DNA of 64,000 nt from Deltaproteobacteria bacterium (GTDB lineage: Bacteria; Myxococcota_A; UBA796; GCA-2862545). Made by a program: the position numbers and the translations under genes. The notes beneath the pieces were generated by a model. That model made no database searches. It was given only the letters and a program-made list of their open reading frames with translations, and had not been told where the DNA came from. The stretch covers positions 1-64,000 of the forward strand of contig SBGP01000110.1 in assembly GCA_006226595.1 (NCBI GenBank), given 5' to 3'. Every line of letters starts with the position of its first letter. Position 1 is the stretch's first letter. Shown piece after piece: positions 1 to 64,000 of the stretch.

Positions 1-1
1 G

Positions 2-1321
2 GTCGGCGAGCGCGCGCTGGTCTCCGGGGCGCGAGATGGCGAGTTGCTGCTCTGGGACCTCGACAGCGGAAGCTTCACGCCCTTCGGCCAGGTCGGGGGC
101 GTGGTGCGCCACATGGCCGTCAGCGCCGACCTGACCACGGTGGCGGTGGGCGTCGAGGACGGCATCACCTGGCTGTTCGACGTGGAGGAGCGCGAGGGGC
201 GGCCGCTCAACCGGCACGCGGACGCCGTGCGGCACGTCGGCTTCTCACCAGATGGCGCATGGCTCGTGACTTCCTCGGGGGACGGCACCGCGCGCGTGTG
301 GCCCGGCGAGGCGCTGTCGCCGAGTCGGCTCACCGGGCACGAGCGGCGGATCATGGACCTTGCGTTCACCCCGGACGGCAAGCGTCTCGCGACTGCCTCC
401 TCCGACTACACCGCACGGCTGTGGAACCTGCGCACCGGACGCTCGCAGGTGGTGGCCGAGCACACGGACGAGGTCGAGGCGGTGGGCTTCTCGCGCGGGC
501 GCATGGTCACCGTCAGCCGCGACGAGACGCTGCGCATGGACGGCGCGGTGTACCCGGGCAAGGAGCGTATCGATGGACTCGCGGTATCGCCGGACGGCCG
601 CTGGGCGGCGGGCGCCATGCGCGGGGGCACGCTGTCGGTATGGGACCTCGACAGCGGGGAGCTGCGCGAGCTCGAAGGCCACAAGAAGCGTATCCACACC
701 GTCGCGTTCTCGGCGGAGGGCCGACTCGCCAGCGGCGGCAAGGCCGCGGACCTGCGGGTGTGGGACCTCGAAGCAGGCACCAGCGACAAGCTCGACGATC
801 TGGGCGCGGAGATCGGTGTCGTGGCGTGGGGGCCGCATGGCGAGCTCGCGGCAGCCACCTACGAGGGACTCGTGTGGATCGACGGGGCGCGCCACAAGGT
901 CGGCGAGGGCGTGGTCGCCGACCTGGCGTGGTCCGCGACCGGGGCGCTGGCCGTGGCGACCGAGGAGGGCGATGCCGTGGTCCTCGCCGACGGTGAGGTG
1001 CGCCGGTTCTCGGGTCACACGGCGAGCGTGACGCGAGTCGACTGGGCGGGCGACACGCTGGTCTCGGTCAGCGAGGACGGCACGCTGCGCCTGTGGGGCA
1101 CCGGCGACGAGGCGTGGAGCCAGAGCTTCTCGGGGGACGGCGCGCCGCTCCGGGCACTCGACGTGTCACCCGACGGCGAGCGGGTCGCGGCGGCCGGAGA
1201 TGATGCGGTGGTCCACCTCTGGCCGACGCATCCGGCGCGGAACGAGTCCGAGGTGCGCGCACAGCTTCGCGCGGTGACCACGGCGCGCGTCGACGACCAC
1301 GGCGTGCTCGCCACCCCGTGA
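2..1321 (+). CDS. WD40 repeat protein, 5' end outside the window
   Basis: The reading frame is open from base 2, so the gene starts upstream of the window; the TTG at 44 lies inside a repeat (LLLWDLDSG) and is not a credible start. The visible 439 residues are a run of WD40-type blades ending in signatures such as LWNL, VWDLDSG, VWDLEAG, LRLWGTG and VHLWP, each preceded by a GH dipeptide or a near equivalent. This is a beta-propeller scaffold for protein contacts. By analogy with the kinase-WD40 gene at 28628, the missing N-terminus could be a Ser/Thr kinase and membrane anchor, but that is inference. The C-terminal 25 residues after the last blade are unstructured-looking. Confidence 0.85.
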   Translation, partial: VGERALVSGARDGELLLWDLDSGSFTPFGQVGGVVRHMAVSADLTTVAVGVEDGITWLFDVEEREGRPLNRHADAVRHVGFSPDGAWLVTSSGDGTARVWPGEALSPSRLTGHERRIMDLAFTPDGKRLATASSDYTARLWNLRTGRSQVVAEHTDEVEAVGFSRGRMVTVSRDETLRMDGAVYPGKERIDGLAVSPDGRWAAGAMRGGTLSVWDLDSGELRELEGHKKRIHTVAFSAEGRLASGGKAADLRVWDLEAGTSDKLDDLGAEIGVVAWGPHGELAAATYEGLVWIDGARHKVGEGVVADLAWSATGALAVATEEGDAVVLADGEVRRFSGHTASVTRVDWAGDTLVSVSEDGTLRLWGTGDEAWSQSFSGDGAPLRALDVSPDGERVAAAGDDAVVHLWPTHPARNESEVRAQLRAVTTARVDDHGVLATP

Positions 1322-1322
1322 G

Positions 1323-2258
1323 TCAGGGCGCGATGGCGAGCCCGCGTCGCTGCTTCTGCCAGGCGCGCAGGGTGTCGTGGGGGATGAGCGGCATCTCGGC
1401 CTCGAGCAGGATCTCGGCAGGGACCACGAGCGCGTCGATGCCCACGGCCTCGCCGTGGCGGCGCACGGTCTCGGCGACGGCATTGTCGACGCGCACGCGC
1501 TCGGTCTTCGCGCGGGTGCCGCCGACCTCCCGGGACAGGCGCCACGCGGCGAGCTGATCGGCGAGCGTCGCATCGCTCCGAGCCTCCGGCCAGAAGGCGA
1601 GCGCGGACTTCATGCCCTCTGCACCGAGCACATCGGCATGGGCAGCCTGGAAAGCGGCTCGCGCCGCGGTGGTGCGCGGTCCCACCGGCTCGAGCATCGC
1701 CAGTTTCTCTTCGAGTTCGAGCACGACGCGGGCGCGGTACACGAACTGCGGGTCCTCGTCCTCGAGGTACAGCAGGTGCTGGTCCGCGGCGTGGATCATG
1801 TACAGGCCCAGGCCGTCGTGGTGGGCGTCGGAGGCCTCGCCGTAGGCGGCCTCGCAGCGTGCGTTGGCGAGCTCGGCGAAGCGCCAGTCCACGTCGGGTA
1901 CGCCCTTGTCGACCTCGCAAATCGGGGCACAGCCGGCGGGCAGGGGACGCGCGTCGAGCACTTCGGCCCGCAGGCGGTCCTCGTCTTCGGCACGCGACAG
2001 GTCGATGGGGCGGAAGCCCTGGCGAAAGCCGCGCTCGGCGACGTCGGCGACCGTCGCGTCGAAGGCCGCGATCTGTCGCACGCAGCGCATCAGCGACGGG
2101 TCCCTCGACTTGCGGGCCCACGCGGCGAAGTCGGCGGTGACCGGGTCCTCGGCGAGCTCCAGCTCTCGGCGCAGCTCGAGGTACGGGCGGCGGGACTCCT
2201 GCTGCAGCGCGACCGCGCAGGACGAGAGGACGAGACACAGGAGGAGGGAAGTGCGCAT
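1323..2258 (-). CDS. lipoprotein of unknown function, 311 aa
   Basis: Begins with a short lipoprotein signal (MRTSLLLCLVLSSCAVA) with lipobox LSSC, so the mature protein should be lipidated on Cys14 and anchored in the envelope. The rest is mostly charged, probably alpha-helical, and rich in Arg and Glu, with Cys pairs around residues 95-115 that could form a disulfide. I do not recognise a family. It is convergent with the WD40 gene (one base between stops) and divergent from hemB, with which it shares a short 77-base intergenic region. No strong Shine-Dalgarno precedes the ATG. Confidence 0.75.
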   Translation of the reverse strand: MRTSLLLCLVLSSCAVALQQESRRPYLELRRELELAEDPVTADFAAWARKSRDPSLMRCVRQIAAFDATVADVAERGFRQGFRPIDLSRAEDEDRLRAEVLDARPLPAGCAPICEVDKGVPDVDWRFAELANARCEAAYGEASDAHHDGLGLYMIHAADQHLLYLEDEDPQFVYRARVVLELEEKLAMLEPVGPRTTAARAAFQAAHADVLGAEGMKSALAFWPEARSDATLADQLAAWRLSREVGGTRAKTERVRVDNAVAETVRRHGEAVGIDALVVPAEILLEAEMPLIPHDTLRAWQKQRRGLAIAP

Positions 2259-2335
2259 GAGCAGAGTGTACGCGCCGCGGTCGGGCCGCTCGACGCGCGT
2301 GGGCAGGTTACGTCGACCCCTTCGAGGAGAACCCC

Positions 2336-3319
2336 GTGGCCCAGTACCCCGCCCTCCGTCCCCGCCGGCTCCGCGCCAGCGCCGCCGCTCGCTCCATGGT
2401 GCGCGAGACCACGCTCACGCCGGCGGACTTCATCCAGCCGCTGTTCGTGCAGGACGGCGAGGGCCCCGACGAGGAGATTCACTCGATGCCGGGCCAGTTC
2501 CGGCTTCGCCTGCCCACCCTGCTCGAGCGCGCCAACGCCGCGTACGAGGCCGGAGTGCCCGCGATCGCGCTGTTCCCGAAGATCGCGGATGAGCTGAAGA
2601 CGGTGGGTGCCGAGCGCGCCTGGGACGACGAAGGCCTCGTGCCGCGCGCCGTCCGCGCCCTCAAGGAGCAGGTCCCGGGGCTGATGGTGATCACCGACGT
2701 CGCTCTCGACCCCTACAGCTCGCTCGGCCAGGACGGCATCGTCCGCGACGGTGTCATCCTCAACGACGAGACCATCGAAGCCCTCGTGCAGCAGGCCGCC
2801 TGCCAGGCCCGTGCCGGGGCGGACTTCGTCGCGCCTTCGGACATGATGGACGGCCGCGTGGGCGCGATCCGCGGCGTGCTCGACGATCAGGGCCATCACG
2901 ACACGATGATCCTCGCGTACAGCGCGAAGTACGCCTCGGCGTTCTACGGCCCGTTCCGTGACGCGCTCGACTCGGCGCCCCGCGGCGGTGCCGACAAGAA
3001 GACCTACCAGATGGACCCCGCGAACACGAACGAGGCGCTGCTCGAGGTCGAGCTCGACCTGCTCGAGGGCGCGGACATGGTGATGGTCAAGCCCGGCATG
3101 CCCTACCTGGACGTGCTGTGGCGGGTGAAGGAGCACTTCCAGCGCCCGACCGCCGTGTACCAGGTGTCCGGCGAGTACGCGATGTTCAAGGCCGCCGGCC
3201 GCAACGGGTGGATCGACGAGAAGGCCTGCGTGCTCGAGGCCCTGCTCGGCTTCAAGCGGGCCGGGGCCGACAGCATCCTCACCTACTACGCCACCGAGGC
3301 CGCCGGCTGGCTGCGGTGA
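2336..3319 (+). CDS. hemB: delta-aminolevulinic acid dehydratase (porphobilinogen synthase)
   Basis: Condenses two 5-aminolevulinate molecules to porphobilinogen in tetrapyrrole (haem) synthesis; cytoplasmic homo-oligomer. At 327 residues it has normal family length. The two Schiff-base lysines are present as K198 (AYSAKYAS) and K252 (MVKPGMPY), with the family signature VSGEYAMFKAA after them. The metal loop reads DVALDPYSSLGQDG, with Asp and Ser where zinc enzymes carry cysteines, so this is a magnesium-type enzyme such as that of Pseudomonas. The start is GTG with GAGGAG 5 bases upstream. Its stop overlaps the start of the next gene (GTGA), implying coupled translation. Confidence 0.97.
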   Translation: MAQYPALRPRRLRASAAARSMVRETTLTPADFIQPLFVQDGEGPDEEIHSMPGQFRLRLPTLLERANAAYEAGVPAIALFPKIADELKTVGAERAWDDEGLVPRAVRALKEQVPGLMVITDVALDPYSSLGQDGIVRDGVILNDETIEALVQQAACQARAGADFVAPSDMMDGRVGAIRGVLDDQGHHDTMILAYSAKYASAFYGPFRDALDSAPRGGADKKTYQMDPANTNEALLEVELDLLEGADMVMVKPGMPYLDVLWRVKEHFQRPTAVYQVSGEYAMFKAAGRNGWIDEKACVLEALLGFKRAGADSILTYYATEAAGWLR

Positions 3320-4134
3320 GAGTGCTGGTCGCCGGCGCGAGCTCGCGGCTCGGCCGGTACCTGTGCGCGGCCCTGCGCCGCGAGGGACACGTCGTGCGCG
3401 GCATGTCTCGCTCGGGCGAGGACCTGGACGCCGACGAGTCGGTGGCGGCTGACGTGTGCGCACCGGAGAGCCTTCCGGCAGCCGTGGACGGCGTCGACGC
3501 GCTGATCTCGGTGGTCGGGGCACCGGTGTGGCCCACGCCGCTCGCCCGAGAGACGACCTTCGAGGCGACCGACCGGGACGGCAACCTCGCGCTGTTCGCG
3601 GCCGCGCGGGACGCAGGCGTGTCCCGCGTCGTGTACCTCTCGGTGTTCGGCGAGTACCCACCGGGCCTGCGCTACGTGGAGTGCCACCGCGAGGTCGAGG
3701 CGTGGCTCGCCGACAGCGGGCTCACGTGGTCGGCGGTGCGGCCCACCGGGTTCTTCGGGGCGTTCGACGTGTTCGCCGAGCTCGCACGCACCGGGCTCTC
3801 GGTGAGGGTGGGTAGCGGCGAAGCACGCACCAACCCGATCCACGAGGCCGACCTCGCTGAGGTACTCGTGGACGCGCTGTCTGCGGAGGGCGTGGTCGAG
3901 TGCGGCGGACCGGACGTGCTCACGCGCGCCGAGATCGCCCGCCTCGCGTTCGGAGACGGCGCCTCACGCCTCGCGCCGGTGCCGGCCTTCGCGCTCCGGG
4001 CTCAGGTCGCACTCGTGCGTCCGGTGTTTCGCAGAGCAGGGGACGTGCTCGCCTTCCTGCACCACGTCGTGCTCCACGATGCCGTCGCCCCCATTCGCGG
4101 AGAGCGCCGGCTCGCGGACTACTTCCGCCGCTGA
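3316..4134 (+). CDS. NAD(P)-binding atypical SDR / NmrA-like oxidoreductase
   Basis: A 272-residue Rossmann protein. The N-terminus MRVLVAGASSRLGRYL matches the dinucleotide-binding GxxxxLG pattern of atypical short-chain dehydrogenases. Around residues 75-115 are the ALISVVGAP and GVSRVVYLSVFG strands, followed by an HxxVExWL helix typical of NmrA/ complex I-assembly-like members. No classical YxxxK pair is obvious, so catalysis is uncertain. The GTG start overlaps the hemB stop by four bases (GTGA), so it is co-translated with hemB; a role connected to haem or a quinone is possible but unproven. The last 16 bases overlap the tail of the convergent protease gene. Confidence 0.8.
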   Translation: MRVLVAGASSRLGRYLCAALRREGHVVRGMSRSGEDLDADESVAADVCAPESLPAAVDGVDALISVVGAPVWPTPLARETTFEATDRDGNLALFAAARDAGVSRVVYLSVFGEYPPGLRYVECHREVEAWLADSGLTWSAVRPTGFFGAFDVFAELARTGLSVRVGSGEARTNPIHEADLAEVLVDALSAEGVVECGGPDVLTRAEIARLAFGDGASRLAPVPAFALRAQVALVRPVFRRAGDVLAFLHHVVLHDAVAPIRGERRLADYFRR

Positions 4135-5621
4135 CGCACCGCGAGCAGGACGAGCGGCAGCACGAACCACGCGGTCGTCGGGCCCTGAGAGCAGCCGCAG
4201 GCGGCCGCCAGCTCTTCCGGCGTGAGCGGGTCCGGGCCCGGATCCGGCTCGGGGGCGACGTAGTCGGCGGGCGCCGCGTGGATGGTGTAGCCGAAGGTGC
4301 TTCGGTAGTCGGCGGTGCCCGCCTGCGCGGTGACGACCACCCGGCGGTCCTCCATCGCGGCGATGCTCTCGGTGCGGAACGTGGTGCCGTCCGTGGGCAG
4401 CTCGACGACCTGGCGTTCGCCGTCGACGAAGCCGACGATGGCCGCGGTGAACGCGTCCGGGGTCGAGGTCGCCTCGAAGGTGATGTCGATCTCGTCCTCG
4501 GCGAACAGGTACCAGACGTTGACGCCCCAGGACATCGGCGCTTCGACCGGCGTGTCCGAGGTCGGCGCGTTGACGCTGATCGAGCCCTGAACCGGGCGCG
4601 AGCCGGGGTAGCCCTCGTAGGGTGCCAGGGCCTGCTCGAACACGTCGCCCTCGGGAAAGTCGAGGTGCGGCAGTCGCCGGGCGAAGTCGGTGTGCGCCTC
4701 GGCGAGCGAGCTGCCCAGGGCCTCGAGTCGCGCGTCCACCTCGCGAAGCGGGTCGCGCGTCTGGGTGATGGGCGACATCCACGTGTCCTTCACGAGCGCC
4801 TCGGAGGCCGAGACCTCCGAGAGATGGCGGATGAACACGAAGGCGCCGTACTGGTGGTACTCCTGGAGCAGGCCTTCGTCCGGGTAGTCGAAGAAGCCGA
4901 CGCCGAGGTCCGGGAGCGCGGCGAAGCCGAACAGGAAGCCCGAGTTCGAGGGCGTGGCGCCGAACATCTCGAGCTCGGCCCACACCGCGGTGGCCTCCCA
5001 GTACCAGGCGCCCGCGTTCTCGTAGTCGTAGGTACCGGTCGCGCCCTGGATGGCGTGGAAGAACTCGTGGGCGGCGACGTCCGCGGCCCAGTTCCGGTCG
5101 AAGAGCGTGTCCCGGTTCATGACGATCATCGGGTAGCCGTCGTCGTCGTACCAGAAGTAGCCGCCGGCGCCGAACGCGCTGGGCGCCGCCCCGCCGGTGT
5201 CGCCGATGTACACGTTGAAGCGGTATCCGGAGGTCTGCTCGGGGGCACCGTAGCCCCAGGACTCGACCTCGGCGGCCCACGCGTCCTCGAAGTGCGAGGC
5301 GATGACGGCGACATCCGGCTGGCTCACGCCGCTGTCCGGTCCCCACTTGACTGCGAAGTTCGTCGTCTCGACCAGGTTGCCCGCCAGCGCGCCCTCGCCC
5401 AGTCCCCAGGAGTCGCGAGTCACCTTGGTGCCGCGGAACATCGGGCCTTCTGGCGGCCTGAGCTCGCCCGTGGACAGGCCCCGCTCGACGAGAAGCTCGG
5501 GGCAGTGGGCCTGGGCGAGGTGCATGAGCTCCGTGCCGCAGCGACCGGCGTCATCGAAGTCGCGGGCGAGGCTGTCGCACGTGGGCGCGGCAAAGGCGGC
5601 GGCGAACAAGAGCGGAAACAT
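4119..5621 (-). CDS. secreted zinc metalloprotease-like protein with MYXO-CTERM-like tail
   Basis: I choose the ATG at 5621 because GGAG lies 8 bases upstream and it gives a clean signal peptide (MFPLLFAAAFAAPTC); an ATG at 5654 would add 11 polar residues. The 500-residue product carries AAHEFFHAIQ, an HExxH zinc motif, followed by ENAGAWYWEATAVWAE, a plausible third-ligand helix. The C-terminus is a CGC cluster, then a hydrophobic stretch (WFVLPLVLLAV) and a basic end (RQRRK), the layout of the MYXO-CTERM surface-sorting signal. Expected location is the cell surface. The substrate is unknown. It follows the Nudix gene on the same strand after 49 bases. Confidence 0.75.
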   Translation of the reverse strand: MFPLLFAAAFAAPTCDSLARDFDDAGRCGTELMHLAQAHCPELLVERGLSTGELRPPEGPMFRGTKVTRDSWGLGEGALAGNLVETTNFAVKWGPDSGVSQPDVAVIASHFEDAWAAEVESWGYGAPEQTSGYRFNVYIGDTGGAAPSAFGAGGYFWYDDDGYPMIVMNRDTLFDRNWAADVAAHEFFHAIQGATGTYDYENAGAWYWEATAVWAELEMFGATPSNSGFLFGFAALPDLGVGFFDYPDEGLLQEYHQYGAFVFIRHLSEVSASEALVKDTWMSPITQTRDPLREVDARLEALGSSLAEAHTDFARRLPHLDFPEGDVFEQALAPYEGYPGSRPVQGSISVNAPTSDTPVEAPMSWGVNVWYLFAEDEIDITFEATSTPDAFTAAIVGFVDGERQVVELPTDGTTFRTESIAAMEDRRVVVTAQAGTADYRSTFGYTIHAAPADYVAPEPDPGPDPLTPEELAAACGCSQGPTTAWFVLPLVLLAVRQRRK

Positions 5622-5670
5622 GAACACTCCGGAGGTCCGGCAACCATGCCTCACGCGGAGGCCGATCGCG

Positions 5671-6264
5671 TCAGGAAGTCGTGGGTCGGCGCAGGCCCTG
5701 GCCGCGGCCGTCGAGGCGGTGGAGCAGATCGTCGACGAGCTGGAGCGTGAGCCCCCACAGCATCACGTCGTCGAACTCGACCTTGGGCAGCTCGTACTGT
5801 TGCCCCTGCCATCCGCGCTTGAACGAGCTGCGTCCACGGCCGTCGAGCAGGTGCTGCAGGTGCAGGGTGTGCGTGCCTGCGACCTCGGAGCGGTCGAGGG
5901 TGAGCTCGCCGAAGTCCTCGACGGCGAACACGTAGGGCCGCACCACGAGCCGCGGAATGGGCCGGATGGTCGGCAGGTCGTCGAGGCGACCGAGCAGCTC
6001 GGCGCCCCGCAGGTCGAGCCCGACCTCCTCCTGGGTCTCGCGAATCGCCGTCGCGAGCAGGTCCGCGTCGCTCGGGTCGCGGCGACCGCCGGGGAACGAC
6101 AGGTGGCCGGACCACGGGTCGCGCTCCGAGGTCGCGCGGCGGATGAACAGCAGGTCCAGGTTCGCGTCGAGCACCGCGGCGACGGCGGCGGGGCGTATGC
6201 CACCGAGGTCGGCGGAGAACGGCGGTCGCGTGAGGACGGAGCGGATGCGGTCGAGGGTCGGCAC
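5671..6264 (-). CDS. Nudix hydrolase, CoA pyrophosphatase type
   Basis: 197 residues. The segment LLFIRRA..DPWSGHLSFPGG, residues 38-60, matches the CoA-specific Nudix signature that precedes the Nudix box; the box itself runs about 60-83 and ends REXXEEVGL, giving the metal-binding glutamates. Enzymes of this type cleave CoA to 4'-phosphopantetheine and 3',5'-ADP. The start is GTG at 6264, five bases after AGGGA. An upstream in-frame ATG (MAPIGSGS) is possible but would lie deep in the region shared with divergent lepB. The N-terminal helix (LDRIRSVLTRPPF) is typical of the family. Confidence 0.9.
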   Translation of the reverse strand: MPTLDRIRSVLTRPPFSADLGGIRPAAVAAVLDANLDLLFIRRATSERDPWSGHLSFPGGRRDPSDADLLATAIRETQEEVGLDLRGAELLGRLDDLPTIRPIPRLVVRPYVFAVEDFGELTLDRSEVAGTHTLHLQHLLDGRGRSSFKRGWQGQQYELPKVEFDDVMLWGLTLQLVDDLLHRLDGRGQGLRRPTTS

Positions 6265-6345
6265 GACATCCCTGTAACCGGGCCGAAAGCGCGGTGGATT
6301 CGGGGAGCCAGACCCGATAGGGGCCATGGACTGTATGGAGAGCGC

Positions 6346-7179
6346 GTGAGTAGCGAGCCGGGCCCGAGCGGCCCCAAGACCCCGCCTGCGCCGGCATCGA
6401 AGCCCACGGGGCAGATGTCCTGGTTCAACGAGCAGGTTCGCACGTGGGGACCCGCCATCTTCGCGGTGCTGTTCATCCGCACCTTCATCTTCGAGCCCTT
6501 CCGCATTCCGTCGGGCTCGATGCTGCCCACGCTGCTCGTCGGCGACTTCGTGTTCGTGAACAAGGCCAGCTACGGCCTGTGGGTGCCCGGAAGCGTGCTC
6601 GAGGTCCCCTACATGGACTCCGCAGTGGTCCTTCCCCGCTACGAGATCGTGGACTGGGGCGACCCGGAGCGCGGCGACATCATCGTCTTTCGCTACCCGC
6701 GGAACGAGAGCGTCAACTTCATCAAGCGCGTGGTCGCCGTGCCCGGCGACCGCCTGCAGGTGCGGAACAACAAGCTCGTGATCAACGGCGAAGAGCAGCC
6801 GATGGAGTACACGGGCCGCGAGACCTTCCTCGACCAGTACTGCAACGCGCGCGAGGTGCGGGCGTACAAGGAGGACATCAAGGGTCTCGAGCACTGGAGC
6901 TACACGAACTCCAGTGGTCTCGGCGGGCCGCTGTCCAACCACCGCGAGGTCACCGTGCCGCCGGGCCACGTGTTCGCGATGGGCGACAACCGCGACAACT
7001 CCGAGGACAGCCGGGCCTGGGGCTTCGTGCGCTACGACCAGATCAAGGGCAAGGCCCACTTCGTGTGGCTGTCCCTCGACTCCTGTGGCGAGGGCGCGAA
7101 CGGCAAGCCCGCGACCCTGGGCACGCCGCGCAGCGAGCGCTTCTTCAAGGGCCTGTACAGCATGGAGCGCGAGCAGTGA
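6346..7179 (+). CDS. lepB: signal peptidase I
   Basis: Removes signal peptides from exported proteins at the periplasmic face of the inner membrane. 277 residues: a Pro-rich cytoplasmic N-terminus, one membrane segment around residues 33-50, then the catalytic serine S58 in PSGSMLPTL and the catalytic lysine K127 in NFIKRVVAVPGD. Box E reads GDNRDNSEDSRAWGFV. The start is GTG at 6346 with GGAGA 5 to 9 bases upstream. There is only one visible membrane segment, as in many non-enteric proteobacteria. The stop overlaps the next gene by four bases (GTGA). Confidence 0.96.
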   Translation: MSSEPGPSGPKTPPAPASKPTGQMSWFNEQVRTWGPAIFAVLFIRTFIFEPFRIPSGSMLPTLLVGDFVFVNKASYGLWVPGSVLEVPYMDSAVVLPRYEIVDWGDPERGDIIVFRYPRNESVNFIKRVVAVPGDRLQVRNNKLVINGEEQPMEYTGRETFLDQYCNAREVRAYKEDIKGLEHWSYTNSSGLGGPLSNHREVTVPPGHVFAMGDNRDNSEDSRAWGFVRYDQIKGKAHFVWLSLDSCGEGANGKPATLGTPRSERFFKGLYSMEREQ

Positions 7180-7826
7180 GCCTGCCGCGCAACGCGCTCC
7201 GCTCGCCCTTCGACCCCGAGATGCGGGACTACGTGCAGGTGCTCGTCGACGAGCAGGATGCACTGGTCGACCGCATGGAGCTGTATGCGAAGGAGCGCGA
7301 CTTCCCGATCATCGGGCGCGACGCGGGCCGCTGGCTCGAGCTGCTCACCAAGATGATCGGCGCCAAGCGCGTGCTCGAGATCGGCGCCGGCTTCGGCTAC
7401 TCGGCGTTCTTCTTCGCCAGGGGCGTGGGTCCGGACGGGCACGTGCGCGGCATCGAGCGCAACGACTACGAGATCCTCGGCTTCGAGGTGCTGTTCGCGG
7501 GCCATCCGCTCGCCGACCGCATTGCCATCGAGGCGGGTGAGGGTCGCGACGTGCTCGGCGAAGAAGCCGAGTGGGACGTGATCTTCGTCGATGCCGAGAA
7601 AGAGGAGTACGCGGAGCTGCTCGCGCTCGCCGTTCCTCGGCTGCGGCCCGGAGGGCTCGTGCTCTTCGACAACGCCCTGTGGGGCGGGCGCGTGGTCGAA
7701 GACGCGGCGGACAGCGCCACCGAGGGCGTGCAGCGCTTCAACGAGGCGCTGTTTGCGCACCCGGAGCTCGACGCGCACATCCTGCCCGCCGGCGACGGGC
7801 TGGCCGTGGGCCGCAAGCGGGGCTGA
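7176..7826 (+). CDS. SAM-dependent O-methyltransferase, family 3
   Basis: 216 residues with the catechol/caffeoyl-CoA O-methyltransferase fold. The SAM motif is VLEIGAGFGYSAFFFA (residues 62-77), followed by GIERND and the acidic metal/substrate motifs VIFVDAEKEEYAE and LFDNALWGGRV. The family transfers a methyl group from SAM to a hydroxyl, usually with Mg2+; the acceptor cannot be predicted. The GTG start overlaps the lepB stop. The stop codon is immediately adjacent to the stop of the convergent PP2C-like gene, leaving no room for a terminator between them. Confidence 0.9.
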   Translation: MSLPRNALRSPFDPEMRDYVQVLVDEQDALVDRMELYAKERDFPIIGRDAGRWLELLTKMIGAKRVLEIGAGFGYSAFFFARGVGPDGHVRGIERNDYEILGFEVLFAGHPLADRIAIEAGEGRDVLGEEAEWDVIFVDAEKEEYAELLALAVPRLRPGGLVLFDNALWGGRVVEDAADSATEGVQRFNEALFAHPELDAHILPAGDGLAVGRKRG

Positions 7827-9212
7827 TCAGCCCTCTTCGCCTTCCGCTTCCTCGGACTCGTCCTCTTCCCACTCGCCTTCTTCGAGCGCGTCCAGCTCGT
7901 CGAGCGTTTCGAGGCCGACGATCTCGTCCTCGTCCGGGTCTCCGAGGTCGAGGTAGCCGCCGCCGAGCAGGTCCACGGACTCTTCCTCGGGGGTGGAGAG
8001 CACCGCGGGGGCGCTGATCTCGGCGAGCATGGCGCTCGTGCGCCGCAGGTTCGCGGACAGCGACAGGAGCATGTTCCAGAGGATCTTCACCGCGAGCATC
8101 GGGTTGCTGCGCAGCATCGCGAAGAAGGCCTCGCGGCTGATCACCAGCAGCTCACAGTCCTCGGCGGCCACCGCCCCGGCGGAGCGGGTGGGCTCGTCGA
8201 GCATCGCCATCTCGCCGAAGTTGCTCCCTGGCTGCAGGGTGACGATGCGCGAGCCGTCGCGAACGATGTCCACGGCGCCGGAGATGAGCAGGAACAGCTC
8301 GGTGCCCGGGTCGCCCTCGCGGAACAGGTACTGGCCGCGGCGGAAGCGGCGGGGGGTCGTGCTGCTCGCAATCTCGCGGAGCTCGCGCTCGCTGCAGTGT
8401 GTGAACAGCGGCATCGGCGCGAGCAGCGCCAGGCGGCGACGACCGGCATCCGCGCCCGACGGGGCCCCTCCGCCGAGCTGGGCGGCGGCCAGGGCCAGCG
8501 CCCGACCGGGCGCCAGACCGGGGATGGCAGCGGGCAGGTTCTGCAGGTGCTCGTAGATCAGCGCGTTGTGGACGTCGTTGTTGGACAGCGCCTGGTACAC
8601 GTGCGGGGTGGTGACGATGAACCGGTCGCCAGCGACGACCTCCATGGTCATCGACTCGACGCGCACGGTCGGCTCGGGGCCCAGCGCGCGCACGTGGCGT
8701 CGGGTACGCGCCGACTTGTCCCCCGACTTGGGCGCGGGAGCCTCTTCGGTGATGTCGCTGCCTTCGGCCTGCGTGTGGTCGACCGTGAGCTGGTGGACGA
8801 GGCCGCGGCGCACGAGCAGGACGCGGCCGTCGCCGACGTGGCCGATGAACGCCTCCTGACCGAGGACGACGAGGACATCCAGGGTGATGCGCAGGTCGTC
8901 GTAGCGACGCGCGAAGGCGTACAGCTCCTGCGCGGCCCGGGTGAAGGCCTCTTCGACGAGCTCGAGGATGCGCGAGCGGAGGTCGGGTGTCGCCTCTTCG
9001 CGGAAGCGGTCGAGCACGTCCTTGTGCTTGCGGATGTGGTTGACCACCGCCTCGACGGCAATGCGCTTGGCGGGCAGCGCCTGGCCCGCACGACCGCTGG
9101 GGGCGTCGGTGACGACGAGCAGTCCAAGCTCGGGGTGCTGGACCACCTGCTCTGCATGCACCGGCGGGTTGCCCGAACCCGGGGTCAGCACGGTGGTGGT
9201 GACGAGCTCCAA
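7827..9212 (-). CDS. degenerate PP2C-like domain fused to cyclic-nucleotide-binding domain
   Basis: 461 residues. Residues 1 to about 215 follow the PP2C phosphatase layout: the core strand ends VVTDAPSG where active enzymes have VADGMGG, then FIGHVGDGRVLLVRRG and LTVDHTQ are kept, but the usual SDGL motif is replaced by TTPHVYQ and the N-terminal ED pair by EQ. Several metal-binding aspartates are therefore missing. From about residue 262 a Crp-type cNMP-binding domain follows (LFREGDPGTELFLLISG, then GEMAMLDEPTRSAGAV with the phosphate-cassette Glu and Arg). The C-terminus is strongly acidic. Start TTG at 9212 is preferred over TTG 9218 because GGAGG is then correctly spaced. Probably a cyclic-nucleotide-responsive adaptor. 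Confidence 0.85.
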   Translation of the reverse strand: MELVTTTVLTPGSGNPPVHAEQVVQHPELGLLVVTDAPSGRAGQALPAKRIAVEAVVNHIRKHKDVLDRFREEATPDLRSRILELVEEAFTRAAQELYAFARRYDDLRITLDVLVVLGQEAFIGHVGDGRVLLVRRGLVHQLTVDHTQAEGSDITEEAPAPKSGDKSARTRRHVRALGPEPTVRVESMTMEVVAGDRFIVTTPHVYQALSNNDVHNALIYEHLQNLPAAIPGLAPGRALALAAAQLGGGAPSGADAGRRRLALLAPMPLFTHCSERELREIASSTTPRRFRRGQYLFREGDPGTELFLLISGAVDIVRDGSRIVTLQPGSNFGEMAMLDEPTRSAGAVAAEDCELLVISREAFFAMLRSNPMLAVKILWNMLLSLSANLRRTSAMLAEISAPAVLSTPEEESVDLLGGGYLDLGDPDEDEIVGLETLDELDALEEGEWEEDESEEAEGEEG

Positions 9213-9340
9213 GACCAATCCTCCTCGGCCGCACGATAGCCCAGTCGCCGGGCCTCGTGGAGGCGCGCGTCCACATGCTGCACGTGGGCTCGGCGAAAAG
9301 CGCAGTTGGGCCGGGTTTCGGGCTTCGCGATGCGGCCCGG

Positions 9341-9736
9341 CTAGTCGTCCATCGGAATGCCGTACAGCGCCTGGACCTCACCCTCGGGCGGGCGGACCTC
9401 GGCCTTGGGCTTGGGCTTTGCGGGTTCGGTGGTGTTCTCGGGGGCCGGCGCGGGGGGCTCGGGCTCCGTGGGCTCCTCGACCTCGGGCTCCTCCGGCTCG
9501 ACGGGTTCCATGGGGATCTCGATGCGGTCGTCCACCGGCGGTGGCCCGTAGATCGCCTTGATCAGCTCTGCAGGCTCGACGTCGTCCTCGGGAACCGGCG
9601 GATGCGGCGTCTCCGGGTCGCCGGAGCAGCCGAGCAGTCCAAGCAGGGCGACGGCCTGCGCGGCCGCCTGGGGAAAGCGTCGGCAGCCCGCACACACGCG
9701 TCCGGGAGTGGCGCGGCCACAGATCGAACAGGTCAT
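9341..9736 (-). CDS. zinc-ribbon, proline/glutamate-rich small protein
   Basis: 131 residues. The N-terminus has four cysteines, C3, C6, C15 and C18 (MTCSICGRA, VCAGC), a compact zinc-ribbon pattern. A hydrophobic stretch AAQAVALLGLLGC follows at residues 25-38 and could be a membrane anchor or an internal lipobox. The remainder is Pro/Glu-rich with acidic PEEPEVEEP-type repeats and then a PKPK stretch. Two related short motifs, AIYGPPPVDD and ALYGIPMDD, sit at each end of the low-complexity part. Start ATG has GGAGG six bases upstream. It follows the TPR gene by 18 bases, so is probably co-transcribed. Function unknown. Confidence 0.75.
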   Translation of the reverse strand: MTCSICGRATPGRVCAGCRRFPQAAAQAVALLGLLGCSGDPETPHPPVPEDDVEPAELIKAIYGPPPVDDRIEIPMEPVEPEEPEVEEPTEPEPPAPAPENTTEPAKPKPKAEVRPPEGEVQALYGIPMDD

Positions 9737-9754
9737 GGAACCTCCGCCCCTAGC

Positions 9755-10318
9755 CTACAGGTTCTTGCCGTGGCTCTCCATGCGGGCGAGCGCTTCGGCG
9801 GCGCGGGCGACGTCCGGATGTCCCTCGGGTCCCATGGATGCGCGGCGGAGCACCGACTTGGCCTCCTCGGTGCGTCCGGTGACTCGGAGCAGGGTGCCCA
9901 GGTTATACAGGGCAGCCGGGTCGTCGGGGCGCTTGTCGAGAGCCTGCCGGTAGCGGCGCTCGGCTTCCTCGATCTCGCCGTCGAGGTACAGCGACAGTCC
10001 CTCCTGCACGAGCTCGTCGGCCTCGTGGAGGAACTCCACATCGAGCACCGCGTTCGCGCCGAGGTTGATGAGCACCGCGAGCAGCGGCGAGGTGAGCCAG
10101 AAGGCGGCGCCCTCGGTGGCGAGGAACAGCGCGAAGGGCACGTCGGGCAGCAGCTGGCGCCCCTTGTAGCTGATGCGGACCTTCGTGTAGCGGCCGGTCT
10201 TGAAGCTCTCGCGCACGCGGTCGCGGATCTCGCGAACGGTCTCCTCGAGCTTCTGGGGGTCGATCTCGACCTTGAACCCGTGGAAGGGGTTCTGCTGCGG
10301 GTCCTGCTCGTCGCTCAC
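9755..10318 (-). CDS. TPR-repeat protein, 187 aa
   Basis: Start is the GTG at 10318, preceded by GGAGGT at five bases. The N-terminal part (EEDQ-rich, then residues 20-55 with helix LEETVREIRDRVRESFKTG) leads into a hydrophobic segment ALFLATEGAAFWL..LLAVLINLGANAVL, which could be a membrane-associated hairpin. Residues about 110-180 form two to three tetratricopeptide repeats (GLSLYLDGEIEEAERRYRQAL, AALYNLGTLLRVTGRTEEA), a protein-interaction scaffold. It is the first gene of a probable run with the zinc-ribbon gene. No specific partner can be named. Confidence 0.8.
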   Translation of the reverse strand: MSDEQDPQQNPFHGFKVEIDPQKLEETVREIRDRVRESFKTGRYTKVRISYKGRQLLPDVPFALFLATEGAAFWLTSPLLAVLINLGANAVLDVEFLHEADELVQEGLSLYLDGEIEEAERRYRQALDKRPDDPAALYNLGTLLRVTGRTEEAKSVLRRASMGPEGHPDVARAAEALARMESHGKNL

Positions 10319-10436
10319 GGCACCTCCGATGGTCCAAGGGTATCCACGGCCCAAGGTACGGCAACGGGCCGAGGGATGTTGCACGCGCGCGCGGCATCGC
10401 TCCCCGGCAGGCGAGCGCCCCGCTCGTCGACGGCCA

Positions 10437-11072
10437 CTACGCCCGGCGCTGAGCCCAGTCCGGCAGTGGGATCGGCTCGGTGCGGATGCCTGGACCCTCG
10501 AGGCCCACGTGGTGCAGGAAGTAGGTCACGCCGGGTGGCGCGTCCGCCGGGGTCTCGCCGCCGCCGTACAGGCGATCACCGAGCAGGGCGATGCCGACGA
10601 AGGCCGCGTGCACGCGGATCTGATGCATCACGCCGGTGCGCATCTCGGCTTCGAACAGGTCGCCGGCGATACGCGTGAAGCGCGTCTCCGCGGGGTGCCA
10701 CTTCCCTCGATGCGGCGTGTTCGGGCCTCTGCGGGCGATCATGCGCTTCTTGCGGCGCTTGTCGTGGGCGAGCTCCGCGGTGCATCGGTTCTCGTTCCAC
10801 GGCACGGGGCGCGAGGCGAGCAGGCGGTAGGTCTTGCGAAGACCCTTGCTCGCGAACGCTTCCCGGATGCGGGCGAGCTCCTCCGGGTCGTCCGCGACGA
10901 GCAAGGCGCCAGAGGTCGAGATGTCGAGGCGATGGGCGATGCCGCCGGCGAAGCCCTCGGGAAACGCGAGGTCGGCCCGCTCCGGTTGCTCGGCGAGCAA
11001 GCGCGCGAGCACGCAGTCCCCGTCGGGGTCCGCGTGAGGCGGGAACACGGTGATTCCCGCCGGCTTGGCCAG
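10437..11072 (-). CDS. RluA-family RNA pseudouridine synthase
   Basis: Isomerises a uridine to pseudouridine in rRNA or tRNA. The catalytic motif HRLDISTSGALLV gives the catalytic Asp at about residue 50, and the family tail RTGVMHQIRVHAAFVGIALLGDRLYGG is intact. The N-terminus is short: LAKPAGITVFPP is all that remains of the usual first strand. No ATG, GTG or TTG exists at the right place; a CTG at 11072, four bases after AGGA, is my best guess, an ATA overlapping the xth stop (ATAA) or a GTG at 11048 being the alternatives. There is no S4 domain. Which uridine it modifies cannot be told. Confidence 0.85.
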   Translation of the reverse strand: MAKPAGITVFPPHADPDGDCVLARLLAEQPERADLAFPEGFAGGIAHRLDISTSGALLVADDPEELARIREAFASKGLRKTYRLLASRPVPWNENRCTAELAHDKRRKKRMIARRGPNTPHRGKWHPAETRFTRIAGDLFEAEMRTGVMHQIRVHAAFVGIALLGDRLYGGGETPADAPPGVTYFLHHVGLEGPGIRTEPIPLPDWAQRRA

Positions 11073-11077
11073 CGTCC

Positions 11078-11845
11078 TTATGCGAGCTCCAGCGTCACCG
11101 GCGCGTGGTCGCTGATGGTGATGCCGGCCTCGCGGCGGATGTCGACGGCACCGCAGCGGGCGGTGAGGGCGCGGTTGGCGAGCAGGTAGTCGATGCGCCA
11201 GCCTCGATCGAGTTCCCGGGCCTTTCCGCGGGTGGACCACCACGTGTACGGACCCTTGCGCTCGCCGGCGTGGGCGCGGATCGCGTCGAGCCAGCCCTGG
11301 TCGAGGAGGTCCGTGAACCACGCGCGTTCGTGGGGCAGGAAGCCTGGGTTCTTCTTGTTGCCCGTGGGGTTGTGGATGTCGTTCTCGGTGTGGGCGATGT
11401 TCAGGTCGCCGCCGAGGAGGATGGGCTCGTCCGCGTCGACGAGCGCGGCACACCACGGTGCGAAGTCCGCCATCCACGCTTCCTTCGCTTCCTGACGGTG
11501 GCTGCCCGCGGAGCCGGAGGGCAGGTACACGCTGACCACGCGCAGGCCGCCGGTGCGCACCGAGAGCACGCGTCCCTCGCTGTCCGCGTCCTCGGGGCCC
11601 AGGCCGGTCTCCACGTCGGCAATCGGGTGCCGGGAGAGGATGCCGACCCCGGAGTAGCCCTTCTTCTCGGCGGGGTGCCAGTGCACGTGCCAGCCATCGG
11701 GGGTGGCCCACTCCCCGAGTTGCTCGGGCAGGGCGCGGACCTCCTGGAGGAGGACCACGTCGGGTGCGATGTCGGCGATCTCCTCGGCGAAGCCCTTGCG
11801 GAGGGCGGCGCGGAGGCCATTGACGTTCCAGGTGGTGACGCGCAT
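11078..11845 (-). CDS. xth: exodeoxyribonuclease III (AP endonuclease)
   Basis: Base-excision repair enzyme that cuts at abasic sites and has 3'-5' exonuclease activity. 255 residues, normal length. All ExoIII/APE1 motifs are visible: TTWNVNGLRA at residues 4-13, LLQEVRAL with the metal-binding E35, GVGILSRHP, GGDLNIAHTENDIHNP with the catalytic Asp, and DYLLANRAL followed by SDHAPVTLEL with the catalytic His. It ends just upstream of the pseudouridine synthase, whose start appears to abut or overlap this stop. Confidence 0.96.
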   Translation of the reverse strand: MRVTTWNVNGLRAALRKGFAEEIADIAPDVVLLQEVRALPEQLGEWATPDGWHVHWHPAEKKGYSGVGILSRHPIADVETGLGPEDADSEGRVLSVRTGGLRVVSVYLPSGSAGSHRQEAKEAWMADFAPWCAALVDADEPILLGGDLNIAHTENDIHNPTGNKKNPGFLPHERAWFTDLLDQGWLDAIRAHAGERKGPYTWWSTRGKARELDRGWRIDYLLANRALTARCGAVDIRREAGITISDHAPVTLELA

Positions 11846-11896
11846 GCCGCCCAGCTAACGTCCGGAGCAGGCGCCCGCCGCGTCGAGGAGAACATC

Positions 11897-13114
11897 GTGC
11901 TGCTCCCCATGCTTGCCATCCTGTGTGCGCTGGCTGCCGAGCCCGAGGCTCCACCCGCGCCCTACGAGACGCGCGAGCTGCAGCTTCAGCTCAAGGTGCG
12001 CGGCGAGCAGGACATGCGCGACTGGTTGGCCGAGAAGCTGCGCGCGAGGCGACTCAAGCTGGTGAAGCCCGGGCCCGAGGGCCCCGAGAGGATCAAGCTG
12101 CGCGACCTGCCGCTCGAAGCCGTCGCCGCCGGGCTGCACGCCGTGTTCTTCGAGCTGCGGGACGTCGAGAACGACGCGATGATGCAGCTCTCCGACGACG
12201 GGCCCATGCTGCCGGTGTCGGTGATCTGGCGGGGGCGCGAGCTCCTGGTCACGGTGGGTGAGCCCTGGCAGGCCCCCGATCCGGGCGATCTGACGCCCGA
12301 CGTGATGCGCGAGCGCTACGGGGTCGGCGAGCTTCGGGAGGCGGGGAGCACCTGGAATCCGCGCTCGCTGCAGCTGCTCGATCTGGCGCTGTCGCGACTT
12401 CGCGACGAGGAACTCGCGGTGATGCGCATCCTCGCCTTCGACCGCAAGCCCGCGGCCAAGCCGGAGTACGAGGAGCGGCTCGGCACGGCCCAGCAAGGGC
12501 GGCTCGCGGCGATCTACGCGCAAGAAGAGGGCGAAGGGCGCATCGAGGTCTACGACGGCGCGTTCGGCGCCTACACCCACTTCGTCGGCGAGCCCGAGGA
12601 CCCGCAGCCGATGAGCCTGATGATCCTGCTCCACGAGCTCGGGCATGCAGTGTCCGAGCAGCTCGAGATCGAGCTGTTCCAGGCCATGCGCGACCTTGCC
12701 GAGGTTCACAACGACCGCGGCGAGAAGCTCGAGAAGCGCGTGGTCGACCGCGACGGCCGGGCGCGGCGGCTCGACGGCAAGACCCTCGCCGAGATCGATG
12801 CGGAGCTCGATCGCGAGAGCGAGGTCATCGCGGGCATGCGCGCCATGCTCGACCGCCTGAGCGAGCGACGAGAGCGCGGAAGCGCCGTCGCCTCGGCCTT
12901 CGCGGCGGTCGACGGGGTGCGTCCGCCCACGTGGTACGCGGCGACCAGCGAGGCCGAGCTGTTCGCCGAGTCCTTCGCGCTGTACCACGCCGATCGCGCC
13001 GCACTGGAGCGGGCGTCTCCCGCTGCCGTCGCGTGGTTCGACGCGGGAGAGCACCGGGCCCTGCTGCGCGAAGACCTGACCCTGCTTGCCGAGGCCCGGG
13101 CACTGCTCGACTAG
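11897..13114 (+). CDS. exported HELGH zinc metallopeptidase-like protein
   Basis: Start is GTG at 11897 after GAGGAG; the first 15 residues (MLLPMLAILCALAAE) are a short signal peptide. The 405-residue product has LLHELGHAVSEQ at about residue 242, an HExxH zinc motif. Further on is AELFAESFALYH, whose Glu could be the third zinc ligand as in gluzincins. The intervening 80 residues are highly charged with helical heptads. I do not recognise the family. It is divergent from xth, and stands alone. A periplasmic protease role is inferred from signal plus motif only. Confidence 0.75.
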   Translation: MLLPMLAILCALAAEPEAPPAPYETRELQLQLKVRGEQDMRDWLAEKLRARRLKLVKPGPEGPERIKLRDLPLEAVAAGLHAVFFELRDVENDAMMQLSDDGPMLPVSVIWRGRELLVTVGEPWQAPDPGDLTPDVMRERYGVGELREAGSTWNPRSLQLLDLALSRLRDEELAVMRILAFDRKPAAKPEYEERLGTAQQGRLAAIYAQEEGEGRIEVYDGAFGAYTHFVGEPEDPQPMSLMILLHELGHAVSEQLEIELFQAMRDLAEVHNDRGEKLEKRVVDRDGRARRLDGKTLAEIDAELDRESEVIAGMRAMLDRLSERRERGSAVASAFAAVDGVRPPTWYAATSEAELFAESFALYHADRAALERASPAAVAWFDAGEHRALLREDLTLLAEARALLD

Positions 13115-13222
13115 GCCCGCACGCGCGGCGAGCGGTATGCTTCGGCCATCGCGGCTGCACGCCGCATCCCAGCCGACGCTGGAGGAGGTCGCCTGCACGT
13201 TCCCGAGGAGCTCATCGCCCGC

Positions 13223-14332
13223 ATGGTCGCGTTCCGCCGCGACCTCCACCAACACCCGGAGCTATCGGGAGAGGAGCAGCGCACGGCCGAGGCCGTGGTG
13301 GCCGCGTTGGCCGAGCTCGGCATCGAGGGGCGACGCGTCGGTGCCACTGGGGTCATCGCCGACCTGCCGGGGCCGGGGCCGGTGGTGGCGATTCGCGCCG
13401 ACACGGATGCGTTGCCGATTCACGAAGACACAGGCCTGTCCTTCGCGAGCGTGAATGCCGGCGTGATGCACGCGTGCGGGCACGACGGCCACAGCGCGAT
13501 GCTGCTCGGGGCTGCGGCCCTGCTGCTCGAGAACCCGGCGCCGACGGCGGTGCGGCTGATCTTCCAGCCTGCCGAGGAGACCGGCGACGGGGCCCAGTCG
13601 ATGATCGATGCCGGCGCGCTCGACGGCGTGTGCGCCATCTTCGGCGGCCACCTCGACCGCAGCTACCCGGCCGGAACGCTGGCGATCAGCGAGGGCGCGG
13701 TCAACGCGTCGACCGACGAGTTCACGCTCACGCTCAAGGGCAAGGGCGGCCACGGCGCACGGCCTCACACTGCCAAGGACGCGCTGCTCGCGGGTGCCGT
13801 GCTCGTCACCACCCTGCAGACGGTGGTGTCGCGCGAGATCGACCCCGGCCAGCCGGCGGTGATCACGGTCGGTAGCTTCCACGCTGGAAACCGACCGAAC
13901 GTCATTGCGGGGTCCGCCGTGCTCGAAGGGACGGCGCGGGCGCACGACCACGGGGTTCGCGAGGCCCTGCTCGCTGCCATCGAACGGCAGGCCCGAGCGG
14001 TGGCCGCCGCCCAGGGGGTCGAGGTCGACGTCGACATCCGCCGGTGCACGCCACCTCTGCGCAACCCTGCGGACGGCGCGGCGCTCGCCTGGCAGATCGC
14101 GGAGGCGGTGGGCGCCACGCCGGTGCCCTTCGACGTGACCAACATGGGTGGCGAGGACTTCGCCCGGTACCTGCTGCACGTGCCTGGTTGCTACATCCGC
14201 ATTGGTGGCGACCCGGGCGGGGAGTCCCACCCGGCGCACTCTTCTCGCTTCGACTTCGACGAGGCGGCGCTGCCGCATGGCGCGGCCTGGCTCGCGGAGT
14301 GCGCACGCCGAGGGAGCCAGCTCGCACGCTAG
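13223..14332 (+). CDS. M20-family metal-dependent amidohydrolase
   Basis: About 369 residues, related to N-acyl-amino-acid or indole-acetyl-amino-acid hydrolases. Metal-binding motifs are complete: RRDLHQHPELSGEE near the start, ADTDALP, MHACGHDGHSAML with Cys and His ligands, FQPAEETGDGAQSMI with the catalytic glutamates, and a late GGEDFARYL and SHPAHSSRFDFDE. The dimerisation domain is seen as KGKGGHGARPH. The start is uncertain: ATG at 13223 is the first normal codon, but LHVPEELIAR just upstream looks like family sequence, and GGAGGAGGT precedes a CTG there, so translation may begin about 30 bases earlier. Confidence 0.92.
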   Translation: MVAFRRDLHQHPELSGEEQRTAEAVVAALAELGIEGRRVGATGVIADLPGPGPVVAIRADTDALPIHEDTGLSFASVNAGVMHACGHDGHSAMLLGAAALLLENPAPTAVRLIFQPAEETGDGAQSMIDAGALDGVCAIFGGHLDRSYPAGTLAISEGAVNASTDEFTLTLKGKGGHGARPHTAKDALLAGAVLVTTLQTVVSREIDPGQPAVITVGSFHAGNRPNVIAGSAVLEGTARAHDHGVREALLAAIERQARAVAAAQGVEVDVDIRRCTPPLRNPADGAALAWQIAEAVGATPVPFDVTNMGGEDFARYLLHVPGCYIRIGGDPGGESHPAHSSRFDFDEAALPHGAAWLAECARRGSQLAR

Positions 14333-14334
14333 TC

Positions 14335-14350
14335 GTGTGCGAAATCACAC
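14335..14350. repeat. short inverted repeat upstream of ppk2
   Basis: GTGTG and CACAC separated by six bases, immediately after the amidohydrolase stop codon. It may be an operator half-site pair or a weak hairpin; the spacing does not fit the Crp consensus. Confidence 0.3.
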
Positions 14351-14390
14351 CGTTTGCGAGAACGATGCCGATGAACACGGTCTGGTCTCG

Positions 14391-14406
14391 CGGAACGGCA
14401 ATTGCA
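14391..14406 (+). promoter_or_regulatory. candidate sigma-54 promoter for ppk2
   Basis: GG at 14392, ten bases, then GC at 14404 within TTGCA, the -24/-12 layout of RpoN promoters. The -24 box reads CGGAACG against the consensus TGGCACG (5 of 7). Transcription would begin near 14416, just ahead of the GGAGG that serves the ATG at 14427. Weaker than the sulP candidate, because no activator gene is adjacent. Confidence 0.4.
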
Positions 14407-14426
14407 CGGTCGTGGATGGAGGCCTG

Positions 14427-15335
14427 ATGTCGCAGCAAGAACCCTCGGATGCCCTGCCCGAGACCACTCACCCCGACCCCACCGCACCGATCGAGGACGA
14501 GTCACGGTTTGGCGTGACCCTCGGCGCCCGCGGCGAGGTTGCCCGCGGCCACGCCGCGCCCGATGCGGACCTGAAGGGTCGTCTTCGCAAGATGGGCAAC
14601 CGGCAGTACATCGACCTGATCACGCCGCTGCACGTGGAGCTGCTCAAGCTGCAGAACCACGTGAAGGAGGAAGGGGAGCGGGTGCTCGCCATCTTCGAGG
14701 GGCGCGATGCCGCCGGCAAGGGCGGCACCATCAAGCGGTTCATCGAGCACATGAACCCTCGCGGCTGCAACGTGGTCGCGCTGAACAAGCCTTCCGAGGT
14801 CGAGCGCACCCAGTGGTACTTCCAGCGCTACGTGCAGCACCTGCCGGGTGCTGGCGAGATCGTGCTCTTCGACCGGTCCTGGTACAACCGCGCCGGCGTG
14901 GAGCGCGTCATGGGCTTCTGCACGGGCGCCGAGGTGAAGGAGTTCCTGCGCTCGGTGCCAGAGCTCGAGCGCATGCTGATCCGCAGCGGCGTGCGCATGT
15001 TCAAGTTCTACTTCTCGGTGAGCAAGGAAGAGCAGCACCGGCGGTTCACGAAGCGTCAGACGGACCCGCTCAAGCAGTGGAAGCTCTCGCCCGTCGACCG
15101 ACAGTCCCAGGACCTGTGGGAGGAGTACACGGCGGCCAAGGAGGACATGTTCTTCTACACGTCCACCGCCGACAGCCCGTGGGTGATCATCAAGTCGGAC
15201 GACAAGAAGCGCGCTCGCGTGAACGCGATTCGCTACTTCCTCGCGCAGTTCGACTACCCGGACAAGCGCGAGGAGCTGCTTCGCTGGGACCCGCGCGTCG
15301 TGCGGACCGTCGAGCAGGAACTCGGCGTCGACTGA
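14427..15335 (+). CDS. ppk2: polyphosphate kinase 2
   Basis: Transfers phosphate between polyphosphate and nucleotides. 302 residues in one PPK2 domain. The Walker A loop is EGRDAAGKGG, the Walker B region is VLFDRSWYNRAGVERVMGF, and the lid reads SKEEQHRRFTKRQTDPLKQWKLSP, all standard for the class. The ATG at 14427 has GGAGG five bases upstream. The N-terminal 45 residues are a variable acidic tail. The subclass (ADP- or AMP-phosphorylating) cannot be settled by eye, though a one-domain protein with this lid resembles class I. Confidence 0.95.
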   Translation: MSQQEPSDALPETTHPDPTAPIEDESRFGVTLGARGEVARGHAAPDADLKGRLRKMGNRQYIDLITPLHVELLKLQNHVKEEGERVLAIFEGRDAAGKGGTIKRFIEHMNPRGCNVVALNKPSEVERTQWYFQRYVQHLPGAGEIVLFDRSWYNRAGVERVMGFCTGAEVKEFLRSVPELERMLIRSGVRMFKFYFSVSKEEQHRRFTKRQTDPLKQWKLSPVDRQSQDLWEEYTAAKEDMFFYTSTADSPWVIIKSDDKKRARVNAIRYFLAQFDYPDKREELLRWDPRVVRTVEQELGVD

Positions 15336-15338
15336 GCG

Positions 15339-15767
15339 CTACTCGACGGTGATGTCGGTGGGCAGATCGGTGACCTTGTCGCCGTTCTGCACGTCGTGCT
15401 TCTCGAACCAGCCGACGTTCATCTCGAGTGCGTACTTCGCCGGGTACAGCGACTGCGTGCGCTCGACCGAGAGCGGCTCCATCTGTGCGATCTTCACGAT
15501 GGTGCCGTCCTTGCTCAAGTACGCGATGTCGAGCGGGATGAGCGTGTTCTTCATCCAGAACGAACGCGGGCGCTCGTCGTTGTAGATGAACAGCATGCCC
15601 TCGTCGGCAGGCATGCTCTCGCGGTGCATGAGCCCGATCTCGCGGTCCTTGGAGGTCGCGGCGAGCTCGACCTTCACCGGGTTTCCGTCGACGGAGATGG
15701 TGTGGACGGGCAGGCCCTTCTTGCCGCAAGCAGCGAGGAGGAGCACGACGGGAAGCAGGCGAAGCAT
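15339..15767 (-). CDS. DUF192 lipoprotein
   Basis: 142 residues; signal [18 protein letters not shown] with lipobox LAAC. The mature part is a single DUF192 domain (RPRSFWMKNTLIPLDIAYL, ALEMNVGWFEKH), a small beta-barrel of unknown function found widely in bacteria. The start overlaps the ruvB stop: ATG at 15767 shares its A with TGA, and a GTG three bases earlier is also possible. It is thus the last cistron of the ruv operon, which is unusual for an envelope lipoprotein. Confidence 0.92.
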   Translation of the reverse strand: MLRLLPVVLLLAACGKKGLPVHTISVDGNPVKVELAATSKDREIGLMHRESMPADEGMLFIYNDERPRSFWMKNTLIPLDIAYLSKDGTIVKIAQMEPLSVERTQSLYPAKYALEMNVGWFEKHDVQNGDKVTDLPTDITVE

Positions 15768-16765
15768 CACAGCAGCGACCCCTGTGGGTTGTCGTCGGGA
15801 AGGCCCAGGTGCTCGCGTCCGCGCGGGGTGACCACGCGCCCACGGGGGGTGCGCTTGAGTAGGCCGCGCTGGATGAGGTAGGGCTCGTAGGTGTCCTCGA
15901 TGGTGTCCGAGGACTCGCCGATCGCGGCGGCGAGCGTCTGCAGGCCGACCGGGCCGCCTGAGAACACGACCGCGATGGTGTGGAGGATGCGGCGGTCCAT
16001 CTTGTCGAGGCCGGCATGGTCGACCTCGAGGCGCTCGAGGGCCACGCGGGTGATCTCGCCGTCGATGGTGCCATCTCCGTCGACCTCGGCGAAGTCGCGG
16101 ACCCGGCGGAGCAGGCGCAGAGCGATGCGCGGGGTGCCGCGGGCGCGGCTGGCGAGCTCCTTGCGGCCCTCGGGAGTGAGCACGACACCGACGCGCTCGG
16201 CGGCGCGGGCGAGCACCTGCTCGAGCTCGGCGGGCTGGTAGAAGTCGAAGGTCGCGTGGATGCCGAAGCGCGCGCGGAGGGGGGCCGTGAGCAGGCCGCT
16301 GCGCGTGGTCGCGCCGACCAGGGTGAACCGCGGCAGCGGCAGCTTCACCGACTGGGCGCCAGGTCCCGTACCGAGCACGACGTCGATCTCGAAGTCCTCC
16401 ATCGCTGGGTAGAGGATCTCCTCGACCGCGCGGTTCAGGCGGTGGATCTCGTCGATGAACAGGACCTCGTGGTCCTTGAGGTTGGTGAGGATGGCCGCGA
16501 GGTCGCCGCCACGCTCGATGGTCGGGCCCGAGGCGGTGCGCACGTCGGTGCCCATCTCTTCGGCGAGGATGTACGCGAGCGAGGTCTTGCCGAGCCCAGG
16601 TGGTCCGGCGAGAAGCACGTGATCGAGGGACTCGCCGCGGGAGATGGCCGCGCGGATGTACACGCGCAGGTTGTCCACGATGCGGGCCTGGCCGACGAAC
16701 TCGTCGAGGCGTCGCGGGCGGAGGGCGCGGTCCTGGCCGTCATCCGGTTCGTCGAAGATGCTCAT
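15767..16765 (-). CDS. ruvB: Holliday junction branch migration ATPase RuvB
   Basis: AAA+ motor that works with RuvA to drive branch migration. 332 residues. Walker A is GPPGLGKTS (about 54-62), Walker B is LFIDEIHRL, sensor 1 is VGATTRSG, and the arginine finger lies in LRARFGI. The C-terminal winged helix ends [15 protein letters not shown] overlaps the ruvA stop (ATGA), so the ruvC-ruvA-ruvB order is translationally coupled. Confidence 0.98.
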
Positions 16766-17370
16766 GCGTTCCCGTAGAGGATCTTGAGGGCGGCGCGCAG
16801 GCGTTGGGCAATCGGGGCATCAGGCGACACGCCTTCGTCGAGGAGCTTGCTGCGCACGAGCTCGATCTCGGCCTTCTTGTAGCCGAGACGCTCGAGCGCG
16901 GCCGGCAGCGTGTCGGTCTCGGTGGAGGCCGAGGCCGCTGGAGTCGCTCCGATTGGGGCTCCATGGCGGGTGGGCAGCTTGCCCTTGAGCTCCAGCGCGA
17001 TGCGCTGCGCGGTCTTCTTGCCCACTCCAGGAATGCGGGAGAGGGACTTCACATCATCGCTCTCGACGGCGGTGTGCAGGGCATCGAGCTCGAGGGTGTC
17101 GAGCGCGGCGAGGGCGAGCTTGGGCCCGACCCCGGAGACGGCGATGAGCTGGGTGAACGCCTCGCGGTCGACCTTCGACGGGAAGGCATACAGGGCGATG
17201 GCGTCCTCGCGGACCTGCGTGGACACGTGCACCGTGACGTCTTCGTCCGCGCGAAGCCACGCCTCGAGCGCGTGCACCGGGGAGAACACCTCGTAGCCGA
17301 CGCCGCGGACATCGAGGATGCCGGTGTTGCCGTCGCGCTCGACAAGCGTTCCGGTGAGTCGTCCGATCAT
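16762..17370 (-). CDS. ruvA: Holliday junction branch migration complex subunit RuvA
   Basis: Tetrameric junction-binding partner of RuvB. 202 residues: OB-fold domain I ([20 protein letters not shown]), two helix-hairpin-helix motifs ([14 protein letters not shown] and [23 protein letters not shown]), an Ala/Thr-rich linker about residues 138-152, and a domain III that contacts RuvB ([12 protein letters not shown]). Start ATG overlaps the ruvC stop by four bases. Confidence 0.97.
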
Positions 17371-17858
17371 GCGGGCCTCGTGAGCGCCACGCGTCGGGCG
17401 TGGGCGCAGTGGGTGACGGCGATGGCCACGGCATCGCTCGCGTCGAGGGGGCCGGGAATCTCTTCGCCGAGCAGCAGGGTCAGCACCTTGCGTACGGCGT
17501 GCTTGTCGGCCCGGCCGTGCGCGCCGATCGAGCGCTTCACGGTCATCGGGTTGTACGGATGGGCGACGAACCCGGCCTGAGCGGCGGCGAGGATGGCGAC
17601 GCCACGGGCCTGTCCGAGGGTCAGCGCGCTGGCGCTGGACTTGTGCTTGAACACCGCCTCGATGGCCACGGCATCGAGGGTGTGGCGAGCGAAGACCTCG
17701 GCGAGTCCCTCGTGAATCACCTTGAGGCGCTCGCCCATGTCCCACGCGGCCTGGGTCCGTACGCAGCCCGACTCGATGAGGTGCACGCGCCCGCGGCGCT
17801 TCTCGACGATGCCGAAGCCGGTGACGGTGGAGCCAGGATCGATGCCGAGGACGCGCAT
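17367..17858 (-). CDS. ruvC: Holliday junction resolvase RuvC
   Basis: Endonuclease that resolves Holliday junctions; acts with RuvAB. I choose the ATG at 17858 because MRVLGIDPGS is the family N-terminus; an upstream GTG would add 17 Pro-rich residues. The catalytic acids are visible: Asp in GIDPGST, Glu in AIEAVF, and the Asp pair in LDASDAVAIAVTH. 163 residues, normal length. No purine-rich ribosome site precedes the start (the region is C-rich), so initiation may be weak. First gene of ruvC-ruvA-ruvB-DUF192. Confidence 0.96.
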   Translation of the reverse strand: MRVLGIDPGSTVTGFGIVEKRRGRVHLIESGCVRTQAAWDMGERLKVIHEGLAEVFARHTLDAVAIEAVFKHKSSASALTLGQARGVAILAAAQAGFVAHPYNPMTVKRSIGAHGRADKHAVRKVLTLLLGEEIPGPLDASDAVAIAVTHCAHARRVALTRPA

Positions 17859-17899
17859 GGGGAGGCGGGGAGGGAGGGGAGGGGGGTGCAGGCGTTCAG

Positions 17900-17928
17900 T
17901 GTATAGCACCCGGAACCGGGCGACCCAA
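17900..17928 (-). promoter_or_regulatory. candidate -35/-10 promoter of the ruv operon
   Basis: Read on the minus strand: TTGGGT (17928-17923), 17 bases, then TATACA (17905-17900). Spacing is ideal for the housekeeping sigma factor. The -10 ends 41 bases upstream of the ruvC ATG. Confidence 0.45.
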
Positions 17929-17994
17929 CCGCGAACACGCGGGGCTTGGACGGGTTGGAATCGGCCTCGTCGATTTTCGTCGATCCAGGCGTTT

Positions 17995-18061
17995 GGGGTC
18001 TGACCCTGGAGGGGGGTCTGACCCCAGGGAGGGGTCAGACCCCCCTCCAGGGTCAGACCCC
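17995..18061. repeat. perfect 31-bp inverted repeat with 5-base loop
   Basis: Left arm 17995-18025 and right arm 18031-18061 are exact reverse complements, separated by AGGGA. Each arm holds two units of the near-palindrome GGGGTCTGACCC(C), so the whole is four copies of a 12-13 base word in a symmetrical array. It lies in the 326-base gap between the LpxC-like gene stop (18185) and ruvC. The rest of that gap (17929-17994 and 18062-18184) shows only an 8-base direct repeat TCGTCGAT near 17968 and nothing coding. It could act as a strong hairpin terminator for the upstream minus-strand operon or be a REP-like mobile repeat. Confidence 0.9.
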
Positions 18062-18184
18062 TTCAGAATGGCTTGCTCTGCGGTTCCGCACCGAAACGTC
18101 ATCAGGCGGTCGGCCCGCTCCAGCCGTCTTCTTGCGGGATGAAACCGCCGAGATCCGCGCGGCGAGGCACGCGAATTGCAGCCG

Positions 18185-18928
18185 CTACTCGGCGGTGCGA
18201 ACCACGCGGGCGAGCGGCTCGAGGTCGGCGCCGACCAGCTCCAGTCGCGCAGACACACCGGCCACCGCCAGTCCCGCGAGCGCACACACCATGTGCCAGC
18301 GCAAGCCCTCGTCGGGGCACGCGAGCTCCGCGGCCGAAGTGGCGCAGTTCTCGGGACCGAGGCCCAGCCATCGGCCCTCGGCATGTGCGTCTTCGAGGTC
18401 GAAGTGCACACGCCGCGCCGAGCCGAGCTCGGCAGCGAGCAGGGCGCCGTCGAGGGGAAGCAGGCCCTCGCCTGTCTTGCCGGGGCCGTCGTCGAGGCGA
18501 ACCGCCACCGCGGCTTCCGCGGGCACGAGTGCCGCGTAGCCCTCGTCTCCGCTCACGAAGCGTGCCTCGTCGAGCGCTGGCGCCGTCCACGCCGGGCCCT
18601 CGGTGGTACGAAGTCGCTGGAGCCAGGTGCCCAGCGTGCTCACAGGGATCTCCCCGCCGATGACGTCAATGCGCGCGTCGGTGATGCCAGCGACGAGCAG
18701 GGCCGCGAGCAGGGCCTCGACCCCGGCGACCTCCGAGGTCTCGCCGTAGAACACGAGTCCGTCGCCACCCTCGAGGTTCTCGCCGACCGCGGCAATCGCC
18801 TCGTCCTCCGTGCGGAACACGAGTCCACTCCCGAACGGCGCCGGGTGCACGGCCGCGGAGCACGCGCGCCCCTCGTGCGGACCGATGCCCTCGAGCACCA
18901 CCGGCTCGGTCACGGTCGCGCGGCTCAC
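18185..18928 (-). CDS. LpxC-like protein lacking zinc ligands (probable pseudoenzyme)
   Basis: 247 residues, shorter than the roughly 300 of LpxC. It aligns by eye with UDP-3-O-acyl-GlcNAc deacetylase: GIGPHEGRACSAAVHPAPFGSGLVF for GVGLHTG..RPAP..GVIY, then GVEALLAALLVAGITDARIDV..GEIPV, then EGLRWHMVCALAGLAVAG. The zinc ligands are gone: A72 replaces the first His, W211 the second, C215 the Asp. The general-base His of the SGH motif is also lost (VGADLE). E71 and H18 remain. It should not deacetylate lipid A precursor; binding or scaffolding is more likely. GTG start overlaps the TPR gene stop by four bases. Confidence 0.8.
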   Translation of the reverse strand: MSRATVTEPVVLEGIGPHEGRACSAAVHPAPFGSGLVFRTEDEAIAAVGENLEGGDGLVFYGETSEVAGVEALLAALLVAGITDARIDVIGGEIPVSTLGTWLQRLRTTEGPAWTAPALDEARFVSGDEGYAALVPAEAAVAVRLDDGPGKTGEGLLPLDGALLAAELGSARRVHFDLEDAHAEGRWLGLGPENCATSAAELACPDEGLRWHMVCALAGLAVAGVSARLELVGADLEPLARVVRTAE

Positions 18929-20340
18929 TGGTGTTGCTCCAGCATCGTCGCCGCTTCCTTGAACACGGGGTTGCCGGTGCGGCGGCCCACATCCTCGAGC
19001 AGCTTGGCCGCGTCCTTGAGGCGACCGGCGTCCTTGGCCGCGCCCACGAAGGCGAGGACCACGCGCGCATCGGGCATGCGCTGCACCGCGTCCGCCATCA
19101 GGTCGTAGGTGGCCTGCGCGTCCTCGGCCGAGAGCACCTGCCCATACGTGAGCAGCGCGCGCAGGTCGTAGGGGTGGGTTTCCACGGCGTCCTTGAGGCG
19201 AGCGCGCGCCGCGTCCATCTCCCCCGTCTGCGCCTCGGCGATGGCGGTGGCGACCTGCAGGCTCGCATCCACCGCGCGTCCCTCGACCGCCGCCTTCAGG
19301 TGCGGCTTGGCCGCCGCCGGGTCGGGGTCGAGGAGGATGAGCCCGAGGGCCGCATGCGCCTCGATGTTGTCCGGGTCGATGGACAGCGCCTTCTCGGCGT
19401 CGGCGCGGGCGCCCTTCAGGTCGTTGCGGGCGGCGTGGGCCGCGGAGCGCTCGACCCACAGCAGCGCGCACTTCGGGTATCCGGCAATCAGCGTGCTCCA
19501 CGCCTCGACGCGCCCACCCTCGCGGGCTTCTTCGGCGAGGTTGAAGCCCGAGGCGTCGAGGACCCCGTCCTGCTGGGCCTTGGCGTACATCATCCACCGC
19601 CGCGCGTCCGGGTCGAGCGGGTTGATCTCCAGCGCCGCACGAGCCGCGCGCTGCGCCTCCTTGCCTTTGCCCAGGGTCAGGTAGTGCCGGGCCAGGGCTG
19701 CGCGAAGGCGGGGGTCGGTGGGCGCGGCAGCCACGCCCTTCTCGAGGGTCTCGCCCGCGTGCTTCGGGTCCAGGGTGGCGACGGCCACGTAGTTGTCGCC
19801 GCGGGCTGGCACCTTCTTGATCGCGCGGCGTCCGACCTCGAGGGCCGCGTCCAGCTTGTTCTGGACCATGAGCACGGCACCGAGCCCCGACCAGGCATCG
19901 GCCAGCGTGTCGTTGGCGGACAGCGCGGTGCGGTAGGAGGCCTCGGCGGCGGCGAGGTCTCCGCGTGCGCGCTGCAGGTGGCCCAGCGCGGTGAGGGCGC
20001 GTGCATGGCCGGGGTCGAGCTTGAGTGCGGCGCGCAGCCCGTCTTCCATGCGGTCGGGCGTCGCACCCGCGAGTCCGCGGAGGTAGTGCGCGTCGGCGTC
20101 GCTCGAGGCGGCGGGGGCCAGGCCCGCGTAGATCGGGTCCACCGCGGCCGCCATACCTAGCGCGCGCATCACCCCGATGTAGCGCTCCTGCTTGTCCAGG
20201 TCCTCGGGAGCGGCCACGGCCTGGGCCTCGGCGAGGGGTGCGGCATCCGCGTACCTTCCCGCGAGGACCAGGTCTTCCACGCTCTCGGCGGCGAAGGACG
20301 GGGACACGAGCAGGGTCAGGAGCAGGAGCAGGGCGCGCAC
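18925..20340 (-). CDS. exported TPR protein, 471 aa
   Basis: A cleavable signal (MRALLLLLTLLVSPSFAAES) sends it to the periplasm. The rest is almost entirely alpha-helical tetratricopeptide repeats, for example ARALTALGHLQRARGDLAAAEASYRTAL, AWSGLGAVLMVQNKLDAALEV, EAHAALGLILLDP and ARVVLAFVGAAKDAGRLKDAA; I count about ten. Such proteins are assembly scaffolds. It is translationally coupled (GTGA) to the LpxC-like gene, so the two products probably act together even though that partner lacks a signal peptide. It is divergent from the PEGA-domain gene at 20419. Confidence 0.85.
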   Translation of the reverse strand: MRALLLLLTLLVSPSFAAESVEDLVLAGRYADAAPLAEAQAVAAPEDLDKQERYIGVMRALGMAAAVDPIYAGLAPAASSDADAHYLRGLAGATPDRMEDGLRAALKLDPGHARALTALGHLQRARGDLAAAEASYRTALSANDTLADAWSGLGAVLMVQNKLDAALEVGRRAIKKVPARGDNYVAVATLDPKHAGETLEKGVAAAPTDPRLRAALARHYLTLGKGKEAQRAARAALEINPLDPDARRWMMYAKAQQDGVLDASGFNLAEEAREGGRVEAWSTLIAGYPKCALLWVERSAAHAARNDLKGARADAEKALSIDPDNIEAHAALGLILLDPDPAAAKPHLKAAVEGRAVDASLQVATAIAEAQTGEMDAARARLKDAVETHPYDLRALLTYGQVLSAEDAQATYDLMADAVQRMPDARVVLAFVGAAKDAGRLKDAAKLLEDVGRRTGNPVFKEAATMLEQHQ

Positions 20341-20418
20341 GGGTTCTCCGGAAGGGCAGCAGCCAGGTGTAGCCCGGTGGTATGGTGGCTAACGCCTGAC
20401 CGGGAGAGTCTCGTCCAC

Positions 20419-21693
20419 ATGCTTCGTTACGCGCTGTCCGGCACCCTCCTGCTGTCCTCCGCTGCATCCGCGGGACCCACCATCGCGGTCGTCGGCCTGC
20501 ACCAGGAAGAGCTCGACCTCGACGCCCAGAAGGCGGCTGCGGCCAAGATCGTCGCGGCCATCGACGGCACCGGCAACTTCGACGCCCTGTCGCCCGAAGA
20601 GATCGCGGCGAGCCTCGACGGTCGCGAAGAGCTCGTGCTCACCGATGCCTTCCTCGCGCACGGGCGCAAGCTGCTCGCCGACGGACGCCTCCAGTTCCAG
20701 CAGGCCGAGCCCGACTTCGCGATTCCCGTACTCGAGAGCGCGGTCAAGGAGCTGGCCGCGGCGCAGCCGTACACGCCGACCCAGAAGGAATACTGGGAAG
20801 CGCTCGTGTACCTCGGTGCCTCCCAGAACATGGTCGGCGATCAGGCCGGCACCATGCAGAACTTCTCGGCGGCGGCGGGCATCAACCCCGAGCGTCGGCC
20901 CAGCCCGCGGCAGTTCCCTCCGGACATCATCGAGACCTACGAAGGGCTCGCCGGCGGCATGCAGGACCGCGTCTCGGCGCTCAACATCACCGCCAAGAGC
21001 AAGGACTCGCAGGTGTGGGTCGACGGCGTACCCCGCGGCAAGGCCCCGCTCACCGTCGAGGTCCTGCCCGGCGAACACCACGTGCTCGTGCGCACGCCCT
21101 ACGGCACCAGCGGCTACGAGCGCATCGCCATCGGCCCGAAGTCATCGAAAGACGTCGAGATCGTGCTCCAGAAGACGCGTCTCGGCATCACCGCCGACTC
21201 GAAGTTCGTGCGCACCCGCGAGACCGCGGCGCTGTACGAGGCCCTCTCCGATCACGTGAAGGAGGCCGACTACTGGCTCGTCACGGGTGAGTGGCAGGAG
21301 GCCATCTACGCGGCGCTGTACTCGCCGGCGGCCGACAGCTGGTCCGAGTACGTACGCGTGCCGCTCATGGAAGCGGGCGACGACGAGACCGTCGAGGCGC
21401 TCGACGAGCTGCTCGCGATGATCGACAACGGCGGCTCGCTCAAGCGCGACGCCTTCGCCGAGTCCGCGATTCCCCTCGACCGCAGCGCCAACGAGCTGCT
21501 TGCCGACCTGCTGGTGCAGGCCGAAGTCCCGGTCGACACCAACGCGGCCGTCGACGACAAGAAGAAGTTCCCGGTGTGGGTGATCCCGGTGGCCGTCGGT
21601 GGCGCCGCGGCGCTCGGTGGCGGCGGCTACGGCATCTACCGTGTCGCCACCCACGACCCGAACCAGGGCCGCATCGTCATCCAAGGCCAGTAG
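20419..21693 (+). CDS. exported PEGA-domain protein, single C-terminal membrane segment
   Basis: 424 residues. ATG at 20419 with GGGAGAG upstream gives signal MLRYALSGTLLLSSAASAG; an ATG at 20377 would bury it. Residues 20-190 include a helical domain with an N-terminal TIAVVGL strand. A PEGA domain follows at about residues 190-250 (VWVDGVPRGKAPLTVEVLPGEHHVLVRT), a surface beta-domain common in myxobacterial envelope and kinase proteins. Near the end KKKFPVWVIPVAVGGAAALGGGGYGIY looks like a membrane anchor with a short tail. Role unknown. A hairpin at 21705 follows. Confidence 0.85.
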   Translation: MLRYALSGTLLLSSAASAGPTIAVVGLHQEELDLDAQKAAAAKIVAAIDGTGNFDALSPEEIAASLDGREELVLTDAFLAHGRKLLADGRLQFQQAEPDFAIPVLESAVKELAAAQPYTPTQKEYWEALVYLGASQNMVGDQAGTMQNFSAAAGINPERRPSPRQFPPDIIETYEGLAGGMQDRVSALNITAKSKDSQVWVDGVPRGKAPLTVEVLPGEHHVLVRTPYGTSGYERIAIGPKSSKDVEIVLQKTRLGITADSKFVRTRETAALYEALSDHVKEADYWLVTGEWQEAIYAALYSPAADSWSEYVRVPLMEAGDDETVEALDELLAMIDNGGSLKRDAFAESAIPLDRSANELLADLLVQAEVPVDTNAAVDDKKKFPVWVIPVAVGGAAALGGGGYGIYRVATHDPNQGRIVIQGQ

Positions 21694-21704
21694 GCCTGAG
21701 CCAA

Positions 21705-21737
21705 CGAGCCCGCTCACCGGGAAGGTGCGCGGGCTCG
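21705..21737. terminator. hairpin between convergent genes
   Basis: Nine-base stem CGAGCCCGC/GCGGGCTCG, one mismatch, a further CACC/GGTG stem and loop GGGAA. It sits between the stops at 21693 and 21756, so could end transcription both ways. No T-run follows. Confidence 0.55.
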
Positions 21738-21755
21738 CGTGTCGCGACGGTCGTG

Positions 21756-22391
21756 CTACTCGCTGGCGGGCGCGGTCCAGCCGCCCTCGTAGACCTTGTC
21801 GCCATCGGGATGCGGCGCCGTGATCTTCCACGTGCAGGTCTCGGAGCTGCCGCCGTCGTGCGGGCTCTTGATCTTGCGCAGGGGCACCAGGCGGTAGCCG
21901 CGGCTCTCGCCCGCGTACACCACGTCGTACTCGCGGGACGAGGTCTTGGTCGAGGTCGACGAGCCGGACTCGCTCTTCTTCTCGTACGTGCACTCGTAGT
22001 CGACCTTGACCTTCCAGGTGCCCTTGTCGCCGGTCTTGGGAACCCGCAGCTCGGCCTGGAGGATGTAGTCGCCGGGGGCGAGCTCGCCGCCGTCCATGCC
22101 GATGAACGTCCCGCACGCCTCCTTGCCCTCACACAGGCCGATGCCCTCGGGGGTGAACGGGCGCACACCCTCGCGGATGTCGGTGATCAGGGGCGAGAGC
22201 AGGTCGTTCTCGAACGCGGTCATCTTCATGCCGCCGCTCGCGGGCGCCGGGGCGGCCTCTTCGGCGGCCTCCTCGACATCGGGCTGGGCGTCGCCGTCAC
22301 CCGCGCAGATCTCGGCGCAGGACTCGGCAGTGGGCGGGCTTCCGCATGCCGTGAACAGGGCGATGGCAGCGGTGATGGCGAACAGTCGCAT
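21756..22391 (-). CDS. lipoprotein of unknown function, 211 aa
   Basis: Signal MRLFAITAAIALFTACGS with lipobox FTAC. An acidic Ala/Glu-rich linker (residues 36-55) precedes a globular part with a CEGKEACGTF cysteine pair, a beta-rich segment YILQAELRVPKTGDKGTWKVKVDYECTY and a Ser/Thr-rich SESGSSTSTKTSS loop. GGAGG precedes the ATG by six bases. I do not recognise the domain. It faces the PEGA gene tail to tail and is divergent from the methyltransferase at 22471. Confidence 0.8.
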   Translation of the reverse strand: MRLFAITAAIALFTACGSPPTAESCAEICAGDGDAQPDVEEAAEEAAPAPASGGMKMTAFENDLLSPLITDIREGVRPFTPEGIGLCEGKEACGTFIGMDGGELAPGDYILQAELRVPKTGDKGTWKVKVDYECTYEKKSESGSSTSTKTSSREYDVVYAGESRGYRLVPLRKIKSPHDGGSSETCTWKITAPHPDGDKVYEGGWTAPASE

Positions 22392-22470
22392 GAGAACCTC
22401 CGAACTCTTGGCGCGCAGCCTACCGCGTGGGACCGGGCGCGTGGGAGCGAGATCGGATAGCCGCCCGCGC

Positions 22471-23397
22471 ATGACTCTCGCCCGCGCCACCTTCCTCGAC
22501 GGCACCCCGGTCGATCTTCCCGGCACGGCCCCGTTCGCCGCCGAAGATCTCGAGCCGTTGTTCCGTCGCCGCTTCCTGCTGCCCGCGCAAGATCGCTTTG
22601 TGCTCGGGGACGGGGACGATGCGCACGCGTACCTCGACGCCGCCAAGGGCGCGTGGGCCAGCGAAGCCGACTGGATGGACTTCCTCGACCTCGACAGTCC
22701 CGCCTACGACCTGAAGCTCGCCGAGCGAGACCTCTACCTCTCGCACTGGGACGCGTTCACGGGCGAGGCCGAGCGCGTGCTCGACGTGGGCTGCGGCATC
22801 GGTCGGTTCACCGCCGAGTTCCTCGACCGCGGGGCGACGGTGTACGGGGTCGACGCCGACCTCGAGTCCCTCGTCCGCTGTGCGTGGCATTCGGCCCGTC
22901 GCCCCGGGCACATCGACCTGTCGTGGTCGAGCGTGCATAAGCTGCCAGACGTCCAGGTCGACCTCGCCATCGCCTGTGAGGTGCTGTGCTATGTGCCCGA
23001 CCTCGACGGTGCCGTGGCCCACCTCGCCTCCCGCGTTCGCTCCGGCGGCGTGCTGCTGATCTCGATGGAGGCGCGCTACGGCTGGGCTACTGCCGAGGAC
23101 GCGGCGCCGGGTCAGCTCGCGGCGGCGCTCGCCGACGAGGACATCCTGCTCCCTCAGGACGGGCGTCCCTGGGTGCGCCTGCATGGCTACGACGACGTCG
23201 CCAACCTGCTCAAGCGGCATGGCTTCGACGTCGAGCACCTCATCGCCACCCACTACGTCACCGATGGCCCCCTCGAGCGCGTCGCCCCCGAGGAGATGAG
23301 CTTCGAGACCCTGCGCGATGCGGACGCCGCGGCGCGCAAGCACCCCGTGTGGGCACCACTGAACCGCATCTGGACCGCCGTGGGTCGCAAGCGGTGA
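22471..23397 (+). CDS. class I SAM-dependent methyltransferase
   Basis: 308 residues. The SAM motif is VLDVGCGIGRFTAEFLDRGATVYGVDAD (residues 107-134 approximately), motif II is VDLAIACEVLCYVPDLDGAVAHL, and VRSGGVLLISMEAR is the next strand, as in UbiE/COQ5-like enzymes. The N-terminal 100 residues are unusual and may hold a substrate-recruiting region. The acceptor is not predictable. Its stop overlaps the next gene (GTGA). Confidence 0.88.
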   Translation: MTLARATFLDGTPVDLPGTAPFAAEDLEPLFRRRFLLPAQDRFVLGDGDDAHAYLDAAKGAWASEADWMDFLDLDSPAYDLKLAERDLYLSHWDAFTGEAERVLDVGCGIGRFTAEFLDRGATVYGVDADLESLVRCAWHSARRPGHIDLSWSSVHKLPDVQVDLAIACEVLCYVPDLDGAVAHLASRVRSGGVLLISMEARYGWATAEDAAPGQLAAALADEDILLPQDGRPWVRLHGYDDVANLLKRHGFDVEHLIATHYVTDGPLERVAPEEMSFETLRDADAAARKHPVWAPLNRIWTAVGRKR

Positions 23398-24245
23398 GCT
23401 GGCTCGTGTGGCTGGCGCTGGCGTGGGCGGGACCTGCCGAGCGCCAGCTGGTCGAGCGCTTCGTCGCCGAGGGCGCGGCGCGCGGCATCGACGTCGCCAC
23501 GGACGGCGTGCGCGTGCGCTTCGCCGCATGGCTCGAGCAGTCGGGCTTCTGCCGCGACGAGCGGCGTCCGATCGTGTTCCTCGACCGGCAGATCTGGCGG
23601 GAGCTGGATGCGCCCGCCCGCGAGGCCCTGTTGTTCCACGAGCTCGGACACTGCCTGCTCGATGCCGAACACGACAACCGCGTGCTTCCGACCGGGGAGT
23701 GGGCCAGCTTGATGCGCGGCGGCGAACTGCCCGAGGGCAAGCGGGCGTGGCTGCGCTTCGAGGGCGCGCATCGCGATGCCTACCTCGACGCCTTGTTCGC
23801 GGGGGCCCCGGTGGTGTGGCCAGCCGTCCCGGAGGTCGACGGAAGCGTGCGCGAGGTCGAGGTGCGCGAGAGCGTGGCGGGCGTGGCGGACCTGCAGCCC
23901 GCCGACGGCCTCGTCGAGCTGATCCTCCACACCACGACGCCCTCACAGGGCACGCGCGGGCTGCTATGGCAGGGCACACGCACCGTGTACCTGGGGGTGT
24001 CCGCTGCCGACGGCGTCACCTTCGGGGACCTGGCCGGGGCCCGTCCGTGGGGCAACGTGCCGGGGGAGGCGTCGAGGCTGTGGATACGCGTCGCGGACGG
24101 CAGGTTGTGGTTGGGCGCGGACGACGACCTGCACCTGGTCGTGCCACTGGACGAGGTCGGAGAGGCCGCGCGTGCCGGCGCGTACCAGGCCTCTGGCGCT
24201 GGGCGCTCGTCGCGTGCGCGCCTCGAGTGGCGCACCGCTCCCTGA
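23394..24245 (+). CDS. exported HELGH metallopeptidase-like protein
   Basis: 283 residues. The N-terminus MSWLVWLALAWAGPAE is a short signal sequence. ALLFHELGHCLLDAEHDN, at about residue 80, is a zinc HExxH motif with the extra His of HExxHxxxxxH placed two residues further than usual (HELGHCLLDAEH, spacing of metzincin-like proteins). The second half is beta-rich with no recognised domain. GTG start overlaps the methyltransferase stop. It converges on the lipoprotein at 24247 with one base between. Confidence 0.78.
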   Translation: MSWLVWLALAWAGPAERQLVERFVAEGAARGIDVATDGVRVRFAAWLEQSGFCRDERRPIVFLDRQIWRELDAPAREALLFHELGHCLLDAEHDNRVLPTGEWASLMRGGELPEGKRAWLRFEGAHRDAYLDALFAGAPVVWPAVPEVDGSVREVEVRESVAGVADLQPADGLVELILHTTTPSQGTRGLLWQGTRTVYLGVSAADGVTFGDLAGARPWGNVPGEASRLWIRVADGRLWLGADDDLHLVVPLDEVGEAARAGAYQASGAGRSSRARLEWRTAP

Positions 24246-24246
24246 C

Positions 24247-24639
24247 CTACTCGGGGTGGATGTCCTGCCAGTTCGCGTCGTGGTGTGCGGGGTCCACGAA
24301 GAAGAACTGGGCCGGCTGCACGGTGCCGCTGCAGGCCGTGGTGGTCATCAGCGTGACCTCGCCGTCGGGGGCCAGTGTCCACGCGACCTGCTGCTCCTCG
24401 ATGCTCTCACTCACGGTCTCCGCGCCCGAGACGACCAGGGCTTCGACGAAGCGGAAGGCGTCCGGCGAGCGCGGGGTGAGCACGATCTCCAGCTGGGCGT
24501 CCACGAGGCGGGCTTCGCCCTCGGCACCTGGATTCTGGCGACAGCCCGTCGGCGACACGTCCGTGTCGCGACCGAAGAGGTCCGGGTTCAGGTTGCCGCC
24601 GCCCGTGCAGCCGATCAGCAGGAAGAGGAACAAGCGCAT
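24247..24639 (-). CDS. small lipoprotein, 130 aa
   Basis: Signal MRLFLFLLIGCTGGG with lipobox LIGC. Mature part about 118 residues, beta-rich, with a cysteine in TGCRQ and another in TACSGT that may pair. ATG at 24639. The sequence has no recognised family. It follows the YebC gene on the same strand after 41 bases. Confidence 0.75.
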   Translation of the reverse strand: MRLFLFLLIGCTGGGNLNPDLFGRDTDVSPTGCRQNPGAEGEARLVDAQLEIVLTPRSPDAFRFVEALVVSGAETVSESIEEQQVAWTLAPDGEVTLMTTTACSGTVQPAQFFFVDPAHHDANWQDIHPE

Positions 24640-24680
24640 GCCGCAGCATAGCGCCGGCCTTGGCTCACCCGCAGTCTCGA

Positions 24681-25424
24681 TCACGCCTCGTCTTCGGGGT
24701 CCTCGGGGAACTCGGCGTTGGTCCACGTGTCTTGCACGTCGTCGAGGTCGTCGAGGTGGTCGACCAGGCGCTGGACCTTCTCGGCATCCTCCGCGGACAG
24801 GGCCACCGTGTTGTCGGGTTGCTGCATGAGCTCCGAGGTCATCTCCTCGATGCCGAGCTCTTCCAGTGCGTTCCTGCACAGGTCGTAGTCCTCGAACGCG
24901 CAGGTCACCGTCCAGATCTCGCCAGCGTCCTCGACGTCCTCGGCGTTGCCCTCGAGTCCCTGCATCATCAGGGTCTCTTCGTCGGTGCTCTCCTTGGGGA
25001 AGGTGAACACGCCCTTGCGCGCGAACTGGTACGCGACCGAGCCGCTGGTGCCGAGGTTGCCGCCATGCTTGGTGAACGCGTGGCGCACGTCCGCCGAGGT
25101 GCGGTTGCGGTTGTCGGTGAGGCACTCGACGAGCACCGCGATGCCGGCGGGACCGTAGCCCTCGTAGGTGATGTTCTCGTAGGCATCGCCGTCGAGCGCG
25201 CCAACGGCCTTGTCGATGGCTCGCTGGATGGTGTCCTTGGGCATGGACTGGGCCTTGGCCTTGTCCACCGCGAGGCGCAGGCGCGGGTTGGCGGCGGGGT
25301 CGGGGTCACCCATCTTCGCGGCGACGGTGATCTCCTTGATCAGCTTCGTGAAGATCTTGCCGCGCTTGGCATCCTGGGCGCCCTTACGCCGCTTGATGTT
25401 CGCCCACTTGCTGTGTCCGGCCAC
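24681..25424 (-). CDS. yebC: YebC/PmpR-family regulatory protein
   Basis: 247 residues. Start is GTG at 25424, giving [23 protein letters not shown], the exact family N-terminus, with GGAGGAG five bases upstream; longer starts are not needed. The [19 protein letters not shown] and [23 protein letters not shown] motifs are conserved. Family members act as DNA-binding transcription regulators in some bacteria and as translation factors relieving ribosome stalling in others; which applies here is open. It is separated from the kinase at 25542 by 117 bases. Confidence 0.96.
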
Positions 25425-25541
25425 AGGCTCCTCCGCGTTGCGCTCCGCCACGAGAGCGGATGCTCCGGGTAACGGAAAGCGCCGGGCCCCACAAGCGTGG
25501 GCACCCTTCGGATGGGCCTGCGGACGCGATCGGCAGCCGAT

Positions 25542-27233
25542 CTAGATCGGCGAGACGGCCAGCTTCTTCTCTTCGCCGGGACCGACGGTGATCGTGGTCG
25601 CGAAGTCGTAGCCGTTGGTTGGCTCCTCGACGCGGATCTTGTGCGTTCCGGGCTCGAGGGTGAAGCTGCGCGGCGCGGTCTGCTTCTGACGCTCATCGTC
25701 GATGTACACGCTGGCCCAGCCGCCGGCGGTGAGCACGATCTTCACGGTGCCCGGCGTGCCTGCGGGCGCCGGCGCCGTCGGGCGAGGGCGGGGGCTCGTC
25801 GCGGTGCTGCGCGGACGCGGCTTGGCAGCCGGCTTCTTCTCGAGGGGCTGCCCGAAGCGCGCGACCTGACCGGCGACGACGTCGACCACGCCCTCGAAGG
25901 TCTTGTAGCCATCGGCCTCGAGGCGCATCTTGTGCTCGCCGGGAGCGACGTCGGCGATGGTGTGCGTCTCGTGTTCGCCGATGAACGCGTCATCGAGGAA
26001 GATCTTGGCCTTCGGGGTCACCGTGATGGCGACCTCGCCGACCTCGGACTCGACCTGGACCACCTTCTCGACGACCTCGGGCTCGCGCTGGGAGAGGTCC
26101 CATGCGACGTAGCCCGCGATGCCGGCGACCACGAGCGCGATGACCGCGAGCACGGCGATCGAGCCCATGGCCATCTTGGTGCCCGCCGAGGTCTGGGCCA
26201 TGGTCGAGTTGGTCTGACCATCCCACTCAGCGATCGGCGGCGCGTTCTTGTGCAGCTCTTCGGCGATGACCGAGCCGTCTTCGAGCCGCTGGCGCTCCTC
26301 GGCGATCTCGCCGGAGAACAGCTCCTGCATGAAGTCGCGGAAGCCCTCGCGAGTCTGGTCGGGGGTCGCCGGGTACAGGAAGCGGGCGAGTTCCTCGCGC
26401 ATCTCGCCGGCGCTCTGGTAGCGCTGGTCGAGCGGGCCGGTGAGGGCCTTCATCACGATGCGCGACAAGTCCTTGGGCACGCGACTGTTGAGCGTCTCGG
26501 GCGGCGCCACGTCGGCGGCGCGCACCTTCTCGAGCGTCTCGGTCTCGCTCTTCGTCTTGAACAGGCGGCGGCCGGTGAGCATCTCCCACAGGATGATGCC
26601 CATGCAGAACACGTCGGAGCGCCCGTCGAGGTCCTTGCCGTAGGCCTGCTCGGGGCTCATGTACTCGAACTTGCCCTTGAGCACGCCCGCGCCGGTCTCG
26701 TAGGCGTTCTTCTCGGCCTTGGCGATACCGAAGTCCGCGACCTTCACCTCGCCCTCGTACGAGAGCAGGATGTTCGACGGCGAGATGTCGCGGTGGACGA
26801 TGTTGTAGGGCTGGCCCTGCAGATCGGTCTTGCTGTGCGCGTAGTCCAGGCCCTTGCAGGCCTCGTGGACGATGTACACCGCGTACTCGACGGGGAGGAA
26901 CTTCCGCTTGCGCGCGAGCTGGCGCAGCATGCCGCGGACGTCCTTGCCTTCGACGCACTCCATCGCGATGAAGTAGTTGTCGAGGATCTTTCCGAAGTCG
27001 TACAGGCGGACGATGTTCGGATGCTGGAGCGCGACGGAGACCTTGGCCTCGTCGATAAACATCTCCACGAACTCGTCGTTCTCGGAGAGGTGGGCGAGGA
27101 TGCGCTTGATAACGAGGAGGTTCTCGAAGCCGCCCTCGGAGTAGGTCTTGGCCTTGAAGATCTCGGCCATGCCACCGACGGCGATTTTGTCGACAAGGTA
27201 GTACTTGCCGAACGCTTCGGGGTTGAAGGTCAC
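25542..27233 (-). CDS. Ser/Thr protein kinase with two PEGA domains
   Basis: 563 residues. Kinase domain residues 10-280: glycine loop [15 protein letters not shown]-equivalent VIKRI, catalytic loop [12 protein letters not shown] in VADFGIAKA and SPEQAYG for the APE motif. One membrane segment around residues 355-378 ([20 protein letters not shown]). The outside carries two PEGA domains ([26 protein letters not shown] and [25 protein letters not shown]) split by a Pro/Arg/Ala linker. A membrane receptor-type kinase. Start is GTG. It reads away from the small lipoprotein upstream. Confidence 0.95.
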
Positions 27234-27338
27234 GCGCGAGCTCCAAGCGTGGGTCCGCCGAGGATCTTAGGGAACCGGGCGGCCGGCGTCAAGCGATCGA
27301 GCGGCTTTCCAGGCGGCTCAGCGACGGCTTTTGACCCC

Positions 27339-27614
27339 TCACTCACCAGTGTCCGGAACGGCACGCGCGAAGTACACCGCGACATCGTCGCAGGTCCACT
27401 CGGCCTCGATGTCCGAAAGGGAGCCGAACTCCCGGCATGTCGCCCGATCGTCGGCCGACGCCGCGCCCGCCTGGGCGTCGATGCACGCCTGGATCTGCGC
27501 TTGAGGCACGGTGTGCCCGCAGTCCTCCGCGAAGCGCGCCATGCGACTGCAGATCTGCTGGCAGCTGTTCTGGCAGCCGCCGAGGAGGGCGAGAGTGAGC
27601 ACGAGAAGTCGCAT
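27339..27614 (-). CDS. small cysteine-rich lipoprotein, 91 aa
   Basis: Signal MRLLVLTLALLGGCQNS with lipobox LGGC. The mature 77 residues contain six further cysteines (SCQQIC, DCGH, ACID, TCREF, TCDD), regularly spread, which suggests a small disulfide-knit domain. Of unknown function. ATG at 27614 with GAGGAG in the upstream region. It is divergent from the FHA gene at 27735. Confidence 0.78.
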   Translation of the reverse strand: MRLLVLTLALLGGCQNSCQQICSRMARFAEDCGHTVPQAQIQACIDAQAGAASADDRATCREFGSLSDIEAEWTCDDVAVYFARAVPDTGE

Positions 27615-27734
27615 GGCGAGGAGAATGTCATGGAGTCCCCGCACCCTCAAGCAGGGGATGCACAGGGCAATTCGCCCCGTTAGTGGCGCGCCGACCGGAA
27701 TCGGGGGGACAATGGGCGGTCTGGAGGCCAAGGC

Positions 27735-28631
27735 ATGATGGCGCGTGCCGCCTTTCGAACGCCCGATGGGCACCTCGTGTCCCTGGCGCACGGTGATCTG
27801 ATCGGACGCCTCGCGTCCGCGGCGCTCGTGCTCGACGATCCTCGCGTGTCCGAGGCCCACGCGATGGTCAGCCTTCGCCAGAACGGCCTGTACCTGCTCG
27901 GACTGCGGCGCCCCGTGCGCATCGGCGGCAAGGCGCTGTCCTCGGTGAAGCTCGAGGTCGGGCTGTCCATCGAGTTCGCCGACGACGTGGCGCTCGTCGT
28001 CGAGGAGATCGTGCTGCCCGACGCGATTCCCGCCCTGGAGGGTGAGGACCTGCCCCGGCAGCAGCTTCCCGATGTGGTGTCGCTCTACACCCGCCCCCGC
28101 TCCCGGCTTGTCGGCAAGTTCCAGCCCGACGCCGATGCCCACTTGTGGTCGCTGTCCGGGAGCTGGCGCCTGCGCATCGACGGACGCGTGCGTCCGCTCG
28201 ACACCAACGAGTCCTTCGAGGTCGCGGGCAAGCAGTTCCGCATCGTTGCCATTGGCCTGAGCCAGGCGGCGGCGAGGCCGACGGAGCAGTCCGGCGGCGT
28301 GCATGCGCCGATGCGCGTCGTCACCCACTACGACACCGTGCAGATCCAGCGGGATGGCTCGAGCACGGTGCTCGTCACCGGCCTCGGGGCCCGGATCATC
28401 AGCGAGCTCGCGGCGGTGAGCTGCGCGATGCGCTGGGAAGAGCTGTGCAACGAGCTCTGGCCCGGTGAAGATCACCCGGATCACCTGCGGCGTCGCCTCG
28501 ACATGGCGCTGTTCCGGCTTCGCAAGCGCCTGCGCACCGAGCGCATCCCCGAGGAGCTCGTGCGCTCCACCGGTAGCGGCATGATCGAGCTCGTGCTGGG
28601 ACCCGGCGACGTCCTGGTCGACGAGAGTTGA
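27735..28631 (+). CDS. FHA-domain protein with C-terminal winged-helix DNA-binding domain
   Basis: 298 residues. The N-terminal FHA domain (GDLIGRLASAALVLDDPRVSEAHAMVSLR, residues 16-45) binds phosphothreonine peptides. The C-terminal 100 residues (ISELAAVSCAMRWEELCNELWPGED..HLRRRLDMALFRLRKRLR) resemble the OmpR/SARP winged helix. A middle segment of about 100 residues is beta-rich. The logical partner is the kinase just downstream, whose TTG start overlaps this stop by four bases. The pair looks like a phosphorylation-controlled transcription factor. GGAGG precedes the ATG. Confidence 0.88.
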   Translation: MMARAAFRTPDGHLVSLAHGDLIGRLASAALVLDDPRVSEAHAMVSLRQNGLYLLGLRRPVRIGGKALSSVKLEVGLSIEFADDVALVVEEIVLPDAIPALEGEDLPRQQLPDVVSLYTRPRSRLVGKFQPDADAHLWSLSGSWRLRIDGRVRPLDTNESFEVAGKQFRIVAIGLSQAAARPTEQSGGVHAPMRVVTHYDTVQIQRDGSSTVLVTGLGARIISELAAVSCAMRWEELCNELWPGEDHPDHLRRRLDMALFRLRKRLRTERIPEELVRSTGSGMIELVLGPGDVLVDES

Positions 28632-31537
28632 CCTTCGATGACGAGAGCATCGCTCAGTGGAGCGTGTGGGAGGGAGACCTCCCCGCGCCGCTGCTCTCGG
28701 ATCCGGACCTCGATCGCTACGTGACCCGCAGCTTTCTGGGCCGGGGTGGCATGGGGGTGGTGGAGCTCGCCTGGGACCGCCGCCTGCACCGCGAGGTCGC
28801 GATCAAGCGTCCCCGCGAGGACGCGCCCCAGGGCTCCGGCCGACTGCTCCTCCAGGAGGCGCGGCTCGTCGCGCACCTCCAGCACCCGGGCATTCTCGCG
28901 GTCCACGACCTGGGACTCGATGATCACGGCGTGCCCTGGGTGGCCATGGACCTGGCACGCGGACGCACGCTGTACGACGCGCTCGAGCAGGAGGCCGGCC
29001 TGCGCTGGGTGCGCACGGTCCTCGCCATCGCTGAGGCCGTAGCCTACGCCCACAGCGTGGGGGTGGTGCACCGCGATCTGAAGCCCGCGAACGTGTTCGT
29101 CGGTGCCCACGGCGAGGTGCAGGTCAGCGACTGGGGCCTGGCCGCGGTGCTCGAGGGCTTCGGGTGGGACACCATGCTCGGCGATCGCGTGCCGGTGGGG
29201 GCGGGCGGCACACCGGGCTACCGCGCGCCCGAGCAGGCGACGGGGGTGATGGCCGCGCCGACGGCCGACGTGTACAGCCTGGGAGCGATGCTGTGGGAGC
29301 TGATGGCAGGCGACACGCCGCCGAAGCCGCTTCCCGAGGACGCACCGCCGGAGCTGGTCGCGATCGCGCGCAAGGCGCTCTCCGAGCGCCCCGAGGACCG
29401 CTATCCGGATGCGGCGGCGCTCGCGGAGGACCTCGGGCACTGGCTCGACGGTCGCCGGGTCCGTGCGCACACCTACCGACGCACCGAGGTGCTGCGCCGC
29501 TGGGTATGGCGCTGGCGCGCCCCGCTCACCGTCGCGGCCGGGGCCAGCGTCGCGCTCCTCGTGCTCGGCGTGGTGTCCTACGAGCAGACCCGCCGCGAGC
29601 GAGACCGCGCGGTCGCCGCCGAGCAACGCACGCGCGCGGCCCTGGACGAAGCGGATCGCGCGCTGAGCGTGGCACTCGTGAGCCGCGCGCAGGAGTCCTG
29701 GCAGCGTGGGCTCGTCGCCGAAGCGGAGGTCCTCGCCGCCGAAGCGTATCGCCGTGACCCGACGCCGGAAGTTGTTGGCTTGCTCGCTGGGCTCGCGGTC
29801 GAGCCGCACCCCGAGTCCGCCGGGACCGAGGCGCTGCCGCCCGGGTGTCGTGGTGCGCTGGCTCCCGAGGGCGTGCTGTGCACGACGAACGGGGACCTCG
29901 GCTACTTTCCGAGCGCCGATGCCCCGCCTCGTTGGACCGTCCCGAACATCGACGTCCGCGGCATGCAGGTGTCCGACGACTACGTCGACGTAGCCTACTT
30001 CGACGAGCAGACCGAGATGTGGGTCGAGCGGCGCGCGCTCGTCGACGGAGCGGTGCTCAGCCGCCTTCACGCGACCCCGTACTACGACCGCGTGATCGTC
30101 GATGGCGACTACCGCGCCGTGGTCGTCGAGCAGTCCGCGGAGGTGTGGCGAGGAGACGCGCCCGTTCGCGAGTTCGAGACCTGTCCGGGCTCGGTGGCGC
30201 GAGGCTGGGACTTCTTGCCGGGTACGGGTCGGCTCGTCGTATCCTGTGCGGACGGTGCACTCGTCACCCTGGCGGATGGCGTGGTGACCACGGCCCCGAA
30301 CCGCTGGCCCGGCGTGGTCGCGGTGGCGGGACTCGCCGACGGGCAGGTCGTGCTCGGGACCATCGACGGCAAGGTGTCTCGCGTGGAGGCGCGCACCGGC
30401 GAGGCCAGCTGGGAGGGGCACTGGATCACCGGGCCGGTGGGCCGGTTCTGCGTGGACCCTGGCCTGCAGACGGTGATCGCGATGCCGGTCACCGGAAACC
30501 CCACCGCTATCGACGCGAGCTCCGGGGCGATTCGCGCCATGCTGCCCGCGGACAAGCGCTCCGACTGTCGCTTCAGCTCGCCGCAAGAGGTGCGCATGCT
30601 GGGCAGCGAGGTCGCGCACTGGCGCCTGCCCGCGCCCCAACCGGCAGCCGTGGACGCGGGAGCGGGTCTGACCTGGGCCTCGCGCGACGAGCACGGCTGG
30701 GTGGCGACGACGGGACAGGGAGTGGTCGCGCGGTGGTCGCCGGCGGGCGAGCCGAGCATGCTCCGGTGGCAGGACCGGGTGCTCAAGGGCGGCGTGCTGC
30801 TCGGCGGCGGTGACGTGGTGGTCGCCAGCCTCACCGACCCCGGCTGGGTTCGACTTCACGGCGACGAGCGCGAAGTCCTGCAGCCCACCGTGGACCGGCT
30901 GTTCCGGCGGGTCGGCGTGCTCGGGTCTGGCGCGCTGTGGGGGCTCGCGTACTCCCGGACGGTGGAGATCCGCACGCCGGACGGCAGCACGTTCATCGCA
31001 GAGGGCGCCGAGGACGTGCGAGGTGTCGACGGTCGCACGCTTCCCGACGGCAGCGGCTTTGTCGCGCTCGACCAGGACCGCGGCGACGTGTGGCTCGTGC
31101 GCGACGGCCCGCCCTTCCACGCGCGCCTGCTCGTGGCGGGTAGCGAGTCCTCCAGTGTGGCGGCGAACGCCGAGCTGCTGTTCATGGGCAAGCGCGACGG
31201 CGTGGAGGCGGTGGCCCTCGACGGAAGCGAACCCCGCTGGAGCGTGCCCGTGCCATCAGCGGTGCTCGATGTCGCCGTGTCGCCCTCTGGAAAGCGCATC
31301 GCGCTGGGGCTCCTCGACGGCACGGTCGAGCTTCGCGATGCTGCGGACGGCGCGCGGGTTGCCGTGCTTCGAGGCCACACCCAGCGGGTGGCCAGCGTCG
31401 AGTTCGAGGACGAGGAGCACCTGATCACCGCGGGCTGGGATGGTCGCGCCCGACGTTGGCACGTGGGCATTCGTCCCGACCCGGAGGCCATCTTCGAGCG
31501 TTGGGGTCTCGATCTCGACGCCGTGCTCGGGCTTTAG
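28628..31537 (+). CDS. Ser/Thr protein kinase with membrane segment and WD40/PQQ-like propeller
   Basis: 969 residues from a TTG start overlapping the FHA stop (TTGA). Kinase region about residues 32-290: glycine loop GRGGMGVVELA, AIKRP lysine, HRDLKPANVF catalytic loop, SDWG in place of DFG, and APEQAT. One membrane helix near residues 298-318 (APLTVAAGASVALLVLGVVSY), then an Arg/Glu/Ala coiled-coil stretch. From about residue 380 to the end is a beta-propeller with VDRL.., GHTQRVASVEFEDEEHLITAGWDGRARRW as the clearest WD40 blade. Tyr in DWG versus DFG is the only oddity in the catalytic core. Likely a receptor kinase signalling to the FHA regulator. Confidence 0.95.
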   Translation: MTFDDESIAQWSVWEGDLPAPLLSDPDLDRYVTRSFLGRGGMGVVELAWDRRLHREVAIKRPREDAPQGSGRLLLQEARLVAHLQHPGILAVHDLGLDDHGVPWVAMDLARGRTLYDALEQEAGLRWVRTVLAIAEAVAYAHSVGVVHRDLKPANVFVGAHGEVQVSDWGLAAVLEGFGWDTMLGDRVPVGAGGTPGYRAPEQATGVMAAPTADVYSLGAMLWELMAGDTPPKPLPEDAPPELVAIARKALSERPEDRYPDAAALAEDLGHWLDGRRVRAHTYRRTEVLRRWVWRWRAPLTVAAGASVALLVLGVVSYEQTRRERDRAVAAEQRTRAALDEADRALSVALVSRAQESWQRGLVAEAEVLAAEAYRRDPTPEVVGLLAGLAVEPHPESAGTEALPPGCRGALAPEGVLCTTNGDLGYFPSADAPPRWTVPNIDVRGMQVSDDYVDVAYFDEQTEMWVERRALVDGAVLSRLHATPYYDRVIVDGDYRAVVVEQSAEVWRGDAPVREFETCPGSVARGWDFLPGTGRLVVSCADGALVTLADGVVTTAPNRWPGVVAVAGLADGQVVLGTIDGKVSRVEARTGEASWEGHWITGPVGRFCVDPGLQTVIAMPVTGNPTAIDASSGAIRAMLPADKRSDCRFSSPQEVRMLGSEVAHWRLPAPQPAAVDAGAGLTWASRDEHGWVATTGQGVVARWSPAGEPSMLRWQDRVLKGGVLLGGGDVVVASLTDPGWVRLHGDEREVLQPTVDRLFRRVGVLGSGALWGLAYSRTVEIRTPDGSTFIAEGAEDVRGVDGRTLPDGSGFVALDQDRGDVWLVRDGPPFHARLLVAGSESSSVAANAELLFMGKRDGVEAVALDGSEPRWSVPVPSAVLDVAVSPSGKRIALGLLDGTVELRDAADGARVAVLRGHTQRVASVEFEDEEHLITAGWDGRARRWHVGIRPDPEAIFERWGLDLDAVLGL

Positions 31538-31573
31538 CGCTCGCGCTCACCAGGTCGGAAGCCGACACCCAGA

Positions 31574-31605
31574 GCAAGAAACCCCTCCGCCCAGAGGGCG
31601 AAGGG
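31574..31605 (-). terminator. intrinsic terminator of the dap operon
   Basis: On the minus strand, stem CCCT.CGCCC/GGGCG.AGGG with a 3-base loop and one mismatch (31605-31583), followed by GTTTCTT (31582-31576). It lies about 66 bases beyond the dapB stop. Confidence 0.65.
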
Positions 31606-31670
31606 ACTCAACACGCGCTCTCATCCTGGGTCGTCGGCGGGTGTCGGGACTTTCTCGATCGCTTTCCCGG

Positions 31671-32450
31671 CTACTCGAGGCCGACCACCTGGGCGAAGCG
31701 GTAGGAGCCAGGGGCGCGTCCGGCGAGCCAGCGTGCGGCCCGCACCGCACCGACGGCGAACACGCGGCGCTCGATGGCCGAGTGGCCGAGGTGCAGCACC
31801 TCGCCGCTGCCTCCGAAGGACACGGTGTGCTCGCCCACGACGTCGCCGAGGCGGAGCGCGTGCACGCCGATGTCGCCGACCGGGCGCTCGCCGACGAGGC
31901 CCTCGCGACCGTGCACGTGGGTCGCGCCCTCGCCGCGGCCGTGCTCGATCGCGTCGACCAGGGTGCGGGCCGTGCCCGACGGGGCGTCGACCTTGCGGCG
32001 GTGGTGGGACTCCACGACCTCCGCGTCCCACTCGGGCACGAGCGAGGCCGCGCGGCTTACCAGGTGGTTGAGGATGGCGACGCCGGTCGAGAAGTTGGTG
32101 GCCCAGAGCACGGGCATCCGAGCGGATGCTTCGCGCAGCGCCTGTTCGCCGTGCGCGTCGAGACCGGTGGTGCCGGTGACGAGCGCGCTGTCGACGGCCG
32201 CGGCCACCTCGGGGAAGTGCAGGGGGTGGGAGAAGTCGATGACCACGTCCGCACCGCGCAGGGCCTCGAGCTCTTCGAGGATCGGGACCTCGCGTCGGCC
32301 CACGCCGCACAGCTCCCCGGCATCGGCGCCGGCGAGGGTCGAGCTACGGCGCGTCGTCGCCGCGTGCAGCACGAGGTCGTCGGACGACAGAACCTCGCGG
32401 AGGACGAGGCGGCCCATGCGACCGGTGGCGCCGTGGACGCCGATCCTCAC
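31671..32450 (-). CDS. dapB: 4-hydroxy-tetrahydrodipicolinate reductase
   Basis: NAD(P)H reduction step in diaminopimelate and lysine synthesis. 259 residues: MRIGVHGATGRMGRLV Rossmann start, ALVTGTTGL, WATNFSTGVAILNHL, and the catalytic signature VESHHRRKVDAPSGTA with the conserved His and Lys. The late FGGSGEVLHLGHSA is typical. GTG start overlaps the dapA stop by four bases. The terminator at 31574 follows. Confidence 0.96.
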   Translation of the reverse strand: MRIGVHGATGRMGRLVLREVLSSDDLVLHAATTRRSSTLAGADAGELCGVGRREVPILEELEALRGADVVIDFSHPLHFPEVAAAVDSALVTGTTGLDAHGEQALREASARMPVLWATNFSTGVAILNHLVSRAASLVPEWDAEVVESHHRRKVDAPSGTARTLVDAIEHGRGEGATHVHGREGLVGERPVGDIGVHALRLGDVVGEHTVSFGGSGEVLHLGHSAIERRVFAVGAVRAARWLAGRAPGSYRFAQVVGLE

Positions 32451-33316
32451 AGCAGCCCCAGCTCGGCGAGGATGGGTCGGGGCGAAGGCCCGTCGTAGAC
32501 CGCCAGCGGACCGCGCGGGTGAGGGCCGCAGACGCCCATCTCGGCGAGGCAGGCCTTGGCGGGGACCGGGTTGCTGTCGCTGAACAGGAAGGTCGCGAGG
32601 TCCCACAGAGCGCGGAACTGCGCGGTGGCCTCGTCGAGGCGACCCGCGACGAAGTGCTCGTACACGGCGACGGTCTCGGCCGGCGCCACGTTCGAGATCA
32701 CCGAGACGCAGCCCGCACCGCCCTGAGCGAGCAGCCCGAGGAAGGTGAAGTCGTCGCCGGAGAGCACGTTCGTCGACGTGCGGCGGAGCACGTCCCCGCC
32801 GAAGCGCAGGTCGCCCGTGGCCTCCTTGACCCCGACCACGCCGTCGAAGGACGCGAGCTCGGCGACGAGGGCCGGGTCGAGGCGCTGACCGGTGCGGCCG
32901 GGCACGTGGTACAGCACCAGCGGCAGGCCCTCGGCGAGGGCGGCGCGCACGTGCGCCCGGTGTCCCTCGGGGTTGGGCTTGTTGTAGTAGGGGAACACGA
33001 GCAGGCCCGTGTCGGCGCCCAACTCCTTGGCGGCCCGCACGTTGGCGACCGTGCTGCGCGTGCTGTTGGTACCGACGCCGGCCATCACCGGGACGCGGCC
33101 GGCGGACACGTCCACTGCGGTCTTCACGACCTGGGTCCACTCCTCGCCATCGAGGGTCGGCGTCTCGCCGGTGGTACCGCAGGCGACGAGGCCGTGGATG
33201 CCCGCATCGATCTGTCGCTCGCAGAGCGCGGCGAAGGTGTCGAGCCGCAGCGTGCCATCGGCGTCGAAGGGAGTGACCAGCGCGGTGTGGATGCCGCGAT
33301 TCGCGTTTTCGTGCAT
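32447..33316 (-). CDS. dapA: 4-hydroxy-tetrahydrodipicolinate synthase
   Basis: Condenses pyruvate and aspartate semialdehyde, first step of the diaminopimelate branch. ATG at 33316 preceded by GGAGA, giving MHENANRGIHTALVTPF. 289 residues. Substrate motif ACGTTGETPTL, catalytic Tyr region YYNKPNPEG and YHVPGRTG, Schiff-base Lys in GVKEATGD, all present. Coupled to dapB by a GTGA overlap. The 178-base region up to the carbonic anhydrase stop has no gene and probably carries the dapA promoter. Confidence 0.96.
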   Translation of the reverse strand: MHENANRGIHTALVTPFDADGTLRLDTFAALCERQIDAGIHGLVACGTTGETPTLDGEEWTQVVKTAVDVSAGRVPVMAGVGTNSTRSTVANVRAAKELGADTGLLVFPYYNKPNPEGHRAHVRAALAEGLPLVLYHVPGRTGQRLDPALVAELASFDGVVGVKEATGDLRFGGDVLRRTSTNVLSGDDFTFLGLLAQGGAGCVSVISNVAPAETVAVYEHFVAGRLDEATAQFRALWDLATFLFSDSNPVPAKACLAEMGVCGPHPRGPLAVYDGPSPRPILAELGLL

Positions 33317-33494
33317 GAGATCTCCGATACGTCGCGCACGGCGGGGCCATGGGCCACTGTCGCCGTCGCCACCTGGAACGGATGCGAGAGCCGTGCCACC
33401 GGTAACCGGTGCGTCCGCCACGTGAAGGTCGTCTCAGCGGCGTTCGCACCGGTGTCACGCGGTGCATCGGAAGCAGGCGCCTCGGCGCCCGCGA

Positions 33495-34151
33495 CTAGTC
33501 GAGGTGGTAGACCTTGCGGATCTTGCCCAGCACGTCGTCGAAGTCGAGGTCGAGGTCCTTGAGCAGACCATTGCTCAGGTCGTAGACCCAGCCGTGCACG
33601 GTGGGGAACTGGTTCTTGATCCACTGGCGCTGGACGGCGGCGGTCTTGATCACGTTGATGCACTGCTCGCGCACGTTGAGCTCGATGAGCTGCTTGTAGC
33701 GGGTGTGCTCGTCGAGGGTCGACAGGCTCTCGTAGTGCTGGCGATACACATCGCGGATCTCGCGCAGCCAGGGGTTGAGTACGCCCAGGTCCTGCGACTG
33801 CATGGCCGCCTGCACACCGCCGCAGCCGTAGTGACCGCACACCACGATGTGCTTCACCTGGAGGTGGGTGACCGCGTACTCGATGACTGACTGCACGTTG
33901 AGGTCGGTGTGGAGCACGAGGTTGGCGATGTTGCGGTGCACGAACACGTTGCCCGGCTCCACACCCATGATCACGTTCGCGGGCACGCGGCTGTCGGCGC
34001 AGCCGATGTACAGGAAGTCCGGGTTCTGAGCCTTGGCGAGGTTGGTGAAGAAGCTGGCGTCCTTGCCCGCCATCTCCTCGACCCACTTGCGGTTGTTCTC
34101 GAATACCTGATCGTAGATATCCTGGTGTGCACCGGTACCTTTCTTCGCCAT
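33495..34151 (-). CDS. can: beta-carbonic anhydrase
   Basis: Interconverts CO2 and bicarbonate. 218 residues from the ATG at 34151, with GGAGGG six bases upstream; a longer start would add 13 residues. Zinc ligands are C51 (IGCADSR), H107 and C110 (CGHYGCGG), with the catalytic D53-R55 pair. VFVHRNIANLV and a C-terminal VHGWVYDLSNGLLKDL are typical of the bacterial clade. It is divergent from the sensor kinase and next to the DIC transport operon, so it probably supplies or consumes the imported bicarbonate. Confidence 0.96.
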   Translation of the reverse strand: MAKKGTGAHQDIYDQVFENNRKWVEEMAGKDASFFTNLAKAQNPDFLYIGCADSRVPANVIMGVEPGNVFVHRNIANLVLHTDLNVQSVIEYAVTHLQVKHIVVCGHYGCGGVQAAMQSQDLGVLNPWLREIRDVYRQHYESLSTLDEHTRYKQLIELNVREQCINVIKTAAVQRQWIKNQFPTVHGWVYDLSNGLLKDLDLDFDDVLGKIRKVYHLD

Positions 34152-34178
34152 GAACCCTCCCTGGGCCCGGCAGACTAT

Positions 34179-34220
34179 CGCGAAACTCAAAACGCGAACT
34201 CATTAACGCGTAACTAGATG
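34179..34220. promoter_or_regulatory. three tandem 14-bp repeats between the carbonic anhydrase and kinase genes
   Basis: CGCGAAACTCAAAA, CGCGAACTCATTAA and CGCGTAACTAGATG begin at 34179, 34193 and 34207, exactly 14 bases apart. The stretch is unusually AT-rich for this genome. It looks like a multi-site operator for a regulator acting on one or both divergent genes. Confidence 0.6.
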
Positions 34221-34335
34221 TCGGATGTCCGATTCGCGGGATGTTTTGGGTGGTTCATTATCGGCGTCACACGAGGAGAATGGGCTTGTGTTCTGGCGCG
34301 TTTCGGCGTGCTACGAACCGACGCGGAGGACCCGC

Positions 34336-35674
34336 TTGTCCACGATCTCGATGCGCATCGCCGCGGCCATGCTCCCGGCGCTGATCCTGCTCCTCACGCT
34401 GTTTGGTGTTGCCACGGCCCTTCGCGAGGGCGAGGTGCTCGCCGCCGAGATGCAGCGGGATGCAGATGCGGTCGCCGCCGTGGCTGCCGCGCTGCTCGCG
34501 GACGAGTCCCTCGAGGGCGATGTCGGGGCACGCCTCGCCTCGCTGGACATCCCACGAGTCGACATCGCGATTCTGCCGTCGGACCCCGGGCTCCCCGAGA
34601 CCGATGCCGTGCGCGGCATCGCGCCCATCGCTGGTTCGGATGGCGCGGTGCGCGGCTATGTCGTCGTCACCGAGCCGCTCGCCGACCGCGATGCCTTCGT
34701 GAAGCGCGCGCTCGTCACCGACGCCCTCGGCGTGCTCGTGTCCACCGTGGTCGCGGGCGCCGTGGCCCTGGGCGTCGGCCGGACCCTGGTCCAGGCCCGC
34801 GTCCTGCGCATCATGGACCGCCTCGAGCAGGTGGCTCGCGATCGCTTCGATGGCGAGCCGCTGCAGCTCGGTGTGGACGAGCTCGGCCAGCTCGGCGACG
34901 CGGTCGAGTCGATGTCGCGCGAGCTCCAGAGCACCCGCGCCCGTGCGGAGGAAGAGCTCGCCGCCCGAAGGCGTGCCCAGCTGCACCTCCGTCGTGCGGA
35001 TCGACTGGCGCTCGTCGGCCGCACCGTGGCGGTGTTCGCGCACGAGGTCGGCAATCCGCTCGCGGTGATCGTGGGGCGGGCAGGACGCATCGCGCGTCGC
35101 CAGCCCGAGGCGGCTTCGGATGCGGGCATCGTGCTCGCTCAGGCCGAGCGCATCGAGACCTTTGTACGGCGCCTGCTCGACTACTCGCGCCACGACGACG
35201 CCTTCGAGCTCGTTCCCACGGCGATCACGCCCCTGGTCGGGGAAGCGGTCGCCCTTGTCGAGGAGCGCACCCGCAAGCGCGGCGTGCGCATTCGCCGTGC
35301 CCAGCCCGCAGCCGAAGTGTTCGCGGACGTCGACGCGCATGGCATGGTCCAGGTGATGACGAACCTCCTGGCCAACGCCATCGACGCGAGCCCCGACGGC
35401 GGCGAGGTTCGCGTGCGCGTCGCGGTGATCGGGGAAGAACCCGACGATCAACGCGTCGAGATCTCCGTGGAGGACGATGGCGAGGGCATTGCCGAGCCGA
35501 TCCGCAGCCGCGTGCTCGACCCGTTCTTCACCACCAAGTCCGCGGGGGAGGGCACGGGACTTGGCTTGTCCATCGTCGCGGAGATCATCAGTGACCACGG
35601 AGGACGCCTGGTTCTGGACGAGGCGCCGGCGGGAGGATGTCGCGCAGTGGTCCACCTGCCCGCGGGAGGTGCCC

Positions 35675-35682
<8 letters not shown>
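34336..35682 (+). CDS. sensor histidine kinase (partner of the NtrC-type regulator)
   Basis: 448 residues. I prefer the TTG at 34336, five bases after GGAGGA; an ATG at 34225 would add 37 residues whose codons (TTA, TCA, GTT) are foreign to the genome. Two membrane segments (about residues 6-26 and 132-152) flank a periplasmic domain of about 100 residues, probably the sensor. A HAMP helix pair follows, then H236 in AHEVGNPLAVI, the N box NLLANAIDAS, DDGEGI and GTGLGLSI. Intact ATP site. It overlaps the activator gene by 8 bases. Confidence 0.9.
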
Positions 35683-37024
<1,342 letters not shown>

Positions 37025-37027
<3 letters not shown>

Positions 37028-37082
37028 GTCGGAACGATACGCCCGACGCGAATTGAGTCGAAACGACACGTACACGACGCGA
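37025..37082 (+). promoter_or_regulatory. tandem direct repeats, candidate activator-binding (enhancer) sites
   Basis: TGAGTCGGAACGATACG (37025-37041) and TGAGTCGAAACGACACG (37054-37070) match at 15 of 17 positions, 29 bases apart. Each is followed by CGACGCGA, 2 or 4 bases later. They lie about 100-130 bases upstream of the -24 element, the usual place for NtrC-type binding sites. The first copy includes the activator's stop codon. Confidence 0.6.
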
Positions 37083-37167
37083 TCTTCGTGATTTCCGTGG
37101 CGGATGGTTCGGCGAGAAAGAGGGCTTCGAGCGAGTTCGTGCTTTTTCGGCACGTCCAGCCGCGTCC

Positions 37168-37184
37168 TGGCCCCCCAATTGCAT
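37168..37184 (+). promoter_or_regulatory. sigma-54 (-24/-12) promoter of the DIC operon
   Basis: TGGCCC, five bases, TTGCAT: GG at 37169 and GC at 37181 with exactly ten bases between. It matches the consensus TGGCAC-N5-TTGCA at 10 of 11 fixed positions. Transcription would start near 37194, 24 bases before the sulP ATG. The adjacent gene encodes a sigma-54 activator. Confidence 0.75.
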
Positions 37185-37217
37185 TTGTCGGATTCCAGAT
37201 TCTCCACTGGAGTCCGA

Positions 37218-38798
37218 ATGACCCACACCGATGCCCCGCCGCGCTCCATCACAGCCGATGCGGTCTCTGGTTTCCTCGTCTTCCTGATCGCCCTTCCGCT
37301 GTGCCTCGGCATCGCGATGGCGAGTGGTTTTCCGCCGGTCGCCGGCGTGCTCACCGCCATCGTCGGCGGTGTGGTGGTCACCTTCCTCGGTAGCGCCGAG
37401 CTGACCATCAAGGGCCCCGCCGCGGGCCTCATCGTCATCGCGCTCGGCGCCGTGACCGAGCTCGGCATGGGCGACCCCGCCCTCGGCTACAAGCGGGCCC
37501 TCGCGGTCGGCGTGGTCGCGGCGGTGCTCCAGATCGTCATCGCACTCACCCGCGCCGGCGTCATCGCCTCGGTGATGCCGCCCTCCGTGGTCCACGGCAT
37601 GCTCGCGGCCATCGGCGTGATCATCATCGCCAAGCAGACCCCGGTGATGCTCGGCGTCCAGGGCGCGCACGGCGAGCCCCTCGAGATGCTGATGGAGATC
37701 CCGCACTACATCGGCGAGGCCAACCCGGAGGTGCTGCTGGTCGGCATCATCTCGCTGGCGACGCTGGTGTTCCTCCCGCTCATTCCCGGGCTCAAGAAGG
37801 TGCCGGCGCCGATGGTCGCCCTCGGACTGACCATCCCGCTCGGCCTGGCGCTTCACTTCGGTGAGGCCCACACCTACGAGATGAACCACCACGTCTACGA
37901 GCTCGGGCCGAAGTTCCTGGTTCAGCTCCCCGGTAGCCTGCTCGATGCGGTCGCCTTCCCCGACTTCTCGGTGATCACCTCGCCCGCGTCGATCAAGTAC
38001 ATCATCATGTTCGCCCTCGTCGGCAGTGTGGAGAGCCTGCTCTCGGTCATCGCGGTCGACGCAATGGACCCGCAGAAGCGGGTGAGCGACCTGAACAAGG
38101 ACCTGCTCGCCACGGGCATCGGCAACCTGATCTGCGCGAGCATCGGCGGCCTGCCGATGATCTCCGAGATCGTCCGCTCCAAGGCGAACATCGACTCGGG
38201 CGCGCAGTCCAAGTACGCGAACTTCTTCCACGGCCTCGCGCTGCTGCTGTTCGTCGCGTTGCTCCCCGGTCTGCTCCAGCAGATCCCGCTTGCGGCCCTC
38301 GCCGCGATGCTCGTGTACACCGGCGCCCGCCTGGCCTCCCCCGGCGAGTTCCGCCACGCCTGGCACATCGGCGCCGACCAGCTCGCCGTGTTCCTCACCA
38401 CCTTCCTGGTGACGCTCGCGACCGACCTGCTCGTGGGTGTCGCCGCCGGCCTGGTCCTCAAGCTCGCCCTGCACGTGGCCCGCGGCGCCAGCCCCGTGGC
38501 CATGCTCAAGAGCCCGGTCGAGATCGCCCGCGAGGCCGAGCGCCTGCGCATCGTCGTCCACGGCCCCGCGGTGTTCACGAACCTGCTCTCGGTGCGTCGC
38601 GCCCTGCACGACGTCGATGAGTCGGTGACCGTGGTCGAGCTCGACGTGTCCGATGCGACCATCGTCGATCACACCTTCCTCGAGAAGGTGCACCTCGCCG
38701 CGGACGAGTGGCCGCACGCGAAGCTCGAGGTCGTCGGTCTCGACGCGCTCCAGCCGGCGTCGGACCACCCCTACGCGACCCGTCGGCGGGTGGCCTGA
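37218..38798 (+). CDS. SulP-family anion (probable bicarbonate) transporter
   Basis: 526 residues from ATG 37218, with GGAG six bases upstream. About eleven membrane segments cover residues 10-425, including the family signature around PPVAGVLTAIVGG and GSAELTIKGPAAGL. A STAS domain occupies about residues 440-520 (RLRIVVHGPAVFTNLLS..VVELDVSD). SulP members carry sulfate, chloride, dicarboxylates or bicarbonate; placement between a carbonic anhydrase, a sigma-54 promoter and DabA argues for bicarbonate. The stop overlaps dabA (TGATG). Confidence 0.9.
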   Translation: MTHTDAPPRSITADAVSGFLVFLIALPLCLGIAMASGFPPVAGVLTAIVGGVVVTFLGSAELTIKGPAAGLIVIALGAVTELGMGDPALGYKRALAVGVVAAVLQIVIALTRAGVIASVMPPSVVHGMLAAIGVIIIAKQTPVMLGVQGAHGEPLEMLMEIPHYIGEANPEVLLVGIISLATLVFLPLIPGLKKVPAPMVALGLTIPLGLALHFGEAHTYEMNHHVYELGPKFLVQLPGSLLDAVAFPDFSVITSPASIKYIIMFALVGSVESLLSVIAVDAMDPQKRVSDLNKDLLATGIGNLICASIGGLPMISEIVRSKANIDSGAQSKYANFFHGLALLLFVALLPGLLQQIPLAALAAMLVYTGARLASPGEFRHAWHIGADQLAVFLTTFLVTLATDLLVGVAAGLVLKLALHVARGASPVAMLKSPVEIAREAERLRIVVHGPAVFTNLLSVRRALHDVDESVTVVELDVSDATIVDHTFLEKVHLAADEWPHAKLEVVGLDALQPASDHPYATRRRVA

Positions 38799-41683
38799 TG
38801 TCTGCCCTCGAGAACACCAGCCCCAAGCTGGTGGCCCTCCAGCACGCGCTCGAGCACACGGGACACCTCGTCCCGGCGCAGAACCCGCTCGACCGCTTCG
38901 TGCACCACAACCCGCTGCACGCCTTCGAGCACCTGCCCTTCGACGAGGCGGTGGAGGAGGCGGCTCAGGTGTTCGGCACGGAGCCGTGGTGGCCGGAGGC
39001 GTCCTATCAGCAGGCCTTCGCCACCGGGCGCATTCGCGAGCGTGACCTGACCTGGGCCATCGAGCGCGCGGTGAAGCCCGGACCGGTGGCTGGCGTCGTC
39101 GAGCGCACCGATCTCGCCCGGGCTCGCCTGCGCTTCCCCATCGAGGGACTGCGCGGAGAAGCGGTGGACTGGCGGCTTACCGAGACCCCGGCCCTCCGCG
39201 AGGTGCGGCAAGACCTGCCGGGTGAGGTGCGTGCGTGCCTCGTGGCGGAGGCCGGCGGTGACGCGGCGCGCGCGATGCGTGCGCTCTGGGACGTGGCGGA
39301 GCGTCGGGCTCCCGGTCTCGCTCGCCACGTGGTGCCTCCCGCCAGCGGGGTCCGCGTGCGCGACCTGCTCGTCGATGCCGGCCGCGCCGATACCGATCGG
39401 CTCGTTCACCCGGTGCTCATCCGCTGGAGCGCGGGCTTCCTCGACCACGGTGTGTCCTACTGGCCGATGGCGCACCGCGACCAGCCGTTCGTGCAGGCCT
39501 TCGCCGCGCACTTCGCGGGTGGCGTGGACATCGGACGCCCGTGGCTGCGCACCGCGCGGCAGATCGCCCGCCGCGTGTCCACCGAGCACTGGACCGCGGA
39601 GGACCTGCTCCTCCACGTGCTCGAGGCCTTCGGGCACGAGGCCGCGGCCTGGGACGACGTGCTGCTTCGCTCGGCGCAGGCGCTGAGCGGCTGGGCGGGC
39701 ATGTTCCAGCGTCTCTCCGAGCGCCCGGACACGGCGCCCGAGCACCTCGGCATCCACACCACCCTCGCCGACTTCCTCGCGGTGCGGCTGCTCCTCGACC
39801 TGTCCGCCGCGGAGTACGAGCTCGGCGCGGGCAGCGGGACGTGCATGGCGCGTGCGAGCGCACTGAGCCGCAAGCAGGCTGCCAGCGAGGAGCCGGATCG
39901 GGCGTGGAGCCTGTTCCAGCTGGCGCAGATCCTCGGCCTCGGCGCGCACCGTCTCGGCGAGCTCTCCGATGCCCAGCTGCAGACCCTGTACGACGAGGCT
40001 CGCGCCCTCGACGACTGGACCCGTCGCCGGATCTGGCACGAGGCCTACGAGCAGCGCTTCCGCGTGGAGACGCTGGATGCGGTGGGCGTGCACACTCGCC
40101 GGGTGAGCGATCGCAAGGCTCCGGCCGTCCGCGTGCAGTGCGCCTTCTGCATCGATGACCGCGAAGAGTCGATGCGGCGCCTGCTCGAGGAGACGGCGCC
40201 GTGGGTCGGCACCTACGGAGTGGCCGGCAACTACGGCATCTCCATGTACTACAAGGGCGTCCAGCACGGTCATCCCGTGGCGCTGGGCCCCGCTGGTTTC
40301 GAGCCGCGCCACCTGGTGGTGGAGCAGGCGACGGGTGGGGCACCCTCCCAGACTCGCCTGTCCGCGCTTGCCCACCACCAGTTGGCCGTCTCCTCCCAGA
40401 CGCTGTTCCGCGGGGCGATGGTCGCGCTGGGTGGCGCGCTGTCGGCGGTGCCGCTGTCGATGCGGCTGCTCGCGCCGAAGCTGCACGCCGGGCTCATCCG
40501 TCGGCCGATGCCGACGGAGACCGAGCTCGTGTACGAGCGGGAAGGGGACGAGAAGGACGAGCACGGTCTGTACGTGGGCTTCTCGCTTGCCGAGCAGATC
40601 GACATCGTCATGGGCACGCTCGAGTTCATGTCGCTGCTCCGCGACTTCGCGCCGCTCGTGTGCTGCTTCGGCCACGGGTCGAGCTCGATGAACAACCCCC
40701 ACGAAGCGGCGCACGACTGCGGTGCTTGTGGTGGCGGTCGCGGCGGTCCGAACGCGCGCCTGTTCGCGCGCATGGCCAACGACCCGCGTGTGCGGGCCGG
40801 TCTGGCGGAGCGCGGTGTGCACATTCCCGACGAGACCTGGTTCGTGGGCGGGTACCACAACACCGCGGATGACGCGGTCGAGCTGTACGACCTGCACCGG
40901 GTGCCCGCGACCCATCAAGCGCTGCTCGCCGAGACCCGGACGGCGCTGGACGAGGCGCGCGCACTCGATGCCCTCGAGCGCTGCCGCAAGTTCGAGAACG
41001 TGCCGCTCGGCGTGACGGCCGCCGAGGCGCTCGAGCACGTGGAGAACCGCAACGAGGACCTGGCGCAGCCCCGCCCCGAGTACGGCCACTGCACGAACGC
41101 GATCTGCTTCGTCGGTCGCCGGGAGTGGAGCCGGGGTCTGTTCCTCGACCGCCGCGCGTTCCTGTGCTCCTACGACCCCGACGTCGATCCCGACGGCGAC
41201 ATCCTCGGGCGCCTGCTCGCGATGGCGGTGCCGGTCGGCGCCGGCATCAGCCTCGAGTACTGGTTCTCGGTGGTCGACCCGACCGGCTACGGCTGCGGGA
41301 CCAAGCTGCCGCACAACATCACGGGCATGGTCGGCGTCATGGACGGCCACCAGAGCGACCTTCGCACGGGCCTCCCTTGGCAGATGGTCGAGCTGCACGA
41401 GCCCGTCCGCCTGCTGTGCGTCGTCGAGGCCACCACCGAGCGCCTGCTCGAGATCGCGGGCAAGAACCCGGCGGTCGGTCGCCTCGTCACCGGCGGCTGG
41501 GTGCAGCTCGCCAGCCTCGACCCCCAGACCGGAGAGCTCCAGTTCTTCCAGGACGGCGGCTTTGTGCCGTGGCGTCCCGAGAACACGAGCCTCCCCCGCG
41601 TCCCAAGCTCTCAGGCGTGGTTCGCGGGCACCCGTGGCCTGCTTCCGCCGGCCACCATCGTCGATGACTCGGAGGTCGGATGA
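38798..41683 (+). CDS. dabA: DabA-type DUF2309 inorganic carbon transport subunit
   Basis: 961 residues, a large cytoplasmic DUF2309 protein with a beta-carbonic-anhydrase-like zinc site. The expected zinc ligands are C451 and D453 (FCIDDREES), H626 (FGHGSS) and C641 (AHDCGACGGG); the intervals 175 and 15 match those of characterised DabA. With a NuoL-like membrane partner it converts CO2 to bicarbonate coupled to an ion gradient. ATG overlaps the sulP stop, and its stop overlaps dabB (ATGA). Confidence 0.93.
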   Translation: MSALENTSPKLVALQHALEHTGHLVPAQNPLDRFVHHNPLHAFEHLPFDEAVEEAAQVFGTEPWWPEASYQQAFATGRIRERDLTWAIERAVKPGPVAGVVERTDLARARLRFPIEGLRGEAVDWRLTETPALREVRQDLPGEVRACLVAEAGGDAARAMRALWDVAERRAPGLARHVVPPASGVRVRDLLVDAGRADTDRLVHPVLIRWSAGFLDHGVSYWPMAHRDQPFVQAFAAHFAGGVDIGRPWLRTARQIARRVSTEHWTAEDLLLHVLEAFGHEAAAWDDVLLRSAQALSGWAGMFQRLSERPDTAPEHLGIHTTLADFLAVRLLLDLSAAEYELGAGSGTCMARASALSRKQAASEEPDRAWSLFQLAQILGLGAHRLGELSDAQLQTLYDEARALDDWTRRRIWHEAYEQRFRVETLDAVGVHTRRVSDRKAPAVRVQCAFCIDDREESMRRLLEETAPWVGTYGVAGNYGISMYYKGVQHGHPVALGPAGFEPRHLVVEQATGGAPSQTRLSALAHHQLAVSSQTLFRGAMVALGGALSAVPLSMRLLAPKLHAGLIRRPMPTETELVYEREGDEKDEHGLYVGFSLAEQIDIVMGTLEFMSLLRDFAPLVCCFGHGSSSMNNPHEAAHDCGACGGGRGGPNARLFARMANDPRVRAGLAERGVHIPDETWFVGGYHNTADDAVELYDLHRVPATHQALLAETRTALDEARALDALERCRKFENVPLGVTAAEALEHVENRNEDLAQPRPEYGHCTNAICFVGRREWSRGLFLDRRAFLCSYDPDVDPDGDILGRLLAMAVPVGAGISLEYWFSVVDPTGYGCGTKLPHNITGMVGVMDGHQSDLRTGLPWQMVELHEPVRLLCVVEATTERLLEIAGKNPAVGRLVTGGWVQLASLDPQTGELQFFQDGGFVPWRPENTSLPRVPSSQAWFAGTRGLLPPATIVDDSEVG

Positions 41684-43002
41684 ACCCCGACACCCTGCTC
41701 GGACTGCTCGGTCTGATCGCCCTGTTCATGCCGGTAGCCGCGTCGCTGGCTCTCGGACTTCCGTGGGTACTCGGCGCGCAGCTGTCCGAGGCCACCATTC
41801 GCCGCACCGTCGGCACCTCGTTCGGTGCGTCCTTCCTGGCTTGCCTCGCCATCGACGTGCTGCTGCTCCTCGATCCCGGCGCTGCGCACAGCGTGACCCT
41901 GGCGCACTGGATGGCCCTGCCGTCGTATGCCGTGGATGCGCGCGTGGTCTTCGACCTGCCGGCGGCGGTACTGATGACGCTCACCGCGCTGCTGTGCGGC
42001 CTCATCGGTGCATTCTCGGCGTCCTACCTGCATCAGGATCCCGGTTTCCGGCGCTTCTTCGTCCTCCTGCCGCTGTTCGCCTCCGGGATGATGGCGGTGG
42101 CCTGCGGCGAGACGCTGGACCTGATCTACGCGGGCTGGGAGGTCGTCGGCATCGCCTCGGCGCTGCTCATCGCGTACTTCCAGTACCGGGAAGCCCCGGT
42201 GCGCCACGGTCTGCGCGCGTTCGCGGTGTATCGCGTGTGCGACGTGGCCCTGCTCACCGCGGCGGTGCTCCTGCATCACCACGCGGGTGAGGCAAGCCTC
42301 GACGCGGCCACCGCGGGTCACCTCGGTGACAACGAGGCCCTGTGGGTCGCGCTGCTGCTGGTCATCGCCATCATGGGCAAGGCTGCGGCCTTCCCGTTCA
42401 CGGGCTGGTTGCCTCGTGCGATGGAGGGCCCGACGCCGTCGAGCGCCATCTTCTACGGCGCGCTCTCCGTGCACGCGGCACCGTTCCTGCTCATTCGCGC
42501 CTGGCCCCTGCTCGAGGACCAGCTGGTTGCGCGGGGCGCGCTCGCCGCCATCGCGTTGCTCACCGCCGCGCACGCGACGATGGTCGGCCGGGTCCAGACC
42601 GACGTGAAGTCGATGCTCGCCTACGCCAGCGTCACCCAGGTCGCCGTCATCCTCGTCGAGGTCTCGCTCGGGTTCACCACGCTCGCGCTGGTCCACATGA
42701 CGGGTCACGCGATCCTGCGTACCTGGCAGCTGCTGCGGGCCCCGTCGCTGCTGCACGACCACCACGAGCTGGTCAGCCGCCTCGGTGGTGGCCGTCCGCC
42801 GCGCGGCACCCTCTGGGAGCGTCTGCTTCCGGTGCCGGTGCAGCGCTTCGGCTACCGCGTCGCCATGGAGCGTTGGTTCGTGGACGACCTCGCCGCGAGC
42901 GCGCTGCTCGGCAAGCTGTGGAGCGCCTTCACGCTCCTCGACCGTATCGACCGCGCCTGGGTGGCACTGCTCTCCGGCAAGTCCTCCGAGGAGGCCGCAT
43001 GA
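41680..43002 (+). CDS. dabB: DabB-like NuoL/MrpA-type membrane subunit
   Basis: 440 residues, polytopic with about twelve membrane helices. It belongs to the proton-conducting NuoL/M/N family: IYAGWEVVGIASALLI and MGKAAAFPFTGWLPRAMEGPTPSSAIFYG match, with the membrane Lys K234. The second conserved Lys position is a His (GALSVHAAPFLL), as in DabB-type subunits. The C-terminus is soluble and short. Expected to be the membrane partner of DabA. Translationally coupled on both sides (ATGA overlaps). Confidence 0.9.
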   Translation: MNPDTLLGLLGLIALFMPVAASLALGLPWVLGAQLSEATIRRTVGTSFGASFLACLAIDVLLLLDPGAAHSVTLAHWMALPSYAVDARVVFDLPAAVLMTLTALLCGLIGAFSASYLHQDPGFRRFFVLLPLFASGMMAVACGETLDLIYAGWEVVGIASALLIAYFQYREAPVRHGLRAFAVYRVCDVALLTAAVLLHHHAGEASLDAATAGHLGDNEALWVALLLVIAIMGKAAAFPFTGWLPRAMEGPTPSSAIFYGALSVHAAPFLLIRAWPLLEDQLVARGALAAIALLTAAHATMVGRVQTDVKSMLAYASVTQVAVILVEVSLGFTTLALVHMTGHAILRTWQLLRAPSLLHDHHELVSRLGGGRPPRGTLWERLLPVPVQRFGYRVAMERWFVDDLAASALLGKLWSAFTLLDRIDRAWVALLSGKSSEEAA

Positions 43003-44273
43003 GTCTCGATGTTCGCGCCGCTGCCGCCGCACTGGTGGTGCTCGCCCTCGTCCTCGCCCGCTCCCGCAGCCATGCTCGCTCCCGCGGGCTGGTCGTCGGC
43101 GTGGGCCTCGTACTGCTCGGCATCGCCCTGGCCGTCGAAGGTGCGCCGGACTGGCTGATTCGCGTGGACCCCGTGTCCCAGCCGCGCCTCATCGCGTGCG
43201 GGGTCGGGCTCATGGCGGTGTTCGCGGTGCTGCCGCGGCGCTTCAGCTCGGCGGAGAACGTGGTCGGGCTCGTGTTCCTCGCCCTCGCACACATCGGCCT
43301 CGTGGTCGCCCCCGAGGGCCCGCCGGTGATGACCGCCTGGGCGCTGTCCTGCGTGCTCACGGCCCTCGCACTCCCGAAGGGTCCGGCGCGTCGCCTGGCG
43401 ATTCCGTACCTGACGCTCGCCGCGGGCGCGGGGGTCGCGGGGCTGGTGCTCGGTGGCACCGCAGGTCAGGCGCTGGTCGTGCTCGCCGTCGGCGTGCGCC
43501 TCGGCGTGTTCCCATTCCATTCCTGGGTCGTCGGTGCGCACGAGTTCGCTCCGATGGCGCTCGCGGTGGGCGTCACGGCGCCCATGGGTGCGATTGGCCT
43601 CGTCGCGCGCAGCCCGCTCGGCTTCGACGGCGAGATCGCGGTGCTCGCCATCGGCGGGCTCGCGGTGGCCGCGCTGATCACCGCGGGACTCGCGGTCGTC
43701 CAGACCGGACTCTCCCGCGCCGTCGGCTTCCTCACGGTGAGCATCGCGACCGTCGTCTTCCTGGGCGTGCTCGATGCGGACAGCATCGGCCACCTCGGCG
43801 GGCTCATGATGTGGAGCCTGACCAGCTTGTCGCTGCTCGGCATGGGTCTCGTCGCCGCGGCCCTCCAGTCGCGCATCGGCGACGTCGACCTGCGGGACTA
43901 CCGGGGTCTGCTGCATCGCACCCCGACCTTCGCGGCGCTGTTCCTGCTGTTCTCGATGGCGGCCGTCGGTGCGCCGGGTACCGCGGACTTCGCGAGCGAG
44001 GACCTCGTGCTGCACGGGGGCATCGGGCATCACCCCGTGCTTCTGCTGCTGTTCATCGCGGCCATCTCGGCACAGGCCTACGGGGCGCTGCACCTGTTCT
44101 TCCGCGTGTTCTTCGGGCCGCCGGAGGCGGGGTTCGTTCCGGACGCCCTCCGTCGCGAACGCACGGTGCTCCTCGCCATCGCCGCCGTGCTCGTCATCGC
44201 CGGCCTCGCGCCACAGCTGCTCCTCGACGGGTGGCTGCCGAACACCGACGCCGTCACCTCGCTGGTTCCCTGA
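42999..44273 (+). CDS. second NuoM/NuoL-like membrane subunit in the DIC operon
   Basis: 424 residues, about twelve membrane segments. The core VRLGVFPFHSWVVGAHEFAPMALAVGV is homologous to the NuoM/N helix-7 region. The usual lysine before FPFH is replaced by Arg, and the next conserved Lys by other residues, so proton coupling may differ. A late FLLFSMAAVGAPGTADF replaces the family GxPGTxGF motif. ATG overlaps the previous stop. Typical dab loci have only one NuoL-like subunit, so this extra one stands out. Confidence 0.85.
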   Translation: MSLDVRAAAAALVVLALVLARSRSHARSRGLVVGVGLVLLGIALAVEGAPDWLIRVDPVSQPRLIACGVGLMAVFAVLPRRFSSAENVVGLVFLALAHIGLVVAPEGPPVMTAWALSCVLTALALPKGPARRLAIPYLTLAAGAGVAGLVLGGTAGQALVVLAVGVRLGVFPFHSWVVGAHEFAPMALAVGVTAPMGAIGLVARSPLGFDGEIAVLAIGGLAVAALITAGLAVVQTGLSRAVGFLTVSIATVVFLGVLDADSIGHLGGLMMWSLTSLSLLGMGLVAAALQSRIGDVDLRDYRGLLHRTPTFAALFLLFSMAAVGAPGTADFASEDLVLHGGIGHHPVLLLLFIAAISAQAYGALHLFFRVFFGPPEAGFVPDALRRERTVLLAIAAVLVIAGLAPQLLLDGWLPNTDAVTSLVP

Positions 44274-44280
44274 GGCTCCC

Positions 44281-45216
44281 GTGCTCGCATTGCTGTTCGC
44301 CATCGCCTTCGCCGAGGAGCCTGCGATCACGCTCGATCCCGGCCTTCTCGTCGATCTGCGCGCCTTCGTCGCCGACCACAAGCAGGCGGGCCTGCAGCTG
44401 CAGCGCATCCGACCCGCCGCGCGCGGTCAGCTGCTCGACGGCCAGGTCCGCTACGTGGTGCAGGCCGAGCTCGCGGGCGAGGCGCCCTCCCTCCTCGACG
44501 CGGTCATACAGGTTCGGCCCATCGAGGGTCTCTCGGTGCAGGGCGGTCGCTTCCTCGTGCCATACAGCCGCTCCCAGCTCACACCGGTTCCGAAGCTGCA
44601 GTACCACGGGTTCTCGCCCTCGGCGGACGCCGAGCGGCACGGACGTGACGTCGGTGTCCAGGTCGCGTATGACCGCGGGCTCGCCGATGTGCGGGCGGGC
44701 GTGTTCCGCGCTGCGAGTGCGGGCGGCGGACATCCCCTCGTCGTGGGCCGCGCGGCCTTCGACCTGGTGGGCGAGGTTCCGCTGGACGAGGGCGACGTCG
44801 CCGTGCGCCCCGACGGCGAGGATGGCTTCTCGGTCGGCTTCGGCGCGCGCCTCGGCGGAGACCTGCGTCCGTCCGACCTCGCGCTGCTCGACAGCGTCGG
44901 CGGTGCCGTGGACCTCGCCACGCGCCTCGGTCCCACTCGCTGGCAGGCCGAGGGCTTCTTACGGCGCTGGGAAGATGGCGTGGTGCAGGGCGGCGGCTAC
45001 CTCCAGGGCTCGGTGTGTCCGGTGCCCAAGCTCGAGCTCGGCTCGCGCGTCGACCTGTGGCGGCAGGAGGGCGTGGACGCATGGACCGTGCAGGGGCTCG
45101 GCTCCTGGTACGCCCAGGGGCACCACGCGCGCCTCAGTCTGCAGGCTCAGACCGGGCGGGTGGGGGACGGCGAGCCGACCTACTCCGTGGCCCTTCAGCC
45201 GCAGGTGTGGATCTAG
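44281..45216 (+). CDS. OprP/OprO-like outer-membrane porin
   Basis: 311 residues from GTG 44281 (GAGG upstream). The signal is very short (MLALLFAIAFAEEP). The body resembles phosphate-selective porins: the N-terminal QLQRIRPAARGQLLDGQVRYVVQAEL, GLSVQGGRFLVPYSRSQLTP and alternating beta strands to the C-terminus, which ends in an aromatic/hydrophobic QVWI. Probably a 16-strand barrel cut down in length. As the last gene of the DIC operon, it is plausibly an anion pore for bicarbonate. Phosphate specificity cannot be excluded. Confidence 0.75.
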   Translation: MLALLFAIAFAEEPAITLDPGLLVDLRAFVADHKQAGLQLQRIRPAARGQLLDGQVRYVVQAELAGEAPSLLDAVIQVRPIEGLSVQGGRFLVPYSRSQLTPVPKLQYHGFSPSADAERHGRDVGVQVAYDRGLADVRAGVFRAASAGGGHPLVVGRAAFDLVGEVPLDEGDVAVRPDGEDGFSVGFGARLGGDLRPSDLALLDSVGGAVDLATRLGPTRWQAEGFLRRWEDGVVQGGGYLQGSVCPVPKLELGSRVDLWRQEGVDAWTVQGLGSWYAQGHHARLSLQAQTGRVGDGEPTYSVALQPQVWI

Positions 45217-45230
45217 TCGTCGAAGTGATC

Positions 45231-45248
45231 CGCGCCCCGCGAGGCGCG
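45231..45248 (+). terminator. hairpin after the DIC operon
   Basis: Six-base stem CGCGCC/GGCGCG with a six-base loop, 15 bases after the porin stop. No T-run follows. Confidence 0.4.
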
Positions 45249-45330
45249 CCGAAGCCGAGTTTCGAACCGCCGACGACCGTCGGAGGTGCGTGCAAAGGCG
45301 AGGGGAGATCTGGGTCGGCCCTCGCTTCGC

Positions 45331-45358
45331 CATTTCGCGACAAATGAGTCGTGAAATG
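45331..45358. promoter_or_regulatory. palindromic operator upstream of the winged-helix regulator
   Basis: CATTTCGCGAC and GTCGTGAAATG are inverted repeats matching at 10 of 11 positions, separated by AAATGA. Centre at 45344.5, 33 bases before the ATG at 45378. Typical of autoregulation by a dimeric winged-helix protein. Confidence 0.6.
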
Positions 45359-45377
45359 CCCGGGAAAAACGGATAGC

Positions 45378-45665
45378 ATGGTGGTGGAGGCTTCCGTGTC
45401 GAGCTGGACCTTTCTGTCGAATCACGCCCACGTTCTGCTGCTTCTCTGCGAGGACCCGGATCTGCGCATGCGCGACATCGCAGAGAAGGTCGACATCACC
45501 GAGCGGGCCGTGCAGCGCATCGTTCACGACCTCGTCGAGGAGGGGTACATCGCCGTCCGAAAGGAAGGGCGACGCAACCACTACTCGCCGAATCTCAAGG
45601 CGCACCTGCGGCACCCGATCGAAGAGCGGGTGACCATCGGCGCGCTGGCGGCGCTGATCTCCTAG
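45378..45665 (+). CDS. small winged-helix transcription regulator
   Basis: 95 residues from the ATG at 45378; a GTG at 45351 would lie inside the operator, so I reject it. HTH core MRDIAEKVDITERAVQRIVHDLVEEGYIAVRKEGRRNHYSP has helices, recognition helix and wing, as in MarR/ArsR-type regulators. No cysteine metal site is present. It follows the DIC operon by 161 bases and is convergent with the barrel gene. Autoregulation through the palindrome is likely; a role in the DIC locus is only suggested by position. Confidence 0.88.
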   Translation: MVVEASVSSWTFLSNHAHVLLLLCEDPDLRMRDIAEKVDITERAVQRIVHDLVEEGYIAVRKEGRRNHYSPNLKAHLRHPIEERVTIGALAALIS

Positions 45666-45672
45666 ACACGTA

Positions 45673-45700
45673 CGCCAGCGACCCGACGGGCGCGCTGGCG
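45673..45700. terminator. hairpin between convergent genes
   Basis: CGCCAGCG/CGCTGGCG eight-base stem with a 12-base interval that can itself pair CCCG/CGGG. Lies between the stops at 45665 and 45736, so could end transcription from both sides. Confidence 0.5.
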
Positions 45701-45735
45701 ATGCGGTGCGTCCGTGCGCCCGAGGGCGAGGACGT

Positions 45736-47088
45736 CTAGAACTTGATGCGCGTGTTCAGCTCGGCACCGAAGGTCGGTGCGGAGAAGTCGAGCGTCGTGT
45801 CGGCGTTCTTGTAGAACTTGCCGGGGAAGAACACGCCGGCGGTGCCGGCGAGCTCGATGTGCTCGGTCGGGTTGTACTTGACGCGCGCGTCGGCCTCGAG
45901 TCCGTAGCCGCTGCGGTCCGCCTCGGAGTCCGGGAGCTTGGCGGTGCGGGCCGCGATGAGGCTGACATCCGCGAACAGGTCCTCGCGGAAGGTGTAGCCG
46001 ACGGTCGGACGCAGGTAGAGCACGTTGCTCATCGCGTTGCCGGTCAGCACCTCGTCGTAGTCCACGCCACCGTTGGCGCTGCTCGGCACGGCGGCCTGGA
46101 GGCGGGGCATGGGCTGCTCGAACATCATCAGCGCCACGTCGAAGTCGCGGTCGAACGTGAAGGTGGTGACCTTCTCGTCGACATTGCCGTCACCGGTGCC
46201 GAAGCCGCCCTCGGCGCCGAAGCGCAGCTGGTTGGCCTTGAGGCCCAGGTCGAGCACGCCACCCATCGCGGTGAGCTTGCCATCGTTGAGGCCCGCGCCG
46301 AAGTCGCCGGAGCCGAACTGGCCGATGGCTTCGAGGTCCATCGAGAACGGGCCGAGCTCGGTGCTCGCCGCCGCGTCGACGCTGAAGATCTGCACGTCGC
46401 GGCTGGGGGCGGTGCGGTACTGCAGGTACAGGCCCGCATCGACGGTCTCGGTGAGGTAGCCGACGATGCCGGAGAACGCGTGCACGCCGTCGCTGTGGTT
46501 GATGTAGCCCTCGGTGTGGATGTCCATCGCGAGGGAGGCGTACACGGCGTCGTCGAAGCGGTACTCGAACTGCGCGCGGTCGGCGGTGTCACCGAAGTCC
46601 GCGTCGAGGCCGAGGCCGTCGTTCTGCCAGATGCCGGCACCCCAGTGCAGGGGCATACGGCCGACCTTGAAGTGCGCGTTTCCGAAGTGCGCCTCGCCCC
46701 ATGCGCGCCACAGGGTGAAGTTCGCCGGCGTCGCGCCGCCATCCGCGGTGGTCGCGGTGGCCACGCCGTCGTCGAGGTCGGCCACGGCGGTCGCGCCGGT
46801 CACGTCGGGGCGGGTGAGCGGGCTGTCGCCCCAGGTCACGCCGTCGAGGGCACGGAAGTCCACGAACACGGCGGTGTGCTCGTCGATGAGGATGCGCGGA
46901 CGCAGCCACACGCGGTGCTGCACCCAGCTCTGCACGCCTTCGGCGCTGTCCTCGGTGCGGTTCAGCGAGAGGCTGTTGAACAGGCGGCCGCGAGCTCGGT
47001 AGAAGCCCTCGAAATCGACCTCGGCCGCGTAGGCGGGGAGGGAGGTCGCGACGAGCGCGAGAGCGAGCAGGGTTCGGGAAAGGGACAA
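45736..47088 (-). CDS. outer-membrane beta-barrel protein, 450 aa
   Basis: Start is TTG at 47088, with a signal MSLSRTLLALALVATSLPAYAAEV. The mature protein shows alternating strands with aromatic girdles (VWLRPRILIDEHTAVFVDFRAL, AHFKVGRMPLHWGAGIWQNDGLGL) and ends in the RIKF terminal Phe that is recognised by the Bam machinery. The R(M/Q)PLHWGAG segment is like alginate-export or DUF1302/porin barrels. Substrate unknown. Confidence 0.8.
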   Translation of the reverse strand: MSLSRTLLALALVATSLPAYAAEVDFEGFYRARGRLFNSLSLNRTEDSAEGVQSWVQHRVWLRPRILIDEHTAVFVDFRALDGVTWGDSPLTRPDVTGATAVADLDDGVATATTADGGATPANFTLWRAWGEAHFGNAHFKVGRMPLHWGAGIWQNDGLGLDADFGDTADRAQFEYRFDDAVYASLAMDIHTEGYINHSDGVHAFSGIVGYLTETVDAGLYLQYRTAPSRDVQIFSVDAAASTELGPFSMDLEAIGQFGSGDFGAGLNDGKLTAMGGVLDLGLKANQLRFGAEGGFGTGDGNVDEKVTTFTFDRDFDVALMMFEQPMPRLQAAVPSSANGGVDYDEVLTGNAMSNVLYLRPTVGYTFREDLFADVSLIAARTAKLPDSEADRSGYGLEADARVKYNPTEHIELAGTAGVFFPGKFYKNADTTLDFSAPTFGAELNTRIKF

Positions 47089-47190
47089 GAGGCTCTCTCG
47101 GAAGAGCCCGCCACTAGCACGGCTGCGGGCTGATGCAACGCGTGGGCGGGGACGTTGGGTCCCTCTCGTGTCCTCGACCCGGGTTTTCCT

Positions 47191-49419
47191 TCACCCGTGG
47201 CGCGAGACGTGGATGACAGCCTGCTGGACGTGCTTGAGCAGGGTCTCACGGTCGTAGCTGCCCTTGAGGAGGATCTGCTCGACGTGGCCCGACAGGCGCG
47301 CGTGGTCGTTGCCGGAGAGGTCCATGGCGGTGAGCACCACGACGGGGATGGTGCGCCACAGCGGATTCTTGCGCAGCTCCACGATGAACTGGAAGCCGTC
47401 CATCTCGGGCATCATCAGGTCGAGGAGGATGAGCTCGGGGCGGTTGGCGGCGACCTGCTCGAGCGCTTCGATGCCGTTCGCGGCGACCGAGACCTTCCAC
47501 CCCTCCTTGAGCAGCGAACGCGCGAGGACGTCGCGGATGTCGGGCTCGTCCTCGACCACCAGCACGGGGCACGGCGGGTTGGCGCAGCGGTAGCGACCGA
47601 GCACGCGGGTCAGCGCCTGGCGCTCGATGGGCTTGGTCAGGTAGTCCGTCGCCCCGAGGGCGTAGCCACGAGCGGCCTCCGAGACCATGGTGAGCATGAC
47701 CACCGGGATGTCGGCGAGGGCGGGGTCGCTCTTCAGGCGCCCCAGGGTCATCCACCCATCCACGTCCGGCATCATCACGTCGAGGGTGATCACGGTGGGA
47801 CCGAGCTCGCGCGCGAGTCGCAGGCCCTCTTCGCCACCGGGGGCGGTGGCGACCCGGAAGCCTTCACGTGTGAGGTGCCGCTGGAGCAGGTCGCGTACGT
47901 GCGGGTCGTCGTCGATGACGAGGACGAGACCGGCGCCCTTGGAGCCCAGCGCGGCGATCTCGGGGGGCAGGGTGGTCTCGGAGGAGTCGCCCGTCGTCGT
48001 CTCATCGAACAGCCCGGGGGGGCTGCTCGTCGTCGCGGTACGCGTGTCGCGGGGCAGGGTGAGCGTGAAGGTGCTGCCCACGCCCTCGGCGCTCTCGACG
48101 GTGATGTCACCGCCCATCATGCGCGCGAATCGCTGGCTGATCGCGAGTCCGAGGCCGGTTCCGCCGTAGCGCCGGGTGGTCGACGAGTCGGCCTGGGTGA
48201 ACTCCTGGAACAGGCGCTCCATCTGGTCGGCGTTCATGCCGATGCCCGTGTCGCGCACCCGGAACACGACGCGCTCCATGGGGCCGTCGGCCAGGGCCAT
48301 CGTGCTCTCGGCGGACACCGTGAGCGAGACCTCGCCGTCCTCCGTGAACTTACAGGCGTTCGAGAGCAGGTTGAACAAGGCCTGGCGAACCTTGGTCATG
48401 TCGCTGCGCATATGCGTGACGGACCCGTCGAGCTGGACCTTCACCGTGTTGTTGCCCTGGCTGGCGAGCGGCTGGATGGTCTGCACGACCTCTTCGACCA
48501 GGCGGGGCACGCTGAAGCTCTCGACGTAGAGCTCCATGCGGCCTGCCTCGATCTTCGACAGATCGAGGATGCCGTTGATCAGCTGAAGCAGGTGCCGGCC
48601 GGCGCCCTGGACGCGCTCGAGGTCAGCGATCATGTCCGGGCGGTCCATCTCCTCCACCTCTTCGACCAGCATCTCGCTGTAGCCGAGGATGGCGTTGAGC
48701 GGGGTGCGCAGCTCGTGGGACATGTTCGCGAGGAAGGCGCTCTTTGCGCGGCTGGCGTCGAGGGCCTGGTCGCGCGCGTTGGTGAGCTCCTCGTTCATCT
48801 TCGCGAGCTCGTCCTCGTGCGCCTTGCGCTGGGTGATGTCGCGCACCGTGTAGATGAACTTCTGCTGGTCGCCGAGCGGCACGCTCGAGAACGTGAGCTC
48901 GATGGGGAACAGGCGACCGTTCGCGTCGCAGCCTTCGGCGAGCATCTCGACACCCATGATGTCGTCGCTGGCGCTGCGGCGGTACGTGCTGATCGTCGAT
49001 TCCTGGTCGCCGTGCTTCGGCACGAGCTTGCGGATGTCCGAGCCGATCAGCTCGACCAGGGGGTACCCGAAGATGCGTCCGAGCGCGGGGTTCGCTTCTT
49101 CGATGGTGCCGGTCGCAGAAATCACGACAATGCCGTCGATCACGTTGTCCATGACGGCGCGCGTGCGTGCCTGCTGCCGGCGCTGCGACTCGGCCATGTG
49201 GCGGTTGCGCGCCACCTGGTCGTCGAAGGCCTGCTCGCGCCGACCGAACATGAAGCCGACGATGGCGAGCAGTGTGGGACTGGCGAGCATCGTGAATACA
49301 GCGGGATGCTGCACGTGCTCCTGGCCATTCGCGACGGTCAATCCAACGCCCAAAGCGAGCCAGATGGTGCCCAGAAGGGCACCTTGGAGGGCACGTCGGA
49401 TGGGGGCTTGCGTGAGCAT
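47191..49419 (-). CDS. hybrid histidine kinase with PAS and two receiver domains
   Basis: 742 residues. Two N-terminal membrane segments (about residues 10-30 and 43-60), PAS domain near 90-205 ([30 protein letters not shown]), HisKA with [23 protein letters not shown], intact HATPase ([28 protein letters not shown]), then two receivers with phosphoacceptors in [12 protein letters not shown] and [11 protein letters not shown]. No output domain, so signals pass to a partner. Divergent from the histidine kinase at 49606, which shares its H-box sequence. Confidence 0.95.
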
Positions 49420-49499
49420 AGGGGACCCTGACTACACCATGATAGCTGGCTTTGCCATGCCGGATGGCCGAAGGCGTCGCGCCGTGCGTTTCGGCCTCT

Positions 49500-49512
49500 G
49501 GTACAGTGCGCG
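49500..49512 (+). promoter_or_regulatory. GGTACAGTGCGCG promoter-like motif, copy 1
   Basis: Identical 13-base word to that at 56039, where it sits 12 bases ahead of a start codon. TACAGT may be a -10 element. Here it lies between the divergent kinases. Confidence 0.4.
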
Positions 49513-49605
49513 AGTACAGCTTCTGTGGAGGACGCTTGGCCGACGGCGTGTCCGGTCGGACACATCGCTGTGACCGCGCGCGGAACCCCTATCGAGGGGG
49601 GCGCG

Positions 49606-50910
<1,305 letters not shown>

Positions 50911-50920
50911 CGAGGCACTG

Positions 50921-51886
50921 ATGGCCGCCCTGTTCGTGGTGCTCGGATTGGTGGCGCTCGTACTGGGGGCCGATCTCGCGGTGGGCGGTGCGCAGCGCCT
51001 CGGACGCAGGGTCGGCATCAGCGATCTGGTCATCGGGCTCACCATCACCTCGATCGGCACGTCGCTTCCGGAGCTGGCGACGACACTGACCGCGGCGGTG
51101 ACGGCGCAGGGGCCGGGCTCCGAGGAAGCGGCGGGTGTCGGCCTCGGCAACATCCTCGGCAGCAACCTGTTCCTGCTGCTGGGGCTCATGGGCCTCACCG
51201 GCGTCGTGCGCACGCTGCACATCGATCATCGGTCGCTGTACCGCGATGGCGTGGCGCTCGGCGTAGCCACGGCGCTCTCCGCGGGTGCCATGCTCAGCGG
51301 GCAGCTCGGGCGCGTGGAGGGCGTGCTGCTCGCGGTCGCCTACGTCGTGTACCTGGTGGTGCTGCTGCGAACCGAGCCCCGTGACGCCGTGCCCTCCGCG
51401 GAGGAGGACGGGTTCTTCCTCGACTCGCTGGGCGTGCCCGAGCCGGCGACCGACGGCGCACGGGTGGTCGTCGGACTCGTCGTGCTCGTGCTCGGCGCGG
51501 GGGTCGTGGTGCAGCGGGGTATCGAGCTCGCGGAGGTTCTTGGCGTGAACGCGACGCTGGTCGGCGTGCTGGCGGGCATCGGTACCAGCCTGCCCGAGGT
51601 CGTCGTGTCGTTGCGCTCGGCGGCCAAGGGCAGCGCCGACATCGCGGTGGGCAACATCCTCGGCAGCAGCGTGGTCAACTTGCTGCTGTGCCTCGGACTG
51701 TCCGCGGCGGTCGCGCCGATCCCCGTACCGGACACGGTGCTGCGCCTCGACACGCCCTTCCTCGTCGCGGGGACGGTGATCGCGCTGGCCCTGATGACCG
51801 AGCGTCGCGACGTCACGCGTGCCGAGGGCGTCGCGCTGCTGACGACCTTCGCGCTGTACCTCTACCTGAGGGCCGTGTACGGCTAG
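50921..51886 (+). CDS. CaCA-family sodium/calcium exchanger-like protein
   Basis: 321 residues, ten predicted membrane segments. The two alpha repeats are GTSLPELATTLTAA..GNILGSNLFLLLGLMG and GTSLPEVVVSLRSAAKGS..GNILGSSVVNLLLCLG, both with the transport-site Glu and Asn of the YrbG group. Exchanges cations, typically Na+ for Ca2+. Starts 11 bases after the histidine kinase stop, so probably co-transcribed; whether the kinase senses the ion is speculation. Confidence 0.93.
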   Translation: MAALFVVLGLVALVLGADLAVGGAQRLGRRVGISDLVIGLTITSIGTSLPELATTLTAAVTAQGPGSEEAAGVGLGNILGSNLFLLLGLMGLTGVVRTLHIDHRSLYRDGVALGVATALSAGAMLSGQLGRVEGVLLAVAYVVYLVVLLRTEPRDAVPSAEEDGFFLDSLGVPEPATDGARVVVGLVVLVLGAGVVVQRGIELAEVLGVNATLVGVLAGIGTSLPEVVVSLRSAAKGSADIAVGNILGSSVVNLLLCLGLSAAVAPIPVPDTVLRLDTPFLVAGTVIALALMTERRDVTRAEGVALLTTFALYLYLRAVYG

Positions 51887-51958
51887 CCATCGCAGCCCGA
51901 TGAGCCGCACAGGGTGCTGGCAGTGCCGCAAACCCGGACAGCACGTCCCAGGGGTGGG

Positions 51959-52321
51959 CTAGCCCAGCAGGGCCTCGATCTTGCCGAGCAGACGCTTGAG
52001 GTCGACCGGCTTGGTGTCGTAGTCGTCGCAGCCCGACTCGAGGGCCTTCTCGCGGTCGCCGCGCATGGCATGAGCGGTGAGGGCGATGACCGGGATGTTC
52101 CGGGTGCCGTCACCGTTCTTGAGCTCGGTGGTCGCGGTCCAGCCGTCCTTCACCGGGAGGCTCATGTCCATGAGGATGAGGTCCGGGGACTCGGAGCGCG
52201 CGAGATCGACGCCCTCCTGCCCGTCGACGGCGATCACGACCTCGAAGCCCTTCCGCGCGAGGCGGCGGGACAGCATGTCGCGATTCAGCTCGTTGTCTTC
52301 GACCAGCAGGATCTTCGGCAT
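51959..52321 (-). CDS. single-domain response regulator
   Basis: 120 residues, receiver only. MPKILLVEDNELNRDMLSRRL, phosphoacceptor Asp in LILMDMSLPVKDG, Thr in IALTAHAM and Lys in YDTKPVDLKRLL. CheY/DivK-like diffusible phosphotransfer protein, likely served by hybrid kinases such as the one at 47191. It may also act in chemotaxis-like circuits. ATG at 52321. It is separated by 77 bases from the operon at 52399. Confidence 0.93.
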   Translation of the reverse strand: MPKILLVEDNELNRDMLSRRLARKGFEVVIAVDGQEGVDLARSESPDLILMDMSLPVKDGWTATTELKNGDGTRNIPVIALTAHAMRGDREKALESGCDDYDTKPVDLKRLLGKIEALLG

Positions 52322-52398
52322 CCGTTCCTCGTCGGCCCGTGGGTGCGGGCGCGTATCGGCCACTTGTACCGGGTTCGAAGCGCGATGACCACCCGATG

Positions 52399-53862
52399 TC
52401 AGCGGGCAAACAGCGTTGCTCGGCTGCGCACGCCGATGAACGCGGTGTGCGCAGGACGTGCGATGAAGTCTTCGGCGCCGCCGGGACGCTCGAGTGCGAG
52501 GCCGAAGCCCTGGATCCAGCCGGCTTGTACGCCGAGCGTCTCGGTGAGTGGAAGCTCGCCACGCACACCCACCGCGGCATGCCAGGGGAGCAGCGCACCG
52601 AGAGTGAGCTGCAGCTGGGGAATGCCGCCAGACACGTAGAGGTGTGGGCGTACGCGCCACGTGCCGACCCCGACGGGCAGGGTGTGGTGCGCGCCGCTGG
52701 GGAACGCGAGGTCGAGGCCACCGCCGAACACGCCAGGTCCGAGGTGCATGCTCACGCGACCGCCGATGACCGGGGCGACGGCGTTCACGGTGCTGCTCTC
52801 GTGGGGCGCGGAGTTGGCGTTCTCGAGCAGGTAGTGCGGGTCGTAGAGCCAGCCGAGGGCCACGTGGGTGCCGACCTCGAGGCCGTCTCCCGGCATGTTC
52901 ACCTTGGGCGCTCGCGTGGTCGCCGAGGACGGCTCCACACCGGTGCTCGCCGCGCGGATCGCGAGGTTCTCGTCGATGCGGTAGAGCAGGCTTCCGTCGC
53001 CGGTGCGCACGGCCACGTGAGCGGTGGGCGGCAGCCGCGCGAAAGCCGCGGCGATGCGGCTCTCGAGGGTCAGCGTCGTCGGCGCTTCGCGGAGCTTCAC
53101 GGCGAGCAGCACGAGGTCGCGCTCGGAAGGTGGCAGCTCCATACGGAACTCGCCGCCCGGGGCCATGCGCACATCCGAGTGCGAGCGAAGCCCTTCCTCG
53201 CCGACGATGGCCAGGTAGTGCTTGCCCGGGGTGACGCGCACGCGTAGCCCCGCCGGAGCGATCGACCCGTCGATGCGCAGCGCTGCGCTGTGGGGGAGCT
53301 CGGCGAGCACGACCGTCGCCTGAGGCGCGACCTTTACGCGGGCGCGGGCCTCGTCGAAGGCGCGAAGCTCGGGTTCCTCGGCGATGTCCTCGGGCTTCGG
53401 TTTGCGCTCGGGGTCGAGGGCGACGGCGTCCACCCAGGGGCGGACCTCGACGGTCCCGCCGACCACGAGTCGGTAGGGGGCCGCCGCGGGCTCGGTGGCG
53501 AGCTGGTCCTGGAAGTAGCGGCGCACCGCGAAGCCCTGGAAGGCCAGCGCGCTGTACAGCAGGTCGCGGTCGTTGCCGTCGCGCAGGACCTCGACGTCGT
53601 CGATGGCTGCCTGCAGGCGCGCCATGATCTCGAGCTCGCCGTCGAACTCGTGCACCAGCGGGCGCACGGCTTCCAGCTCGACCCGCAGGTTCTCCAGCGC
53701 GTCGATGTGCTCCTGGCGAATGCCGCCCTCCGGGGCGACGACCTGACGCGGCACACGGGTGAGGTCGGGGGCGAGCTCCGGGTCCGGAGGCTCCGAGAGC
53801 CACACGACGGAGCCTCCCGCCCACGCGGTGGTGAGCCAGAAGATGAGGGCGATCAGCGACAT
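52399..53862 (-). CDS. exported PEGA-like/beta-barrel protein, last gene of kinase operon
   Basis: 487 residues. Signal MSLIALIFWLTTAWAGG. The first 200 residues are helical (VRPLVHEFDGELEIMARLQAAIDDVEVLRD). A PEGA-like segment follows (SAALRIDGSIAPAGLRVRVTPGKHYLAIVGEEGL), and the last 200 residues read as beta strands (VGTHVALGWLYD, HLYVSGGIPQLQLTLGAL) ending TLFAR. The ATG overlaps the kinase gene stop by 10 bases. Probably an envelope partner of that kinase. Confidence 0.75.
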   Translation of the reverse strand: MSLIALIFWLTTAWAGGSVVWLSEPPDPELAPDLTRVPRQVVAPEGGIRQEHIDALENLRVELEAVRPLVHEFDGELEIMARLQAAIDDVEVLRDGNDRDLLYSALAFQGFAVRRYFQDQLATEPAAAPYRLVVGGTVEVRPWVDAVALDPERKPKPEDIAEEPELRAFDEARARVKVAPQATVVLAELPHSAALRIDGSIAPAGLRVRVTPGKHYLAIVGEEGLRSHSDVRMAPGGEFRMELPPSERDLVLLAVKLREAPTTLTLESRIAAAFARLPPTAHVAVRTGDGSLLYRIDENLAIRAASTGVEPSSATTRAPKVNMPGDGLEVGTHVALGWLYDPHYLLENANSAPHESSTVNAVAPVIGGRVSMHLGPGVFGGGLDLAFPSGAHHTLPVGVGTWRVRPHLYVSGGIPQLQLTLGALLPWHAAVGVRGELPLTETLGVQAGWIQGFGLALERPGGAEDFIARPAHTAFIGVRSRATLFAR

Positions 53863-55481
53863 GAGAGGCCTCCGCCTTGCACCGTGCACGCGAGCCCGCG
53901 GGCTTCGTTGACCTCGACGGTCGTCTTGTAGGTCTGACCCCCGGTCTCGACCGTGACCTTGCACGGTCCGGGGTAGAGCGATCGCACGAGCGCGGACTCC
54001 GTGCCCTCGGCCGAGGCCCGCACGCAGGTCACCGCGATGCGGTCCGCACCCAGGGACGAGAACTTTGCGGCGCGCAGCGGTGCGGCATCGACGGGAACCG
54101 GTGTGGGAGCCGGCGCGGGCTGGACGGGGGCTGGGCCCGGCCGAACCGGCGCGGGAGCCGGCTGAACGGGCGCGGGAGCCGGGCGGACCGGCGTGGGCGC
54201 GGGGGCGGGCTGGACCGCGGCGACCTGCACAGGCTCGGGCTGCACGGGCGCTGGCTGGACGGGCACGGGCACAGGCGCCACCGGCTGTGGACGCTCGACC
54301 ACCCGGGCGACGTAGGCCTCGCCGACGACCGCGTCCACGCCGCGGGCGGTGGGCAGGTCGAGGGGCAGGGGCGCGTTGGCGAGCTGCACGATGAGCGCGA
54401 GCATGCACGCGACCGCAGATCCCCACACGGGGCGGTAGTACGACGGCGTCTCGCTCTGGTTGGCGCCCTCGGTGAACATGTTCGGAAGCTCGATGGACCG
54501 GTCACTCGTGAGCGCGCTCGGGTCGTCGTCGGCGCCGACCAGTCGGTCCATCTGTCGCGAGCCGTCGGCCACGTATTCGCCCACCCGCGGGAAGAAGCGA
54601 CGCGCGAAGCTCGCCATGTCGTCGCCGGGGATCTCTCGCGCCATCTTGCGAGCGAGCTCGGCGACCGCGGCGGCCGGAGGACGCTTGGCCTCGGCGAAGT
54701 TGAGCATGGCCTCGAGCAGCTGCACGATGGGCGGCGCGTAGGGGCCGCAGCGGCGCTCGATGCGGGTCATCGCCTTGCTGATCTTCTCGTTGTGCTGGTT
54801 CCACTCGAGCTCGGCGTTGCCGAGCGGGCGTCCGACGAGGAACTCGTACAGCACCGCGCCGAGGGAGTAGATGTCGCCGGCCGCTCCGTCCGGCTCCTCG
54901 CGGCGACGCTCGGGGGCCATGTAGCGGATCGAGCCGTAGCGTACGGACTGGGTCAGGGCCTCGCGACCCTCGAAGTCCGCGCGGGCGATGCCGAAGTCGA
55001 GGACCTTGATGTCGCCATCGGGCGTGAGGCGGATGTTCGACGGCTTGATGTCGCGGTGGACCACGCGCAGCGAGTCGCCGTCGGGAGACGCATTCCACGC
55101 GGCGTCGAGGGCGGCGGCGACCGCGGCACAGATCTCGAGGCAGGCGGGCACGGGGAAGGGCTCGCGGGCCTTGCGACAGGCCTTGATCACGAGGTTGCCG
55201 TCCCAGCCGTCAATGAACTCCATGATCACGGCCCAGCGGCCGCTCACGCGCACCAGGCCGTCGACCTGGACGATGTGCCGGTGGCGGAGCTGACCCAGCA
55301 GGCGTGCCTCGTCGCGGAAGCGCTGCCCTGCGTCCTCGTGGCGCTCCCACATCGGGTGCAGGACCTTGAGCGCGACCTGCTTGCGAAAGCCGCCCACCGA
55401 CTGCATCTCGGCCTGGTACACCGTGCCGAAGGTGCCCGTGCCGAGCTCCTTGAGCAGCCGGTACTGGCGGCCTCCGCTCAC
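53853..55481 (-). CDS. membrane Ser/Thr protein kinase with Pro-rich linker
   Basis: 542 residues, GTG start overlapping the lipoprotein stop. Kinase domain about 8-295: LGTGTFGTVYQAEM glycine loop, VALKVL lysine, HRDIKPSNI, DFG in VLDFGIARAD and APERRRE. One membrane helix at about 345-362 (AVACMLALIVQLANAPL). Outside, a 75-residue Pro/Ala/Val/Gln stretch built of PAPAPVQ-like units, then a small domain with several cysteines (TCVRAS, GPCKVTV, LACTVQGGGLSC). Likely a receptor kinase sensing periplasmic signals with the neighbouring barrel and lipoprotein. Confidence 0.93.
   Translation of the reverse strand: MSGGRQYRLLKELGTGTFGTVYQAEMQSVGGFRKQVALKVLHPMWERHEDAGQRFRDEARLLGQLRHRHIVQVDGLVRVSGRWAVIMEFIDGWDGNLVIKACRKAREPFPVPACLEICAAVAAALDAAWNASPDGDSLRVVHRDIKPSNIRLTPDGDIKVLDFGIARADFEGREALTQSVRYGSIRYMAPERRREEPDGAAGDIYSLGAVLYEFLVGRPLGNAELEWNQHNEKISKAMTRIERRCGPYAPPIVQLLEAMLNFAEAKRPPAAAVAELARKMAREIPGDDMASFARRFFPRVGEYVADGSRQMDRLVGADDDPSALTSDRSIELPNMFTEGANQSETPSYYRPVWGSAVACMLALIVQLANAPLPLDLPTARGVDAVVGEAYVARVVERPQPVAPVPVPVQPAPVQPEPVQVAAVQPAPAPTPVRPAPAPVQPAPAPVRPGPAPVQPAPAPTPVPVDAAPLRAAKFSSLGADRIAVTCVRASAEGTESALVRSLYPGPCKVTVETGGQTYKTTVEVNEARGLACTVQGGGLSCR
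54090..54295. repeat. low-complexity proline-rich coding repeat
   Basis: Tandem GC-rich units coding for PAPAPVQP, PAPAPVRP and similar in the extracytoplasmic linker of the kinase at 53853. Copy number could vary between strains. Spacer between kinase and sensor. Confidence 0.7.
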
Positions 55482-55918
55482 CCGCCCACGCAGTCCGCGC
55501 TGGCCGCGACCGCGATGGTCGCCTCGTAGCGAACCGGCGGGTCGAGGGGCTGGTGCTGGTTGTCGACGAGCTCGACGACCAGGCGCTGGCTGCCCTCGGG
55601 CAGCTGCTTGGCGCCGACGAGCTCGACGAAGGACGACGAAGACTCGGCGATCACCGCTTCCTGGCAGCCCTGGACCTCGCGGAGAAGGTGCCAGTGGCCC
55701 TGGCCCTCGACCTGTGCGCCTCCGATATCGTCGGAGAGTTCGAAGTCCTCGACGCTCACGTAGGCGGTGAGGTCGGGGCAATACGTCAGGTCCGGATTGG
55801 TCTCCGGAAACAGCAGCCGGATCTCTCCGGGGTCTGCCGGCGCCTCACCGGTATCGAGCGGTGGCGGCGGGCATGCGGTGAGCACGGCGAGAAGCAGAGG
55901 GAGCGCGCGAGTTCGCAT
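55478..55918 (-). CDS. lipoprotein, 146 aa, first gene of the kinase operon
   Basis: Signal MRTRALPLLLAVLTACPPPP with lipobox LTAC. The mature part is a short beta-rich domain with Cys pairs (LTYCPDLTAYVSV, VQGCQEAVI), likely disulfide-linked; its C-terminus ends CVGG. Not recognised. The stop overlaps the kinase GTG start (GTGA). Divergent from the ceramidase. Function presumably in the envelope with the downstream kinase. Confidence 0.75.
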   Translation of the reverse strand: MRTRALPLLLAVLTACPPPPLDTGEAPADPGEIRLLFPETNPDLTYCPDLTAYVSVEDFELSDDIGGAQVEGQGHWHLLREVQGCQEAVIAESSSSFVELVGAKQLPEGSQRLVVELVDNQHQPLDPPVRYEATIAVAASADCVGG

Positions 55919-56038
55919 CGAGGGAAGTTTACCACCGGTTGGGAGGGGGCCGCCCGGTTCCGTTGCCAACAGGGCATGACACTTGTCTGGAAATGGTGCG
56001 AGATCACGCCGAGAAGCTGCGTGTGGGTCCGCTCCGGC

Positions 56039-56051
56039 GGTACAGTGCGCG
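56039..56051 (+). promoter_or_regulatory. GGTACAGTGCGCG promoter-like motif, copy 2
   Basis: Identical to the word at 49500. Ends 12 bases before the ceramidase ATG and just before its GGAGG. TACAGT would be the -10 of a promoter with a very short leader. Confidence 0.4.
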
Positions 56052-56063
56052 CTCGGAGGTTCC

Positions 56064-57956
56064 ATGCGTCTCGCCCTGCTCGCCGGACTCGTCCTTGCGT
56101 CGTGCACCGGAGGTTCGGACCCGGATCCCGGCCCCCCGCCGGGAGAGCTGATGGCTGGTGTCGCGACGGCGCGCATGCCGGCGCCGGTCGGCATCGGTAC
56201 CGTCGGGTTCGGCCCGTTCGGCGTCAGCGCCGAGCCCTCGCCCTTCGCCGAGATGTTCCCCGCGACGACGCGCGTGCACGGGCACCCCGAGTTCAAGGCC
56301 GTCGCCATCTCGCGGGGTGAGGGGCACGAGCTCGTATTCGTGCGCATGGACTCCGTGGGCATGTTCCAGCAGCTGCGGCAGGGCGTGGTGCGCGAGCTCG
56401 CCGAGCGCCACGGTCGCTCGTTCGACGACGTGGTGATCTTCGGGGCCACCCACACCCACTCCGGTCCGGGCCGCATCGTCGATGGCGGGGGGCCGTACGA
56501 CATCATCGCCGACCGCTTCATGCCCGAGTTCTACGAGCGCATGGTCATGGCGATGGCCGACGTCATCGAGGACGCGCTCGACGACCTGGCCCCTGCGCGC
56601 GTGGGCCTCGCGACGGGCGACACCAACGAGGGGCACAGCGACCGTCGCTGCGAGGACGGGCTCGAGTACGAGAACGGTTCGCTGCCGCTCATCGCGATCG
56701 AGCGTGACGGGCAGCTCGACGCGCTCATCGCCGCGTACGCCATCCACGGCACGGTGCTCGGTATCGATCAGCTCACCCTGTCCCAGGACGTGAGCGGCGC
56801 CATCGAGGAGGCGATCGAGGATCGCTTCGATCATCCCGTCGAGGTCCTGCTCCTCAACTCGTGGGCCGCGGACATGGCGCCCAGCTCCCCGAACGTCGAC
56901 ACGGTCACCGGCGCGGCCCAGCCGAGCGGCTACGACAGGATGGAGACCGTCGGTGTGGTGGTCGCGGACGAGGTCGAGGCCCGCCTCGCGAACCTCACCT
57001 GGCACGAGGAGCCTGCGATTGTCGGCTCGACGCATCGCGTCGGCATCAACCGCGACCTGCTCGGCTACGAGGACGAGTTCGACTACGACTACGGCGCGGT
57101 GTACTGCTCCTCGGGCGACGTGTGCGACTGCGACGGCGGCGAGGTGTGTGACCTCGAGACACGGGTCGAGGGCCTCGACGAGGCGTGCGTACCGTTCAAC
57201 GAGGAGTACCCCGCGCCGATGCAGACGGTGTTCACCGCCGGTCGCGTCGGTCCGCTGCACTTCGTGACCTTCCCCGGCGAGCCGGGCACACTGCTCGCGG
57301 AGGAGGTCATGGACACCCTGGCCATCGAGCCGTTCATGTTCATCGGCTACAGCCAGGACTACCTTGGCTACTCGATCCTCGAGGAGGACTGGTGGCAGGG
57401 CGGCTACGAGGCGAGCGGTGCCTTGTGGGGACCGCGGCAGGGCGAGTACCTCAAGGAGGCCGCCATCGACGCGTTCTCGCGGACCTTCGCGCCAGACCCG
57501 GTGATGGGTGCCCTCGAGCCGCCTCCGGTCGAGCCGTTCACGGTGGGCGAGTACACGCCCTACGACCCGGCGACCGGCGTCGACGCGGGCACCGTGCTCG
57601 TCCAGCCCGCGGCGGCGGTGTCGGGGACCGATGTGATCTCGGTGACGGTGGCGGGTCTCGACCCCTGGATGGGCACGCCCATCGCCATCCTCGAGCTCGC
57701 GGACGGCACGACGGTGCTTCGCCCGAACGGCATGCCGGTCGACTCCGACAGCTACGCGTTCTGGGTCGATCTGGAGCCCACGCCCGGCTACCGCGACGAG
57801 CCGGATGCGCGCGCGCGCACCTTCGCGTGGACCTTCAGCCTGCCGGCGACGAAGGCCGTGGGCTCGCGAACGCTGAGCGGCGACTACCGCGTCCGGGTCA
57901 AGCTGCCCGACGGCACCGAGGTGGTGAGCGACACCTTCACGGTGACGCCCAGCTGA
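56064..57956 (+). CDS. neutral ceramidase-like lipoprotein
   Basis: 630 residues. Signal MRLALLAGLVLASCTGG with lipobox LASC, so envelope-anchored. It matches the neutral/alkaline ceramidase family: the zinc and active-site stretch VIFGATHTHSGPG, then VEVLLLNSWAADMAPSSPN for the family NxxxDxxPN motif, and an Ig-like C-terminal domain. Family members cleave the amide of ceramides and related sphingolipids, which myxobacteria make. Start has GGAGG four bases upstream. One CDCDGGEVCDLETR loop looks cysteine-rich and calcium-binding. Confidence 0.88.
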   Translation: MRLALLAGLVLASCTGGSDPDPGPPPGELMAGVATARMPAPVGIGTVGFGPFGVSAEPSPFAEMFPATTRVHGHPEFKAVAISRGEGHELVFVRMDSVGMFQQLRQGVVRELAERHGRSFDDVVIFGATHTHSGPGRIVDGGGPYDIIADRFMPEFYERMVMAMADVIEDALDDLAPARVGLATGDTNEGHSDRRCEDGLEYENGSLPLIAIERDGQLDALIAAYAIHGTVLGIDQLTLSQDVSGAIEEAIEDRFDHPVEVLLLNSWAADMAPSSPNVDTVTGAAQPSGYDRMETVGVVVADEVEARLANLTWHEEPAIVGSTHRVGINRDLLGYEDEFDYDYGAVYCSSGDVCDCDGGEVCDLETRVEGLDEACVPFNEEYPAPMQTVFTAGRVGPLHFVTFPGEPGTLLAEEVMDTLAIEPFMFIGYSQDYLGYSILEEDWWQGGYEASGALWGPRQGEYLKEAAIDAFSRTFAPDPVMGALEPPPVEPFTVGEYTPYDPATGVDAGTVLVQPAAAVSGTDVISVTVAGLDPWMGTPIAILELADGTTVLRPNGMPVDSDSYAFWVDLEPTPGYRDEPDARARTFAWTFSLPATKAVGSRTLSGDYRVRVKLPDGTEVVSDTFTVTPS

Positions 57957-57965
57957 TCGGCGTGA

Positions 57966-58367
57966 TCAGCCCTCTTCGGACTTGGCTTCACCTTCGGCGG
58001 GAGCCTCGGCCTCCGGCTTCTCCTTCATCGGCGCGAGCAGCAGGTCCTGGAGCTTCTTGGCCTTCTCCTTGGCCGGCTCGAGGGCCTTGGCGCACTCCTC
58101 GCCGCCACCGAGGTTCGGGTCCATGCACTTGCGTTGCTCCTCGGTGAGCCCGGACGCCGCGCACTCCTTCACGAAGTCGGCTTTCTCGGCGAAGCGGACG
58201 TCGGCGACGCCGCCCTTGTACAGCTCGTCCTGGTAGACCTTGGTCAGCGAGCTGTACAGCTTGCCGCACTCGCGGTCGAGCTCCTTGGCCGCGACTTCTT
58301 CGGGGGTGGGACCGGGGTCGCCGCAGCCGGCGAGTAGAAAGGCAGCGATGAGAATGCGGTAGGTCAT
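57966..58367 (-). CDS. small lipoprotein, 133 aa
   Basis: Signal MTYRILIAAFLLAGCGDPG with lipobox LAGC. Mature part is charged and helical with Lys/Glu-rich C-terminal tail (PEAEAPAEGEAKSEEG) and three Cys residues. Not recognised. GAGGTG precedes the ATG. Convergent with the ceramidase, nine bases apart. Confidence 0.75.
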   Translation of the reverse strand: MTYRILIAAFLLAGCGDPGPTPEEVAAKELDRECGKLYSSLTKVYQDELYKGGVADVRFAEKADFVKECAASGLTEEQRKCMDPNLGGGEECAKALEPAKEKAKKLQDLLLAPMKEKPEAEAPAEGEAKSEEG

Positions 58368-58455
58368 GGGGGGGCACCTCCGCATCGAGCCTAGCGCGAG
58401 GTGGTTTCGGGAGGACCCGGTATCTACGCGGAAAATCGCCGCGCAGCGGCCTGGG

Positions 58456-58534
58456 GGGCTCGTTCGAGCCCGCCGTGGCGCGCGTTCTGGGCGGTTGCCC
58501 AAAGGGTGCAAAGGTCGCGCTTTTCGCGGAAAAG
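58456..58534 (-). terminator. two hairpins after the pentein gene
   Basis: GGGCTCG-TT-CGAGCCC (58456-58471) and CTTTTC-GCG-GAAAAG (58520-58534). The second is seven bases past the minus-strand stop at 58541 and carries U-rich stems in RNA. Both sit in the 173-base gap, which holds no gene. Confidence 0.45.
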
Positions 58535-58540
58535 GCGGGC

Positions 58541-59638
58541 TCAGCGCCGCGCAATCGGCGCCGTCAGGCAGCGCACAGAGCCCCCGAGGCGGAAGAGCTT
58601 GCCGACCTCGATGGCGTGCACGGTCGCGCCCTCGGTCCGCCAGATGGCGGTCGCCGCGGCGTCCAGCGCATCCACGCCGTACACGGGCATGTACACGTGC
58701 AGGCCGTCGTCCCGGGTCTCCGCGAGCACGTTGTTGTACGACAGCCACGCCCACTGCTGGTCCGTCGGCAGCAGGGGCAGCCTCACCACGTCCAGCCCGA
58801 CGTCCTCGAGCTGGTCAGCGATGTGGTCGAGTGAAGCGAGCAGCTCGGTCGGCGCGCGACCCACCGGGCGGCCTCCGACGACGAGGCCCGCCGTATCGGC
58901 GTCTCCGAGCAGGTCGCGCGCCAAGGTCGGGTCGCCCACGGCCACGCGTCCCTCCCCGAGCGGGGTCACGAACATGCCGATGTGGTGGTTCGGAGCGCGG
59001 TCGAGGACGAGGACCTCGCGTCCCAGGTCCTCCTCGAGCATTGCAACCAGGCTCGCTGCGGGGAGGTCGGGGTTGCGCGCGAACAGGGGGCTCGCGACGT
59101 ACACCCGGGTCTCGTCGGCGATCAGGTCACCGCCGTCGAAGCGGTAGCGGGCCTGTTGCACGCGGGCTGCGTCGCCGAGATGTGCGCCGAGGGTCCACGG
59201 GACGAGCCAGTCGTGCACCCGGGCCTCGGGCCCTGTCATCGGGGCGGCCGGCGCGAGGAGCACGGTGTCCTCGGCCGTCGGGAGCACCGCCAGGCGGTCG
59301 CGCATCCACGAGGTGATCGGCGCGTCCGTGCGCGCGAACTCGAGGGACACGTCCGTGTTCCAGGTGGCCACCGCCGCCCGAAATCGCGACTCGTCCTCGT
59401 CGTCCGCGACGACCACGTGGACCCGGGTGCCGGGTGCGAGGGCCGAGAGCAGGTCCTCGTACACCGGCAGGAAGCGGTCCTGCTCGACCCGATGGAACTG
59501 GATGGCGAGGTCGGTGATCGCACCGTCCGCGGCCGGCATGAGCGACGTCGTCGGGGCGCCGCCGAGCCACGCGGCGACGGCCAGTCCGAGCAGTCGGAGC
59601 GCGCCGAGTCCCGTGATCAGCTCGAGCAGGCGTCGCAT
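58541..59638 (-). CDS. membrane-anchored pentein (agmatine/arginine deiminase-like)
   Basis: 365 residues. N-terminal hydrophobic segment LLELITGLGALRLLGLAVAAWLGG (anchor or signal). Guanidine-modifying fold motifs: WMRDRLAV, RFDGGDLIAD, NHHIGMFVTP and the C-terminal GGSVRCLTAP with the nucleophile Cys. The Asp of the HxD motif is replaced by Gly (HIG), so substrate or activity may have changed. Could act on peptidyl-arginine, agmatine or a free guanidino compound in the periplasm. ATG shares one base with the upstream gene's stop. Confidence 0.75.
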   Translation of the reverse strand: MRRLLELITGLGALRLLGLAVAAWLGGAPTTSLMPAADGAITDLAIQFHRVEQDRFLPVYEDLLSALAPGTRVHVVVADDEDESRFRAAVATWNTDVSLEFARTDAPITSWMRDRLAVLPTAEDTVLLAPAAPMTGPEARVHDWLVPWTLGAHLGDAARVQQARYRFDGGDLIADETRVYVASPLFARNPDLPAASLVAMLEEDLGREVLVLDRAPNHHIGMFVTPLGEGRVAVGDPTLARDLLGDADTAGLVVGGRPVGRAPTELLASLDHIADQLEDVGLDVVRLPLLPTDQQWAWLSYNNVLAETRDDGLHVYMPVYGVDALDAAATAIWRTEGATVHAIEVGKLFRLGGSVRCLTAPIARR

Positions 59639-60252
59639 CAGCGCCGCCGGCGGGTCTGCACCCGCGCGCTCTGTTCGACGTTGATCACGGGCAGCGACCC
59701 GAAGCTCTGCTGCGCGCCCTCGAGCTGCGCGCTTCCGGCCATGCTCAGCGCCGCGCCATCCTCGAACGCGACGGTGAGGGTGCTGAACCCGTCGAGCATG
59801 CGTGCGATGTTCTGCTCCTGCTCGGGCTGTGGCGCGTCGAGCTTCACGTCCTCGAAGCGGTGGCGGTGCGTGGTGCCGGGAGCGACCTCCGCGACGACCG
59901 GCACCTCGGCGAGGTTGAAGGTCATCGGTCCCATGCGGCTGGCCATGCTCCCGCTGGTCACCGAGACGTTCGCCATGTGCTCGAAGTGCTTCGGAAAGTC
60001 GCTGGTGTTGCGGATCAGCGCGACGAGGTGCTCGCCATCGCGCTCCAGCGACACCTCGAGTCCGTCCATGGTGCTCTGGGCCTGGGTCAGCGCCCCGGTG
60101 AGGAAGGCCTCGGTCGGCAGCGCTTCCGGCGGCGGGAGGTCGGCGACCTCGACTGCCTGGCTGTCGGCGTGGGCACCCGGCACGGTGAGCAGGTTCGCGC
60201 CGGAGACCAGGGTGGCGAGCAGCGCGAGGGGGACGGTGGGCAGGCGGTTCAT
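59638..60252 (-). CDS. exported protein of unknown function, 204 aa
   Basis: ATG at 60252 with AAGGAG seven bases upstream gives signal MNRLPTVPLALLATLVSGANLLTVPGAHA. A longer start would add nine residues. The mature part is beta-rich with a HFEHMANVSV and FEDVKLDAPQPEQEQ segment and an Arg-rich C-terminus (RVQTRRRR). Not recognised. Its stop overlaps the pentein start (TGATG), so the two are coupled; it may be a chaperone or partner of that enzyme. Confidence 0.72.
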   Translation of the reverse strand: MNRLPTVPLALLATLVSGANLLTVPGAHADSQAVEVADLPPPEALPTEAFLTGALTQAQSTMDGLEVSLERDGEHLVALIRNTSDFPKHFEHMANVSVTSGSMASRMGPMTFNLAEVPVVAEVAPGTTHRHRFEDVKLDAPQPEQEQNIARMLDGFSTLTVAFEDGAALSMAGSAQLEGAQQSFGSLPVINVEQSARVQTRRRR

Positions 60253-60350
60253 CGAGAGCTCCTTGGTGGATGTCTTCACCGTATGGAGCGCTCGACGGGG
60301 GTGGGGTAAGGCCCGGGTACCGCCTGTGTAAGCGGCGATTTACATGCCGA

Positions 60351-60980
60351 TCAGCCCGCGTGGCGGCGCATCTTCAGCCCGAGCTGGCTGCCGCAGTAGT
60401 GGGCCACCGCATCGAACGCGCCCTGCAGCTCCTCGTCACTCATCTCCTTGAGCTGCTTCGCGTTGTTCACCGTGAACAGGGTCGCGGCGACCGCGTCCGG
60501 CGAGCCGGCGGCGGTGGTGCAGGTCAGGCGGGTCTTGTACGCGAGCTTGCCGTCGTCGCGGAAGATGCGGACTCGCAGGTCGTAGTCGAACACGCCCGGC
60601 GCGCCGAGACCGTAGACCTCCATGCCCATGTCGACGACCTCGATCTGGAGCACCGAGCCTCCCTTGTCGGCGGTCATCGAGAACGGAGGGCCCTCGCCCA
60701 CCACATCGACGACACCGCTCGCGAGCTCCGCGCTGGTGGAGTCCGTGTCCACCCGCTCGGCGAGCTGACGCGACAGCTCGTAGGAGCGGCCCACCTGGAC
60801 GAGGTTCACGACATCGCCGGCGACGCCGCCGCCGCTCACGCCGCCGAGCTGCACGTTGGGCTGGGTGACGAGGTGGACCTCGGGATGCACGTCGCCCAGC
60901 GTCGGCGCCATCTTCTTGAAGCGGGCGTGGCATCCGGTGCCGAGGGACAGGGCGAGCAGGGCGAGCAAGGCGTGGCGCAT
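60351..60980 (-). CDS. lipoprotein, 209 aa
   Basis: Signal MRHALLALLALSLGTGCHARF with lipobox GTGC. Mature protein has an AELASGVVDVVGEGPPFSMTADKG segment, beta strands VFDYDLRVRIFRDDG and a cysteine pair (LTCTTA, HYCGSQ). Unknown family. Stands alone between the exported protein and the GMC oxidoreductase, divergent from the latter. Confidence that it is coding is high from the signal and codon pattern. Confidence 0.75.
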   Translation of the reverse strand: MRHALLALLALSLGTGCHARFKKMAPTLGDVHPEVHLVTQPNVQLGGVSGGGVAGDVVNLVQVGRSYELSRQLAERVDTDSTSAELASGVVDVVGEGPPFSMTADKGGSVLQIEVVDMGMEVYGLGAPGVFDYDLRVRIFRDDGKLAYKTRLTCTTAAGSPDAVAATLFTVNNAKQLKEMSDEELQGAFDAVAHYCGSQLGLKMRRHAG

Positions 60981-61075
60981 GGGGTCTCCATCTGGTGATC
61001 CCGACTACGCTCGTCGCGGGCGCCCCATTCGACACGGGATGTCATCGCCGGGATACGGCGGGGTCCGGGAGGCAC

Positions 61076-62566
61076 ATGCGCTGGGTCATCATTGGAGCGG
61101 GAGCGGCGGGTTGTGTGGCTGCGGAGCGCCTTTCTCGAAGTGGCGAGCACGAGGTGCTGCTCGTCGAGGCGGGCCCCGATCGCGGCGACGACCTTCCCCG
61201 CGACCTTCGTGACGGCCACCGCAACTCGTACAAGGCGCACGACTGGGGGCTGAGTCACCGCCCGAACCCGCGCCAGGTCGTGTTCCCGATGCCTCGCGGC
61301 AAGGTCGTTGGCGGCAGCTCTGCGGTGAACACATGCATCGCGATGCGCGGGGAGCCTGCCGACTTCGACGAGTGGGGCGAGCTCGGTCTGGACGAGTGGA
61401 GCTGGGAGCAGTGCCTTCCGGCATTCAAAGCCATCGAGCGCGACGAGGACTTCGGCGACCATCCCGCCCACGGCAAGGACGGCCCGCTGCCGATCACACG
61501 CATCAAGCGGCTCAACGGCTGGCAGGCCGGCTTCCTCGAGGCCTGCAGCCAGCGTGGCTACGGCCGGGTCGACGACCTGAACGCGCCCGGCGTGTTCGGC
61601 GCGGGCGTGATCCCTCGAAATGTGGTGCACGGCGAGCGCATCTCGGCCGCGAGCGCGTGGCTGACACCGGATGTGCGCGCCCGCGAGAACCTCACCCTCG
61701 TGCCGAACACGATGGCCGTGCAGCTTCGCTTCGAGGGACGGCGCGTCACCGGGGTCGAGGTCCGGCAGGGCGCCGGGATGAAGCTCGTTCCTGCGGATCG
61801 CGTCGTGTGCGCGCTCGGCGCGGTGCTCACGCCCGGTCTGCTCCAGCGCAGCGGCATCGGCCCGCGCGCCGTGCTCGAGGACCAGGGCGTCGCGGTCGTG
61901 CACGACAGCCCCGGCGTGGGCGCGCGGCTGCTCGATCACGCGGGTGCGGCGATGTTCTGCGTGCCGTGGACGGGCGCAGGCGTGCGCGAGGGCGCGGTGA
62001 TCGAGACCATGCTCGTGCTGCCCGACGAGCGCACCGGGCGCCGAGTCGTTCAGCTCCAGCCCGGCTCGTTCCTGATGACGCCGTACGCGGACCTGCCGTT
62101 CGTCACCCTCATGCTCTCGAACGCAAAGCCCAAGGGTCACGGCACGATTCGCTACGACCTTCGCGACTTCACCGCGCCGCCGCAGGTCGACTCCCGGTTG
62201 CTCGTCGAGCCCGAGGACCAGGACGTCGCCGCACGCGCGCTCGTGGAGTTGTTCCACCTGTCGCAGACCGCCGCGTTGTCGCGCCTCGGTCGACCACTGC
62301 TTCCGCTCCGCCGGCACCTCGAGACCGTAGAGGGCGCGCGTCGCATCCTCCACCGGATCTCGGACAGCGGCTACCACATGTCGGGCACCGTCCCCATGGG
62401 GCCCAGCCCCGAGGATCCGCTCGATGGGCGGGGTCGCGTGCGTGGCGTCGACGGCGTGTACGTGTGGGACGCGAGTGTGTTCCCGACCATCCCGTCGAAC
62501 AACATCCACCTGCCCGTGCTCATGTGCGCCCACCGCTTCGCGGAGTGGGCCGCGACCGAGGACTGA
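61076..62566 (+). CDS. GMC-family FAD oxidoreductase
   Basis: 496 residues from ATG 61076 (GGGAGG upstream). The FAD motif is IIGAGAAGCVAAERLS, with VVGGSSAVNTCIAMRG and a PROSITE-like GAVLTPGLLQRSGIGP. The substrate-side His pair appears as SGYHMSGTVPMG, and the C-terminal GMC motif as VWDASVFPTIPSNNIHLPVLMCAHR. Members oxidise alcohols such as choline. It lacks the long N-terminus of betaine-pathway enzymes, so the substrate is open. Cytoplasmic. Confidence 0.92.
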   Translation: MRWVIIGAGAAGCVAAERLSRSGEHEVLLVEAGPDRGDDLPRDLRDGHRNSYKAHDWGLSHRPNPRQVVFPMPRGKVVGGSSAVNTCIAMRGEPADFDEWGELGLDEWSWEQCLPAFKAIERDEDFGDHPAHGKDGPLPITRIKRLNGWQAGFLEACSQRGYGRVDDLNAPGVFGAGVIPRNVVHGERISAASAWLTPDVRARENLTLVPNTMAVQLRFEGRRVTGVEVRQGAGMKLVPADRVVCALGAVLTPGLLQRSGIGPRAVLEDQGVAVVHDSPGVGARLLDHAGAAMFCVPWTGAGVREGAVIETMLVLPDERTGRRVVQLQPGSFLMTPYADLPFVTLMLSNAKPKGHGTIRYDLRDFTAPPQVDSRLLVEPEDQDVAARALVELFHLSQTAALSRLGRPLLPLRRHLETVEGARRILHRISDSGYHMSGTVPMGPSPEDPLDGRGRVRGVDGVYVWDASVFPTIPSNNIHLPVLMCAHRFAEWAATED

Positions 62567-62569
62567 CGC

Positions 62570-63958
62570 TCACGGCGCGTCGGTGCGCAGGATCCAGGTG
62601 CCGGGCGTGTCGGCGTCGAGCGGCGAGAACTCCGCCAGGTTCGGCGTGGTCGCCAGGACCTCGGTGCGGGTGGCGAGGAAGCGTGGGACGCCGGGACGTT
62701 CCTCCACGGTCTGCGCGGACTTGTCGAAGTCGAGGGGCTCGCAGCCGCTGAAGAACACGAGCTGGGGCGTGCCGAACTCGGAAGCCACGGCGCAGCGCGG
62801 GAGACCGCGCGTGTGCTCGGCGAGCGCCCGGGCCACGTCGCCGACGTCACTCAGCTCCTTGTCGGCCTTGGTGTGGGCCTCGACCGCGAGGCTGGCCGAG
62901 AACCCGAGCAGGCCGGTGAGCACGGCGAGGGCGGGGATGCGGCCCGACCATCGCGTCCACACGACCTCCGGGATGGCGGCGAGCACGAGGGGCACGAGCA
63001 TCGCAAACGCGGGGAGCAGGAAGCGCGGCGCGATCAGCGTCACCCGTAGGAAGAAGAACAGCGCGATCACGGCGGCGGTCAAGGTGCCGGCGAGGGCCAG
63101 GTCACGCGTGCGGACGTCGCGTGCCATGCGCCATGCGCCGACGGCGGCGACCACGACCCACGCGGACCACAGCGCGATGGTCGGCCACGGGGTGCTGGTG
63201 ACCCGCGGCTCGCCGAATGCGCGCGTGTGCTCGTACGCGAGCAGGTGTGCCCACAGCCCGGAGTTGCGCAGGGTCGCCTGGTTCACGTGGGCGGCGGCCT
63301 CGGCGAGTCGCGGTCCTACGCCGTCGAAGCGGAGCACGGCCTCGGCGACCCACGCGAGCACGCCGAGAGCGATTCCCAGGGCGAGGGCCTTGCTGCGCGT
63401 GCCCCCCTCCCGCGCGAAGATCAGCGTGAACAGACCCAGGGCGACGGTGGCCTCGGTCGGACGGAGCACGACCACCGCGGTGCTCGCCGCGGCAAGACCG
63501 AGCCAGGCTCCCCGGCCGGGTGAGGGGCCGCCGACGTGCGCCAGTCCCAGCACGCCGAGAAGAAGCAGGGCGGCGGCGAGGTTCGGGAGCAGCAGGGTGC
63601 TGTAGTACATCGCCGGCCACACGGTGAGGAACACCAGCGGGCCGAGGGCCGCGCGGGTGCCGAACACACGCGTCCACGGCGCGAAGGCGAAGAACCACAG
63701 CGCTGCGTGGACCACGAACAGGTAGCTGCGCACCGCGAAGGGCGAGTGGGCGAAGGCGGCCACCGGCGCGCCCATCCACAACATGCCCTGGGAGCGGGTC
63801 GGGCTGTAGCCGGCGCTGGGGATGCTCGGCAGCAGCTCCGCGAAGTACACCGCTTCGTCCCAGCTCAGGTCGCGGGAGAGCCCGAACAGGCCGACCTCGA
63901 CCGCGGTGAGCGCGAGGCACACCGCGAGCAGCACGCGAAGGGCAGGGTCGCGGAGCAC
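62570..63958 (-). CDS. GT-C fold membrane glycosyltransferase-like protein
   Basis: 462 residues, polytopic with about ten membrane helices. The first loop holds LSRDLSWDEAVYFAELLP, the acidic motif of ArnT/PMT-type GT39/GT83 enzymes that use polyprenyl-linked sugars. The C-terminal 110 residues are soluble (DKELSDVGDVARALAEHTRGLPRCAVASEFG). GTG at 63958 follows an in-frame TAG immediately upstream. Convergent with the GMC gene, three bases apart. Sugar donor and acceptor are not predictable. Confidence 0.82.
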   Translation of the reverse strand: MLRDPALRVLLAVCLALTAVEVGLFGLSRDLSWDEAVYFAELLPSIPSAGYSPTRSQGMLWMGAPVAAFAHSPFAVRSYLFVVHAALWFFAFAPWTRVFGTRAALGPLVFLTVWPAMYYSTLLLPNLAAALLLLGVLGLAHVGGPSPGRGAWLGLAAASTAVVVLRPTEATVALGLFTLIFAREGGTRSKALALGIALGVLAWVAEAVLRFDGVGPRLAEAAAHVNQATLRNSGLWAHLLAYEHTRAFGEPRVTSTPWPTIALWSAWVVVAAVGAWRMARDVRTRDLALAGTLTAAVIALFFFLRVTLIAPRFLLPAFAMLVPLVLAAIPEVVWTRWSGRIPALAVLTGLLGFSASLAVEAHTKADKELSDVGDVARALAEHTRGLPRCAVASEFGTPQLVFFSGCEPLDFDKSAQTVEERPGVPRFLATRTEVLATTPNLAEFSPLDADTPGTWILRTDAP

Positions 63959-64000
63959 CTAGACGACCTCGGGGTGACGGGGGACGACCATCTAGCCCAC
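63959..64000. other. window edge, no gene assigned
   Basis: Forty-two bases to the end. Only a 10-codon minus-strand open frame (MVVPRHPEVV) just ahead of the glycosyltransferase start is visible, closed by stops on both sides. Nothing else is supported. Confidence 0.4.

What the first reader, a model, noticed from the sequence alone, without database searches (positions are those of the whole stretch)
18185..18928. LpxC homologue with every zinc ligand replaced
The fold signatures of LpxC are kept over the whole length, but ligands read Ala, Trp and Cys and the general-base His is Ala. It is coupled to a periplasmic TPR gene, not to lipid A genes. A pseudo-deacetylase that binds acyl-UDP-GlcNAc or regulates true LpxC would be new.
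Basis: partly seen in the sequence, partly recalled or inferred. Interest (0 to 1): 0.72.

Follow-up and report, generated by a model that had tools for sequence, protein, structure and literature searches.

The report
Dead LpxC kept after lipid-A loss
A bacterial genus that appears to have lost the genes for lipid A (the anchor of its outer-membrane endotoxin) still keeps two enzymes of that pathway, LpxC and LpxA, both with their catalytic residues replaced, which suggests they were retained for some job other than catalysis.

Summary
The 247-aa frame at 18185-18928 (-) is an LpxC orthologue lacking all three zinc ligands (E. coli H79→A, H238→W, D242→C), plus D246, H265, K239, T191 and F192. 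The three ligands are invariant in the 46 other LpxC of its order that I aligned. It is the only LpxC in the genome, so it cannot regulate a true LpxC. The congener (G001) has the same losses. Both genomes lack LpxB, LpxK and KdtA, and LpxD is gone from its operon; five of the 19 other family members have lost the pathway and lpxC outright, and a sixth kept only LpxA. Lipid A was therefore lost before the two species split. Unexpectedly, both also keep a full-length LpxA whose catalytic His125 is Cys in both, evolving at a normal, constrained rate. In G001, 8 of the 9 near-invariant LpxC positions lost are active-site residues (p 6e-6) and the structural ones are kept. That fits a retained non-catalytic protein, not decay. 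In the window's species the gene evolves faster, has been inverted, and may be eroding. TPR coupling is local to this species. I rate it a new variant (pseudoenzyme pair outliving its pathway); its biochemical role is inferred, not shown.

The parts
18185..18928 (-). pLpxC: LpxC orthologue, 247 aa, no zinc ligands; sole LpxC of the genome
18713..18718 (-). Codons for Glu71-Ala72 of pLpxC (E. coli Glu78 kept, zinc ligand His79 replaced by Ala)
   Evidence: position from the translation and the alignments
18284..18298 (-). Codons for W211-H-M-V-C215 (canonical H238-K-x-x-D242: ligands replaced by Trp and Cys)
18925..20340 (-). TPR-repeat protein with an apparent signal peptide; its stop overlaps the pLpxC start by 4 nt (GTGA). 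This arrangement is found only in the window's species
17367..17909 (-). ruvC, the conserved neighbour of lpxC in this family (followed by ruvA 16762-17370 and ruvB 15767-16765); fixes orthology by position
17995..18061 (.). 31-bp perfect inverted repeat (GGGGTCTGACCC units, -81 kcal/mol hairpin) between ruvC and pLpxC, absent from all fetched relatives; possibly linked to the inversion of the gene, or a terminator

Best explanation
pLpxC is what remains of the lipid A deacetylase after the common ancestor of this genus stopped making lipid A. Shown: it is orthologous to the LpxC of its relatives by sequence and position; its zinc site is gone; the rest of the committed pathway (LpxD, LpxB, LpxK, KdtA) is not found in either species of the genus; LpxA is kept whole but with the catalytic His125 replaced by Cys in both. 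Inferred: both proteins were kept for a non-catalytic role. The mechanism I think most likely is that LpxA(C125), whose substrate pocket is largely intact, still binds UDP-GlcNAc and/or 3-hydroxyacyl-ACP beside FabZ as a precursor sensor or buffer, while pLpxC is a protein-binding scaffold that has lost its metal chemistry. In the window's species pLpxC is under weaker constraint and may be on its way out.
For: Sole LpxC. Losses shared with congener G001 (H79 to A in both, all other ligands lost in both), while 46 of 46 other LpxC of the order keep the ligands. LpxB, LpxK and KdtA absent from both, and the same closed junctions skp-fabZ-lpxA-aldehyde dehydrogenase in both, so the loss predates the split. 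LpxA over its curated cut-off in both with His125 to Cys in both and in no other LpxA examined. LpxA dN/dS 0.17 by NG86 and LpxA/RuvABC branch ratios of about 1.4-1.6, within the range of catalytic relatives. For pLpxC: open frame in both at 46% identity, gaps only in whole codons, third codon positions diverging more than first or second (p about 1e-5). In G001, 8 of 9 lost near-invariant positions are active-site residues (Fisher p 5.6e-6), the branch rate is that of a catalytic LpxC, and a GGAGG ribosome-binding site stands just before the ATG.
Against: In the window's species pLpxC evolves about 8 times faster than RuvABC. It has lost part of the LDG motif and some structural residues, and its branch omega ranges from 0.34 to 1.5 depending on the assumed neutral time, so near-neutral decay there is not excluded. 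Only two genomes represent the genus, and the congener at least is a MAG. No expression, binding or phenotype data exist, and no partner is known.
Confidence: 0.58

Rival explanations
1. pLpxC is a plain relic: function was lost with lipid A, and the frame simply has not yet been broken in two species.
For: Fast branch in the window's species, structural residues lost, inversion of the gene. Five of the 19 other family members have lost lpxC and lpxA together with the pathway, and the ruvC flanks of three of them hold no remnant.
Against: No stop in either species although a neutral simulation at the observed divergence gives P about 0.008; gaps all in frame; losses focused on the active site in G001; third-position excess. 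It does not explain the strong constraint on LpxA(C125).
Confidence: 0.3
2. The two proteins still do chemistry, altered: LpxA with a Cys125-Asp126 pair and pLpxC without zinc take part in another acyl-sugar or envelope lipid pathway that replaced lipid A.
For: The LpxA pocket is otherwise largely intact in G001, Asp126 is kept, and LpxA is under strong constraint. FabZ beside it keeps the GHFPG and Glu motifs.
Against: Zinc-free deacetylation by an LpxC fold has no precedent known to me; His265, Lys239, Thr191 and Phe192 are lost as well.
Confidence: 0.09
3. Lipid A is made, and the missing genes lie in unassembled parts of both assemblies or are too diverged to detect, with pLpxC a regulator of an unseen LpxC.
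For: Both assemblies are draft, about 97% complete.
Against: Four unlinked or partly linked genes are missing from two assemblies, while the same profiles find lpxB, lpxK and kdtA in 12 of the 18 other family genomes searched. The operon junctions where lpxD and lpxB should lie are closed.
Confidence: 0.03

Closest known systems
LpxC, UDP-3-O-acyl-GlcNAc deacetylase (PF03331, TIGR00325)
   Same: Homologous sequence, same locus as catalytic LpxC of the family, LpxC as best solved fold (N-terminal 108 residues Z 18.5, rmsd 1.3 A to Aquifex LpxC), Glu78 kept.
   Different: All three zinc ligands, D246, K239, T191, F192 and H265 lost; far below the NCBIfam equivalog cut-off (29 of 187 bits); no pathway around it.
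LpxA, UDP-GlcNAc O-acyltransferase (TIGR01852), the companion found here
   Same: Full length, over the curated cut-off, beside fabZ in the bamA-skp-fabZ-lpxA order.
   Different: Catalytic His125 is Cys; lpxD and lpxB are missing beside it. Opiyo et al. 2010 (PMC3087551) found that all bacteria they examined have either both LpxA and LpxD or neither.
Pseudoenzymes in general (homologues kept for binding or regulation after loss of catalysis)
   Same: Selective loss of active-site residues with the scaffold kept, clearest in G001.
   Different: Here two consecutive enzymes of one pathway are affected and the pathway itself is gone. No paper in the library contains both LpxC and pseudoenzyme.
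LapB/YciM, the TPR regulator that binds LpxC (PDB 8v24 among the fold hits)
   Same: A TPR protein next to an LpxC gene.
   Different: The TPR protein here has an apparent signal peptide and only TPR matches, no rubredoxin-type domain, and the coupling is not conserved.

Membership tests
LpxC (PF03331) | Profile match above the curated cut-off | tested here: met
   50.4 bits against 27, but only profile positions 2-97; congener matches 1-265 at 105 bits
LpxC equivalog (TIGR00325) | Score above the equivalog cut-off | tested here: not met
   29.3 bits against 187.25
LpxC (PF03331) | Zinc ligands His79, His238, Asp242 | tested here: not met
   Ala, Trp, Cys in the window; Ala, Arg, Glu in G001
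LpxC (PF03331) | Catalytic Glu78 and His265 | tested here: not met
   Glu78 kept, His265 lost in both
LpxC (PF03331) | LpxC fold | tested here: met
   Foldseek and VIA-align top hits are LpxC; N-terminal 108 residues firm, C-terminal part low confidence (mean pLDDT 57)
LpxC (PF03331) | Deacetylase activity in a lipid A pathway | not testable with these tools
   No assay; pathway genes LpxB, LpxK, KdtA absent
Functional LpxA | Catalytic His125 | tested here: not met
   Cys in G000 and G001, His in all others aligned
Pseudoenzyme kept by selection | Loss focused on catalytic residues, scaffold and frame kept | tested here: met
   G001 p 5.6e-6, window p 0.0015
Pseudoenzyme kept by selection | Purifying selection after the loss | tested here: inconclusive
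   Clear for LpxA (omega 0.09-0.53); for pLpxC 0.2-0.97 in G001 and 0.34-1.5 on the window branch, depending on the assumed neutral time; a free fit rejects omega 1 but with saturated branch lengths
LapB (for the TPR neighbour) | Cytoplasmic TPR plus rubredoxin-type metal domain | tested here: not met
   Only TPR families matched; N-terminus reads as a signal peptide

The most novel reading that the evidence does not exclude
LpxA(His125Cys) and zinc-free LpxC form a repurposed non-catalytic pair that senses or buffers UDP-GlcNAc/hydroxyacyl-ACP, or scaffolds envelope assembly, in an outer-membrane-bearing genus without lipid A.
Probability: 0.3. Interest if true: 0.78.

Novelty: new variant of a known kind. 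Interest (0 to 1): 0.56.

Why it matters
Lipid A is thought of as the defining lipid of most outer membranes, and LpxC as its committed, drug-targeted step. A family in which the pathway was lost at least twice gives a natural series for asking how an outer membrane lives without it: intact genomes, a genus with dead LpxC and LpxA, a genome with LpxA alone, and genomes with nothing. Retention of catalytically dead LpxA and LpxC would imply a non-catalytic role for these proteins that might also exist, hidden, in ordinary Gram-negatives.

Tried and rejected
True LpxC elsewhere in the genome: none. Wider orthologue search in 84,980 genomes: only the congener's own record was found, but the patterns used were narrow. 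The LptD profile matches nothing in the relatives searched and the LptF/LptG profile misses many genomes with a full pathway, so LPS transport genes are uninformative here. The four-base coupling to the TPR gene was considered as a clue to function and dropped, because it arises from an inversion seen only in the window's species. LapB-like function of the TPR gene: rejected. A free branch-omega fit gave small omegas but with branch lengths at their bound; I therefore refitted with fixed times and report ranges. A first tree script failed on a thread setting. The block at residues 121-170, best conserved between the two pseudo-LpxC, was considered as a new functional surface; it is nearly as conserved in the close catalytic pair G011/G020, so it is only a hint. 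The search for papers on the congener's isolate name found nothing. LpxD was not searched genome-wide with its own model; its absence rests on the closed skp-fabZ junction, on tblastn with E. coli and G003 LpxD at that locus, and on the lack of a second mid-scoring LpxA-profile hit such as LpxD gives in relatives.

Full report
OBSERVATION. The frame at 18185-18928 on the minus strand is open for 247 codons from a GTG. Its only Pfam match is LpxC (PF03331, E 2.9e-13, above the cut-off), limited to the first 97 residues, and the nearest solved structures by sequence are LpxC enzymes. In an alignment with E. coli LpxC and relatives the zinc ligands His79, His238 and Asp242 read Ala, Trp and Cys. 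Asp246, Lys239, Thr191, Phe192 and His265 are also lost; Glu78 and His19 are kept. Each of the three ligand positions is identical in all 46 other LpxC sequences of the order in which it could be read. An AlphaFold model from a shallow alignment is weak (mean pLDDT 57). Its confident N-terminal 108 residues overlay LpxC at 1.3 A (Z 18.5), and the whole model ranks LpxC first.

GENOME CONTEXT. The window's genome (G000, 7.2 Mb, 97% complete) has no other PF03331 match. Its order holds 63 genomes in the collection; families outside its own nearly all have full-length LpxC. Inside its own family (21 genomes) scores fall steadily and six genomes have none. LpxB, LpxK and KdtA profiles find nothing in G000, in its only congener G001, or in six other family members, while finding the genes in the 12 family genomes with ligand-bearing LpxC that were searched (G020 was not in those searches). 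The operon bamA-skp-(lpxD)-fabZ-lpxA-(lpxB) survives in G000 and G001 as bamA, skp, fabZ, lpxA, with lpxD and lpxB gone and an aldehyde dehydrogenase gene following in both. Because the junctions are the same, the pathway was lost before the two species separated. An Omp85/BamA gene and skp remain, so an outer membrane is expected.

THE COMPANION. LpxA is present in both species and over its curated cut-off. Its catalytic His125 is Cys in both, and in none of the other LpxA examined: 14 further family members, four from elsewhere in the order, and E. coli. The equivalent His121 of Pseudomonas LpxA is described as the catalytic base in PMC7072397; that replacing it in E. coli abolishes activity is my recollection. 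The rest of the pocket (Gln73, Asp74, His99, His122, His160, Gln161, Arg204) is kept in both; His144 and Asn198 are changed in G000 only. FabZ beside it keeps its motif residues. A third genome, G015, keeps LpxA without LpxC, LpxB, LpxK or KdtA; its LpxA groups with that of G003, which has the full pathway, so this loss looks independent.

SELECTION. The whole G000-G001 divergence postdates the loss of the pathway, so constraint in that interval is constraint on non-catalytic proteins. LpxA: dN/dS 0.17 by NG86, like RuvB at 0.16; branch lengths relative to RuvABC are in the normal range; omega is below 1 for every assumed neutral time. pLpxC: dN/dS 0.43, codon position 3 diverging at 0.55 against 0.34-0.35 at positions 1 and 2 (p about 1e-5), no stops where neutrality at that divergence predicts about five (P about 0.008), and gaps only in whole codons. 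Of 33 positions at least 93% conserved across the order, G001 lost nine, eight of them in the active site (p 5.6e-6). The window's species lost fourteen, including parts of the LDG motif. The branch to the window's species is about 8 times the RuvABC branch, and that to G001 about 2.5 times, within the range of catalytic LpxC pairs. Omega for the window branch cannot be separated from 1 if the neutral time is short. So the case for a retained role is good for LpxA, fair for pLpxC in G001, and open for the window's own copy.

LOCAL ANATOMY. In relatives lpxC points away from ruvC; in the window it is inverted and starts inside the stop of the TPR gene (GTGA), while G001 keeps the ancestral orientation. 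A 31-bp perfect inverted repeat lies between ruvC and pLpxC only in the window's species. The TPR coupling is therefore no evidence for a conserved functional link.

INTERPRETATION. Catalysis by pLpxC is very unlikely. Regulation of a true LpxC is excluded by its absence. The best reading is a pseudoenzyme left by the loss of lipid A and kept, at least for a time, for binding or scaffolding, together with a catalytically altered LpxA. The precise role is inferred. Plain relic decay remains the main rival for the window's copy. Opiyo et al. 2010 (PMC3087551) report that the bacteria they examined have both LpxA and LpxD or neither, so LpxA without LpxD is itself unusual. The library holds no paper with LpxC and pseudoenzyme together. 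The congener is a MAG named 'Proteobacteria bacterium isolate GY13CH_bin.7'; the genus has no name here.

Noticed in passing
17995-18061: 31-bp perfect inverted repeat built of GGGGTCTGACCC units between ruvC and pLpxC (z -10 against shuffles); found in no fetched relative; looks like a mobile REP-like hairpin or a strong terminator.
   Followed up: partly
L064:9438-10211 (G000:C111): LpxA with catalytic His125 replaced by Cys, shared with L065:9213-9989 of the congener; possibly the more interesting half of the finding.
   Followed up: yes
L066:1827-2606 (G015:C1321): Orphan LpxA in another genome without LpxB, LpxC, LpxK or KdtA: His125 kept but Gln161 to Pro, His144 to Ala, Arg204 to Ala; a second, apparently independent retention of LpxA.
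   Followed up: partly
L064:11310-14963 (G000): About 3.8 kb between bamA and skp in G000, absent in G001, carrying a large membrane protein that reads like a glycosyltransferase (no Pfam match in the frame tried) and a methyltransferase.
   Followed up: no
L035 and L036 (G006): One family member carries two different LpxC genes, both with all zinc ligands.
   Followed up: no
L128, L129 (IMG/VR contigs): LpxC-encoding contigs filed as viral; the ligand motifs are kept as far as read. Either contamination or phage-borne lpxC.
   Followed up: no
L022 (G034): An LpxC in the order with odd residues at T191 (Pro), D246 (Asn) and H265 (Asp) but intact ligands; may be a frameshifted end, an alignment slip or a real variant.
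   Followed up: no
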